Part shown: in pieces, positions 1-49,696 of the stretch
How positions within the stretch are numbered: position 1 is the first letter of the stretch
How the letters are laid out: every line of letters starts with the position of its first letter
NCBI GenBank assembly: GCA_019307745.1
Contig: JAFDJA010000002.1
Span: 1 to 49,696 of the forward strand
DNA length: 49,696 bases
Reading direction: 5' to 3'
DNA from: Deltaproteobacteria bacterium
Lineage (GTDB): Bacteria > Desulfobacterota > DSM-4660 > Desulfatiglandales > HGW-15
Notes under the pieces: model-generated
Told to the model about the DNA's origin: nothing
The model's input: only the letters and a program-made list of their open reading frames with translations
Databases searched by the model: none
Made by a program: the position numbers and the translations under genes

Positions 1-1416
1 AAGGGTTATACCGCGCTCTCCCACCCATGTTTCATACCCGTCAGGCAGGCTGATCACAAAGTCGTGCAAATATGCTGCCTTTGATACCTCTTCAATCGCC
101 ATTGGATCAGCATCGGTAACACCATAGGCAATGTTTTCGCGGATCGTATCAGAAAACAGGAAGATGTCCTGCTGTACTATTCCAATGTTTTTGCGCAGGG
201 AGGCAAGCTTCACATCCCGGATATCTACTCCATCTATGGTAATGCTTCCAGAGGTGACATCATAGAATCTTGGGATAAGATGTGCCAGTGTACTCTTGCC
301 ACTACCCAGGCTTCCCACAAGCGCGATCAGTTCTCCAGGCCGTGCGGTAAAGCTTATATCTTGAAGGACAGGACCTGAAGCATCATAGCTGAAGCTGACA
401 TTATTAACAGAAATTTCGCCGTTTACATCAGACAGATCTATTGCATCAGGTTTTTGTCCTACAACAGGTCTTACATCAAGCACTTCAAAGATCCTTTCAC
501 CTGCTGATATGGCCCTGGGAATACCCTGTGTGAGTCCTCCAAGACGTCTAACTGGCACCACCAACATGCCCATATACATGATGAACTGGGTCAGTTCACC
601 AATAGTAAGGCTTTCATTTATTACCTGGAGCCCTCCGTACCACAAGATAGTCGCGGAAGGGACGGTAATCAGGAATGTCAAAAAGGGCATGTTTAAGGCC
701 CTCATTCGTGCAGCTTTGATCTCATTATCAAAGAGTCGATCAGTCTCCAGTTGAAATTTTTTGTTTTCAGCGTTCTGCTGACAGAATGATTTGACTATCC
801 TTGCGCCTGTCAGGTTTTCCTCAAGGATATTCCCCATAAATCCCAAAATTCTTTGTGCCTTGAGCATGATCGGACGCAGGCGCAGGCTGACAATAACAAC
901 CCTGTAGCCGATTAACGGAATAAATACCAAGCTCATCAATGCCAGTTTCCAGTTCATTATGATCAAAAAACACGAAATGCCAGTGAACAGTATAGCCGTA
1001 TGTAACACGCTAATAACACCCCTGGCGAAAAGTATGCGGACCGCTTCAACATCTGCAGTGGCTCGGGACATGAGTTGGCCAGTTTGGGTATTGTCATGAT
1101 AGGCAAAGCTCAGACGTTGGAGCTGATCATAGATATTGTTTCGGATCGTATAGGAAGCTTTTTGAGAAAATACATCACTGCAGTAAAGGTGACCAAAAAA
1201 ACAGAGTCCACGTAGCACACTGGCGCCAATGATCGTCCCTGCAGATAAAAAAAGGTATCGGACCTCTCCATGGCTGGCAACTGTATCAATGGCCCTTTTG
1301 ATGATCTCAGGTACAAGCATACCAAATATAGTAGATCCTATCATGCACAGGGCTGCTATGCGAAGCCAAATTCGGTATCTTTTCCCCAATGCCAATAATC
1401 TTAATAGAATAGTCAT
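1..1416 (-). CDS. ABC exporter half-transporter (MsbA-like), 3' end outside window
   Basis: The reverse strand is open from an ATG at 1416 to the left edge (472 codons, no stop), so the C-terminus is missing. The first ~300 residues form an exporter-type membrane domain with several hydrophobic segments; the rest is a nucleotide-binding domain. Visible motifs are Walker A (GSLGSGKST), a Q-loop (IGIVQQDIFLFSDTIRENIAYG) and the region before the signature, which lies past the edge. This is the fused permease-ATPase architecture of MsbA and multidrug or lipid exporters acting as dimers in the inner membrane. The substrate cannot be read from the sequence; lipid A flipping (MsbA) is possible but no lipid A gene is adjacent. 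The ribosome site is weak (AGAG about 8 bases upstream). It is divergent from the sugar importer operon. Confidence 0.85.
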   Translation of the reverse strand, partial: MTILLRLLALGKRYRIWLRIAALCMIGSTIFGMLVPEIIKRAIDTVASHGEVRYLFLSAGTIIGASVLRGLCFFGHLYCSDVFSQKASYTIRNNIYDQLQRLSFAYHDNTQTGQLMSRATADVEAVRILFARGVISVLHTAILFTGISCFLIIMNWKLALMSLVFIPLIGYRVVIVSLRLRPIMLKAQRILGFMGNILEENLTGARIVKSFCQQNAENKKFQLETDRLFDNEIKAARMRALNMPFLTFLITVPSATILWYGGLQVINESLTIGELTQFIMYMGMLVVPVRRLGGLTQGIPRAISAGERIFEVLDVRPVVGQKPDAIDLSDVNGEISVNNVSFSYDASGPVLQDISFTARPGELIALVGSLGSGKSTLAHLIPRFYDVTSGSITIDGVDIRDVKLASLRKNIGIVQQDIFLFSDTIRENIAYGVTDADPMAIEEVSKAAYLHDFVISLPDGYETWVGERGITL

Positions 1417-2055
1417 GCTATAAACCATCTCTGCATTGACCTGACATAACCAGAATCAGGCCGGTTTTTTAATATGGTTCTTCTCCGGGTCAGTTGGGAG
1501 AATAGTGGTCAGCGATTCGAGAATTTATGCTAAAGCCTGATCCTCTAGTGGGGTTCAGATTAGAGTTCAAGTGTCTATTTTCTAATAGTTTGATCTGTAA
1601 AAGTTCAAACTTGACTCAATAGAAATTGTAAAATCCTCATAGAATCTGTCCAATGGTAAGAGGTAATTATTCTGTTCAAACCATTATACCTAATTAACAC
1701 TCCAGACTGTGTTAGGATATAATGCCATACACGGATTATATAACTGACTGGCGTGTCCTCAAAGAGGTGGTCATGTTAAAAGGATGAAACCGGTTTGTCA
1801 AGGAAGGTCAGGCTAAAGTGAATTATGAATGTAATAAAGATTTTCAACCCAGATTGTACAAGATATGGTTGCTGTGCTGCTATCTGGGCTGAAAGATAGC
1901 GTTATACCAGGCATATACATCATAATATAGTTTTTCCGAAGTATTGTATGTTAATATCCTTTGACTCTTAGATTTTATTTAAATATACTTGAATGAAATA
2001 ATTAAAGTTTAAAATGCCTAAAGTGCTTTAAAATTAATTTTTTTGGAGACTGATA
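1417..2055. other. Divergent intergenic region between exporter and sugar importer
   Basis: No credible gene was seen. The stretch holds the importer promoter (1961-1989) and a perfect 7-bp hairpin (GCTATCT 1879-1885 with AGATAGC 1894-1900, 8-base loop) upstream of it. The hairpin lacks a T-run, so it is not an obvious terminator; an operator is possible but unproven. Confidence 0.4.
1961..1989 (+). promoter_or_regulatory. sigma70-type promoter for the sugar ABC importer
   Basis: TTGACT (1961-1966) and TATACT (1984-1989) are separated by 17 bases, a close match to the -35/-10 consensus. The importer start codon follows about 65 bases downstream with a GGAG ribosome site at 2045-2048. Confidence 0.6.
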
Positions 2056-3477
2056 ATGGGAAGGGACAATAAAAAGGTGTCTGTTTATTTGATCCTGGTT
2101 TTTGTGCTTATTACTTTTATTTTCATTATTGCTGGAATTTTTATGGCGAGAAAAACATCCCCTGATAAGTTTACGACAGGCCAGGAGATAGCCTCAACCA
2201 TTATTGAATTCTGGACTATAGAGACACAGTCTGACCGTATGAACACCATCCGACTCCTTGCTGATACCTTCAACGCTCTTAATAAGGGGATTACAATCAA
2301 GCCCGTACCAGTGGACGAAAATATCATGTCTTCCCAGATGGCCGCGGCTTCGGCTGCCGGGAATCTTCCCGGAATCATAGAGGGGAGTTCTGAACTGATG
2401 CTTGCCTTTGGTGAAGAAGGCATCCTTGACACAAGGTCGGCCACGTACATAGTCGGCAGGATAGGAAAGGATAGATTTTTTCAGGGGGCTTTAAAGATGG
2501 TGGAAAGTCCTGAGCCGGGAATTTATTACGGTCTTCCATTTCATGGCTGGGTACAGGGGATCTGGTATAGGGCGGATTGGTTTAAGCAGGCTGGACTTGA
2601 TCCGCCTGACACATGGGAAAATATCATTAAGGCCGCAGGGAGATTCCACAATCCCGAAGAGAATCAATATGGGCTCCTGATTGGGACCAAACCTGAGAAC
2701 TATGCTGAACAGTGTTTCACGCACCTTGCCTTGTCAAACGGGGCAGCAGAATTTAACTCAGCGGGAAGGCTTATCTTTAACTCAGATAGGATGCTGGAAA
2801 CCCTGGAGTTTTATGCCAGACTTGCACAGTACAATCCTCCGGGCCCACAGACATGGCGGAGCAGGGATTACTACCTGCAAGGAAAGATGGCCATGTTTTT
2901 TTATTCTACCTATATTATGGATGACCTGACCCTTGCAGAAGTGGCAGCGGATTCACTCACAGACACGAATTTCCCGGAACTCAAGGCAGGGGTGTTTGAT
3001 CCTGATCTGGTGAATAATACCAGAGTGGCTGCCATCATTTCTAATATAAAACCTGCAGGTTATGGATCAATAGTCGCACTGGGACTGATAAGACAGGAGG
3101 ATAAGGCAGGAGGTGAGGCTGCTAGAAAATTTGTGGAATTTCTGTATCAACATGACAGTTACATAACATTCCTCCACATGGCACCCGGTGGAATGAATCC
3201 CATGCTCAGAGACATCGCTGCTACTCCTGAATATCTGAACGATCCAAAGGGAATCTTCAGGCGTTTTGGCAGGGACAAGGTACAGGAGGTTATGTCCGGA
3301 ATAGACAGCATAGGATCATTTACAACGGTTCAAGGCAGAACATTTTCAGAATCTGGAAAGATATTTGCCAAACAGATCATTCCTAGGATGATCTATTCAG
3401 TAACTATTGAGGGCAAAGACCCTGAAGAGGCGATTTCATGGGCAGAAGAGCAGATGCGACAGGTGATCGGACAGTAG
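2056..3477 (+). CDS. Extracellular solute-binding protein, family 1 (carbohydrate ABC importer)
   Basis: This 473-residue protein is a family 1 periplasmic binding protein that would capture a sugar or polyol for the transporter encoded downstream. The mature part has the typical family phrases (NIIEFWTIETQSD start of the first lobe, YYGLPFHGWVQGIWYRADWFKQAGLDPPDTWE, and GKMAMFFYS). The N-terminus is a single hydrophobic helix (residues ~9-30) after a basic start, without a lipobox cysteine and without a clear signal peptidase site, so the protein may stay membrane-anchored. The start ATG has TTTGGAG nine bases upstream. It is the first gene of a four-gene operon. The ligand is not identifiable; the family also includes glycerol-3-phosphate (UgpB) and maltose (MalE) binders. 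Confidence 0.85.
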   Translation: MGRDNKKVSVYLILVFVLITFIFIIAGIFMARKTSPDKFTTGQEIASTIIEFWTIETQSDRMNTIRLLADTFNALNKGITIKPVPVDENIMSSQMAAASAAGNLPGIIEGSSELMLAFGEEGILDTRSATYIVGRIGKDRFFQGALKMVESPEPGIYYGLPFHGWVQGIWYRADWFKQAGLDPPDTWENIIKAAGRFHNPEENQYGLLIGTKPENYAEQCFTHLALSNGAAEFNSAGRLIFNSDRMLETLEFYARLAQYNPPGPQTWRSRDYYLQGKMAMFFYSTYIMDDLTLAEVAADSLTDTNFPELKAGVFDPDLVNNTRVAAIISNIKPAGYGSIVALGLIRQEDKAGGEAARKFVEFLYQHDSYITFLHMAPGGMNPMLRDIAATPEYLNDPKGIFRRFGRDKVQEVMSGIDSIGSFTTVQGRTFSESGKIFAKQIIPRMIYSVTIEGKDPEEAISWAEEQMRQVIGQ

Positions 3478-3624
3478 GCTGCCCTGAAACCATGGGGTGG
3501 CATAATTCCATTGTCTTCCAGGGTCATTATCTTTTACCTCCTGGCCCTGTCAGGACGAATTAGTGTATTTCATGTGCCGAAGCAGACTGAGATCTAATTT
3601 TCATTTATTGGTGGAAACTGAATA

Positions 3625-4491
3625 ATGTCTATCTCAATCGCCCGACAGGAGTCTAGGCTGGGATGGAAACTGGTTGCTCCCTGTATAGGTGTTATTGGCC
3701 TGCTCATAATATATCCCCTGGCGTACAATATCTATTTGAGTTTTTTTGACGTAAGGCTGGCAGGGGACAATGTTTTTATTGGTCTTTCCAATTATGAAAG
3801 GCTCCTAAAGGATTCGGGATTTTACAGGTCATTACTTACTTCAGCAGTCTATCTTTCTGGAACGGTCTTGGGCTCAACCCTGATGGGCCTTTTTGTGGCG
3901 CTGCTTATGAATCAGCAGTTTCCATTCAGAAATACTGCAAGGGCCATTATTCTGCTCCCATACTTCGCTCCGGTAATATCTGTGGTGTTCGGATGGCAGT
4001 TTATCTTTGACCCGGTGAATGGTATATACAACCATTTTGTGGTAGACATCCTCAACATAACTGATGTGCGCCGAAACCTCATAGGCGACCCGGGCACCGC
4101 CATTGTTGTAGTTATTCTCTTTGATATCTGGAAGCATTTTCCCATATCCTATCTCCTTATACTATCCAAGCTGCAATCAATAAACAGAGAACAGTATGAG
4201 GCTGCATCCATTGACGGATGCGGTCCTGTTTCCAGGTTTTTTCATGTCACGCTACCGGAGCTGTATTTTGTGCTGGGCACGCTTGTGATACTGAGACTGA
4301 TCTGGAATCTGAACAAATTTGAAGAGGTATTCCTGCTTGCTCCAAATGTAAAGACCCTGCCTGTCTTTACATATTATTCAGCCTTTACAGGGATCATTGA
4401 CCAGGGATTTGCCGCCTCAGTCTCTGTTGTACAACTTATTATCCTCTCTTTCCTCATCTTTTTTTATGTTAAAAAGGTTTTAAGGTGGTGA
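3625..4491 (+). CDS. Carbohydrate ABC importer permease 1 (MalF/UgpA type)
   Basis: This 288-residue inner-membrane protein has six predicted transmembrane segments (first at ~residues 18-36) and the cytoplasmic EAA loop (EQYEAASIDGCGPVSRFFHV), which docks onto the ATPase. It corresponds to the first CUT1 permease, MalF/UgpA/MsmF type, and pairs with the permease encoded six bases downstream. A 147-base gap without a gene separates it from the binding protein. The start ATG has GGTGGAAACTGA upstream, a moderate ribosome site. The substrate is unassigned. Confidence 0.88.
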   Translation: MSISIARQESRLGWKLVAPCIGVIGLLIIYPLAYNIYLSFFDVRLAGDNVFIGLSNYERLLKDSGFYRSLLTSAVYLSGTVLGSTLMGLFVALLMNQQFPFRNTARAIILLPYFAPVISVVFGWQFIFDPVNGIYNHFVVDILNITDVRRNLIGDPGTAIVVVILFDIWKHFPISYLLILSKLQSINREQYEAASIDGCGPVSRFFHVTLPELYFVLGTLVILRLIWNLNKFEEVFLLAPNVKTLPVFTYYSAFTGIIDQGFAASVSVVQLIILSFLIFFYVKKVLRW

Positions 4492-4497
4492 CAGACG

Positions 4498-5454
4498 ATG
4501 ATCAATAAGAGGGGTTTTTTCCAGAATATAGTTCTTGCACTGACCCTTGGCATGGTTCTGCTTTTCTGCGTGTTCCCATTTATCCAGATATTGTCCACCT
4601 CCCTGAAATACCAGCCGGACTGGGGGAATCCTTCGCTGGTTCCCCAGAAGATCAATCTTGAGGCATATAAAGATATTCTGGGGCTTATGGATAGAAAGGT
4701 TCAGATCCCTGACCAGATAGGTAGGCTGCTGGACAATTCCATGCTCACTGAGGGGCAGAAGCAAGAGATTCTTGCCAAATATTCTGATACAAATCCGTTT
4801 CCTTTCCTAAGGTATATGTTAAATTCTTTTCTGCTGTCCATATCCGCCGCTACTATATCGCTCCTGCTTTCTGTCTTTGGCGCCTATGCGTTGAGCCGAC
4901 TGAGATTCATGGGCCGGAATATGGTTCAGAGAAGCGTCCTTTTTGTATATATGATCGGAGGTGTCCTGCTCATGGTGCCACTCTATCAGATGAGCGTGAG
5001 GTTGGGCCTGGCAAAGAGTGTATGGGGCTCCATGGTCAGTCTCCTCCTTATTTATATTGTCCAGACCCTGCCTGTTTCCCTGTATATGCTCGGTAATTAT
5101 TTCAGGACAATCCCCTATTCTTTTGAAGAGGCGGCTATGGCAGATGGGTGCTCAAGGATCCAGTCGATCTTTTATATTGTCCTGCCTTTGTCAGTGCCCA
5201 TGCTGGTTACAGTCTTTGTGTACTGTTTTGTAATTGCATGGAATGAGTTCCTGTTTGCATCAGTCTTTTTGAGGCAATATCATGATTTTCACACGTTGCC
5301 TCTGGCACTACAGTCCTTGTTTGTCTCAAAAAACGCTATCTGGGACAGGATTATGTCCGCATCAATGCTGACACTGACACCAGTGATCCTTTGCTTTATG
5401 TTTGCCTTGAGAAATCTCACAGGGGGGTTTACTGAAGGAGGGGTGAAGGAGTAG
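4498..5454 (+). CDS. Carbohydrate ABC importer permease 2 (MalG/UgpE type)
   Basis: This 318-residue inner-membrane protein carries the second EAA loop (SFEEAAMADGCSRIQSIFYI) and the CUT1 permease topology, with a first transmembrane helix at ~residues 9-30. Between helices 1 and 2 there is an extra-cytoplasmic segment of about 70 residues (LKYQPDWGNPSLVPQKINLE onward), longer than in MalG. It begins six bases after the first permease and should form the heterodimeric channel with it. The start ATG follows GGTGG at 4484-4488. The substrate is not known. Confidence 0.88.
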   Translation: MINKRGFFQNIVLALTLGMVLLFCVFPFIQILSTSLKYQPDWGNPSLVPQKINLEAYKDILGLMDRKVQIPDQIGRLLDNSMLTEGQKQEILAKYSDTNPFPFLRYMLNSFLLSISAATISLLLSVFGAYALSRLRFMGRNMVQRSVLFVYMIGGVLLMVPLYQMSVRLGLAKSVWGSMVSLLLIYIVQTLPVSLYMLGNYFRTIPYSFEEAAMADGCSRIQSIFYIVLPLSVPMLVTVFVYCFVIAWNEFLFASVFLRQYHDFHTLPLALQSLFVSKNAIWDRIMSASMLTLTPVILCFMFALRNLTGGFTEGGVKE

Positions 5455-5524
5455 AGGTAAGAAGTTTGAGATCATAGCACTAGTATGAAATAATATAGGA
5501 GTGGAAAACTACTGGCAGGAAAAA

Positions 5525-6625
5525 ATGGCGAATATAAGGTTAAAAAATATCTACAAGAGTTTTGATGGGCTGGAGGTCCTCCACAACCTGGATCTCAAGG
5601 TTGTGGACGGGGAGTTCGTTGTGCTTGTGGGTCCTTCAGGGTGCGGCAAATCCACCACCCTGAGACTGATTGCAGGACTTGAGGAGGTGACTTCCGGAGA
5701 AATTCAAATCAATGATAGGGCAGTGAATGACCTTGAACCGAGGTATAGGAATATAGCCATGGTATTTCAAAACTATGCACTCTATCCTCATAAAAACGTG
5801 AGAGAGAACATTGTTTTTGGACTTCAAAGGGCTGGCGCATCAAGAGAGCTTATTGCGGAGCGCCTGGGAAAAGCTTCAAAGATCCTTGGGCTGGAGGAGC
5901 TGCTGGATCGAAGGCCTTCTCAGCTTTCAGGAGGCCAGAGACAGCGTGTTGCCATGGGCAGGGCCATTGTTCGGGACGCTGATGTCTTTCTCTTTGATGA
6001 GCCCTTGAGTAACCTGGATGCGAAACTCAGGTATCAGATGCGTTCTGAAATAATCCGCATTCATCGAGAGTACAGGACTACGAGTATATATGTGACTCAT
6101 GATCAGACAGAGGCAATGACTCTGGGAGAAAGAGTAGTTGTCATGAGAGATGGTATTATTGAGCAGCAGGGAAACCCTATGGAAATATATCTGAAACCTG
6201 CCAATATTTTTGTGGCAACCTTTATTGGCTCTCCATCAATGAATATCCTTGACGCACGGCTCTTTCCCGGATGGGTTGAAGTGGGTGAGCAAAGGCTGCC
6301 GTTGAAGAGGAAAGTTGATCAAGGCCATATTCTGATACCTGAACATGGCAGGGATATCAAATTTGGTATCAGACCTGACTTTTTTCTTGATGCTCGTTTT
6401 TCAAAGAGCAGGGTAGACCTGGCAAGGATTGAAAATGTCAGAATAGACCTGGTTGAATCCCTTGGTTTTGACCGTGAGTTTAGTATTCATGCAGGGGGAC
6501 AGGCCATGAAGGCCAGGCTTGATCTCAGGACTATGGCTGGAGAAGGAGAGACAATAGACCTGTGTGTTGATATGGATATGACACATTTTTTTGATCCGGA
6601 TACAGGCAGGAATCTATTTGTCTGA
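5525..6625 (+). CDS. Carbohydrate ABC importer ATPase (MalK/UgpC type)
   Basis: This is the cytoplasmic ATPase of the importer, 366 residues from the chosen ATG. Walker A is GPSGCGKST, the Q-loop lies in MVFQNYALYPH, the signature is LSGGQRQRVAMGRA, Walker B is VFLFDEPLSNLD and the H-loop is THDQTEAMTL. The last ~120 residues form the TOBE/regulatory domain seen in MalK, UgpC and MsmX. An upstream GTG at 5501 would add eight residues, but it directly abuts its purine stretch, whereas the ATG at 5525 has AGGA at 5517-5520 and gives the usual MANI.L family start. It follows permease 2 by 70 bases and closes the operon. A MsmX-like role serving several importers cannot be excluded. Confidence 0.88.
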   Translation: MANIRLKNIYKSFDGLEVLHNLDLKVVDGEFVVLVGPSGCGKSTTLRLIAGLEEVTSGEIQINDRAVNDLEPRYRNIAMVFQNYALYPHKNVRENIVFGLQRAGASRELIAERLGKASKILGLEELLDRRPSQLSGGQRQRVAMGRAIVRDADVFLFDEPLSNLDAKLRYQMRSEIIRIHREYRTTSIYVTHDQTEAMTLGERVVVMRDGIIEQQGNPMEIYLKPANIFVATFIGSPSMNILDARLFPGWVEVGEQRLPLKRKVDQGHILIPEHGRDIKFGIRPDFFLDARFSKSRVDLARIENVRIDLVESLGFDREFSIHAGGQAMKARLDLRTMAGEGETIDLCVDMDMTHFFDPDTGRNLFV

Positions 6626-7116
6626 GACTCTCCCGTTTACATGAACACATCTCTCACATCCACCCCCTTCTAAGCATCCGGGCCATTTTTATAGACAGTC
6701 AGGTTTTTTCTTTACAGTATTTGGTCTGAAATGTTCGGCAGTCTCCGAGAGCATCAGATCCATCCTGTTCAAACATACGGTATATTTGCATTTCAAATGA
6801 AAAAATTCAATGCTTTAGTATAATTATATGAATCTTCCAGGAAAATGGGAGGGGTTTCCCTAGTACCTGTTGATTGTCCTCGATTTAATACTAAAATAGC
6901 TTGGCGAAAACTCGCTTTCCGTTTGTTTGTTCTCTCATATTCATAGACAAAACCTGTGGAACAGGGAGATACCCCCTTAAAAAACCTTACGGTATCCTTG
7001 TTGGGCCACCTTTATCCTATTGGAAGTAGCTTGACATGCTTTTATAAAAATGTATAATTGTGGCGAATATCAAGACAGGTAATTGGAATTATAATCATTT
7101 TTTTTAGGAAAGGCAT
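6626..7116. other. Intergenic region upstream of the kor/hdr cluster
   Basis: No gene was seen. The only strong signal is the promoter at 7031-7058. No convincing terminator was found for the sugar importer operon. Confidence 0.4.
7031..7058 (+). promoter_or_regulatory. Strong sigma70-type promoter for korD and the kor/hdr cluster
   Basis: A perfect TTGACA (7031-7036) and a perfect TATAAT (7053-7058) are separated by 16 bases. Transcription would start near 7065, about 50 bases before korD. Two perfect hexamers suggest a strong, constitutive promoter for the energy-metabolism cluster. Confidence 0.72.
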
Positions 7117-7374
7117 ATGGTTTACTGGCGTACCCCATTGGACGCGCAAGATATCCAGATCACTAAGGGGTCTGTACATATAATAGAAGATCGCTGCAAA
7201 GGTTGCGGATACTGCATTGAATACTGTCCCAAGGATGTATTGGAATTCTCTGCCGAGTTCAATCAGAAAGGTTATCACCCGCCTTCTGTGAAAATGGCTG
7301 ATGACTGTGTTAACTGTCATTATTGTGAGATCATCTGTCCTGAATTTGCCATCTATTCAAAGGAGGTCCTCTGA
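7117..7374 (+). CDS. korD: 2-oxoacid:ferredoxin oxidoreductase delta subunit (two-cluster ferredoxin)
   Basis: This 85-residue protein holds two [4Fe-4S] motifs, CKGCGYCIEYCPKDV (from residue ~28) and CVNCHYCEIICPEFA (from residue ~66), as in the ferredoxin-like delta subunit of 2-oxoglutarate and related 2-oxoacid oxidoreductases. It would pass electrons from the thiamine-diphosphate subunit to external ferredoxin. AGGAAAGG lies just before the ATG. It is first in the order D-A-B-C, as in many kor operons. A 220-base gap with no recognisable feature separates it from korA. Confidence 0.88.
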   Translation: MVYWRTPLDAQDIQITKGSVHIIEDRCKGCGYCIEYCPKDVLEFSAEFNQKGYHPPSVKMADDCVNCHYCEIICPEFAIYSKEVL

Positions 7375-7594
7375 ATCAGACTGTTTTAACAGCCGCTTTC
7401 AGACAGAATCGTCCACTTAATGGTCAGCAGTGTTATTTATCCAGCTGATCTGATCCCGTTATATCCTGTCCCTGGTACTCCACTCGTCCTTACTTTGTGG
7501 CAATTTACGGGTTAGACATTCCTGTATTTATTTATTCAGGGGATAAAGGGCCAGTACATTTAATATCATATTTTAACATGGAGAGAAGGCTACA

Positions 7595-8740
7595 ATGAGA
7601 CCAGCCGTTTTAACTGGTGAACATTTTATAACAGGAGATGCTGCCTGCGCAGAAGGCGCGTTAGCTGCCGGTTGCATGTTTTTTGGAGGGTATCCTATTA
7701 CTCCTGCTACTGAGATAGCGGAGCATATATCTGTCCATCTTCCTGAAATTGGCGGGACATATATACAGATGGAGGACGAAATAGCTGCTATAGCCTCTGT
7801 ATTAGGCGCATCCTGTGCCGGACTTAAAAGTATGACCGCCACATCAGGCCCGGGCTTCAGTTTGATGATGGAAAATATCGGTCTTGCAGTCTGCACAGAA
7901 ACTCCCTGTGTAATAGTAAATGTGCAGAGGACAGGTCCCTCCACAGGTCTTCCAACACTGGGTGCCCAGGGAGATATGATGCAGGCAAAATGGGGATCCC
8001 ACGGGGACTATGAAATTATTGCCCTGGCACCATCATCACCCCAGGAGATTTTTTATCAGACCATCACGGCCTTTAACCTGAGTGAGACCTATCGCGTCCC
8101 CGTAATCATCATGACAGATGAGATGGTGGGACATCTGAGTGAAAAGGTTATAATACCAAATGCAAGAGAGATCAAAACCCTGTCAAGGACAATGGCAAAA
8201 GGCAGAAAGGACAGGTTCAAGCCTTTTGCCCCCGGACCGAATGGCGTTCCTCCCATGGCGGTTGCCGGAGGTGGTTATAATATCCATGTTACGGGTTTAA
8301 CTCATGATGAACAGGGCTATCCTGATATGTCAGTTGAGTGTCACAGGCAAATGATGGAACGGCTTATAAATAAAATCAGGCTGAACCAGGATGACATCAT
8401 TCAGACCGAAGGGTATCGGCTTGAGGACGCGGATATTGTAATAGTCTCATATGGTGTATCGTCAAGGACAAGTCTAGCTGCTGTTGATGAGGCACGCGCC
8501 CAGGGTATAAAGGCAGGGCTTCTGAGGTTGATCACTGTCTGGCCTTTTCCGGAAAAACTGATAAAGCAACTTTCTGCAAGAATAAAGGGTTTCGTAACCG
8601 TTGAAATTAATCTGGGACAGATTCACCTGGAAGTAGAGAGATGCTCCGGCGGCAAGGTTCCTGCCTTTCTGGTCGGGCATCCGGGCGGGACAATAATAAC
8701 CCCGGACGAAGTGGTAGAGACTTTGAAGCAGGCTTTTTAA
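7595..8740 (+). CDS. korA: 2-oxoacid:ferredoxin oxidoreductase alpha subunit
   Basis: This 381-residue subunit begins with the family pattern GEHFITGDAACAEGALAAGCMFFGGYPITPATEI, followed by EDEIAAIASVLGASCAGLKSMTATSGPGFSLMMEN, typical of the pyrimidine-binding alpha subunit of 2-oxoacid:acceptor oxidoreductases. The C-terminal part (IVIVSYGVSSR and GLLRLITVWPFPE) is the transketolase-C-like domain. With KorB it would oxidatively decarboxylate a 2-oxoacid to the acyl-CoA, reducing ferredoxin, or run in reverse to fix CO2. Family resemblance favours 2-oxoglutarate, but branched-chain 2-oxoacids are not excluded. AGAGAAGG precedes the ATG. KorB follows 17 bases later. Confidence 0.88.
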   Translation: MRPAVLTGEHFITGDAACAEGALAAGCMFFGGYPITPATEIAEHISVHLPEIGGTYIQMEDEIAAIASVLGASCAGLKSMTATSGPGFSLMMENIGLAVCTETPCVIVNVQRTGPSTGLPTLGAQGDMMQAKWGSHGDYEIIALAPSSPQEIFYQTITAFNLSETYRVPVIIMTDEMVGHLSEKVIIPNAREIKTLSRTMAKGRKDRFKPFAPGPNGVPPMAVAGGGYNIHVTGLTHDEQGYPDMSVECHRQMMERLINKIRLNQDDIIQTEGYRLEDADIVIVSYGVSSRTSLAAVDEARAQGIKAGLLRLITVWPFPEKLIKQLSARIKGFVTVEINLGQIHLEVERCSGGKVPAFLVGHPGGTIITPDEVVETLKQAF

Positions 8741-8757
8741 TTATAGATGGAGTAGAT

Positions 8758-9609
8758 ATGAATCAGCCAGGAAAACATATTAATCATCCCCTTGACAGCC
8801 TTCTGAGAACAGACCGGATTCCCCATATCTGGTGTCCAGGCTGCGGTGTGGGCACGGCCTTTGCTTCATGTCTAACGGCCATAAAGGTCAGCAGTATAGA
8901 TCTGCAAAAGACCGTTATGGTCTCTGGAATTGGCTGCTCAGGCCGTGGCGCAGGATATGCGAATGTCGACTCCTACCATACTACCCATGGCAGGGCAATA
9001 CCATTTGCGACAGGTATGAAGATGGCAAACCCTGAACTTAATATGATTGTATTCAGCGGTGACGGAGACCTTTTTGCCATTGGTGGAAATCACTTCATAC
9101 ATGCGGCCCGCAGGAATGTGGACATGACAGTTATCTGTATGAACAATTTCAACTACGGCATGACAGGGGGTCAGGCAGCGGCCACAACACCCTATGGGGC
9201 AAAGACAACAACATCAACAATAGGAAACCCGGAGACACCTTTCAATCTGCCACTTCTCGCTTATGCGTCAGGTGCCACCTATGTTGCCAGGTGGACTATA
9301 CTCCATACACGCGACCTGATTGACTGCCTTGAAACGGCCATACTTAAAAAAGGATTCTCATTTATTGAGGTGCTGGGTCCCTGCCCTACGAACTATGGTA
9401 GGAGAAACAAAGAGGGGACATTTGACACCCTTAAGATGTATCAGAATAACACTATAATCAAAAATGACGCTGATCCTTCTGAACTTGATATCGATTTTAA
9501 CAGGGGCGTAATCCTTGGTAAATTTGTAGATATAGACAAACCTGTATGTCTGGATCGATATAACAAAATTTACAGACCCCAGGAAATCAGTGAGGATGGA
9601 GCAGATTGA
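8758..9609 (+). CDS. korB: 2-oxoacid:ferredoxin oxidoreductase beta subunit
   Basis: This 283-residue subunit binds thiamine diphosphate and a [4Fe-4S] cluster. HIWCPGCGVGTAFASC carries the first cluster cysteines, GIGCSGRGAGYANVDSYHTTHGRAIPFATG is the conserved cofactor region, and GDGDLFAIGGNHFIHAARRN with MNNFNYGMTGGQ forms the diphosphate/Mg site. The reading frame is open upstream inside korA, but the ATG at 8758 has GGAG at 8750-8753 and gives the usual length. It should work with KorA, KorC and KorD as one complex. Confidence 0.9.
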   Translation: MNQPGKHINHPLDSLLRTDRIPHIWCPGCGVGTAFASCLTAIKVSSIDLQKTVMVSGIGCSGRGAGYANVDSYHTTHGRAIPFATGMKMANPELNMIVFSGDGDLFAIGGNHFIHAARRNVDMTVICMNNFNYGMTGGQAAATTPYGAKTTTSTIGNPETPFNLPLLAYASGATYVARWTILHTRDLIDCLETAILKKGFSFIEVLGPCPTNYGRRNKEGTFDTLKMYQNNTIIKNDADPSELDIDFNRGVILGKFVDIDKPVCLDRYNKIYRPQEISEDGAD

Positions 9610-9745
9610 ACATGTAATTAAACAGAGGCAGACACAGATTTAATCCTGCCCAAATTTTGTCAGGATGGCAGGGGAAATATACTGTGAACCGGGTACTACT
9701 GCTAGGACCTCATAATAGTTTAAACCAGAAAATTGGAATCATAAT

Positions 9746-10348
9746 ATGGCTCAAACAGACACAGAGAGTATAAAAAAGGAAATTATATTAACCGGATTCG
9801 GCGGTCAGGGGATCGTGCTTTCCGGCAAGGTAACTGCACAAGCTGCCTCCCTTGGTGATAATAAGCAGAGCACGCTTGTCCAGTCCTACGGTCCAGAGGC
9901 CCGCGGAGGGGCGTGCAGCACATCCGTTGTTATATCTGACGATCCCATACACTATCCATATGTAAGAGAGCCGGATATCCTGGTCTGTATGTCACAATCA
10001 GGTTTTGATAAGTATTTTTGTCGGCTGAAAGAGGGAGGGACACTGCTCATTGATCAGGACCTGGTCTCATTCAGAGATGAAAACCTGAACATGTTTGCCA
10101 TCCCCAGTACCCGCATGGCTGAAGAGCTGGGGAGAAAGATGATGGCGAATATCATCATGGTAGGTTTTCTTACAGCCATAACAGGTGTGGTCTCTGTAGA
10201 GGCTGCTCGAAAAACAGTGCTCGCATCAGTACCTAAAGGGACTGAGGAGATGAATATGACGGCCTTTAATAAAGGGTATGATTATGGTCTTGCCATCCTC
10301 AAGGCACGGCAGAAAAAGGCTGAAGGAAAGGCAGGATCCTTGAAATGA
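9746..10348 (+). CDS. korC: 2-oxoacid:ferredoxin oxidoreductase gamma subunit
   Basis: This 200-residue subunit shows the gamma-domain pattern EIILTGFGGQGIVLSGKVTAQAA followed by VQSYGPEARGGACSTSVVISD, which contacts CoA and the alpha/beta core. It completes a four-subunit enzyme. It starts 136 bases after korB, and its stop overlaps the start of the next gene by four bases (ATGA at 10345-10348), so the 1124-residue flavoprotein is very likely translationally coupled to the Kor enzyme. Confidence 0.9.
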   Translation: MAQTDTESIKKEIILTGFGGQGIVLSGKVTAQAASLGDNKQSTLVQSYGPEARGGACSTSVVISDDPIHYPYVREPDILVCMSQSGFDKYFCRLKEGGTLLIDQDLVSFRDENLNMFAIPSTRMAEELGRKMMANIIMVGFLTAITGVVSVEAARKTVLASVPKGTEEMNMTAFNKGYDYGLAILKARQKKAEGKAGSLK

Positions 10349-13300
10349 AACGAGAGAAAAACCGATTGTATAAAGTTATGATCATTGGGGCAACACCTGC
10401 CGGAATAGCCGCAGCGGGTACGCTCGGTGAAATGGGGATACCCGTAACCCTGGTGGATACTGAACCTGATCTGGACAAAAAGTTGTCAAAAGAGGAATGG
10501 AAACTAGATTCAGGACTTAGCCTTAACTATGCTTACAGATCTGACCTTATAAGGATTTTGAGGAATCCTGACATTGATTTAATCATACCAGCCAATGTGA
10601 AGTCACTAAGACACACACCCCAGGGATTTCGGGCAAAGATAAGGCGCTACCAGACCTTTGTGGATTCCCAAAAGTGCATCCTGTGTGGTCATTGCTTCGA
10701 AAACTGTCCTGTTACAACGGTGGAAGGCAACAAGCCACTGAAATATCTTGGAAGAAGCAGCCTGCCTGGAAGACCTGTAATAGATAAGAAACGACAACCT
10801 CTATGTCAGACAAATTGTCCTTTAGGTGTAAATGTCCAGGGATATATTGCACTCTCAAAGGCCGGGAAATATCAGGAAGCCCTTGAGCTGGTCAGAAAAA
10901 ACAATATCCTACCAGGCATATGTGGCAGGATATGCACCCATCCGTGTGAAGATGCGTGCAGGCGTGGTGAACTGGATGAACCCCTGGCAATAAGGGATAT
11001 TAAAAGATTTCTTGCTGATTATGAGCTTTCCAATAATCGTGATGCAAAAATCCCTATGATCGAACAGAGGCCGGAAAAGATAGCAATTATAGGATCTGGT
11101 CCTTCCGGTCTGGCCGCTGCGGCGGATCTTGCGCGCCTCGGCTATCAGGTAACTGTATTTGAAAAAGAGGCAGAGGCAGGAGGCCTTCTGAGATACGGGA
11201 TAGGACCTCACAGGCTGCCCAGGGAGATACTTGATAAGGAACTGGAACAGATTCAGAAACTGGGTGTCCTGATAAAGACATCTCATATGGTTGATTTGAC
11301 ATCGGGGCTGCAGGACCTGAAAAGAGATTTCCATAGCGTTATCCTGGCAATCGGAGCATGGGTTGATCGCATGCCAGGTGTTGAAGGAGAAGATCTGGAC
11401 CATGTTGATGGGTGTATATCATTTCTGTCAAAGCTATACAGGCGTGCTGAAGAAGAGAGGGGATCAATTGTAAAAAAAGGTGAAAAAATCGCAATTATCG
11501 GAGATGGCCCATCAGCCTTTGATCTTGCCAGGGTACTGAAGAGGCTTGGCGCGAACGTTACGATCCTTTCCTGGTTTCCAGAAGATATCATTCCTGCCGG
11601 GAAGCATGAGATCAGTGAGGCCAGAGATGAGGGGATAGAGGTTCTGGATCGGATCCAGGTAATCAAATATACAGGACCTAATGGCAGGCTTAAATCCCTG
11701 CGGTGCAAACCGACAGAGCCTGGAGAGCCGGATGACATGGGGATACCATGGCCTGTGATAGTTTCAGGAAGCGAGGCGTTTGATCTCAAGTTTGACAGGG
11801 CCATTATAGCAATCGGACAATTAGGGCCATTCATGCGGGAGGGCTCAATCTCAGGAATAACCACTTCTACTGGCGGCTATATCAGTATTGACGATCACAT
11901 GCATACAGACAGCAAGGCCTTTTACGCGGTAGGAGATGTCACAACAGGACCCTTATCTGTGGTTGAGGAAATGGCCAGTGGACGATCTGCCGCAGGATCA
12001 ATACACAGGGACATCACCGGTGAAGACGTCCTCTCCAATAGGACCTTAAGGCCTGAAGATATGGAGTTTTCTGAAATACCGGCAGACCTCCCTTCTCTTG
12101 CCCGTCCCGTTATGGCTGAAAAGCAGCCCGCATCCAGGGTCGATAATTTTTCAGAGGTGGCCCTTGGATTGAGTGAAATACAGGTCCGGACAGAGGTTGA
12201 AAGGTGCCTTCAATGTGGAGCATGTTCGGAATGTTTTGTTTGCGTAGAGGCATGTAGCGCAATTAATGCGGTCAACCATTCTGAACAGGCCAAGGAGATT
12301 GTGGAGCAGGCAGGGGCAGTGATTATTGCAGATCCGAAGGCTGCCCCCCCCATAAAAGGAGAGGATGTCATCAGGGCCTATGGTCCAAAGAGTGCCAGGT
12401 CCACACCCCATGATATGCTGGCCTACGGCTTTGCAGCTGCAGCCATAGCAATGAATTTTATGGGTGGCTCCCCTATCAGACCAAAAGGATTGAGTGTTTC
12501 ATTTTCTCCCCCTGAACAGGAGCTCTCTCCTGAAATCCGTACTGGTGTCTTTGTGTGTAAATGCAACAGCTCACATGGCTGGTCTGATGATATGGACCGG
12601 TTTGTGGAAGGTCTGCACGAAAGGGATAATATTATCCATGCAGAGGCAATAAACTCCGCCTGTATCCCTGAAGGTTCAGCAGCTATCTTAAAAACTATCC
12701 GGGAGAAAGGTATTACGCGTATGGTTCTTGCCTCCTGCGTATGCTGTCCACTGGATTTCATCTGCAGCGCATGCACTGACCAACGCAGTCGTCTGAAAGA
12801 TGCCCTTTTTAAAGAGACAGGCATCAGCCGTTCTATGGTTGAAACGACTAACCTGAGGGGAGAAGCCCTGTCATATCTTAAATATGATGCGCCAGAGGCA
12901 ATAAGGCGTTTTAAAGGACTGATAGAAAGGGCAATAACCAGGTGTGTAAAGTTACAGCAGATGCCATCTCCGGTAAGGAGCTATAATTTTTCAACCGCGG
13001 TGGTAGGTGATTCAGAAGCTGAGGTCAATAGTGCCTGTATGCTCGCTGAAGCGGGATTTGAAGTTTATGTATTCAGATCCCTTGATAAGCTCATGCCTGA
13101 CATGCTGTCACATCCAAACATTTACTGTTTTGAAAAATCACTGATTAAGGGCATAAGTGGTACTCTGGGAGATTTTCAAGTATTTGTGGAATCTGATGAT
13201 CTACCTAATATATTTCAGGTTGGAGCAATAATCCTAGGAGAAAAATCCAGACGTACAATACCGTATATCAATGAGGAAGGGCTGCCAGATACTACAATAG

Positions 13301-13719
13301 ACTCTCCAATACAGAAGCTCGGACATTCAGGTGTCCCGTTTCTGTATCCGGGAACAACATCAATTTCAGGTCTTTTTCTTGCGAGCCCTCAAGGAGTTCG
13401 CATCTCCGAGCGGAAAAAGGGGGCTGCAGCCGCAGTACTTGCGGCCTCAGTAATGCCCCGCGGTCCCAGATCCAGTAAGGGTTACATGGTTGGAATCCAC
13501 AAGGATATGTGTCGTGGATGCGGACGATGCGTCAGGGCGTGTCCCTATCACGCTATCACCTTGCAAAATAATTCCGTTGGCGGATGGTACGCGCAGGAGG
13601 ATGAGGCATTATGCAAGGGCTGTGGAAACTGTATTTCTGTGTGTCCTTCAAATGCCGCTGACAGTCCGTACAGAGACCGATTCTATCTGGAGCAACTGAT
13701 ACAGGAGGTGCTTGCCTGA
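10345..13719 (+). CDS. Multi-domain GltD/HdrA-like flavin and Fe-S oxidoreductase fusion (1124 aa)
   Basis: Visible order: a Rossmann start (VMIIGATPAGIAAAGTLGE, ~residues 11-30); a [4Fe-4S] motif (CILCGHCFENCP, ~112); a DPYD/GltD-type helical Fe-S domain (CQTNCPLGVN...CGRICTHPCEDACR, ~154-215); FAD-binding IAIIGSGPSGLAAA (~246); a second dinucleotide fold IAIIGDGPSAFDLA (~380), probably NAD(P)H; a GltD-like end AVGDVTTGPLSVVEEMASGR; a Cys cluster CLQCGACSECFVCVEAC (~622); an HdrA-like half starting GVFVCKCNSSHGW (~734), whose Rossmann loop is degenerate (VVGDSEAEV, ~890); and a two-cluster ferredoxin end (CRGCGRCVRACP ~1056, CKGCGNCISVCP ~1091). It probably links Kor-reduced ferredoxin, NAD(P)H and the downstream Hdr subunits; this function is inferred. 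Typical GltD proteins are under half this length. Confidence 0.8.
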   Translation: MKREKNRLYKVMIIGATPAGIAAAGTLGEMGIPVTLVDTEPDLDKKLSKEEWKLDSGLSLNYAYRSDLIRILRNPDIDLIIPANVKSLRHTPQGFRAKIRRYQTFVDSQKCILCGHCFENCPVTTVEGNKPLKYLGRSSLPGRPVIDKKRQPLCQTNCPLGVNVQGYIALSKAGKYQEALELVRKNNILPGICGRICTHPCEDACRRGELDEPLAIRDIKRFLADYELSNNRDAKIPMIEQRPEKIAIIGSGPSGLAAAADLARLGYQVTVFEKEAEAGGLLRYGIGPHRLPREILDKELEQIQKLGVLIKTSHMVDLTSGLQDLKRDFHSVILAIGAWVDRMPGVEGEDLDHVDGCISFLSKLYRRAEEERGSIVKKGEKIAIIGDGPSAFDLARVLKRLGANVTILSWFPEDIIPAGKHEISEARDEGIEVLDRIQVIKYTGPNGRLKSLRCKPTEPGEPDDMGIPWPVIVSGSEAFDLKFDRAIIAIGQLGPFMREGSISGITTSTGGYISIDDHMHTDSKAFYAVGDVTTGPLSVVEEMASGRSAAGSIHRDITGEDVLSNRTLRPEDMEFSEIPADLPSLARPVMAEKQPASRVDNFSEVALGLSEIQVRTEVERCLQCGACSECFVCVEACSAINAVNHSEQAKEIVEQAGAVIIADPKAAPPIKGEDVIRAYGPKSARSTPHDMLAYGFAAAAIAMNFMGGSPIRPKGLSVSFSPPEQELSPEIRTGVFVCKCNSSHGWSDDMDRFVEGLHERDNIIHAEAINSACIPEGSAAILKTIREKGITRMVLASCVCCPLDFICSACTDQRSRLKDALFKETGISRSMVETTNLRGEALSYLKYDAPEAIRRFKGLIERAITRCVKLQQMPSPVRSYNFSTAVVGDSEAEVNSACMLAEAGFEVYVFRSLDKLMPDMLSHPNIYCFEKSLIKGISGTLGDFQVFVESDDLPNIFQVGAIILGEKSRRTIPYINEEGLPDTTIDSPIQKLGHSGVPFLYPGTTSISGLFLASPQGVRISERKKGAAAAVLAASVMPRGPRSSKGYMVGIHKDMCRGCGRCVRACPYHAITLQNNSVGGWYAQEDEALCKGCGNCISVCPSNAADSPYRDRFYLEQLIQEVLA

Positions 13720-13877
13720 TAGCAGAAGAATGGGTTTGAGAATTGCTAATTTCCAAAACCAAGTAATGCCTGAATATTGCACCAGCGGTCTCATAAGTCT
13801 TGAATCGTATTGCTGTGGCTTCAAGGCATGAGTCTAAAATTCAGATAATAATATATAAACTCAGATAGGTTAATTTA

Positions 13878-15479
13878 ATGAACAACGATAAATCCAGAAC
13901 CACAACAAACATCATCCTTTTCCTCTGTAACTGGGGACCTCACGCAGCGTTTCAAAAGATTACGGATAACGGCGGCAAGATACCTTCATGTATTACAATG
14001 GTAAGGATTCCATGCACAGGAAGAATCAGCAAGGCCCTATTGCTGAAACCCTTTGAGATGGGAGCGGATGGTGTAGCCCTGGTTGGGTGTGAACCAGGAT
14101 CATGCAGGTACGGGCCGGGAACAATAACCGCGAGAAATAATTCAGAGGATATTCGAGGTATCCTTGAACTGCTGGGACTTGGAGAAGAGCGTATGCGTCT
14201 TGCCACCTTTCTCCCTGATGAATCTCAAGAGCTTTTGGATTTTTTAACGGAATTTGCAGGTTATATCTCATGCCTTGAAAAGAGCCCTGTGACACCCTTT
14301 CCAAAGGAGATTTCCTTTGAGTTGGATGCGGAAGAGGTAAAGGATATTGTGACTGCCCATGATATCTATTCCTGTCAGGACTGCGGAAAATGTTCGTCTG
14401 CCTGCTCCCTGACACTTGCGGGAAAGGATTTTTCTCCACGTGCGATGGCCAGTTCCATCATTGCGGGAGATTACACATCTACCACTGTACAGAACGATGT
14501 TTGGTCCTGCCTTACATGTGGATTGTGTTATGATCGGTGCCCGTCAGCCGTGAATTTCCCTGATTTTATTTGTGATATGCGTTATGTCCTGAAAAAAGGT
14601 GTTGTTAAGGAGTTTGATTCACATGGCGGGTTTTTCCAGTCTCTAATGAGGACAATGACATCTGAAAATCTGAAAACAAAACATTGGAACTGGCTGCCCG
14701 AAGAGATACAGGTTGACCCTGACAGCAAGAGATATTTCTTTGGAGGTTGTGCCCCTTATTTTGACCTTTTTTTCAGAAAGCATCTGAAAGGCCAGACCAG
14801 CAACATCCTCGTGGATGGTCTCAGGCTTCTTAACTTTTTTGATATAGTGCCCGCGATTATAGAGGATGAAAGATGCTGCGGACATGACCTCCTCTGGGCA
14901 GGAAACAAAAACAGTTTTTTAAAGTTGGCCAGACTCAATGCAGACCGTATGCACGAGCTGGGTGTTGAGGAGCTTATAACCGCCTGTCCTGAATGTTACA
15001 GGACATTCAAGCATGACTATCCTTCGAAAGGGATCGAGGTCAACTTTAAAGTCACTCATGTTTTCGACCTGCTTGAAAAGGAGATTGACAAAGGGGCAAT
15101 AGGATTTGAAAAATTAGACCGTAATATTACATTTCAGGACCCATGTAGGTTGAGCCGATTTGAAGAGCGTGCTGATCTGCCCAGGAAATTGATCAACCGG
15201 CTGGATTCTGATTCGTTTAATGAGATGCGAAACAACAGTACCAGCGCGATCTGCTGCGGTAACAGCGCCTGGACGGGGTGTGATTCGTTTAGCAAATCGC
15301 TTCAAGTGAAACGGCTCAAAGAAGCCCATGACACAGGTAGTGATCTGCTCGTTACAGCATGCCCCAAGTGCCAGATTCATCTTCGTTGCGCAATGGAAGA
15401 TCCTTTTCTGGAAAAGGAGCTGGAAATGGAGATGATGGATCTGACAAGCCTGTTGGCTAATACGATTCGTTGGGAGTAG
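13878..15479 (+). CDS. MvhD-HdrC-HdrB fusion, heterodisulfide-reductase-like subunit
   Basis: This 533-residue protein joins three Hdr-complex parts. Residues ~10-135 resemble MvhD, the [2Fe-2S] adaptor (CNWGPHAAF, IPCTGRIS, VGCEPGSCRYG); the second cysteine of the usual CNWC reads Gly here. Residues ~165-225 are HdrC-like with two [4Fe-4S] motifs (CQDCGKCSSAC and CLTCGLCYDRCP). Residues ~285-530 hold two complete CCG domains of HdrB type: GGCAPYF, then CCGH, then CPECY; and DPCRLSR, then CCGN, then CPKCQ. In HdrB these domains bind noncubane clusters that reduce a disulfide. The acceptor here is unknown. It lies between the 1124-residue flavoprotein and HdrA. Confidence 0.83.
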   Translation: MNNDKSRTTTNIILFLCNWGPHAAFQKITDNGGKIPSCITMVRIPCTGRISKALLLKPFEMGADGVALVGCEPGSCRYGPGTITARNNSEDIRGILELLGLGEERMRLATFLPDESQELLDFLTEFAGYISCLEKSPVTPFPKEISFELDAEEVKDIVTAHDIYSCQDCGKCSSACSLTLAGKDFSPRAMASSIIAGDYTSTTVQNDVWSCLTCGLCYDRCPSAVNFPDFICDMRYVLKKGVVKEFDSHGGFFQSLMRTMTSENLKTKHWNWLPEEIQVDPDSKRYFFGGCAPYFDLFFRKHLKGQTSNILVDGLRLLNFFDIVPAIIEDERCCGHDLLWAGNKNSFLKLARLNADRMHELGVEELITACPECYRTFKHDYPSKGIEVNFKVTHVFDLLEKEIDKGAIGFEKLDRNITFQDPCRLSRFEERADLPRKLINRLDSDSFNEMRNNSTSAICCGNSAWTGCDSFSKSLQVKRLKEAHDTGSDLLVTACPKCQIHLRCAMEDPFLEKELEMEMMDLTSLLANTIRWE

Positions 15480-15590
15480 TTCATCATCGGAGTCGTGTGA
15501 AATAAGTTGTATTTTTCATATCTCACTGTGATTTATAGGACCAGAAGGGAAGAGGTATTGAATATCACCATATCCGGTAATTTGTTTTGG

Positions 15591-15681
15591 TCTCTCAGGG
15601 TTTAATTCCCCGCGGTTTGCCGCGATAAAATAGAGATTGTCATGGTTGATATACCGCTGCTTTGAGACGGGGTAGCTCATT
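15591..15681. repeat. REP-like palindromic repeat, copy 1
   Basis: This ~91-base element between the MvhD-HdrCB gene and hdrA matches a second copy at 28244-28335 over its whole length, with substitutions and one gap. Shared blocks are CTCTCAGGG, TTAATT, GATAAA, ATAGAGATT, GGTTGATA and GGGGTAG.TCATT. It contains the small palindrome CGCGG-TTTG-CCGCG (15611-15624) and a second imperfect one near 15650-15674. The layout resembles paired REP units mobilised by REP-associated transposases; no such transposase is in the window. Confidence 0.6.
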
Positions 15682-15739
15682 ATTTATATCCGAACTATGA
15701 GAAATGGATATTGAAACAGAAATAAGACGAGGGGTAAAA

Positions 15740-18184
15740 ATGGAAAATTCTATGATTAGTAATGGTTTTGACAACGTGGCAGAGCAGCCCCGAATAGGTG
15801 TCTATGTCTGCCATTGTGGGCTAAATATCGCACAGACTGTAGATTGTCCGGCAGTGGCGGAATTTGCTGCCGGGTTGGATAACGTGGCAGTCTCAAAGGA
15901 TATAATGTATGCCTGCTCAGAGCCGGGTCAACATGAGATCAAGGAGGATATCCTTGATAGCAAGCTGGATAGAGTCGTTTTAGCCTCTTGTTCTCCGAGG
16001 CTCCATGAACCGACATTCAGGCAGGTTCTTAAGGAAGCTGGCCTTAATCCATACCTTTTGGAGATGGCGAATCTTCGGGAGCAATGTAGCTGGGTGCATA
16101 TGGGTGAGCCTGAGGATGCCACGGATAAAGCAAAAGACCTCGTGAAGATGGCAGTATCCCGAGCATCTCTGCTCCAGCCCCTGGAAGAGGATACCATTCC
16201 TTTGACAAAAAAGACCCTGGTTATTGGCGGAGGTATCGCTGGAATTCAGGCCGCGCTGGAACTGGCAGATAACGACTATGATGTGATACTGGTGGAAAAG
16301 AGGCCGTCGATCGGTGGAGTTATGGCTCAGATTGATAAGACTTTTCCCACCATGGATTGCTCCATCTGAATACTCGGTCCTAAGATGACGGATGTCGGTC
16401 GACATCCCAAAATAAAACTCCTCACCATGAGTGAGGTCATGGGCGTTAAGGGCTCTGTGGGTAATTTCAAGGTGAATGTCCTGAAAAAGGCCCGTTATGT
16501 GGAAGAAAATGAGTGTACTGCATGCGGAAAATGCGCGGAGGTCTGCCCTGCTGTGCGGCCCGATGAATTTAATCTAGGGCTTTCATCACGCAAGGCCATT
16601 TACATATCTTTTCCCCAGGCCGTCCCATCTTCCTATGTTATAAATGTGAATGAATGTCTGGGACACAATCCCATTGTGTGCGGTAAGTGTATAGAGGCAT
16701 GCGATAAGGAATGTATCAATTTCCACATGTCTGATGAAGAGATCGAAGAGAAGGTGGGCTCGATTATAGTGGCAACAGGCCTTGAACCTTATGACCCCAC
16801 CGCCATGGATGAATATGGTTATACCAGGTTTGAAAATGTCCTTACCAGTCTTGAATTTGAGCGTATTATCAATGCGGGAGGCCCTACTCAAGGTAACCTT
16901 ATTAGACCAACAGACAGGGAACGTCCCAGATCAGTAGGCTTTAGTCAATGCGTGGGATCCCGTACACTCAGAAAGGGGAGCAGCTATTGTTCAAATATCT
17001 GCTGTATGAATACAATCAAAAGTACCTTGCTGATCAAAGAGCACTATCCTGATATAGATATCAAGGTATTTTATATAGATATCAGGTCATCCGGGAAGGG
17101 ATTTGAGGACCTGTACAGGAGGAGCAGAAAAGAGGGGGTCCAGTATATAAGGGGGTTGCCAGGAAATATAGAGGAAACAGGGGAAAAGGGGTTGATGGCT
17201 GCTGTTGAAAACATCGTAACAGGCAAGCTGGAAATCCATGACCTAGATATGCTGGTCCTGTCCCAGGGAATACAACCTGCGCCCAGCACCCAGAGGCTTC
17301 AGGAGTCACTGGGGCTCCAGCTCACATCTGATGGTTTTTACCTTGAGGCCCATCCAAAGCTTCTGCCTGTGGATGCTGCAACACGCGGTATATTTTTCGC
17401 TGGATGTGCTGAAGGGCCCAAAGATATCAAAGAGAGTGTTACCCAGGGTTCTGCTGCCGCAGCTCGAGCCATTCGTTTGATGCACAAGGGGAGCATCACC
17501 ACTGAACCAATAATTTCTCAGGTAGATCCGGAACTGTGCAAGTTCTGCGGAAAGTGTGCGGAAGTGTGTCCGTATAATGCCATATCCATTGATACCAAGA
17601 AGAGGATACCTGCTGAGGTCAATACGGCATCATGTGCAGGATGCGGCACTTGTGCGGCAGAGTGCGTGTTTGATGCGATTTCCATGAACCATTTTACAGA
17701 CCGACAGATACTTGGTCAGGTCGATGCCATGCTTGAGGAAAAGACCGATGAAAAAATTCTGGTCTTTGCGTGTAATTGGTGTTCCTATGCGGGAGCAGAC
17801 AATGCCGGTGTATCCAGGTTCCAGTACCCTCCTAATATTAGGCTGATCAGAACCATGTGTTCAGGAAGAGTTGATGAAAAATTTATATGGGAAGGTTTTG
17901 AAAGGGGGGCTCCGATAATTCTGGTCAGTGGGTGTCATATAGGTGACTGCCATTATATAGATGCCAACCAATGGACTGTAAAACGTATCCAGAAGATACA
18001 TAAGAAGATGGCAAGGATGGATATTAGGCCTGACAGGCTCCGGCTTGAATGGGTTAGTGCTGCAGAGGGTGTCCGCTTTGCCGAGATAATGCGTGATTTG
18101 GAGAGACTCCGTAAGGAAGTAACATCTGAAGAGATTGGAGAAACAGTCCGTATACTCAAAGAGCGAAAAAATAACTCTAAATAG
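15740..18184 (+). CDS. hdrA: HdrA-MvhD fusion, selenocysteine-containing (UGA at codon 210)
   Basis: This is the FAD/Fe-S electron-bifurcating subunit of Hdr complexes, read as one 814-residue protein through the in-frame TGA at 16367-16369. Reading continues in frame: ...FPTMDCSI-Sec-ILGPKMTDVGRHP..., where HdrA proteins carry DCSICILGPKM, so UGA replaces the second Cys. Domains: HdrA N-part (GVYVCHCGLNIAQ); FAD loop LVIGGGIAGIQAA (~158); [4Fe-4S] motifs CTACGKCAEVCP and CGKCIEACDKEC; C-terminal ferredoxin CKFCGKCAEVCP plus CAGCGTCAAEC (~600-640); and an MvhD end (FACNWCSYAGAD, MCSGRVDEKF, GCHIGDCHY, from ~674). The ATG at 15740 has GAGGGG five bases upstream; an ATG at 15704 lacks a ribosome site. 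A SECIS-like hairpin lies at 16390-16407. A plain nonsense split is unlikely because both halves are fully conserved. Confidence 0.88.
16390..16407 (+). promoter_or_regulatory. SECIS-like hairpin of hdrA
   Basis: GGATGTC (16390-16396) pairs perfectly with GACATCC (16401-16407) around a GGTC loop. The loop begins 28 bases after the UGA (16367-16369). A short stem, G at the start of the loop and this distance fit the known pattern of bacterial SECIS elements, which recruit SelB and Sec-tRNA within the coding region. Confidence 0.75.
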
Positions 18185-18257
18185 CGATTGAAGGGGTTGT
18201 TAAGTAAACAGCATAAGCGGTCATACTTGGGAGCACATCCTGTTCAATGCTTAAATG

Positions 18258-18533
18258 TTAATTTATTTGCTTTCTCAGCACTGGAGAGCAATTAAATGTA
18301 ATAACCCTTCTTTCACTAAGAATGAGATCGCTCCCGGTTGCGGGGTTTCTTCCCCTGCGTTTCCCTTTTTCTTTGACACAGAATTTGCCGAATCCGGATA
18401 TCAGGACAGCCTCTCCATCTTCCAGAGATTTTTTCATTATCTCCAAAAGATCTTCAAGCATGTCACTTGCCTTTTTTCGCGTCAATCCTGTTGCTGTTAA
18501 ATTTTCAACAATATCCGATTTTGTAAGCGTCAT
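18258..18533 (-). CDS. ihfA: HU/IHF-family DNA-binding protein, IHF-alpha-like
   Basis: This 91-residue protein has the HU/IHF fold: N-terminal helices (MTLTKSDIVENLTATGLTRKKASDMLEDLLEIMKKSL), then GEAVLISGFGKFCVKEKGKRRGRNPATGSDLILSERRVITF with the DNA-inserting beta arm (RRGRNPATG). The sequence is closest to IHF alpha, which bends DNA as a dimer. The frame is open further upstream, but the ATG at 18533 is preceded by GGAGAGGAT, an excellent ribosome site. It is convergent with hdrA; no clear terminator lies in the 73 bases between them. Confidence 0.88.
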   Translation of the reverse strand: MTLTKSDIVENLTATGLTRKKASDMLEDLLEIMKKSLEDGEAVLISGFGKFCVKEKGKRRGRNPATGSDLILSERRVITFNCSPVLRKQIN

Positions 18534-19273
18534 ATCCTCTCCTGTATTCCCCTGAAAATCGTTCATTTAGCACAACATCGAAATTATGATTCAGAATTAT
18601 TTAATTATTTCTCCTAATTTGTTACCAGTTTTAATCAGGATGATACATGGGTCCCATTTTTTTCCTTTCCAGATTATCTTGCCCAAATCAGTTGTCCTGA
18701 AATTCTCACATTATTTTTAATTCTGATAACATATTGCTTTTATGATGTAAATAGCTCATTTCAATTTTAGATAAAAAAAATAAGGAAAAAATCTGAAATT
18801 TATCGGCATAAATCCCAATCGGGAGAGACAAATTGGCTGTCTTAGGTGATCATCATGGTCATTTTAAGGAAGTCGACTCCATTGGTTTTTTGGAAGCATG
18901 ATTATGTGATTAAGGAAAAACTTATTTTTGGGCATAAAATCCCGTCCAAGCGGGAACAGACTTCGGAATTATCACTCAGGCAATTAGCAGTTTTGTGCCT
19001 GGCATTTTTTTATCTGTGTTGGCATATAGATTGCAACATAAACCAGGACCAGGAGACTGTTCTGGGAACAACATGTTCTTTATATCCAGGATAGTGACAT
19101 TAAATTAAACTGACTAAAAACCTTTCTTGATGTGTGCAAGCCATGGATTTTAGATTCAGCCAGTTTTGCTGTCTGAAAAAGGATACCAGGATCACAATAA
19201 TTCACATATGCAAATATAACAGGTATACAATTAAAGAAAAGCAGGATTCAAGATAGATTTTTCAGGGAAACAA
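18534..19273. other. Gene-poor AT-rich region upstream of the cheR-like gene
   Basis: No gene is supported. An open frame of 82 codons at 18846-19094 has no recognisable domain and no good ribosome site. A small hairpin (CCCG-TCCAAG-CGGG) sits near 18942-18955. The promoters of ihfA and the cheR-like gene should be here but no clear pair of hexamers was found. Confidence 0.35.
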
Positions 19274-20038
19274 ATGTGGAAAATAAATACAAGACAGTTT
19301 GAAAAACTCAGCAAACTTGTTTATCATGAATGCGGTATCAACCTGCATGATGGCAAACGAGAACTCCTCCAGGCAAGACTTGCAAAAAGATTACGTAATA
19401 CCGGCATCAACTCTATTGACAAGTATATTAAAATCATAGAAAAAGATAGTGATGAGCTGATAAATTTTCTTGATGCAATATCAACTAACCATACCTTTTT
19501 TTTTAGGGAAAAACAGCATTTTGAGGTCCTTCAAAAGGGGCAGGGGAAAATATGGTGCGCTGCATCTTCAAGCGGAGAAGAACCATATTCCATAGCAATA
19601 GACTGTCTTGAAAAGGGATTCAGCCCTGATATTCTTGCAACAGATATCTCAACCCATGTATTGCGGATCGGCACAAGAGGTGTTTATTCATTTGATAGAG
19701 TGAAGCAGACTCCTCCGTATATATTAAAGAAATATTTTCAAAAAGGTCATAAGAAGTGGGATGGTTATCTCAGAGTGAAAGATAACATACGCAGAATGGT
19801 GTTACTTCAGAGATTCAATCTCCTCACCGACCCTCTCCCAACAGGAATATTTGATGTCATCTTTTGCAGAAATGTATTAATATATTTTGACGGTATTACA
19901 AAAACGAAGGTTGTGAACCGATTATGTCAGGTTTTAAAACCAAATGGATATTTTGTAATCGGAGGGGCTGAAAGCCTTAATAATATCAATCACAAGTTGC
20001 AATATGTCAAGCCGAGCATCTATGTGAGAAATTTTTGA
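19274..20038 (+). CDS. cheR: CheR-type protein-glutamate methyltransferase
   Basis: This 254-residue cytoplasmic protein has the CheR layout: an N-terminal helical domain (FEKLSKLVYHECGINLHDGKRELLQARLAKRLR), then the S-adenosylmethionine-binding methyltransferase fold (KIWCAASSSGEEPYSIAI, with AASSSGEEPYS where CheR usually has GCSTGEEPYS; ILATDIS; FDVIFCRNVLIYF). It would methylate glutamates of chemoreceptors. No other chemotaxis gene is nearby, so it may serve a chemosensory-like or surface system. The PilZ gene follows 62 bases downstream. GGG lies ~8 bases before the ATG. Confidence 0.87.
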   Translation: MWKINTRQFEKLSKLVYHECGINLHDGKRELLQARLAKRLRNTGINSIDKYIKIIEKDSDELINFLDAISTNHTFFFREKQHFEVLQKGQGKIWCAASSSGEEPYSIAIDCLEKGFSPDILATDISTHVLRIGTRGVYSFDRVKQTPPYILKKYFQKGHKKWDGYLRVKDNIRRMVLLQRFNLLTDPLPTGIFDVIFCRNVLIYFDGITKTKVVNRLCQVLKPNGYFVIGGAESLNNINHKLQYVKPSIYVRNF

Positions 20039-20100
20039 GTATTATGTTGTCAACATCATCTTTATCGTGAACATTTCCATTCTGCAATAGGAGCTGAAAT

Positions 20101-20469
20101 ATGACAGATGATAAGCGAAAATTCACACGGTTCCCTTTTAATGCAAAAGCGGAATTAATTGTGGAGGATACCAGGTATGAGATTAAGGCGATAAATAATC
20201 TCAGTATTGGAGGATGTCTTCTTTTTGTTACACCAGATCTGAAGTCTGAGACCTTATGCCAGTTGAGGATTCAACTGGGAACCACAGGAAATGATCCGGC
20301 TGTAGAGGTTGAGGGGAGTGTTATCCGCTGTGCGGATTCAGAGGTGGCAATTAAATTCGTACGGATCGATCCTGAAAATCTTTTTCACCTGCATAATATT
20401 GCCCGTTACAACAGTTCTGATCCCGAAAAGACAGAAGAGGAGATCAAGAAGAATCCCGGGATATGTTAG
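20101..20469 (+). CDS. PilZ-domain protein (c-di-GMP binding predicted)
   Basis: This 122-residue protein consists of one PilZ domain. The N-terminal arginine motif appears as KRKFTRFPFNAKAEL, and the second motif as NLSIGGCLLF, matching the (D/N)xSxxG pattern that binds cyclic di-GMP. It would act as a cytoplasmic c-di-GMP effector. GGAGCTGAAAT precedes the ATG. Its position after the cheR-like gene suggests a shared role in motility or surface behaviour; this is inference. Confidence 0.82.
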   Translation: MTDDKRKFTRFPFNAKAELIVEDTRYEIKAINNLSIGGCLLFVTPDLKSETLCQLRIQLGTTGNDPAVEVEGSVIRCADSEVAIKFVRIDPENLFHLHNIARYNSSDPEKTEEEIKKNPGIC

Positions 20470-20826
20470 CCTTTTGTGTTCCATTTGAGCTATACTCCGG
20501 ACAGTGTTGATTTTGAACTGTTTTGGAGTCAGTCTATGACTGTATTCCCTCTTTTTTACATTTCTTTAGGCTCGGCTGGTCATTTACTGCCATGTTTAAT
20601 CCTGTTTGAATTTTTTTTGAGATATCCTATTGACGAAACCGCTCTATTCTAATAAAAATTTGTCTTTTTGTAAGGATCTAACACTTTGAAAAAAAATATT
20701 TATAATCATTTGATAATTAATGTCTGAATCCTGTACCATTTGTCCCGCCATGGGGGCAGGCTGCAGCAGATAAAAAGCGCAGAATCCAGATAACAAATAA
20801 TGTATTACACTTTGTATATATGAATC
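20470..20826. other. Intergenic region between the PilZ gene and hisH
   Basis: Holds the terminator at 20525-20557 and a weak promoter candidate, TTGACG (20630-20635), 17 bases, TAAAAA (20653-20658). The rest is AT-rich with nothing recognisable. Confidence 0.35.
20525..20557 (+). terminator. Rho-independent terminator after the PilZ gene
   Basis: GGAGTCAGTC (20525-20534) pairs with GACTGTATTCC (20538-20548), with one bulged T and a TAT loop, followed by CTCTTTTTT. It lies 55 bases after the PilZ stop. Confidence 0.6.
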
Positions 20827-21468
20827 ATGATAGCAATAATAGATTATAATGCGGGCAATCTTACGAGTGTTAAACGGGCACTTGATTTTCTTGGACAGAA
20901 ATCAGTAATTACCAGTGATTTTTCAACAGTGGTTAATGCTGAGAGAATTATCTTCCCTGGTGTTGGGGCTGCGGGGAGGGCCATTTCTGACCTTCGTCAA
21001 CGAAAACTTGACAGAGCTATTCTTGAAGTCTTTAATTGTGGCAAGCCTATTCTCGGCATATGCCTTGGCACTCAAATTATTATGCAAAGGAGCCAGGAAA
21101 ACAATACTGTATGCCTTGGATTAATAAAAGGCGATGTTAAACTGTTTTCTGAAAATCTTTCAGACGGGCAATGTGGTCGGCTGAAAGTACCCCATATGGG
21201 CTGGAACAGTATTAGATTGAATAAGGCCCATCCCCTTTTTGATGGGGTCGATCCGTCCAGTGAGTTTTATTTTGTTCATTCTTACTATCCAGTGCCTGAT
21301 GAACAAGATAAAATTCTTGGTGAGACCTCATACGGGATTCAATTTGCGTCAGTCCTCATTTCAAAGAATCTGATTGCCATGCAGTTTCATCCTGAAAAGA
21401 GCGGAAGACCAGGCCTGAGGATACTTGATAATTTTTGCAGATGGAATGGAAAAGGTTATGCTGAGTAA
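20827..21468 (+). CDS. hisH: Imidazole glycerol phosphate synthase, glutaminase subunit
   Basis: This 213-residue class I glutamine amidotransferase supplies ammonia to HisF in histidine synthesis. The nucleophile Cys79 lies in GICLGTQ, and the His-Glu pair in QFHPEKSG. Other family marks are [26 protein letters not shown] and YFVHSYYP. The length is normal. No obvious ribosome site precedes the ATG. It overlaps hisF by 11 bases. No other histidine gene is in the window, so the pathway is dispersed. The intact Cys/His/Glu triad contrasts with the amidotransferase-like selenoprotein at the right end. Confidence 0.92.
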
Positions 21469-22237
21469 AAGAATAATACCCTGCCTTGATGTTCGTGACG
21501 GCAAGCTGACAAAAGGGGTTAAGTTCAAAGGAAACGTTGATATAGGTGATCCTGTTGAAACAGCTGCCCGTTATTATGAGGAGGGTGCGGATGAACTGGT
21601 CTTTTATGATATTACAGCATCCCATGAGAAACGGGATATAATGATTGAAACGGTAAGGAAGGTCGCTGAAAGGATATTTATTCCTTTTTCCGTTGGTGGC
21701 GGAATACGTACAGTAGAAGATATGCGTGAAGTGCTTCTGGCAGGGGCTGAAAAGATCAGCATAAATTCAGCTGCGGTAAAAAATCCTGATTTAATTTCCA
21801 TGGGTGCTGAGATCTTTGGCAGCCAATGTATCGTACTGGGTATGGATGTCTTGAGGGTGTCAATATCTGAGAAGATCCCTTCAGGGTATGAGATTGTTAT
21901 CAACGGAGGCAGGGCACATACCGGGATTGATGCTCTTGAATGGGCAAAAAATGGGGAAAACCTCGGAGCTGGAGAGATATGCCTAAATTCTATTGATGCT
22001 GACGGTACCAAAGATGGATATGAGCTTGAGTTAAGCAGATTGATCTCATCCAATGTAAAGATACCGGTTATTGCTTCTGGCGGAGCTGGAACTCCTACAC
22101 ACCTCTTTGATGTTCTCTCAGAGGATAAAGCAGATGCAGCGCTTATTGCGTCTATGACACACTACGGGACATACACTATCAGAGAGATAAAAACCTATCT
22201 CCATGAAAGAAAAATCAAGGTCAGGATGAATTGGTAG
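21458..22237 (+). CDS. hisF: Imidazole glycerol phosphate synthase, cyclase subunit
   Basis: This 259-residue (beta/alpha)8 barrel makes imidazole glycerol phosphate and AICAR from PRFAR and ammonia. [23 protein letters not shown] carries the first catalytic Asp; GMDVLRVS occupies the second Asp region; FSVGGGIRT and IASGGAGT form the phosphate sites; [18 protein letters not shown] is typical. The ATG at 21458 gives the usual family start and has GGAAAAGG just upstream; a longer frame from 21425 is not needed. Translation is probably coupled to hisH. Confidence 0.92.
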
Positions 22238-22869
22238 CTCAGTCAGTATCTAGTAACGGTTTCATCGGTTATCCAAACAGCCGGACATATAAATCCTCCG
22301 GTTTAGTGGTCAATGCATATAACTAATAGCCTCTCGTCGATTTCGTTTGATTTTGTCAGTATCAAGCGGTTGCTATCTGCCGCGGCTTGAAACCGGAAAT
22401 CCGTCCTGTGATCACTGGATGGGACTGAGCTCTGAAGAGTGGAGAAATCGGCAATTCTACTGGCATGGAAGACCTTGTCTCCAAAGGAGAGAAGGAAATC
22501 TTTGCTGTCCTGCCGGGACTAATAACTTTGTCTCCCCCCCCAATCCAGTTTAACGGGAAATGGGATTATGTCACAATAAGGGTCAAACTTCCAATCTTTC
22601 AAGGATTTTCTGCGTCTCATTAACATGCCCGCTGGACAATCTGGATTAAAATGTTTTAAAACACGGACCAGTTTCATAAGCAGTCTATAGTTACAATAAT
22701 ATTTGCATCTTTAAATTATACATGTTAAAATTGCACACTTATTTTGGCCTCTATTTATTTCAGTATCTTTTTAAAGAGATTAATTTTATATGTCCTATTG
22801 ATGTTAATGGAAAGGCTAGAGGCTCAGAAGCTAAAATTGGACATGATCGGATATCAAGGGGGATCAATT
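22238..22869. other. Intergenic region between hisF and the receiver gene
   Basis: Contains the structured RNA candidate at 22398-22567. The remainder is AT-rich. A 68-codon open frame (22347-22553) overlaps the RNA candidate and has no recognisable domain; it is not accepted. Confidence 0.4.
22398..22567 (+). ncRNA. Candidate rod-shaped structured RNA (6S-like shape, unassigned)
   Basis: Four nested helices can be drawn: ACTGGATGGG (22414-22423) with CCCAATCCAGT (22539-22549); GGAGAAA (22441-22447) with TTTGTCTCC (22527-22535); CTGGCA (22460-22465) with TGCCGG (22511-22516); and an apical CCTTGTCTCC (22473-22482) with GGAGAGAAGG (22486-22495) around AAA. An outer AATCC/GGATT pair (22398-22402 with 22563-22567) may extend it. 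The long interrupted rod recalls 6S RNA in outline, but no sequence signature was recognised, and several GGA motifs also allow a Csr-type reading. Strand is assumed. Confidence 0.3.
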
Positions 22870-23238
22870 ATGGCGAAAATACTGATCGTTGATGATGAAG
22901 AACATATCCGTTTTTTATATTCAGAAGAACTGAGTGAGGCTGGCTATGAAGTAATCACTGCTGATAGCGGACTTGGTCTTATTGAAAAGATAGAAAGCGA
23001 AAAGCCTGATTTGGTAGTCCTGGATATAAAAATGGTAGACTATAACGGGCTTGATCTATTGCAGGATATACGCAATAAGTTTTATGATATGCCTGTTGTC
23101 CTTTGTACTGCCTATGATACATTTAAGGAAGATATGAAATCCATTGCAGCTGACTTTTATGTAATTAAGTCATTTGATTTGACAGAGCTTAAAAGCAAGA
23201 TTGTAATGGCGCTGGAGGCAGGGTCAAGCCCAGAATAA
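22870..23238 (+). CDS. Single-domain response regulator (receiver)
   Basis: This 122-residue protein is a lone CheY-like receiver. It has the acidic pair in LIVDDEEH, the phosphorylated Asp in LVVLDIKM (residue ~52), the Thr in VLCTAYD and the Lys in YVIKSFD. There is no output domain, so it would act by protein contact. An upstream frame to 22744 exists, but the ATG at 22870 has AAGGGGG about 8 bases before it and gives the canonical start MAKILIVDD. No kinase is adjacent. A strong terminator follows. Confidence 0.85.
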   Translation: MAKILIVDDEEHIRFLYSEELSEAGYEVITADSGLGLIEKIESEKPDLVVLDIKMVDYNGLDLLQDIRNKFYDMPVVLCTAYDTFKEDMKSIAADFYVIKSFDLTELKSKIVMALEAGSSPE

Positions 23239-23264
23239 AACATTTGATTGAACAAGGCAAGCAT

Positions 23265-23302
23265 CAGGCTAAATCATATGGGTGATTTGGCCTGTTTTAT
23301 TT
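23265..23302 (+). terminator. Rho-independent terminator after the receiver gene
   Basis: A 12-bp stem, CAGGCTAAATCA (23265-23276) with TGATTTGGCCTG (23283-23294), one G-T pair, loop TATGGG, followed by TTTTATTT. It separates the receiver gene from the convergent rlmH. Confidence 0.85.
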
Positions 23303-23325
23303 CAGGAAACAGTAATAGCTGATAT

Positions 23326-23799
23326 CTATTTATGATACTTTGTGCCCTTCATAATAGTAAAGGCTCTGTATATCTGTTCAATAAGAAATAGTCTGCACAT
23401 CTCATGTGGGAAGGTGAGTCTTGAAAGAGAGAGAACATCATCGGCCTGGTCTATAATTCCCCGTGAAAGTCCCAGTGGCCCTCCTATTATAAAGTTGATC
23501 CATCCCCTCTGGCTGGTAGACAATTTTTCCAGCCAGAATGAGAATCCTTCTGAGTCATATTCCCTTCCCAAGGGATCAAGTGCTACCAGATAGTCATGTG
23601 GCACCAGTTTTTTGGTAATTGCAAGTGCCTCTTCAGCAATAATATCCTTTTTAGGCCGTCCTTTTTTTATTTTGGCTGGTTTGACTTCAATCCACTCCAC
23701 TCGGGCATACTTTTTAAGGCGGTCCAGGTAAGTCACCTCCCCGTCACTGAGGAATTTGGCCCTTGTTCGATCAACTACCAGAAATTTGATTTTAAGCAT
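23326..23799 (-). CDS. rlmH: 23S rRNA (pseudouridine-1915-N3)-methyltransferase RlmH
   Basis: This 157-residue SPOUT methyltransferase modifies pseudouridine 1915 in helix 69 of 23S rRNA. The knotted C-terminal half is recognisable: YLVALDPLGREYDSEGFSFWLE, FIIGGPLGLSRGI, and LSRLTFPHEMCRLFLIEQIYRAFTIMKGTKYHK. The N-terminal half is LKIKFLVVDRTRAKFLSDGEVTYLDRLKKY. Its start overlaps the stop of the phosphatase gene by eight bases, so it is the last gene of a coupled three-gene minus-strand operon (thrC, phosphatase, rlmH). Confidence 0.92.
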   Translation of the reverse strand: MLKIKFLVVDRTRAKFLSDGEVTYLDRLKKYARVEWIEVKPAKIKKGRPKKDIIAEEALAITKKLVPHDYLVALDPLGREYDSEGFSFWLEKLSTSQRGWINFIIGGPLGLSRGIIDQADDVLSLSRLTFPHEMCRLFLIEQIYRAFTIMKGTKYHK

Positions 23800-24274
23800 C
23801 TGCCTGGCCGATCCTATCTGAAATAATCTGTTTCAGGAGAGACCGCACTGCCAGAGTAATTTGAGACTGTGCCGCCCGGTAATGATATAATGACTTCCCA
23901 AAAGGATCAAGAATGTCGTCTACAATCTGGCCTGATGATATGTATCGACCAAGGAGATGGATCTTTTCCTTTTCCTCCGGCCATTTTTTTTCAATTGTTT
24001 CCTTATGGCCTTTTTCCATAACCAGGACGATATCTGCCCAATCCACATCCTTTTTTGTGATCATCCGAGCCCTGTGATCATCTGCATATATCCCCATCTT
24101 TTTTAGGAATACCACCATTTCAGGATCACCAGGGGTGTCAGGGTAAGCGGCAACTCCTACGGATGTGACAGCAACATTTTTTACTCCGTTGATGCTCATT
24201 TCATTTTTTAAAAGCCTTTCAGCAAGAAAACTCCTGCTGATGTTTCCTGTGCATACAAAAAGGATATTTATCAT
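23792..24274 (-). CDS. Low-molecular-weight protein-tyrosine phosphatase family protein
   Basis: This 160-residue protein begins ILFVCTGNISRSFLAERLL, containing the CX5R phosphatase loop (CTGNISRS), and carries the general-acid Asp in DDILDPFGKSLYHYR. These are the defining residues of low-molecular-weight tyrosine phosphatases, which can act on bacterial tyrosine kinases or phosphoarginine. It overlaps thrC by four bases (ATGA) and rlmH by eight. The target is not apparent from context. ArsC-type arsenate reductases share the loop, but the DP motif favours the phosphatase. Confidence 0.87.
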   Translation of the reverse strand: MINILFVCTGNISRSFLAERLLKNEMSINGVKNVAVTSVGVAAYPDTPGDPEMVVFLKKMGIYADDHRARMITKKDVDWADIVLVMEKGHKETIEKKWPEEKEKIHLLGRYISSGQIVDDILDPFGKSLYHYRAAQSQITLAVRSLLKQIISDRIGQADA

Positions 24275-25773
24275 TTTGCTTTTAGACCAAGGATGCCGGC
24301 TATTTCAGCTGACATCTCATGAATATATTTCTGCAGCTCCTCGCCTTTAAGTGGTCTGCCACGTTCAGGATAATTCTTCAGGTTTTCAGGCCTGACCAGA
24401 ACTGGGGCGTTTTTAAATTCATTCTTGGGTTTAATCTTGAATTCAGGGGGAAAACTATCTTCGAAGTACATTTCCTGAAATGTCAGGAATTTGAGCATAT
24501 GAGCAGTTGAGTCCAGGATACATGTCTCGTTATTCAGGATAAATCCCTCGGTTTTGGCTTTTTTCAGCCCTGCCAGGGATTCTCCTCCCTGAGTACACAC
24601 AATATTTCCATTCCGGTTGGCAATGATCATAGAATCCATGATATCCTGCTCTGTGACCTGTACTATAAAAATTTTCAAGTCATCAGCTGCATTATTATAC
24701 TCTTGAAATAGTTTGATGACTCTGGGCATGGACACAGGATTCCCTATCATCGCGGCCTGAGCAACACTGGAGTTTACTGTAACCGGTTTGAATCTGCGTT
24801 TGTCCGGGATCGATTCCAGATAATATTTGTAGACCGGATCTGCATGTTCAGACTGTACGCCGATGATCTTGGGCAGACCATCTGTAATCCCGGCCTGGAA
24901 AAACTTTAAAAAACCATTCATTATTGCGGTTATATTTCCAGCATTGCCAATGGGTAATACTATGACTTTATCAGCTACTTCATAATCAAAATCCTGGGAG
25001 ATCTCGTAGGAAAAAGATTCTTGACCAAGGATACGCCAGCTGTTTTTGGAATTAAGTAGGGCAACATGATAATTATCTGCAAGCGCTTCCACAACCTTCA
25101 TGCAGTCATCAAAAACTCCCGGGATTTCAAGCACTTTTGCTCCGCTGCCAAGAGGTTGGGCCAATTGCTGAGGAGTAACTTTGCCATGGGGGAGAAGGAC
25201 CGCTGACTTTACAAGATCCGCAAGATAAGAGGCATAAAGGGCGGCTGATGCAGATGTGTCACCGGTAGAGGCGCATATGGCAAGCAGGTTATCCAGTTTG
25301 TTCTTGCTGGCAAAATAATTAATAAAGCTCAGTGCGCATGCCATGCCCCTATCCTTAAAGGAGGCGCTTGGGTTTAGACCGTCATCCTTATAATAGAAAT
25401 TCAATCCAACCATATCTTTAAGTTGCTCATTTGCCTCTACCATAGGGGTATGCCCCTCACCCAGATAGACAATGTGTTCAATGGGAATCACTGGTGCAAT
25501 AAATTCATAATAGCGGAATATCCCTTTCAGGGGTTGATAGTTAAGCATCCTGCGGTAGTCAAAAACCTTCCGCCATGTTTCTCCGCCAATCTTGCTGAGA
25601 CGATCAAAATTGTTGTCTTGGAGCATAAGTACACTCCCGCAATCTGGACAGGTATAGAGCAGGCGGTCTATGCTTGACTCATTCTTGCATTCCAGACATC
25701 TGTAGGAAATACTACCATCAGATTTGGGTATTAGATACTGTTTTACATCTTCAGGAAATTGATCAATCTTCAT
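24271..25773 (-). CDS. thrC: Threonine synthase
   Basis: This ~500-residue PLP enzyme converts O-phosphohomoserine to threonine. An N-terminal zinc-ribbon (CLEC...CPDCGS) precedes the catalytic part. The PLP lysine is in GLNPSASFKDRGMACALSF, and the phosphate-binding loop in PIGNAGNITAIM. Further marks are GEGHTPMVEA and CASTGDTSASAALYASYLADL. The start is uncertain: the ATG at 25773 follows ACGGG; another ATG is at 25791 and an upstream TTG at 25833. It is the first gene of the overlapping minus-strand operon and is divergent from kdsD. Confidence 0.9.
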   Translation of the reverse strand: MKIDQFPEDVKQYLIPKSDGSISYRCLECKNESSIDRLLYTCPDCGSVLMLQDNNFDRLSKIGGETWRKVFDYRRMLNYQPLKGIFRYYEFIAPVIPIEHIVYLGEGHTPMVEANEQLKDMVGLNFYYKDDGLNPSASFKDRGMACALSFINYFASKNKLDNLLAICASTGDTSASAALYASYLADLVKSAVLLPHGKVTPQQLAQPLGSGAKVLEIPGVFDDCMKVVEALADNYHVALLNSKNSWRILGQESFSYEISQDFDYEVADKVIVLPIGNAGNITAIMNGFLKFFQAGITDGLPKIIGVQSEHADPVYKYYLESIPDKRRFKPVTVNSSVAQAAMIGNPVSMPRVIKLFQEYNNAADDLKIFIVQVTEQDIMDSMIIANRNGNIVCTQGGESLAGLKKAKTEGFILNNETCILDSTAHMLKFLTFQEMYFEDSFPPEFKIKPKNEFKNAPVLVRPENLKNYPERGRPLKGEELQKYIHEMSAEIAGILGLKAK

Positions 25774-25963
25774 TGTTTTACCCGTGGTCATTGAATTTAT
25801 TCTAAGCCTATTACATAATTGTTCGTATTTCAACTTAAAGAATTGGGGGTATATAAATTATATCTTGAGGAGGAAGTCTGAAAATGTTAAATAAGCTAAG
25901 CTGAACAATAAATAATCAATAATTTTTCGATTGGAATCAATAAATATATTCCGGGACAAAAAA

Positions 25964-26950
25964 ATGATAATAGAACAGGCAAAAGATGTTTTGAGGATAG
26001 AGGCTGAGGGAATCATGGATCTTGTGGACCGAATTGGCCCTGAATTCGAAAAGGCGGTTCTGATGATTTTCAAGGCAAAGGGCAGGGTCATACTTACGGG
26101 TATGGGTAAATCTGGAATAATATGTAGAAAAATTTCTGCCACCCTTAATAGTACAGGCACTCCATCTCTTTTTATGCATCCTGCTGAAGCAATCCATGGA
26201 GACCTGGGCATGGTTGCCAAAGATGATATTGTTCTTGCTATTTCAAACAGTGGACAGACACTGGAGATAAACAATCTATTGCCTATACTGAAGAAAATGG
26301 GATCAAAAATCATCGCCTTTACAGGAGATCCTGATTCATCTATGGCAAGGGAGAGCGATATTGTCATTGATGTTTGTGTTGAAAAGGAAGCCTGCCCGAT
26401 GGATATTGTCCCAACTACAAGCACCACCGCGGTACTCGCCATGGGTGACGCCTTGGCTGTTGTGCTGATAAACCTCAGGCGGTTCAATAAAAAGGATTTC
26501 AAGCGATTCCATCCGGGTGGCAGTCTTGGTGAGAGGCTTTCAATAAAGGTCAAGGAAGCAATGATCACAGATGATTATATCCCTATGGTAACCCTTGGTT
26601 CTCAAGTAATAGATGCAATCAAGGAGATGGATTCAAAAAAAATTGGGGCGACTATTATAGTTGATAATGATAAAAGACTGGCCGGGATATTGACAGATGG
26701 GGATCTTAGAAGAGCTCTTATTTTACATGACTCAATTCATTCCCTAAAGGTTGAAGAGATTATGTCTGATTCTCCCAGGACTATAGACGAAGATATGCTA
26801 GCGGCAGAGGCACTTGGTATCATGGAGCTATATGAGATCACCCACCTTATCATTCTCGACAAACAAAAGCGAGTAAATGGTGTAATTCATCTGCATGATT
26901 TGCTGGGACGAAAGGATTTTAAACTGAATGGCGGTTTTATTCGACATTAA
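25964..26950 (+). CDS. kdsD: D-arabinose 5-phosphate isomerase (KdsD/KpsF/GutQ family)
   Basis: This 328-residue protein interconverts ribulose 5-phosphate and arabinose 5-phosphate, the first step to Kdo for lipopolysaccharide. An N-terminal SIS domain carries VILTGMGKSGIICRKISATLNSTGTPSLFMHPAEAIHGDLGM and ISNSGQT, and ends FHPGGSLG. Two CBS domains follow (from ~residue 195). The ATG at 25964 has GGGA upstream and matches the family; a TTG at 25931 would extend it. No kdsA, kdsB or kdsC is nearby. Confidence 0.9.
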   Translation: MIIEQAKDVLRIEAEGIMDLVDRIGPEFEKAVLMIFKAKGRVILTGMGKSGIICRKISATLNSTGTPSLFMHPAEAIHGDLGMVAKDDIVLAISNSGQTLEINNLLPILKKMGSKIIAFTGDPDSSMARESDIVIDVCVEKEACPMDIVPTTSTTAVLAMGDALAVVLINLRRFNKKDFKRFHPGGSLGERLSIKVKEAMITDDYIPMVTLGSQVIDAIKEMDSKKIGATIIVDNDKRLAGILTDGDLRRALILHDSIHSLKVEEIMSDSPRTIDEDMLAAEALGIMELYEITHLIILDKQKRVNGVIHLHDLLGRKDFKLNGGFIRH

Positions 26951-27304
26951 TTGCAGCTGATAAAACATGGTTTTTCGGTTAGCTGATAGAATAGAGCATT
27001 GATATTTTTTTCAAACTAATTTTCATACTTACTTAAAAGCAAATAAATCTTCTTAAGTAGAAGGTTTTCTTGACATTTCCTTTGAAATGGCTTATAAGTT
27101 TTAGTGAATTTTTCGAATCTAGTCAAGATTCCACGGATACAATCATTTAATTTCTATAATTTATAAGGAGTAAATATTATATTCATTGTTCTTTTTTTAA
27201 AAGGCATGTGATATTATATTAAGGAATTAGAACTGCTAGGCAATCATTTCACTGGATAATTTCAAATATTAAGCATATAAAAAACCTGATTTAAGGGAGT
27301 GATT
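26951..27304. other. AT-rich intergenic region upstream of the HU gene
   Basis: No gene seen. It holds the promoter at 27070-27098 and a ~200-base AT-rich leader before the HU start. Confidence 0.4.
27070..27098 (+). promoter_or_regulatory. sigma70-type promoter upstream of the HU and H1-like genes
   Basis: TTGACA (27070-27075) and TATAAG (27093-27098) are separated by 17 bases. The first start codon lies 207 bases downstream, leaving a long AT-rich leader. Confidence 0.6.
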
Positions 27305-27583
27305 ATGAATAGATCAGATTTAATAGAAATATTGAGCAAGGATTCAGGATTAACAAAGAGGATGGCTGAAGAGATCGTAGATTCGGTGTTTAACTCCATG
27401 ACTAACTCCCTTGCCCGGGGTGAAAGGGTTGAAATTAGAGGATTTGGAAATTTCAAAGTCAAGGCTTATGATGGATATACCGGGAGGAATCCCAAGACCG
27501 GAGAACTAATAGAAGTAAAACCAAAGAAAATGCCGTTTTTTAAATGTGGAAAAGAATTGAAAGAGAGAGTCGATCATCTTTAA
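27305..27583 (+). CDS. HU/IHF-family DNA-binding protein, IHF-beta/HU-like
   Basis: This 92-residue protein has the complete HU/IHF pattern: MNRSDLIEILSKDSGLTKRMAEEIVDSVFNSMTNSLARGERVEIRGFGNFKVKAYDGYTGRNPKTGELIEVKPKKMPFFKCGKELKERV, with the DNA-inserting Pro in GRNPKTG. The sequence is nearer IHF beta than HU. It could pair with the IHF-alpha-like protein at 18258-18533. GGGAG lies five bases before the ATG at 27305; a GTG at 27299 overlaps this site and is rejected. The H1-like gene follows 28 bases downstream. Confidence 0.9.
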   Translation: MNRSDLIEILSKDSGLTKRMAEEIVDSVFNSMTNSLARGERVEIRGFGNFKVKAYDGYTGRNPKTGELIEVKPKKMPFFKCGKELKERVDHL

Positions 27584-27611
27584 TCTAAATTTCACTTGAT
27601 AGGAGGTTATT

Positions 27612-28193
27612 ATGAAGCAGTTAAAAGAAGATATTCAGGCTTTATCAAAGATATTGAGACAGTTGACAAAGAAGACGGAATCTATGGGCAAGAAGCTGGC
27701 CAAACTTGAAATAGCTGAGGCCAAGAAATTAAAGGCCAAAGCAGCAGCAAAAAAGACGGTAAAAAAAGTAGCAAAGAAAAAAACCGTCAAAAAGGCTGCA
27801 TCAAAAAAGGTGGCAAAGAAAAAAATTACCAAAAAGGCAGCACCGAAAAAAGCAGCAAAGAAACCTGCCAAAAAGGCAGCACCGAAAAAAGTAGCAAAGA
27901 AACCTGCCAAAAAGGCAGCACCGAAAAAAGCAGCAAGGAAACCTGCCAAAAAGGCAGCACCGAAAAAAGCAGCAAGGAAACCTGCCAAAAAGGCAGTCAA
28001 AAAGAAAGGCGCAAAACCAACCGCCATTGAGATTGTCAGCAAGATTATCAACAGCAGCAAAAAGGGCGTCAACATGGATCAGCTCAAGGCAAAAACCGGT
28101 TTTGACAGTAAAAAGATCTATAATGTCGTTAACAGACTCAAAGTTCAGGGCAAGATTAAGAGTATAGGTCAGGGAATATATACTAAAAAGTAG
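27612..28193 (+). CDS. Histone H1-like Lys/Ala/Pro repeat protein
   Basis: This 193-residue, very basic protein has three parts. Residues 1-35 form a short helical or coiled-coil head (MKQLKEDIQALSKILRQLTK onward). Residues ~36-135 are a low-complexity tail of KKAAPKKAAKKPA units encoded by 39-base repeats. Residues ~136-193 form a winged-helix-like end (TAIEIVSKIINSSKKGVNMDQLKAKTGFDSKKIYNVVNRLKVQGKIKSIGQGIYTKK). Similar H1-like proteins compact DNA in several bacteria. AGGAGG precedes the ATG. It probably shares a transcript with the HU gene, suggesting a nucleoid-structuring pair. Confidence 0.8.
   Translation: MKQLKEDIQALSKILRQLTKKTESMGKKLAKLEIAEAKKLKAKAAAKKTVKKVAKKKTVKKAASKKVAKKKITKKAAPKKAAKKPAKKAAPKKVAKKPAKKAAPKKAARKPAKKAAPKKAARKPAKKAVKKKGAKPTAIEIVSKIINSSKKGVNMDQLKAKTGFDSKKIYNVVNRLKVQGKIKSIGQGIYTKK
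27831..27996 (+). repeat. 39-base tandem repeat inside the H1-like gene
   Basis: Four full copies (27831-27869, 27870-27908, 27909-27947, 27948-27986) and a 10-base partial copy. Each unit encodes 13 residues of the KKAAPKKAAKKPA type. Copies differ by single bases (AGCAGCAAAG, AGTAGCAAAG, AGCAGCAAGG), so the array can change length in frame. Confidence 0.9.
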
Positions 28194-28243
28194 CCTCTAC
28201 TCCTGATTTGCTTTGATTACACCAAGACTTTGTATTATTTTAA

Positions 28244-28335
28244 TCTCTCAGGGCTTAATTTTCTACGGCTTGCTGAGATAAAAATAGAGATTACCAAGGT
28301 TGATACCCCTCTGCTCTACGGAGGGGTAGTTCATT
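28244..28335. repeat. REP-like palindromic repeat, copy 2
   Basis: Second copy of the element at 15591-15681. Here the second palindrome is perfect: TACCCCTC (28304-28311) with GAGGGGTA (28321-28328). It lies about 50 bases after the H1-like gene. Confidence 0.6.
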
Positions 28336-28410
28336 AAATTGATATTAAAACCTCCTTCGCCTGAAAAGGCTATGGATTGAGCATTCTACATCGTATAGAG
28401 GAAATGATCA

Positions 28411-28442
28411 AAAAGCCCCCGCCTAAGAAGGAGGGGGCTTTT
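28411..28442. terminator. Bidirectional rho-independent terminator
   Basis: AAAAGCCCCC (28411-28420) pairs with GGGGGCTTTT (28433-28442); the 12-base interior can add a CC/GG pair. A-run and T-run flanks allow it to work on both strands, for the H1-like gene and for the convergent radical SAM gene. Confidence 0.85.
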
Positions 28443-28778
28443 CTGTTTGCTTTTCCCCTATTATTGCATCGCTGTCAGGACTTATTTGATTCCAATAAAG
28501 GCCTTAGGCAGAGGTTTATAAGATGCCACTTGCAGCTTAGGTCGTTGGGATCGATCCATACCATTAATATTTTATCAAATAGCGCAGTAGATACCTGGTG
28601 CAATACTCAGGTACAAATTCTGTGATGAACTGCTTGATTAGAAGATTTGGAGGGGACTCATTATTACTGGTATGAGATGGTATTATCTATATTATAGGGG
28701 GGACAAAGCACATTTGGCAGTAGTAGCATTAAAACCAGATTGAAAAGAAGTCATTTATGAAAAAATATGTTTAAGGGA

Positions 28779-29744
28779 TTATCTATTCCCAGCGAAAGGC
28801 TCATCCATCTGGAAGTCAGGGAGAAACATTAACTCAGTATCAAAGGGTTTGTTCCCAGGAATTTGAACGAACATATTCTTAAAGCCTAGGTCCATTGCAT
28901 GTGAATAGACACAGTCAAATTCCTCTTTTTTAAGTGGCCTGTTCATATTTTTATCTTCATGTTGAAAGACAGGGTAGTACTGTGACATAAGGCTTATTGG
29001 CAAGTCGGCACCAAACTCAAGAAATAAACTGGTCAGGGCGTTCAAAGAGTTCTTGACCAGTCCGGGCAATATCAGGTGCCTTACAAGGACTCCTTTTGTG
29101 GCCAATTTTGAATTTTTTTTAAATGAATCAAGAAAACCCTTCTGTTTGATCATCTCATTGATAGCATAAAGAGCCACATCCGGATAATTTTTACAATTAG
29201 ACAGTATTTTTGCCGCTTTAGGGTCAGAATATTTATAATCGGGGAGATAGATATCCGCATATCTTTCCGTCATTTTTAACATGGGTATGGATTGATAACC
29301 TGACAGATTATAGACCGAAGGCAGATCATATCCTTCTTTTTGAAGAAAACTGACCAGGCGGTATGTGTAAGGAAAAAAGTGATCAGGAGTAACGAAATTT
29401 ATGTTATGGACTCGTGTACGGCTGATCATCTCTTCCACTCTAATGAAAAGTTCTTCGAATTCCATTGGTTTCCCCAGGTTGCCAGTGGAAATCTGATGGT
29501 TTTGACAGAATGAGCATCCCAGAGAGCAACCGCTAAAAAAGATGGCCCCCGAGCCCATGCTGCCTGAAATCGGAGGTTCTTCTCCAAAATGAGCACCAAT
29601 GTGTGCGATACGAAGCAAATGAGACTGTCCACAGAATCCAATCGTCTCCATTCGGTTAACAGAACATTGTTTTGGGCACATCTTACAGTCCCTAAAAAAA
29701 ACAGAAAAATTTTTAAGTTTATTTGTCTCTGCAGAAAAAGTCAT
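28779..29744 (-). CDS. Radical SAM protein, PflX-like (PFL-activase homologue)
   Basis: This 321-residue protein carries the radical SAM [4Fe-4S] motif as CSLGCSFCQNH (CxxxCxxC) after an N-terminal Cys pattern (CKMCPKQCSVNRMETIGFCG). The phrases IAHIGAHFGEEPPISGSMGSGAIFFSGC and HNINFVTPDHFFPY match the uncharacterised PflX group of pyruvate-formate-lyase-activase homologues. It would cleave S-adenosylmethionine to make a radical. No glycyl-radical enzyme is in the window, so the target is unknown. The start ATG has no strong ribosome site. Confidence 0.83.
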   Translation of the reverse strand: MTFSAETNKLKNFSVFFRDCKMCPKQCSVNRMETIGFCGQSHLLRIAHIGAHFGEEPPISGSMGSGAIFFSGCSLGCSFCQNHQISTGNLGKPMEFEELFIRVEEMISRTRVHNINFVTPDHFFPYTYRLVSFLQKEGYDLPSVYNLSGYQSIPMLKMTERYADIYLPDYKYSDPKAAKILSNCKNYPDVALYAINEMIKQKGFLDSFKKNSKLATKGVLVRHLILPGLVKNSLNALTSLFLEFGADLPISLMSQYYPVFQHEDKNMNRPLKKEEFDCVYSHAMDLGFKNMFVQIPGNKPFDTELMFLPDFQMDEPFAGNR

Positions 29745-30130
29745 ATCTTAAATAATCAATAATTTTGTTTTATAGTTATATATAATCGAATACTTGATTC
29801 AATTTTTAATCATAATCATATAATAATGAATTGTGCAATAGGTGAAAAAACAGGAAATAATTTATGAAAGGGCAGTATTGAATTAGGTATGTCAATTTGT
29901 AACAGGTTTGGTTCTCACGGCTGATAGGATTTTCAACAAGAGGTAAGGCTCAAGGATGATAAAATCGTAAATGCCTTTTTCTTAAAACCACTATCAGTAT
30001 TACTTCCACTCCCTAAAATGCCATACCCCTATTATCCTGACCAATAGGATGGTAAAAAGGGTGTAATTTTATCCACACCAAATAGCAAGGGACCTAATTA
30101 TTACCATTATACATTTATATTATGGGCCAG
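29745..30130. other. AT-rich region between the radical SAM and Cys-rich genes
   Basis: No gene seen. It contains copy 1 of a 21-base motif (30074-30094) found again at 30726-30746 and 30785-30805. Confidence 0.35.
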
Positions 30131-30418
30131 TTATTTACAATATGGAAAGGCATGTTTTGGTATAGATGAAAGGCTTTTGACCCCGTAATAGTCGGGTTTT
30201 AAATGGAGTCTATCTGCGATGTTATAGATTTTGATGGCCATTTTTATAAGGTGTCGTTTTTGCCAGCATGTATGACATATGCCCCCTGTAACCTGTACAT
30301 GAGAGTTGTCCTGAATAATGTCACAGCTCTGTACAAGATTGCAATCAGAGCAGACATGTTTGCTCCTTCCTTTGATGCATCCAAATATATTTTCACACAT
30401 TATACAGTGACGTCTCAT
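30131..30418 (-). CDS. Small Cys-rich (zinc-ribbon-like) protein, hypothetical
   Basis: The 95-residue product is not recognised with confidence. Its N-terminal half holds cysteine pairs as in treble-clef or zinc-ribbon modules: CIMCENIFGC, CSDCNLVQSC and GGICHTCWQKRH. The pattern suggests metal binding. The frame is open to a TTG at 30430, but the ATG at 30418 has GGAAAG upstream. The C-terminal half (IYNIADRLHLKPDYYGVKSL) has no known signature. It sits alone among repeats. A chance frame is possible, though the cysteine spacing argues against it. Confidence 0.45.
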   Translation of the reverse strand: MRRHCIMCENIFGCIKGRSKHVCSDCNLVQSCDIIQDNSHVQVTGGICHTCWQKRHLIKMAIKIYNIADRLHLKPDYYGVKSLSSIPKHAFPYCK

Positions 30419-31102
30419 GTTTCTTTCCAACCATTTCTGTCTTAGGGGCCACTAAAGAAAAACTTGGCTGTTTTCGCGTTCAGTTGCGGGTCAGATTTAG
30501 TTGATCTGATCGAGCAAAATCCCAGGTATGGCAATTCTTTTTCCAGGGCTTTGCGATTGAAAATCAACAAAATTTAACTTGCTGATGAGGTGCGAAAGCA
30601 TAAGGTTTTTTTGAATGAGCCCTTTGTGTTCGCGTGCCCATTTGTTATATCGGCAGGGATTGAACTTTTCTTAAATAAGATCTCATATACATGGTTCCCG
30701 CTATTATAAATGGGCGAATTTTATGCACAACAAATAGTGAGGAACCTTTTTGTTTTTTTCAGCAAAAGAAGGAAAAGAGTTGCTCACACCAAATAACAGG
30801 GGACCCAAATATGCAATTGCAATCGAATTTGGAAATCCAGCACCATATGCTCTGTAATCTTCTTGCTTTGTATGTTAATTATTATAGTGACATGCTCCAA
30901 TATTAGGGATATATTGCTGCAAAAATTATTGATTGAGGTGAGAGGTGTCAGACCCAGATTCTGCATCAGCCTTTTAATGCGGTTTGAAAATTCAATTCCG
31001 ATGTGGCAGGATAAATGTTCTCTGGGCTTCCCTATCCGGCATATGCGGGACATATAATGGGATGATTTCCCCTACAGGCCTGTTCAACAAGGAGTATATC
31101 CA
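30419..31102. other. Gene-poor, repeat-bearing region
   Basis: No gene is supported. The stretch contains two copies of the 21-base motif and a palindromic unit (30693-30746). Several short frames on both strands have no recognisable content; degenerate mobile DNA is possible but no transposase remnant was identified. Confidence 0.4.
30693..30746. repeat. Palindromic repeat unit with GGTTCC/GGAACC ends
   Basis: GGTTCC (30693-30698) and GGAACC (30741-30746) bracket a 54-base unit; the pairing continues as GCTATT/AATAGT after a small bulge. Its right arm is one of three copies of a motif of the form CACAMCAAATAR...GGRACC (others at 30074-30094 and 30785-30805). A T-rich tail follows, so it might also end transcription. 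Confidence 0.45.
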
Positions 31103-31558
31103 ATGAATAACATGCAGAGAACTTTAAAATCATCATTCAGTTTTTTCCCCGAAGACAGGTTAAATATGAATTTCTCCTGGCAGATCTGGTTTGTCGGGTG
31201 GCTAGCTGTTTTTAAGGCGATCCTTTGGCTGACTACCGATCCTGTCATGCCTGCAGGAGATCTACAGGTCCTCTTTTATAAGCATAGCCTCTTCACACTC
31301 CCATTCCTGATATGCGGAATAGGAATATGGAATAAAAGGAAATGGGCAATATTTTCTATTGCGGTTTTATGTACCCTTGAACTCCTGTTTTTTATGATTT
31401 ACCCTGATACCTTGAAGAGCCTTGAGTTGGACAAGACAACATTTATTAGCAGGATTCTCACATTTTCTACATTTGTTATTAATGGATATCTGAGTGGTGT
31501 CTTTATCCTGTGTCTTGTGCCTGCCATGGTAAAACACACAAGGGAAGACATGAGCTGA
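31103..31558 (+). CDS. Small integral membrane protein, hypothetical
   Basis: This 151-residue protein is not recognised as a named family. Four hydrophobic stretches suggest an inner-membrane protein: IWFVGWLAVFKAILWLT, LFTLPFLICGIGIW, WAIFSIAVLCTLELLFFMIY and TFVINGYLSGVFILCLVPAM. The cytoplasmic N-terminus is ~28 residues. AAGGAG lies nine bases before the ATG, supporting a real gene. The gap to the Smr gene (214 bases) shows no clear feature. Confidence 0.65.
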   Translation: MNNMQRTLKSSFSFFPEDRLNMNFSWQIWFVGWLAVFKAILWLTTDPVMPAGDLQVLFYKHSLFTLPFLICGIGIWNKRKWAIFSIAVLCTLELLFFMIYPDTLKSLELDKTTFISRILTFSTFVINGYLSGVFILCLVPAMVKHTREDMS

Positions 31559-31772
31559 GTTGTCCGGTTTGAATCCAGATAATGCAGTAGAAATCTACTA
31601 CGGCTTGAGGCGTCCAGAATTTTTAGGTCGTTTGTTTGACAGTGAAGCTGTTTGCAAGCCCATTCTTCAGAGTGGGTTTCCATGTTCAGCGCTTCATTAG
31701 GAAGTCTACTGAATTATTTGCGTTAAAAGAGATAATTTATATCCCTGAGGCATCCTGGCAAATTGGGTTTAT

Positions 31773-32075
31773 ATGACCGGTGATCCTGATAATGGAGAAA
31801 ATGGCATAGTCCGAATATCTATTGACGGAATCCTGGACTTGCATCTGTTTCAGCCCCGGGATGCGGCATCAGTGGTGGATGAATATCTCCGGGCATGTCT
31901 TGAAAAAGGGATTCATGATGTAAGGATCATTCACGGCAAAGGCAAAGGTGTGCTCCGCAGGACAATCCATTCCTTGCTCAAGGACCATCCTTTGGTCGCC
32001 GGGTTCCACCTGGATACTGGGCCCGCAGGCTGGGGAGCAACCCTTGTTCATCTTAAGTCTCCCTCTGACCATTAA
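31773..32075 (+). CDS. Smr-domain protein
   Basis: This 100-residue protein consists of one Smr domain, as at the C-terminus of MutS2. The family marks are DLHLFQPRDA (the LDLHG-type motif), VRIIHGKGKGVLRRTIHSLLKDHP and GWGATLVHL. Smr domains act as nucleases on DNA or on mRNA of collided ribosomes. It stands alone without MutS2. The start ATG at 31773 lacks a strong ribosome site. Confidence 0.85.
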   Translation: MTGDPDNGENGIVRISIDGILDLHLFQPRDAASVVDEYLRACLEKGIHDVRIIHGKGKGVLRRTIHSLLKDHPLVAGFHLDTGPAGWGATLVHLKSPSDH

Positions 32076-32245
32076 ATTCATCTTGTTAATCTTAGTTGAA
32101 ACTGAAAAAATTGAGCCATAGGCAGCTGATAATAATCCCGCCTCCATTTTTAACACCTGCATATGAATAGCATCATATCATTATCCATCTCATGAAATGC
32201 CATGTTCGGCGGGCCTTTCAGACTGTGAAACTCCTTTCTTTTACC

Positions 32246-32274
32246 TTGACTATAAACCGTATTTGAATTAAGAA
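32246..32274 (+). promoter_or_regulatory. Possible promoter upstream of lysS
   Basis: TTGACT (32246-32251), 17 bases, TAAGAA (32269-32274). The -10 match is weak; position and spacing fit a start for the lysS-lol-bam-lpx gene run. Confidence 0.35.
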
Positions 32275-32352
32275 AGAATGCTTAATTTATTGTAATAATT
32301 CGCAAATATTATTAAGGGAAATAACAGCTCAGACAGGTCAATCAGATATATT

Positions 32353-33837
32353 ATGGAAAAAACAAGCACAATAATCGAAGAACGAATGAAAAAGATTGAT
32401 ACGCTGAAGGAGATGGGGATTAATCCTTATCCAGCAGGGTATGAATGCGACACTACAGTATCAGAAATGATATCGCGGTTTAATGATATGGATAATGAAG
32501 ACCTCGAAAAAGAGGTCTCCTCCTTTTCCCTTGCGGGCAGAATTATGGCTATTCGCAGCTTCGGAAAGGCATCATTTATCCATTTCAAGGACAGTACCGG
32601 CCGTCTCCAGGCCTATATTAGAAAGGATAAGGTAGGAGAGGAGTTGTACAAGGTATTCAAACTAATGGATATTGGTGATTTTATAGGTATAAAAGGGTCT
32701 GCTTTCAAGACGAGGACTAATGAGCTTACTATACTCGCCAATGAGATTACGTTATTGTCAAAATCCATGAAACCTCTTCCTGAGAAATGGCATGGGCTTA
32801 CTGATGTGGAGACGAGGTATAGACAGCGTTATCTGGACCTTGTGGTTAATGATCAGGTCATGGATGTTTTTATAATGAGAAGTCGAATAATACAGACTGT
32901 GAGAAATTTTTTCCTGGATAAAGGATTTCTCGAGGTCGAAACACCTATGATGCAGCCTATACCAGGCGGAGCTACGGCCAGGCCCTTTAAGACATTTCAT
33001 AATGCCCTGGGAATGGATCTCTATTTGAGGATAGCGCCGGAGCTGTATCTAAAAAGACTGGTCGTCGGAGGCTTGGAAAGGGTATTTGAGATAAACCGCA
33101 ACTTCAGAAATGAAGGTATATCTGTCCAGCATAATCCAGAGTTCACCATGATTGAATTCTATATGGCCTATGCCACCTATGAAAATCTGATAACACTTAC
33201 TGAAGAACTGTTTAATCAGGTCCTCCAGGAGACATTGGGAACCAATGTTATTGAATATCAGGGACAGACCCTGGATTTTACTCCTCCCTGGACAAGGATA
33301 TCCCTGCATGATTCAATCAGGGATATAGGCGGAGTCGATGAAAAGGTCCTAAAGGATATGGATGCAGCTGTAAAATTCGCTGAATCCAATAATATTCCTG
33401 TATCTAGAAAAGATGGCCACGGGAAGATCCTTGCCAAGATATTTGACCAGTTTGTAGAGCCTGAATTGATAAATCCCACATTTATTACTGAATATCCCGC
33501 GGAAATCTCTCCCTTGTCCAGGAGGAATGACCAGAATCCCGGTCTGACAGACAGATTCGAACTCTTTATTGCAGGCAGAGAGATAGCCAATGCATTTACT
33601 GAGTTGAATGATCCTGTTGACCAGCATGAAAGATTCATGCACCAGGTTGATCTCCGCGAGTCAGGAGATGAAGAGGCTCAGTACATGGATGCGGATTATA
33701 TTACAGCCCTGGAGCACGGTCTTCCTCCCACAGCTGGAGAAGGGATAGGGATTGACAGGGTCATCATGCTGCTGACAGATTCTCCTTCCATCAGGGACGT
33801 CATATTTTTTCCCCATATGAGATCTAGACAGGACTGA
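32353..33837 (+). CDS. lysS: Lysyl-tRNA synthetase, class II
   Basis: This 494-residue enzyme charges tRNA(Lys). An N-terminal OB-fold anticodon domain (SFSLAGRIMAIRSFGKASFIHFKDSTGRLQAYI) precedes the class II core: motif 1 region RSRIIQTVRNFFLDKGFLEVETPMMQ; motif 2 FRNEGISVQHNPEFTMIEFYMAY; motif 3 GEGIGIDRVIMLLTD. Length and order are those of bacterial LysS. The gap to the lipoprotein export permease is 63 bases, and the lysS-lolC/E pairing suggests cotranscription. Confidence 0.95.
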   Translation: MEKTSTIIEERMKKIDTLKEMGINPYPAGYECDTTVSEMISRFNDMDNEDLEKEVSSFSLAGRIMAIRSFGKASFIHFKDSTGRLQAYIRKDKVGEELYKVFKLMDIGDFIGIKGSAFKTRTNELTILANEITLLSKSMKPLPEKWHGLTDVETRYRQRYLDLVVNDQVMDVFIMRSRIIQTVRNFFLDKGFLEVETPMMQPIPGGATARPFKTFHNALGMDLYLRIAPELYLKRLVVGGLERVFEINRNFRNEGISVQHNPEFTMIEFYMAYATYENLITLTEELFNQVLQETLGTNVIEYQGQTLDFTPPWTRISLHDSIRDIGGVDEKVLKDMDAAVKFAESNNIPVSRKDGHGKILAKIFDQFVEPELINPTFITEYPAEISPLSRRNDQNPGLTDRFELFIAGREIANAFTELNDPVDQHERFMHQVDLRESGDEEAQYMDADYITALEHGLPPTAGEGIGIDRVIMLLTDSPSIRDVIFFPHMRSRQD

Positions 33838-33900
33838 CAACCCACGCATTAATTTTTAACAGCCGGTTCCTGATATCATAGATACCGGCAACAGGTCATT

Positions 33901-35127
33901 ATGGTTTTTGAATTGTTTTTAGGGAAAAGATATCTGAAGGCCAAACGCAAACAGGCCTTCATCTCTATTATTACTATTATTTCTGTAATAGGTGTAATGG
34001 TCGGCGTAATGGCCCTTATAGTTGTATTATCCGTGATGAATGGTTTTCATGAGGACTTGAAATCCAAAATGCTGGGAGTAAACTCTCATCTTCAGATCAG
34101 GAGTTATGAGGGGGAAATCAGGGACTATAAGGAAATAATACAGGATATCAGCGGAGCAGAAGGTGTTGTTGCCATGACACCTTTTATTTTGAGCCAGGTT
34201 ATGGTGGATAATCTGGGGCATGCTTCAGGAGCCATATTCAAGGGGATTGATACCCGGAGCGCCGGCAGTGTCACAGATATAGAATCTATGATTACTGAAG
34301 GGTTTTTGTCTTCACTTGATGAAAGAAAGGATGGACTTCCAGGGATTGTCATTGGTAAGGAACTGGCCAGACAGTTAAGTGCCTTACCCGGAGATATACT
34401 AACCATAATTTCACCCCGGGGAAAATTGACACCTTTGGGTCGAACTCCCAACAGTCAAAAATTCATTGTTACCGCCCTTTTCAACTCTGGAATGCTTGAA
34501 TATGATGTATCCATGGCATATGTATCCCTGGAAAACGCGCAGGAATTTATGGGAATACCGGATAGAATAACAGGGATTGAGATTAAAGTCAGTGAGCTTG
34601 AAAATGCGGATCTTATAGGTTTATCACTTCAGGAAAAATTGGGATACCCGTTCTGGATGCAGGATTGGAAGGCCCGTAATTCCAGCTTTTATTCTGCTTT
34701 GGAGCTGGAAAAACTCGTAATGGAAATTATCCTGGCCATGATAGTTCTTGTCGCGGCCCTGAACATTATAAGCAGCCTTGTGATGATAGTAATGGAAAAG
34801 GGCCGAGATGTGGCCATTCTGAGGACGATGGGAGCCTCCAGGTTGAGTATAATGACTATCTTTGTATTTCAGGGAACACTTGTGGGTGTTATAGGAACCA
34901 TAGTTGGTATGTTTTCAGGCCTTGGGATCTGTCATCTGATAGCTAATTATTGGCACATAGAAATTCCAACAGATTTCTATGGGCTAACAACCTTGCCGGT
35001 TCTAGTGAAACCAATGGATGTAATGTTTGTGACTGTGGCAGCCATAATAATATCTTTTTTTGCAACTATTTATCCATCCTGGTATGCCTCACAGCTGAAT
35101 CCGGTTGAAACCCTGAGATATGAATAA
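33901..35127 (+). CDS. lolC: Lipoprotein-releasing ABC transporter permease (LolC/LolE family)
   Basis: This 408-residue inner-membrane protein extracts lipoproteins for transfer to LolA. It begins with the family phrase MVFELFLGKRYLKAKRKQAFISIITIISVIGVMVGVMALIVVLSVMNGFHEDLK, followed by a large periplasmic domain and three C-terminal helices (EIILAMIVLVAALNIISSLVMIV..., FVFQGTLVGVIGTIVG, MDVMFVTVAAIIISFFATIYPSW). Only one permease gene is present, so it probably forms a homodimer, as in LolF-type systems; LolC or LolE naming is approximate. lolD follows 29 bases later. Confidence 0.9.
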   Translation: MVFELFLGKRYLKAKRKQAFISIITIISVIGVMVGVMALIVVLSVMNGFHEDLKSKMLGVNSHLQIRSYEGEIRDYKEIIQDISGAEGVVAMTPFILSQVMVDNLGHASGAIFKGIDTRSAGSVTDIESMITEGFLSSLDERKDGLPGIVIGKELARQLSALPGDILTIISPRGKLTPLGRTPNSQKFIVTALFNSGMLEYDVSMAYVSLENAQEFMGIPDRITGIEIKVSELENADLIGLSLQEKLGYPFWMQDWKARNSSFYSALELEKLVMEIILAMIVLVAALNIISSLVMIVMEKGRDVAILRTMGASRLSIMTIFVFQGTLVGVIGTIVGMFSGLGICHLIANYWHIEIPTDFYGLTTLPVLVKPMDVMFVTVAAIIISFFATIYPSWYASQLNPVETLRYE

Positions 35128-35156
35128 TTCCAGATGATTTTTTTTTGAGGATCAAA

Positions 35157-35819
35157 GTGCTCGAGCTTAAAGATATTCATAAGTCATTCAAACAGAACGG
35201 GAATGTGATACAGGTCCTGAACGGGATAAATATGAAGGTAAATCCTGGAGAGAGCGTGGCTATCATGGGCGCATCCGGTGTGGGGAAATCCACACTTTTA
35301 AATGTCATGGGAACCCTGGAGCCTCCCACCCATGGTGAAGTCTTTTTGGGTGGAAATAATCTCTATGCTATGCGTGAATCAGAGCTGAATCGGTTAAGAA
35401 ACCGAAAAATAGGATTTGTCTTCCAGTTTCATCACCTGCTCCCGGAATTCAATGCAATTGAAAACACTATTATGCCAGCACTTATTGCCAGGATAAACAA
35501 AGATGAGGCAGAGGAAACTGCCAGGGATATCCTCTCAAAGGTAGGCCTTCAAAACAGACTGAATCACAGGATTGGCGAACTGTCCGGAGGCGAGCAGCAG
35601 CGGGTAGCCATCGCTAGGGCCTTGATTATGAAACCCCGGCTGCTGCTTGCTGATGAACCTACGGGAAATCTTGATAGGGTAACCGGCGGGGAGGTGATAG
35701 ACCTCCTTTTACGTCTGAGAGAGGAATCTGATCTGGGTATGGTTATAGCAACACACAACCAGAAATTTGCGGAAAAGATGTCAAGACTCATGGAGATTGT
35801 GGATGGCCGGATTCAATAG
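35157..35819 (+). CDS. lolD: Lipoprotein-releasing ABC transporter ATPase LolD
   Basis: This 220-residue ATPase powers lipoprotein release. Walker A is GASGVGKST, the signature LSGGEQQRVAIARALI, Walker B LLLADEPTGNLD and the H-loop ATHNQ; the Q-loop region FVFQFHHLLPEFNAIENTIMPALI is LolD/MacB-like. The GTG at 35157 has GAGG six bases upstream; an upstream TTG at 35145 overlaps this site. Its end overlaps the bamA start by 17 bases. Confidence 0.92.
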   Translation: MLELKDIHKSFKQNGNVIQVLNGINMKVNPGESVAIMGASGVGKSTLLNVMGTLEPPTHGEVFLGGNNLYAMRESELNRLRNRKIGFVFQFHHLLPEFNAIENTIMPALIARINKDEAEETARDILSKVGLQNRLNHRIGELSGGEQQRVAIARALIMKPRLLLADEPTGNLDRVTGGEVIDLLLRLREESDLGMVIATHNQKFAEKMSRLMEIVDGRIQ

Positions 35820-38577
35820 CTGGTTCAGAACAGATAGATCCGGCAGAAAAACATCAAGGCGTTTTGTTGATATGACTGTTATCCTGTTTGTGCTGCTATC
35901 CTGCCTTATAATAGCTGCACCTGGTCATGCAACCGTAGAGGAGAGTATTGCCGTACTTCCTTTTAACACTGGTTCCGGTGCCATGGAGGATCTTTCCTAT
36001 GAGATGCAGGCTATGCTCATAATGGACCTGAAAGAGAAGGGATTAGATGTTATTGGGGCAGACAGGGTCAACGGCTATTCAAAATCTTTTAAAACGGATC
36101 TCACCCGGGAGGATATTATAGAGATTCAAAAGGGATTGGAGGCGGACTGGCTAATCCTGGGAAACCTTGTCCAGACAGGGGTAATGACGAATCTTGCTAT
36201 CAAGGCCATACACTTTGGTTCTGCTGATGCCCCGATTCTCATCTCACTTGTGGATGACAGCCCGGACGGACTTGACGGACTGTCTGAAAAAGTTGCCGTT
36301 GCTATCAGTGATAATATTAAGGGGATCATCCGGATCTCTTCCATTCAGATCAAAGGAAACAGACGTGTTGAAGGTGATGCCATACTGGCAGTTATAGAGA
36401 GCAGGGAGGGGGGGAAATATGACCCTGAGCTCCTTGACCGTGATTTGCGTTTTATCTTCCAGATGGGGTATTTTAAGAATGTAAATATCGTGGCCGAGGA
36501 AGGTCCTGAAGGCAAAATAGTCATAATCGAAGTCCTGGAAAAACCATCCATAGGCCAGATCTCATTTGAAGAAAATGATGTGATGAGGGATAATTTACTG
36601 GAAGAGGAGATCGCAATAAAGAGGTTTTCTATTCTGGATCATACGGAGATAATGCAAAACATCAATATGCTGAAGGATTTCTATCAGCGTAAGGCCTACT
36701 ATAACATTGAAGTCACATACAGGATTGAGGAACTGCCCAATAATGAAGTCACATTGATCTTTGTCATAGATGAAGGTGAAAAGGTACATGTCAGAAATAT
36801 CAGATTCATAGGGAATGTAAAATTTGATGATGATGATTTGAAGGATGAAATAAAGACCAATGAAAAGGGTTTCTGGTTTTGGCTCACCCAATCTGGAAAA
36901 CTTGACAGGACTGAGCTGGAATTTGACATTGCACAGCTGAAAGCATTTTATCAGAGACAGGGCTATAAAAATTCAAATGTAGGAGATCCTGAAATAACCT
37001 ATGATGAAAAGACAGGCCTGACCATAACCATAGAGATCACTGAGGGTGAGCAGTACACTGTCAACGATATCAATTTTGAGGGCGATCTGATAAAACCGGA
37101 ATGGTTGCTCCTTAATGCGTTAAGTCTACAAAAGGATGATATATATAACCCTGAAATCTTATATGAGGATGTGCAATCGATCAAGACAATATATGGGAAT
37201 GAGGGGTATGCTTATACAGATGTTGAGATATTTACCAATGACAGTGATGAGTCCGGCAGGGTGGACATTACCTATGATATTGAGAAAAAAAAGCAGGTCT
37301 ATGTTGAAAGGATTAATATCACGGGGAATAGCAAGACCAGAGACAATGTAATACGAAGGGAATTTGAGATTGTTGAATCTGAGCTTTTTAGCTATACCGG
37401 GATCAAGGAGAGCCAGATGAATCTCTACCGCCTTGGTTTTTTTGAGGAGATAGAGTTAACTCAACAGGAAGGAATCAGGGATGACCTTGTAACCCTGGGT
37501 ATAAATGTGAAGGAGAGAGCCACTGGATCATTAAGTGCTGGAATAGGGTACAGTTCCTATGATGGATTTAATTCAACATTTCAATTGTCCCAGGAAAATC
37601 TTTTCGGTAGAGGACAGAAACTTGCGGCCTCCGCCAGTTTTGGAAAACGGACGAGGCAGTATGATATAAGTTTCACTGAACCATGGTTTCTGGGCAAAAG
37701 ACTGTCAGCAGGATTTGATATCTATGATATCAAGAACGAGTACGATGAATATACAAAGGAAAGTTTTGGAGGCTCGCTCCGTTTTGGGTTTCCCATCTCT
37801 AAGATAGATAAATTCACATGGGGTATAGTAAGATACGCGTATGACGAGGCTTTTATAACCATAGACAATTATATAAATGAGGAGGCAGGATATTATCCTG
37901 ATACTCCGTCTTCTCTTGGGGGGGGGAATTCAGAGGCAATCCTGGATATGGAGGGCCAGCATGTTACAAGGAGCCTCTCCCTGGGGTTGAGCCGTAGCTC
38001 AAAGGATCATCCATGGAATACCACCAGGGGATCTATCAATAAAATTACGTTTGAGACGGCTGGAGGCATCTTAAAAGGGGATGTTGCATATAATAAATAC
38101 GAGGCAAGATCAGCCTGGTACTTTCCTATATGGTGGGACCATGTCTATGTGATTCAGGGCAGGGCAGGGCTTGTTCATGAAAAGCCCGGCGGGACACTTC
38201 CTGTATACAAGAAATTCACATTAGGCGGAATGAATACTGTAAGGGGATATAGATATGGTACAATATCTCCCATGGATGGTAATGACAGAATTGGTGGTGA
38301 GATTATGTGGGTGGCCAACCTTGAATACAGAATCCCTCTTATAAAAGACGCAGGTGTGGTTGCCCTCTTTTTTGTAGACCTGGGAGGTGTTTCCACGTTG
38401 GAGGAGGGTTTTATATTTGATGGAGCCCCGGAAAACGGGTCAAGGGGATCAATCGGGACCGGGTTCCGATGGTATTCTCCTGTGGGGCCGCTTCGTCTGG
38501 AATTCGGGAAAAAGATGAACAGGCGTGAAGGCGAGTCCGCTGGGAATTGGGAGTTTACAATCGGGGGTTTATTGTAG
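35803..38577 (+). CDS. bamA: Outer membrane assembly factor BamA with extra N-terminal domain
   Basis: This 924-residue protein inserts beta-barrels into the outer membrane. After a basic start and signal segment (to ~residue 43, ...IIAAPGHA) comes an extra domain of ~130 residues (ESIAVLPFNTGSGAMEDLSYEMQAMLIMDLKEKGLDVIGADRV...ADWLILGNLV) resembling TolB-N/FlgT-type folds. Five POTRA repeats follow (~175-575), starting IRISSIQIKGNRRVEGDAIL, then the barrel (~577-924) with the GGMNTVRGYRYG loop motif. The last residues are TIGGLL, not the usual terminal aromatic. The ATG at 35803 has GGAG seven bases upstream; other in-frame starts give poorer signal peptides. Typical BamA proteins are ~750-850 residues. 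Confidence 0.9.
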   Translation: MAGFNSWFRTDRSGRKTSRRFVDMTVILFVLLSCLIIAAPGHATVEESIAVLPFNTGSGAMEDLSYEMQAMLIMDLKEKGLDVIGADRVNGYSKSFKTDLTREDIIEIQKGLEADWLILGNLVQTGVMTNLAIKAIHFGSADAPILISLVDDSPDGLDGLSEKVAVAISDNIKGIIRISSIQIKGNRRVEGDAILAVIESREGGKYDPELLDRDLRFIFQMGYFKNVNIVAEEGPEGKIVIIEVLEKPSIGQISFEENDVMRDNLLEEEIAIKRFSILDHTEIMQNINMLKDFYQRKAYYNIEVTYRIEELPNNEVTLIFVIDEGEKVHVRNIRFIGNVKFDDDDLKDEIKTNEKGFWFWLTQSGKLDRTELEFDIAQLKAFYQRQGYKNSNVGDPEITYDEKTGLTITIEITEGEQYTVNDINFEGDLIKPEWLLLNALSLQKDDIYNPEILYEDVQSIKTIYGNEGYAYTDVEIFTNDSDESGRVDITYDIEKKKQVYVERINITGNSKTRDNVIRREFEIVESELFSYTGIKESQMNLYRLGFFEEIELTQQEGIRDDLVTLGINVKERATGSLSAGIGYSSYDGFNSTFQLSQENLFGRGQKLAASASFGKRTRQYDISFTEPWFLGKRLSAGFDIYDIKNEYDEYTKESFGGSLRFGFPISKIDKFTWGIVRYAYDEAFITIDNYINEEAGYYPDTPSSLGGGNSEAILDMEGQHVTRSLSLGLSRSSKDHPWNTTRGSINKITFETAGGILKGDVAYNKYEARSAWYFPIWWDHVYVIQGRAGLVHEKPGGTLPVYKKFTLGGMNTVRGYRYGTISPMDGNDRIGGEIMWVANLEYRIPLIKDAGVVALFFVDLGGVSTLEEGFIFDGAPENGSRGSIGTGFRWYSPVGPLRLEFGKKMNRREGESAGNWEFTIGGLL

Positions 38578-38643
38578 GAGATTAATGTGATAGAGCCTGA
38601 ATCGTTCAGTCAATAAATTGTGATCCATTTTAAGGGAGGAAGT

Positions 38644-39186
38644 ATGAAGCATCTATTAAAAATAATAATGGGAATGATCCTTGTGGTAATGCTCTGTCAA
38701 AATGTATTGGCAGAAACTATTCCAAAGATAGCAATTGTGAATTTTCAGAAATGTATTGAAGGATCCCATGAAGGTCAGAAAAGGATTCAGGAATTAAAGG
38801 TTACACAGGAGGCTATTCAGCAGACTATAAAAGCAAAGGAGAGTGTCCTGAAGGGTCTGCAGATGGAGCTGGAAACAGGGTCGATGATGCTAAGCGCGGA
38901 GCAGATTACCTTAAAAGAAAATGAACTCAAAGAAAAATACGCTGAATACCAGACCTTTGTGCAGGAAAAAACAAAGGAGATGAATGCTGCTCATTCTGTA
39001 GCAAATGAAGCAGTAATAAAAGATCTTCTGAAAATTATTGAGAGGATTTCCAAAGAGGAAGAGTATGATATTGTCCTGAACAAAGATGCCAATATTTCAG
39101 GAATAGTGTTGTATGCTGATGATGGTCTGGATATTTCTGACAGAATAATTGTAGAATATAACAAGCTGAAACCTGTCCAGAAATAA
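38644..39186 (+). CDS. skp: Periplasmic chaperone, Skp/OmpH family
   Basis: This 180-residue protein has a cleavable signal peptide (MKHLLKIIMGMILVVMLCQN, cut after ...VLA) and the OmpH pattern IPKIAIVNFQKCIEGSHEGQKRIQEL, followed by a long charged coiled coil (~residues 45-125) and a short end (YDIVLNKDANISGIVLYADDGLDISDRII). Skp trimers hold unfolded outer-membrane proteins on their way to BamA. GGGAGGA lies four bases before the ATG at 38644. The bamA-skp-lpxD order is common in Gram-negative genomes. Confidence 0.88.
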   Translation: MKHLLKIIMGMILVVMLCQNVLAETIPKIAIVNFQKCIEGSHEGQKRIQELKVTQEAIQQTIKAKESVLKGLQMELETGSMMLSAEQITLKENELKEKYAEYQTFVQEKTKEMNAAHSVANEAVIKDLLKIIERISKEEEYDIVLNKDANISGIVLYADDGLDISDRIIVEYNKLKPVQK

Positions 39187-39246
39187 TCCTGGTCTGGGAT
39201 TCGAATCCTTTTTGTTTCTTGAATTGGAATATACCAGGAGGCTGTT

Positions 39247-40272
39247 GTGGAAAAGAGACTCAAATATATAGCAGATCTGGTTAAGGGAAAGATTGTTGGA
39301 GACGAAGACCTTATAATTAATGGCGTTAATTCTTTGGACAGGGCTTCTCAAGGAGATATTTCATCCCTTTTTGATAACAGCTACAAGGACCTCGCCACAC
39401 AGACAAAGGCCTCTGCCCTCCTTGTATCTGAAGAACTTGACCTATTTGAAGGCCCTCAGGTTGTGGTTGATAATCCCAAACTGGCATATGCCAGGATATC
39501 AGCAGTTTTTGCGCCTCCTGTTCCAAGGTTTCCTGGTATAAGCAAGGATGCCGTGATAGACAAAACCGCTGTAATAGGAAACCAGGTTTCTGTCTACCCC
39601 ATGGCCTATGTGGGGAAGAATGCCGTCATTGGTGACAACACAATAATTTTCCCCGGTGCTATTATCGGAGAAGAGGCAAAGGTTGGGAGCAATACGGTTA
39701 TCTTTCCCAACGTCAGTATAATGCATGGGTGTATAATCGGAAGCAATGTGATAATAAATGCGGGAAGCGTTATTGGAGGTGATGGTTTCGGTTTTGTAAA
39801 GGACAATTCAGAAAATATCAAGATTCCACAGGCAGGTATTGTTCAGATCGATGATAATGTTGAGATAGGAGCCAACAATACGATTGACCGTGCGGCAGTG
39901 GGTAAGACATGGATAAAAAGGGGGGTCAAAACCGACAATCTTGTGCATATTGCCCATAATGTGGTCATTGGAGAAGATTCTCTTATTGTAGGGCAGGCAG
40001 GGATCGCGGGGAGTACGGTACTGGGACGTGAAGTGATCATCAGCTCCCAATCAGGGGTTATAGACCACACGGATATTGGAGATAAAGCAATAATAGGTCC
40101 AAGATCCGGGGTTGTCAAACGTGTACCGGCAGGCGAGGTGGTAACAGGATATCCGGCCGTGCCTCACCGTTCATGGTTGAGGATGACCAGCTTGACAGCA
40201 AGACTTCCCAAACTCCTGGACCGCCTGAAAGAGCTGGAAAAAAGGGTTGAAGAATTGGAAAACAGGCAATAA
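39247..40272 (+). CDS. lpxD: UDP-3-O-acylglucosamine N-acyltransferase LpxD
   Basis: This 341-residue enzyme adds the N-linked acyl chain in lipid A synthesis. The N-terminal uridine-binding domain (LKYIADLVKGKIVGDEDLIINGVNSLDRASQGDISSLFDNSYKD) precedes a left-handed beta helix of hexapeptide repeats; the catalytic His lies in NLVHIAHNVVIGED. A short C-terminal coiled coil ends the protein (LPKLLDRLKELEKRVEELEN). The start is GTG with AGGAGG seven bases upstream. It is the first of the lipid A genes here. Confidence 0.93.
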   Translation: MEKRLKYIADLVKGKIVGDEDLIINGVNSLDRASQGDISSLFDNSYKDLATQTKASALLVSEELDLFEGPQVVVDNPKLAYARISAVFAPPVPRFPGISKDAVIDKTAVIGNQVSVYPMAYVGKNAVIGDNTIIFPGAIIGEEAKVGSNTVIFPNVSIMHGCIIGSNVIINAGSVIGGDGFGFVKDNSENIKIPQAGIVQIDDNVEIGANNTIDRAAVGKTWIKRGVKTDNLVHIAHNVVIGEDSLIVGQAGIAGSTVLGREVIISSQSGVIDHTDIGDKAIIGPRSGVVKRVPAGEVVTGYPAVPHRSWLRMTSLTARLPKLLDRLKELEKRVEELENRQ

Positions 40273-40392
40273 ATCAACCTTGACTTCGATGAAGATTTTA
40301 AATTCTTCAGGTCCCGCAAGACCGGGCTGATGACGGAATGCCAGCTTACTTTCAGTATGATAATGAAATCAGAGTAAAGAGGGAGAAACCAT

Positions 40393-40845
40393 ATGGAACT
40401 GCCAATCAATTATAAGGAGATAGTGAAATTACTTCCACATCGTTATCCATTTCTGCTTGTTGACAGGATTATAGAACTTGACCTTGGAGAAAAGGTGACA
40501 GGGATCAAGAACGTCACGAGTAATGAGCATTTTTTTCAGGGACATTTTCCAGATAATCCTGTAATGCCTGGTGTCCTGATAATCGAGGCCATGGCCCAGG
40601 TAGGAGGTATTCTGGCCCGACTCTCCATTGAAGACGAAATGAAGGATAAGGGCGACACCCCTCCGTCAATATTTTTCATGTCGATTGATAAAGTCAAATT
40701 TCGCAAACCAGTAATCCCGGGAGATCAGCTTGTCATCGAGGTCAAGCCCATCAGGACAGGATCAAGAGTCTGGAAGATGGAAGGAAGAAGCTTTGTTGAA
40801 GGGGCACTGGTTTCACAGGCGGAATTTATGGCTGCAATACAGTAA
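40393..40845 (+). CDS. fabZ: 3-hydroxyacyl-ACP dehydratase FabZ
   Basis: This 150-residue hot-dog-fold enzyme dehydrates 3-hydroxyacyl-ACP in fatty acid synthesis, competing with lipid A enzymes for the same substrate. Marks are LLPHRYPFLLVDRI, the catalytic His in FFQGHFPDNPVMPGVLIIEAMAQ (with the Glu), and PSIFFMSIDKVKFRKPVIPGDQL. GGGAGAAACC precedes the ATG. Position between lpxD and lpxA is the classic arrangement. Confidence 0.95.
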   Translation: MELPINYKEIVKLLPHRYPFLLVDRIIELDLGEKVTGIKNVTSNEHFFQGHFPDNPVMPGVLIIEAMAQVGGILARLSIEDEMKDKGDTPPSIFFMSIDKVKFRKPVIPGDQLVIEVKPIRTGSRVWKMEGRSFVEGALVSQAEFMAAIQ

Positions 40846-40868
40846 TACCCTTACTATGGAGCGTAAAA

Positions 40869-41651
40869 ATGGATATCCACCCCACAGCTATAGTAAGCCC
40901 CAAGGCTGAACTGGCCTCGGGCGTTAAAATCGGGCCGTACTGTGTTATCGGTGAGAAAGTCATTATTGGAAAAGACACTTTACTTGCTTCCCATGTAGTG
41001 ATTGAAGGGCCAGCTACTATTGGAGAGCGAAATGTAATCTATCAGTTCGCGTCCCTGGGCACACCACCCCAGGATACCGGATATAGAGGAGAGGACACAC
41101 GTATCGTCATTGGAAATGATAATGAGATTCGTGAGTATGTAACTATAAACAGGGCCACATCCAAACAGGATTGGGAAACGGTTGTAGGAAATAATAACTT
41201 TCTCATGGCTGCGGCACACGTGGCCCATGACTGTGTAGTCGGTGATCATGTGATCCTGTCAAATGCTGTTGCTGTTGCAGGGCATACCGTTGTCGGAGAT
41301 CATTCTACATTTGGAGGATTTTCGGCAACCCATCAGTATATCCGCATTGGTGTACATGCCTTTATAGGGGGAAAGGTCGCAGTCACCCAGGATATACCTC
41401 CCTTTATGATGGCATCAGCAGGACCGGGTGGAAGGGCCAAATTATTCGGGCCGAACCAGAATGGTCTTAGACACACTGGATTTTCCAGGGAGGTCATTGC
41501 AGGGTTAAAAAGGGCCTATAAGATCATATGGCGGGATAATAGAAGTTTTAAAGACGGCGTAAGGCAGGCTAGGGAGGAAATAGAGCTGTTCCCGGAACTT
41601 AACACACTGCTGGATTTCATCGAGACATCAAAGAGAGGTGTTGCAAGATAA
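40869..41651 (+). CDS. lpxA: UDP-N-acetylglucosamine acyltransferase LpxA
   Basis: This 260-residue enzyme catalyses the first lipid A step, O-acylation of UDP-GlcNAc. It is a left-handed beta helix with hexapeptide repeats (HPTAIVSPKAELASGVKIGPYCVIGEKVIIG). The catalytic His is in MAAAHVAHDCVVGDHVILSN; FGGFSATHQYIRIGVHAFIGG and the helical C-terminus (LKRAYKIIWRDNRSFKDGVRQAREEI) are typical. A 23-base gap to fabZ suggests one transcript. Substrate form (GlcNAc or the 3-amino analogue) cannot be read by eye. Confidence 0.95.
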   Translation: MDIHPTAIVSPKAELASGVKIGPYCVIGEKVIIGKDTLLASHVVIEGPATIGERNVIYQFASLGTPPQDTGYRGEDTRIVIGNDNEIREYVTINRATSKQDWETVVGNNNFLMAAAHVAHDCVVGDHVILSNAVAVAGHTVVGDHSTFGGFSATHQYIRIGVHAFIGGKVAVTQDIPPFMMASAGPGGRAKLFGPNQNGLRHTGFSREVIAGLKRAYKIIWRDNRSFKDGVRQAREEIELFPELNTLLDFIETSKRGVAR

Positions 41652-41749
41652 GCTGTTTAAACTTTGCTTTAAATATAAGACTTTCAGCGCTTTGCTAAGA
41701 TACCGCATACGGATTCAAGTATTATATTTGTAAATATCTTTTAGATAAT

Positions 41750-42592
41750 ATGACCGAAAAAAGAGAAAGTATAGGTATTATATCGGGTGGAGGGCAATTC
41801 CCGCTGCTTGTGGCTGACTCCATACGTCGAATGGGGATGAGGGTCATTGCGGTAGCCCATGTTGAAGACACAGATCCCTCTCTTGAGGAAAAGGTAGATA
41901 AAATTATCTGGATAAAACTCGGGAAGCTTGGCAGACTGATCAAGGTTTTCAAACAGAATAATGTGAAAAAGGTCCTCATGGCCGGGACAATTTCTAAGAA
42001 CCATATGTTCAGCAAGGCGAGACCTGACATAAGGGGATTGAGTTTTATATCCAGGCTGGCAATCTTTCATGATGATGGGATACTGAGGGCGCTGGCGGAT
42101 GAGCTTGCAAAGGAAGGCATTGAGATCGTAAGTTCCACAAAATATCTGCCTGAACTCCTTGCCCCTGAGGGTTGCCTTACAAAACGCAGACCATCAAAGG
42201 GTGACAAGGAGGATATCTGTATCGGATGGGAAGTAGCAAAAGAGCTTGGAAGGCTTGATATCGGACAGTGCGTTGTAGTCAGAAAAAGAGCGATTGTCGC
42301 GCTTGAAGGGATTGACGGGACAGATGCAACGATCTCGAGGGGCGGCAAGCTTGCTGAAAAAGGCGCTGTAGTTGTCAAGATCTGCAAGCCGAATCAGGAC
42401 ACACGCTTTGATGTCCCTTCAGTGGGTCTTGATACACTAAATGTAATGTCAGAGGTAAAGGCTGCAGTTCTTACTGTTGAGGCCGGAAAAACACTGATGT
42501 TTAATCGGGAAGAAATGATAAGGTATGCAGACAAGGAAGGCATTTCTATTATAGCGTATAAGGAAGGACCCGAGGCTCCGGGGCGGAAATAG
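41750..42592 (+). CDS. lpxI: UDP-2,3-diacylglucosamine pyrophosphatase LpxI
   Basis: This 280-residue protein belongs to the LpxI (DUF1009) family, which hydrolyses UDP-2,3-diacylglucosamine to lipid X in bacteria lacking LpxH. Marks are GIISGGGQFPLLVADSIRRMG at the start, KKVLMAGTISKNHMF, DDGILRALADELAKEGIEIVSS and EGIDGTDATISRGGKLAEKGAVVVKICKPNQDTRFDVPSVGLDTL. The position between lpxA and lpxB supports the role. No good ribosome site precedes the ATG; a 98-base gap follows lpxA. Confidence 0.92.
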   Translation: MTEKRESIGIISGGGQFPLLVADSIRRMGMRVIAVAHVEDTDPSLEEKVDKIIWIKLGKLGRLIKVFKQNNVKKVLMAGTISKNHMFSKARPDIRGLSFISRLAIFHDDGILRALADELAKEGIEIVSSTKYLPELLAPEGCLTKRRPSKGDKEDICIGWEVAKELGRLDIGQCVVVRKRAIVALEGIDGTDATISRGGKLAEKGAVVVKICKPNQDTRFDVPSVGLDTLNVMSEVKAAVLTVEAGKTLMFNREEMIRYADKEGISIIAYKEGPEAPGRK

Positions 42593-42603
42593 CGGAGAAT
42601 ATT

Positions 42604-43563
42604 ATGAAGATTGATAAGTTAAGAGTAGGTGTTATAGGTGTCGGCCATCTGGGTGAATATCATGTGCAGAAGTACAGGAACATTCCAATGGTAGACCTGG
42701 TGGGCATTGTTGATGCCAACCCTGAACGGGCAGATATGATTGGTCAGTCTTATGATACCAGGATATTTCAAGGACACAAAGAGCTATTAAAAGAGGTGGA
42801 CGCTGTAAGCCTGGTTGTTCCGACGACCGTGCATTATGAGGTAGCCAAAGATGTCCTTGCTCAAGGGATTCATCTCCTAATTGAAAAACCAATAACATAC
42901 AAGCTTGAACCGGCTAACACCCTGGTTGCCATGGCGCAGGAAAAGAATCTTGTGCTTCAGGTCGGGCTGGTAGAAAGATTTAATCCTGCTGTTGTCAAGA
43001 TGGAATCAATCCTTGACCGACCGGTTTTTATTGAGGCGCAACGTATGAATAAGTTTACTCTAAGGGGAACAGACGCGGATGTTGTCCTTGACCTTATGAT
43101 CCATGATCTGGATATTATCCTCCATATAGTTAATTCTGAAATCAAGGAACTCAGGGCCGTTGGGATGTCTGTTACAACGGATAAAACAGACATCGCCAAT
43201 GCCAGAATAATATTTGAGAACGGGACAGTTGCAACACTTACAGCAAGCAGAGTGTCAGACAAGACAATAAGGAAGACGCGTATTTTTCAGCCTGACTGTT
43301 ATATGGAGGTCGATTTTTTCAAGAGAAAACTCAGCATTGCCCGGTTGGGTGATGTGGCAGGAGATCCGTTAAAATTGGCTCAGATCAAGGCAGAAAATGA
43401 GACCTTTCCGGACAGCGACCCATTAGCAGATGAGATAAAATCTTTTGTATATGCAGTAAACAACGGGCGGGAACCTGTTGTGAGTGGTCATGACGGGAGA
43501 AAGGCATTAAAGGTCTCTCTTGATATTATTAAACTGATAAAAAAAGGTTCAAAAAATTTTTAG
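42604..43563 (+). CDS. Gfo/Idh/MocA-family oxidoreductase within the lipid A cluster
   Basis: This 319-residue NAD(P)-dependent oxidoreductase has the N-terminal Rossmann fold (LRVGVIGVGHLGEYHVQKY), the EKP motif (HLLIEKPITYKL) and the C-terminal alpha/beta domain (DVVLDLMIHDLDIILHIV). It starts 11 bases after lpxI. One known lipid A role for such an enzyme is GnnA, which oxidises UDP-GlcNAc at C3 before the GnnB aminotransferase acts; no GnnB-like gene is here. Function is therefore open: a lipid A sugar modification is an inference from context only. Confidence 0.85.
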   Translation: MKIDKLRVGVIGVGHLGEYHVQKYRNIPMVDLVGIVDANPERADMIGQSYDTRIFQGHKELLKEVDAVSLVVPTTVHYEVAKDVLAQGIHLLIEKPITYKLEPANTLVAMAQEKNLVLQVGLVERFNPAVVKMESILDRPVFIEAQRMNKFTLRGTDADVVLDLMIHDLDIILHIVNSEIKELRAVGMSVTTDKTDIANARIIFENGTVATLTASRVSDKTIRKTRIFQPDCYMEVDFFKRKLSIARLGDVAGDPLKLAQIKAENETFPDSDPLADEIKSFVYAVNNGREPVVSGHDGRKALKVSLDIIKLIKKGSKNF

Positions 43564-43628
43564 TTGCCCGGATGGCTGTTGAGCATATCACCCATGTCCT
43601 TTGAAAGATTAAACTAGATAACTACATT

Positions 43629-44783
43629 GTGAGTAATGCATCAAAACATGTCCTGATTGTCGCTGGTGAGGCATCCGGTGACCTCCACGGATCCAATCTT
43701 GTGAGCGCCATGAAAAAAATTGATCCTGAGATATCTATCCGGGGTATCGGCGGTGACAAGATGATGGACGCAGGAGTGGATATTCTTGCCCATGCTTCTG
43801 ATATGGCAGTTGTCGGACTGACTGAAGCCATATCAAAACTCCATTTTATATACAAGACATCTCTGGGCCTCAAACGGTTAATAAAAAATAGCCGTCCAGA
43901 CCTGCTTATCCTTATTGACTATCCGGATTTTAATATCAACCTTGCTCGCACAGCCAGGCAGTGCAGTGTGCCGGTATTATATTATGTAAGCCCACAGATA
44001 TGGGCATGGAGAAGCGGCAGAATCAAAAAGATAGCTGCAAGGGTGGACAGGATGGCTGTGATACTACCTTTTGAAAAGGAGTTCTATCGCGATAGCGACC
44101 TGAAAGTTGATTATGTGGGACACCCTCTTCTGGATTCCGTTCCCAAGGGGTTGGATAGAGGTCAGTTGGTTGTTGATATGGATCTTAATGGGGCTAGTCC
44201 TGTGATAGGATTTCTGCCTGGAAGCAGAAAAGAGGAAGTGCTGAGTCTGCTTCCTGTTATGGTAAAGGCTGCAGAAGCACTTGCATCCCATTATCCAGGT
44301 TTGAAATGTATTATTCCGGTTGCGCCTACCATTTCCCCTGAATTGGTCCTGTCTATTATCGGGCAATCCGATCTGGATATTCGGATATCCAGATCGGATA
44401 TCTATAAAACCCTGGCAGTCTGTGACCTTGCCCTGGTTGCGTCAGGCACAGCTACCTTGGAGACCGCAATCATGGAGGTTCCAATGGTGATAATTTACAA
44501 GATATCACCTCTCTCATATTGGATAGGTAAAAAGATCATTAATGTTCAGTATATCGGATTGGTCAATCTCATAGCAGGCAAGGAGGTAGTGCCCGAACTT
44601 GTCCAGAAGGAAGTCACTCCTGAAATTATTGAGAAAGAGGTAATTGCCATACTTGGAGACAATCCCCGGAGAGAATTGATAATAAATGATTTGAAAATGG
44701 TCAAACATCGCATGGGAAGCGGCGGGGCTTCTGAAAGGACGGCAAGGATTGCCATGGAGATGATAGAAAATTTTTCACAGTAA
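43629..44783 (+). CDS. lpxB: Lipid A disaccharide synthase LpxB
   Basis: This 384-residue family 19 glycosyltransferase joins lipid X to UDP-2,3-diacylglucosamine. Marks are VLIVAGEASGDLHGSNLVSAMKK, GIGGDKMMDAGVDIL, ILIDYPDFNINLA, YYVSPQIWAWRSGRIKKI and GFLPGSRKEEVLSLLP. The start codon is GTG (43629) without a clear ribosome site. The coding sequence contains a perfect 14-base inverted repeat (44367-44398). It is last in the lipid A run; lpxC and lpxK are not in the window. Confidence 0.94.
   Translation: MSNASKHVLIVAGEASGDLHGSNLVSAMKKIDPEISIRGIGGDKMMDAGVDILAHASDMAVVGLTEAISKLHFIYKTSLGLKRLIKNSRPDLLILIDYPDFNINLARTARQCSVPVLYYVSPQIWAWRSGRIKKIAARVDRMAVILPFEKEFYRDSDLKVDYVGHPLLDSVPKGLDRGQLVVDMDLNGASPVIGFLPGSRKEEVLSLLPVMVKAAEALASHYPGLKCIIPVAPTISPELVLSIIGQSDLDIRISRSDIYKTLAVCDLALVASGTATLETAIMEVPMVIIYKISPLSYWIGKKIINVQYIGLVNLIAGKEVVPELVQKEVTPEIIEKEVIAILGDNPRRELIINDLKMVKHRMGSGGASERTARIAMEMIENFSQ
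44367..44398. repeat. Perfect 14-bp inverted repeat inside lpxB
   Basis: TCCGATCTGGATAT (44367-44380) is exactly complementary to 44385-44398 across a TCGG loop. It encodes part of SDLDIRISRSD. No T-run follows. Confidence 0.85.
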
Positions 44784-44817
44784 ACGTCTTTCTTAAAACA
44801 GAGAAGAGGTAAGACCA

Positions 44818-46185
44818 ATGGCAAGAACCATATTAGTGGTTGATGATGAGAAAAGCATACTGCAGTCCCTGGAAGGCATCCTTTCGGACGAAGGTTTCGA
44901 GGTCGTCATTGCCAGGAGTGGAAAAGAGGCGCTGGTGAAAATTGATGAGGTGTTTCCTGACCTGGTCCTGCTGGATATTTGGATGCCGGGTACGGACGGA
45001 ATAGAAACACTAACGGAGATAAAAGAGCGCTATCCTTCCCTGCAGGTAGTTATGATGTCCGGACACGGTACTATTGAGACTGCAGTAAAGGCAACCAGAC
45101 ATGGGGCATATGACTTTATAGAAAAGCCGCTCTCCCTGGAAAAGGTCCTCCTGTCAATAAACAATGCCCTGGATTATTATAAACTGGAACAGAATATTAA
45201 CATCCTGAAGGAAAAGGATAAGGGACGATATCAGATCACTGGAAGCAGCCGGGCTATTGCAGAGCTAAAAGAGCAGATCCGGATTGTAGCTCCTACAAAC
45301 GCATGGGTACTTGTCTCAGGAGAAAACGGCACAGGCAAGGAACTTGTGGCACATATGATACATGATATGAGCGGACGGAGCAGCAAGCCCCTGGTAGAAG
45401 TGAACTGTGCTGCCATCCCTGAAGAGCTGATAGAAAGTGAACTTTTTGGCCATGAAAAAGGTGCCTTTACAGGAGCAAATTCCATGAAGAGGGGCAAATT
45501 TGACCAGGCCAATGAAGGATCTCTTTTCCTTGATGAGATCGGCGACATGAGCCTGAAGGCGCAGGCAAAGACACTCAGGATACTTCAGGAGCAGAAGTTT
45601 GAGAGGGTGGGAGGTGCTAGAACTATTCAGGTGGATGTGCGTGTATTGGCTGCTACAAATAAGGACCTTGAGGCTGAAATTGAAAAGGGGACCTTTAGGG
45701 AGGACCTCTTCTTCCGGTTGAATGTTATCCCAATACAGGTTCCTCCCTTAAGAGAACGCATTGATGACGTGCCCGAACTGACAGAAAAATTCATCAAGGA
45801 CATTTCTGTGGATGCCAACCTTGAATTAAAAGAATTTTCATTAAACGCCATCGAAATACTCAAGAGACACAGCTGGCCCGGCAATGTCAGGGAGCTGAAG
45901 AATCTCGTTGAAAGGCTTGCTATCATGGTGCCAGAGCCTATCATACGGGCCGAGGATATCCCCGCGCCTTATAACAAAATATCAAGGGTTCAGACTTCCC
46001 CGGAATCAAACTTTATGAAGACCAACTCCTTTAAGGACGCGCGGTCGCAATTTGAAAAGGAATTTATTGCCAAAAAACTACAGGAATGCAAGGGGAATAT
46101 CTCTCAGACCGCGGAAACCATAGGGATCGAAAGGAGTAATCTCCATAAAAAGATCAAGGCCTATGATCTGGATAAGTCTAAATAG
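44818..46185 (+). CDS. Sigma54-dependent response regulator (NtrC/NtrX type)
   Basis: This 455-residue transcription factor has a receiver domain (~1-120; LVVDDEKS acidic pair, phospho-Asp in LVLLDIWMPG, Lys in FIEKPLS), a central AAA+ domain (~145-380; Walker A GENGTGKE, the sigma54-contacting GAFTGA loop in ELFGHEKGAFTGAN, Walker B SLFLDEIGDM, R-finger region FREDLFFRLNVIPI) and a Fis-type helix-turn-helix (ECKGNISQTAETIGIERSNLHKKIKAYDL). The C-terminus is most like NtrX. It activates sigma54 promoters when phosphorylated. No kinase gene is adjacent. AGAGGTAAGACCA precedes the ATG; the gap to lpxB is 34 bases. Confidence 0.92.
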   Translation: MARTILVVDDEKSILQSLEGILSDEGFEVVIARSGKEALVKIDEVFPDLVLLDIWMPGTDGIETLTEIKERYPSLQVVMMSGHGTIETAVKATRHGAYDFIEKPLSLEKVLLSINNALDYYKLEQNINILKEKDKGRYQITGSSRAIAELKEQIRIVAPTNAWVLVSGENGTGKELVAHMIHDMSGRSSKPLVEVNCAAIPEELIESELFGHEKGAFTGANSMKRGKFDQANEGSLFLDEIGDMSLKAQAKTLRILQEQKFERVGGARTIQVDVRVLAATNKDLEAEIEKGTFREDLFFRLNVIPIQVPPLRERIDDVPELTEKFIKDISVDANLELKEFSLNAIEILKRHSWPGNVRELKNLVERLAIMVPEPIIRAEDIPAPYNKISRVQTSPESNFMKTNSFKDARSQFEKEFIAKKLQECKGNISQTAETIGIERSNLHKKIKAYDLDKSK

Positions 46186-46484
46186 CCTTCTTTGGATGCG
46201 CTGCATTATACATGGTTAGGAGTGCATTGGAACAGGCGTTTTTCATTTATGCCCACCATCAGATCTGAAAAATATCAGAATTTGTCATCCGGATTCATCA
46301 ATATCTGTCTTCTTAATACCTGAATCTTGCATAAACAACATTAAAAAATATCATAAAAAGTAATACATTGAAAATCCTTACCCATGGTGGTCAGCCGGTT
46401 GTCAATCTCTGAGAAATTTAATTGTCAACAATGTGTCTGATAATTGGCGCTATTATCGGGCTGAGGTTTTCAATCTTTATTATA

Positions 46485-46895
46485 TCAGGGTGTGTTTTCT
46501 TCAAGATCAACTGATGACATTACAAGACCCAGGGATTCTGCCTCTATTGCGGCGTTTTTCAGTTTTGAGAATTCTCTGGCCGATCTGCGGGTTGCGTTTT
46601 CGGCCATTGTCACCGCATCATTAAAGTTAGCACGAAGCTTTTCCAATATGGAATCATCCCTTTCAGGATCTGCAGTAAGATTTTTTATTCTGGCCTCCAA
46701 CTCTTCAAGTTCAGCTATTGCCTTTAGCGTTTCCTTTTCCGCGTCTTTTGCCCTTTTTTCAGCACGGTTAAAGGCATCCATAGCCTCTGCCATTTTCCCG
46801 GCTGTGCCCTCTTCCGGATCTGCGTCCAAATCAATATTCTGAGCCGCCTTTACAAGGGCCACAGCAGGAAGGTGTGTCAGCAAATTAAAATTCAT
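46485..46895 (-). CDS. Hypothetical coiled-coil protein
   Basis: This 136-residue product is not recognised. After a short hydrophobic start (MNFNLLTHLPAVALVKAAQN) most of it is a charged, Ala/Glu/Lys-rich coiled coil (AMDAFNRAEKRAKDAEKETLKAIAELEELEARIKNL and FNDAVTMAENATRRSAREFSKLKNAAIEAE). The ATG at 46895 has no clear ribosome site; an upstream TTG would add three residues. A 9-bp inverted repeat (TATAAGGTT 46949-46957, AACCTTATA 46982-46990) lies about 55 bases upstream. The low-complexity composition leaves some doubt that it is a real gene. Confidence 0.5.
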   Translation of the reverse strand: MNFNLLTHLPAVALVKAAQNIDLDADPEEGTAGKMAEAMDAFNRAEKRAKDAEKETLKAIAELEELEARIKNLTADPERDDSILEKLRANFNDAVTMAENATRRSAREFSKLKNAAIEAESLGLVMSSVDLEENTP

Positions 46896-47047
46896 TAAAA
46901 ACAAAATCTAATTATCTTTGTAACCGTAAGAATAACACTCTGCGACATTATAAGGTTCCAGATAATATTATTCACTTTAACAACCTTATATCCCCGACTG
47001 CGTCGAACGAAGTGAGCAAAGAATCCTTGACCCCTGATCATCTGCCA

Positions 47048-48223
47048 TTAACGATAAAGTGGATGGTTGGGTTTCATAACTTTTCTCCATTCCTCTGGTT
47101 GTTCCTCCTGCCAGGATGGAATTTTCATTTTCTTTTTACGGTATAGTAATGAAGCAACCTTGAGATAGCTTTTCCGGGCTATGTTCGAACGTTCAAATGC
47201 CTTGATAATAAAATTATGTGGGAATGTACGAGGTCGAGTCCAGGGACAATACGCGACACAAAGACTGCAATTAGCGCCTGAACGCAGAAAATATTCGAAA
47301 CAAGCAGAGGCATTAAGCGGCCACTTTTTCACACCCCTGATCGTTTTTTTCTCACCAATATGGATGGCACCTGCGGGACAGTATTTGACACAAATGTTGC
47401 ACTGGCTACAGAACTCATCCACACCTATATCCACCGGCCTATCATATACCAAAGGCATATCAGTAGTTACAGTCATTGGTTTTATAGCGCTCCCATATTC
47501 TTTTGTGATAAATATGCCGTTTCTTGCAAGCTCCCCAAAGCCGGCATCTATTGCCAACGGTACATGCAGCACTTGAGAATTATGATTATGGGCCCTTGCC
47601 TCATACCCAAGTGAGCGAATGTACCGTGCAAGTGTTACTACTATCGTAGATAGGCGAAGGTATATTGCTCCGGTTGCAAGAGCTATTGTAAAACGGGGAG
47701 CACACTCAATTTCATCTTGTTTGTATGCAATCGCTACGACGATAGCATGTTTATTGGGAGGGTGAGCCGGGATATCGCTAGGGTTGCCTGAATGATCGGG
47801 TGAAGATATATTTTTATACGTCCACGATGGATTAAAAGGTCCAATCTTAACCAAATCCGCGCCCAGATGTCGCGCGAAACCCTTTATTTTAGAAGATGCC
47901 CGTTTGGGATCAATAACTATTTTTTCAGGTGCAGGTTCACCGTCTACGTATTCTTCCTTCGCCATGACATTGGGTATAAAACGCATTGCATTCTCCATTA
48001 GCTCATCTTGTGGAGCTATACGAAGACGATGCTTCCTGCTCTTTTGTAGGTCAGCCCATTTTCTGCTTTGGGCTTCAAGATCAGGGTGTTTTCGGTAATA
48101 GCTTTGCCATAATTCACTGTCTGGAATCAAGTGACGGCGCGCCATTACAGTATCGGCCCGGTCTATTCGCTCGAGTTCTCCCACTATCTCATACTTCGGT
48201 TTAACCAACTCCCGTTTTGACAT
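47048..48223 (-). CDS. Reductive-dehalogenase-like cobalamin/Fe-S protein without Tat signal
   Basis: This 391-residue protein ends with two [4Fe-4S] motifs in the arrangement of reductive dehalogenases: FCSQCNICVKYCPAGAI, then CFEYFLRSGANCSLCVAYCPWTRP. The upstream core (GADLVKIGPF, AIVVAIAYKQDE, YIRSLGYEARAHNHNSQVLHVPLAIDAGFGELARNGIFITKEYGS) matches the cobalamin-binding half shared by reductive dehalogenases and epoxyqueuosine reductase. It lacks a twin-arginine signal and no RdhB-like anchor is adjacent, so a cytoplasmic location is inferred. The ATG has AAGGAGG ten bases upstream. A true dehalogenase role is not proven; QueG is less likely given the extra N-terminal ~130 residues and spacing. 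Confidence 0.78.
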   Translation of the reverse strand: MSKRELVKPKYEIVGELERIDRADTVMARRHLIPDSELWQSYYRKHPDLEAQSRKWADLQKSRKHRLRIAPQDELMENAMRFIPNVMAKEEYVDGEPAPEKIVIDPKRASSKIKGFARHLGADLVKIGPFNPSWTYKNISSPDHSGNPSDIPAHPPNKHAIVVAIAYKQDEIECAPRFTIALATGAIYLRLSTIVVTLARYIRSLGYEARAHNHNSQVLHVPLAIDAGFGELARNGIFITKEYGSAIKPMTVTTDMPLVYDRPVDIGVDEFCSQCNICVKYCPAGAIHIGEKKTIRGVKKWPLNASACFEYFLRSGANCSLCVAYCPWTRPRTFPHNFIIKAFERSNIARKSYLKVASLLYRKKKMKIPSWQEEQPEEWRKVMKPNHPLYR

Positions 48224-48799
48224 CTGAATAATCCTCCTTACTAATTTTGCATTGCCTTTATTTCACGTCCGGCTCCTCAAGTTCTTTCTTTAATTTTGCA
48301 GAGGGATATTCCGGTTCATATCAATATCACAGTTCCTAGTGGAAAGACTATACACTGTCATAATCAATGCTACGCCTCAAGGGCATTTTTATCAAGCTTT
48401 CGTTTTGTAATCGTTACTGCTTTCTATAAATCAATGAAGGATTTTTCCAGATCAGAAAGGGAGAAAAATGACATGCTTGGATCTGTGTTAGCTTGCCAAT
48501 ATTGGGTAATGTTTGAATCGTTGTATTTTTCATGGACAGCTCTGATTCCTTCTCTATTTACTTGAGGTTTATCTAAGTGTTCACAAAACCGGTGTAATAT
48601 TAATTAGCCAACTTCTATTTAAAGCACTTGATTCACACCCTGTTTTTTTATATAGTCGGTTGCGATTAGTATTGGTTTTTGGCATATATAAATACGGGGT
48701 AGTATGTATATGGCTTCAGGATATGATGATTAAATCCTGGACCTGACTACCCTTTACATATAAATCATTCAATTGAAAATCTGAAGAGGTGTAATTATT
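48224..48799. other. Divergent intergenic region, RdhA-like gene to the selenoprotein
   Basis: No gene is supported; an 89-codon frame at 48296-48565 has no recognisable domain. A weak promoter-like pair TTGATT (48629-48634) and TATATA (48650-48655) has a 15-base spacer, too short for a confident call. Confidence 0.35.
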
Positions 48800-49531
48800 A
48801 TGAACCAAACTCTCAAAATAGGAGTTATTGGAGATTTTGATCAAAGTCGGCCTTCACAACTCAAGACTGATGAAGCCATAGATCATGTATCAAATGAATT
48901 GTCCGTCGCTATAGATACTATTTGGCTACCGACAAAATCATTGAAAAAGCAAACTGCGGCCACAAAGCTTCGGGATTTCCATGCTCTTTGGGCTGGCCCT
49001 GGTAGTTATGAAAATCCCGACGGAGTAATAGAAGCTATAAGGTTCTGCAGGGAGCAGCAATGGCCTTTTATAGGGACCTGAGGAGGCTTTCAACATACTC
49101 TGTTAGAGTATGCGATTAATGAACTGAATATTAAAAATGCTTCTCATGAAGGAATAAACCCATCTTTATCGACGCATGTAATCAATAAACTTAGCTGTTC
49201 CCTGGTCGGAGAATCCCAAACGATACGTGTTATACCGGCAACCATAGCATATGAGTCTTATGGAAAGGACTTGATCGTTGAAAGGTTTCAATGTAACTAT
49301 GGTTTAAATGAAAAGTATAGAAATGATTTGAGTGATGGAAACCTTAAAATCTCTGGCTTTGATGATGATGATAATGCCAGAATCATTGAGATACCGAACC
49401 ATCGATTCTTTATTGCAACCTTATTTCTACCGCAGTTTACTTCGAAATCCGGCATGTCCCACCCGTTAATTTTGTCGTTTGTTAAAGCTGCAATAAGATT
49501 TAAGGATATGAAAAATAGGAATAATGTGTAG
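48800..49531 (+). CDS. CTP synthase C-terminal-region-related selenoprotein (UGA at codon 94)
   Basis: Read through the in-frame TGA at 49079-49081, this is one 243-residue protein. Around it the sequence is WPFIGT-Sec-GGFQHTLLEYA, where relatives have a Cys in the nucleophile elbow of a class I glutamine amidotransferase. The frame continues unbroken to TAG at 49529-49531. The first half (IGVIGDFDQSRPSQLKTDEAIDHV, LWAGPGSYENPDGVIEAIRFCREQ) and second half (RFQCNYGLNEKYR, FFIATLFLPQFTSKSGMSHPLILSFVKAA) both match the glutaminase part of CTP synthase, without the synthetase domain. The usual HPE of the triad is LPQ (residues 210-212). A SECIS-like hairpin follows the UGA. AGAGG precedes the ATG. 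A family with Sec or Cys forms is known to annotators; its reaction is unknown to me. A nonsense pseudogene is the alternative. Confidence 0.8.
49094..49112 (+). promoter_or_regulatory. SECIS-like hairpin of the amidotransferase-like selenoprotein
   Basis: CATACTCT (49094-49101) pairs perfectly with AGAGTATG (49105-49112) around a GTT loop. The loop starts 21 bases after the UGA. A G at the loop start and this distance fit bacterial SECIS elements. Confidence 0.72.
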
Positions 49532-49535
49532 TAAT

Positions 49536-49696
49536 ATGGGTTTACTCAACCAGGCGCTCAAGAGAGAACAGCGGGTAGTGTCCCCTTTTCAAAGAAAGAC
49601 TCAAGAACAGTCTTGTCCCGTTTTTTTTATTAATAAAATATTTGGAAAAACTGAAGGTGTTTTAGTGAAAAGTCCTTTGGGCACTGGGCTTAACAT
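49536..49696 (+). CDS. Partial open frame at the right edge, hypothetical
   Basis: An ATG at 49536 opens a frame to the window end (53 codons, MGLLNQALKREQRVVSPFQR then mixed sequence with no domain). It starts five bases after the selenoprotein stop. AGGA lies 15 bases upstream, too far for a good ribosome site. A small hairpin (AAGACT 49596-49601, AGTCTT 49609-49614) with a later T-run overlaps it and could instead be a weak terminator, so the gene is doubtful. Confidence 0.3.
   Translation, partial: MGLLNQALKREQRVVSPFQRKTQEQSCPVFFINKIFGKTEGVLVKSPLGTGLN

Follow-up and report, generated by a model that had tools for sequence, protein, structure and literature searches.

A predicted selenoprotein that stems from the glutaminase domain of CTP synthase, with lost catalytic residues and a possible thiol/selenol active site

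The window is a stretch of 49,696 nucleotides from a Deltaproteobacteria bacterium (assembly GCA_019307745.1, contig JAFDJA010000002.1). Near its 3' end lies a gene for a predicted selenoprotein, which begins with ATG at 48800 and ends with a TAG stop at 49529-49531. Its only in-frame TGA is codon 94 (49079-49081), and translation with TGA as U joins the two halves in one frame, as the earlier note had described. The features of the locus are listed below.

48784..48789, + strand: AAGAGG, a ribosome-binding-site-like sequence 10 nt 5' of the ATG (sequence reading)
48800..49531, + strand: predicted selenoprotein gene, 243 residues plus stop, family NF004836 (TGA=U translation, NCBIfam score, AF2/Foldseek)
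49079..49081, + strand: TGA codon 94, almost certainly Sec, aligned to E. coli CTP synthase Cys379 (TGA in 4 other members, Cys in 11)
49094..49112, + strand: SECIS-like hairpin, 8-bp stem 49094-49101/49105-49112, loop GTT 49102-49104 (pairs counted)
49196..49198, + strand: Cys133, invariant in the family (16/16 members versus 0/36 CTP synthases)
49292..49294, + strand: Cys165, at the place of CTP synthase His469 (T. brucei His499), proposed resolving Cys (16/16 versus 0/36 CTP synthases)
49427..49435, + strand: Leu-Pro-Gln 210-212, in place of the catalytic His-Pro-Glu (alignments)

The protein matched the NCBIfam family NF004836 with 298.9 bits (cut-off 260), and residues 5-231 covered positions 1-227 of the 228 in the profile. 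NF004836 (PRK06186) is the "CTP synthase C-terminal region-related (seleno)protein" family. The scores against CTP synthase profiles were 127.1 bits (cut-off 308) and 124.6 bits (cut-off 462.75), both below threshold. The protein is a stand-alone domain without the synthase half; the upstream gene is on the opposite strand, and the genome's own intact CTP synthase (532 aa) sits on a different contig. An AF2 model had a pLDDT of 94.2; its input alignment comprised the window protein, two further members of the family and 28 CTP synthase domains. In the model, strand 90-93 and helix 95-108 flank the codon-94 site. The top Foldseek matches were the glutaminase domain of CTP synthase (E ~1e-22, TM ~0.9). 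A sequence search for a solved structure of the NF004836 family found none, and a genome-contig search with the window protein as single query returned CTP synthase only. In the tree, the NF004836 family was split from the CTP synthases with full support. By its sequence, the protein is a descendant of the CTP synthase glutaminase domain that has lost catalytic residues.

Codon 94 is embedded in FIGT-U-GGFQHTLLEYA, where GTUGGFQ fits the nucleophile elbow GxCxGxQ, and it aligns to Cys379 of E. coli CTP synthase (CTPS). The UGA is located at the amidotransferase nucleophile, in agreement with the earlier note. Further genes with TGA at this codon were found in G458 and G407, which belong to the class of the window genome, in G622, which belongs to the phylum of a Eubacteriaceae assembly, and as a broken copy in G083. 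The broken copy (L004 1460-1975 on G083:C107) retains the TGA and an intact hairpin, and its N-terminal part is shortened and in another frame, which may reflect either an internal deletion or a misassembly. Eleven homologues have Cys instead (8 plasmid records, the genome G568 and 2 viral-contig records). The alternation of Cys and Sec at residue 94, which had been suggested as a check, was thus found between five TGA genes and 11 Cys genes, and this position is Cys or Sec in 16/16 members. The five TGA genes form one clade with moderate support (81/82), so the Sec members are not independent events. When the window gene was compared with that of G407, the identity was 49% before the TGA and 54% after it, dN was 0.41 and 0.40, and the codon-position substitution patterns were alike on both sides. 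Because identity and substitution patterns match those of the part before it, the stretch 3' of the TGA is under protein-level selection.

The hairpin 3' of the UGA, with its 8-bp stem and GTT loop, was also as described before. It reads CAUACUCU-GUU-AGAGUAUG, forms 8 Watson-Crick pairs and has its stem base 12 nt past the UGA. When synonymous codons were randomised according to the usage of the window genes, 8/8 pairs were obtained in 0.5% of trials. The full 8-bp stem was present in 5/5 TGA genes but in 0/11 Cys genes, for which the maximum was 6/8 pairs. The loops of the five TGA genes are GUU, GGU or GAU, so that G always opens the loop. The sole varying stem pair is A-U, G-U or G-C, and it is the one pair with changes in both partners. 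The covariation count on the stem did not beat the shuffle control, and covariation alone proves little because a single stem pair varies. For this reason, the hairpin is argued from the contrast between Sec and Cys genes and from the synonymous-codon test, and not from covariation. Rfam scans at the hairpin gave no match.

Consistently, selB, a tRNA-Sec with anticodon TCA (read from L041) and a partial selA were found in the window genome. The sel genes proposed for inspection were selA, selB, selC and selD; the first three were found, and selD over cut-off was not found in this 92%-complete assembly of 334 contigs. SelB was over cut-off in 4/4 other genomes with the TGA gene and not over cut-off in G568, the sole whole Cys-form genome searched. 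The alternative reading, in which the TGA is a genuine stop or arose by misassembly and the gene is a pseudogene, would agree with the G083 relative being broken by an internal deletion and with the window copy being a diverged Sec member. This is extremely unlikely, as TGA is the identical codon across five genomes, the hairpin is conserved, and substitutions 3' of the TGA follow a coding pattern. The UGA is almost certainly read as selenocysteine, a reading well supported by the Cys/TGA alternation, the hairpin contrast, the SelB distribution, the genome's own sel genes and the selection after the TGA.

To compare the active-site residues, 16 family members and 36 CTP synthase domains were aligned jointly and numbered as in E. 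coli CTPS. Leu-Pro-Gln 210-212 aligns to His515-Pro516-Glu517 of CTPS. The earlier note had seen LPQ at this segment and concluded that the catalytic His and Glu were gone. This is right for the window copy, but the loss of His is family-wide and not tied to Sec: residue 210 is Leu, Val or Gln in 16/16 members and His in 0/16, Cys forms included. The Glu is retained in most Cys forms: residue 212 is Glu in ten of them, whereas Gln occurs in Methylobacter, a Cys relative, and in the five TGA members. Since the Cys forms also lack the His, its loss came before selenium or apart from it. Arg470 is replaced in 15/16 members, and the oxyanion strand PGGF of CTPS has become PGSPY or similar. Gln98, the counterpart of Gln383 in the oxyanion site, is kept in all members. 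Cys133 and Cys165 are both invariant in the family and absent from all 36 CTP synthase domains, and Cys165 falls on E. coli His469 in a gap-free alignment.

The structure of T. brucei CTPS gives a guide to this last position. In that structure, His499 is near the nucleophilic Cys419, and another rotamer of it would approach the thiol; Glu502 keeps His499 away from the nucleophile, and Arg500 contributes to the oxyanion site (PMC5413811). From the shared ERHRHRYE motif, we infer that T. brucei His499 corresponds to E. coli His469. The family residues at T. brucei His499, Arg500 and Glu502 are Cys165, mostly Asn, and mostly Gly (or Ser/Ala), respectively.

The window copy has several features of its own. 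It has Gln20 (48857-48859) where other members have His, it is one residue short in the PGSPY motif (48995-49012), and it has Gly118 (49151-49153) at the place of Glu403, where nearly all other members have Glu. Its residue composition was flagged in the tree check. The window copy may be adapting or starting to decay.

Glutamine amidotransferase activity is, with strong reason, expected to be absent from this protein, because the His is lost family-wide, the Glu is lost here, Arg470 is lost and there is no synthase domain. We infer with moderate confidence that the site has turned from glutaminase to thiol/selenol chemistry. In the proposed mechanism, the helix dipole at the nucleophile elbow would activate Sec94, or Cys94 in relatives, and for Sec its low pKa would contribute. 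Sec94 or Cys94 would attack an oxidised or thiol-type substrate, Cys165 would then resolve it as a selenenylsulfide or disulfide, and cellular thiols would reduce this bond again, with Cys133 as a second thiol. A thiol/selenol enzyme is preferred because an invariant Cys165 at the place of His469 is combined with an elbow nucleophile and no general base. The two extra cysteines in every relative likewise suggest redox chemistry. Sec at the nucleophile would fit a thiol-based oxidoreductase, since such enzymes make up the majority of the selenoprotein families reported, according to a 2026 review (PMC13188914). No redox gene partner was found near family members when their gene neighbourhoods were compared. 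Overall, there is about an even chance that this NF004836 selenoprotein has an active site turned to thiol/selenol chemistry in which Sec94 is the attacking and Cys165 the resolving residue. The earlier note had held that the protein is unlikely to be an ordinary glutaminase and may do redox chemistry, and this stays the best guess, to which the invariant Cys133 and Cys165 and the loss of Arg470 can now be added.

Cys133 and Cys165 could instead serve metal binding or a hydrolase. As a hydrolase or acyl-transferase, Cys/Sec94 would attack a non-glutamine carbonyl (amide, ester or thioester) with a relocated base, for example His99 or His116. In favour of this, the protein retains the fold, the nucleophile elbow and Gln98, and the two histidines, found in 15/16 and 14/16 members respectively, are both absent from CTPS. 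Some hydrolytic chemistry is possible because most Cys members keep Glu212 and all members keep Gln98. However, neither histidine is invariant: residue 116 is Thr or Asp in two members, and residue 99 is Tyr in L073, which shows that the family can do without His99. The L073 member (2271-2290) comes from a viral-contig record. Selenium is rare in hydrolases, and the two invariant Cys and the use of Sec would be left unexplained, which makes a hydrolase unlikely. Binding or delivery of a metal or metalloid through Sec/Cys94, Cys133 and Cys165 would account for three invariant chalcogen residues, but we know of no metal motif with the 94/133/165 spacing. Metals are common among the predicted ligands of selenoprotein families according to the 2026 review, which would fit such a role (PMC13188914); no metal-resistance or metal-cofactor genes were seen in the gene context, and a metal-binding function is quite improbable.

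The family name, the fold and the label "glutamine amidotransferase (COG0504)" given by deep-Sep (PMC12013277) would agree with a glutaminase that has a changed catalytic base and supplies ammonia to a partner. This is very unlikely in view of the loss of His in 16/16 members and of Arg470 in 15/16, the change of PGGF to PGSPY-like sequences and the Gly118 of the window copy at Glu403, and an adjoining gene for a synthase partner was not seen. For the preferred thiol/selenol enzyme, a history can be proposed tentatively, at somewhat less than even chance: a class I amidotransferase domain would have become a thiol oxidoreductase before Sec came in, its base being dropped, the His being replaced by Cys and one clade being upgraded to Sec. 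If this is true, the amidotransferase fold would carry selenol redox activity, a role for which it is not known.

The selenoprotein status of the family is already catalogued, and the window gene adds a member. Under the name "glutamine amidotransferase (COG0504, PyrG)", deep-Sep (2025) reported the Sec form from Desulfosediminicola ganghwensis, together with its TGA, homologues that have Cys and a structure resembling a SECIS element (PMC12013277). A table of the 2026 review includes the same family as NF004836, with the motif GxUxG and the accession WP_419249736.1 (PMC13188914). No reaction is assigned in the accessible text of either source, and the missing His and the extra Cys are not discussed there (PMC12013277, PMC13188914). 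The NF004836 match also bears out the earlier statement that the family is annotated in databases without an assigned reaction. New here are the loss of His and Arg470 across the family, the invariance of Cys133 and Cys165, the hairpin contrast between Sec and Cys genes and the link of Cys165 to the active site of CTP synthase, for which no earlier report was found in a search that lay mostly outside the subscription literature. The shared residue losses and the invariant Cys turn "function unknown" into a testable Sec94-Cys165 bond, and the database names "CTP synthase" and "glutamine amidotransferase" mislead for NF004836 proteins.

Like other NF004836 members, the window protein has a full-length match over the cut-off, the GxUxG site, the lost His, Cys133 and Cys165, and it differs from them in the short PGSPY motif, Gln20 and Gly118. 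It shares the fold, the nucleophile position and Gln98 with the amidotransferase domain of CTP synthase (PyrG). In contrast to PyrG, it is without the synthase domain, His515, Arg470, Glu517 and Glu403, and it has Cys133 and Cys165. The proposed chemistry of a Sec-Cys pair is that of thioredoxin-fold Sec/Cys oxidoreductases, whereas the fold is another one, there is no CxxU, and the pair is 71 residues apart.

When the neighbours of Sec and Cys members were compared, nothing was consistently shared and no conserved neighbourhood was seen. In the window, the divergent upstream gene (47048-48223, - strand) encodes a 4Fe-4S dicluster protein, of which only the ferredoxin domains pass Pfam, and its product looks like a relative of reductive dehalogenases or epoxyqueuosine reductases. 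Further upstream, 35767-46185 holds, as read from the translations, BamA, Skp-like, LpxD, FabZ, LpxA, LpxI-like and LpxB genes followed by an NtrC-type regulator, apparently an ordinary outer-membrane/lipid A gene run. In Klebsiella (CP125156.1, L050 3346-4693), the Cys-form gene adjoins a DUF523 (TudS-like desulfidase) gene in the opposite direction. DUF523 too was reported by deep-Sep as a new selenoprotein (PMC12013277). A thiopyrimidine link through DUF523 was considered for the Klebsiella member and rejected, as DUF523 is not beside other members. The E. coli genomes searched yielded nothing closely homologous to the Klebsiella gene. On a plasmid of Streptomyces sp. NBC_01708 (L054 809-4705), the Cys-form gene is the last in a same-strand run with aroA and gpmI homologues, and this run looks like a biosynthetic cluster.
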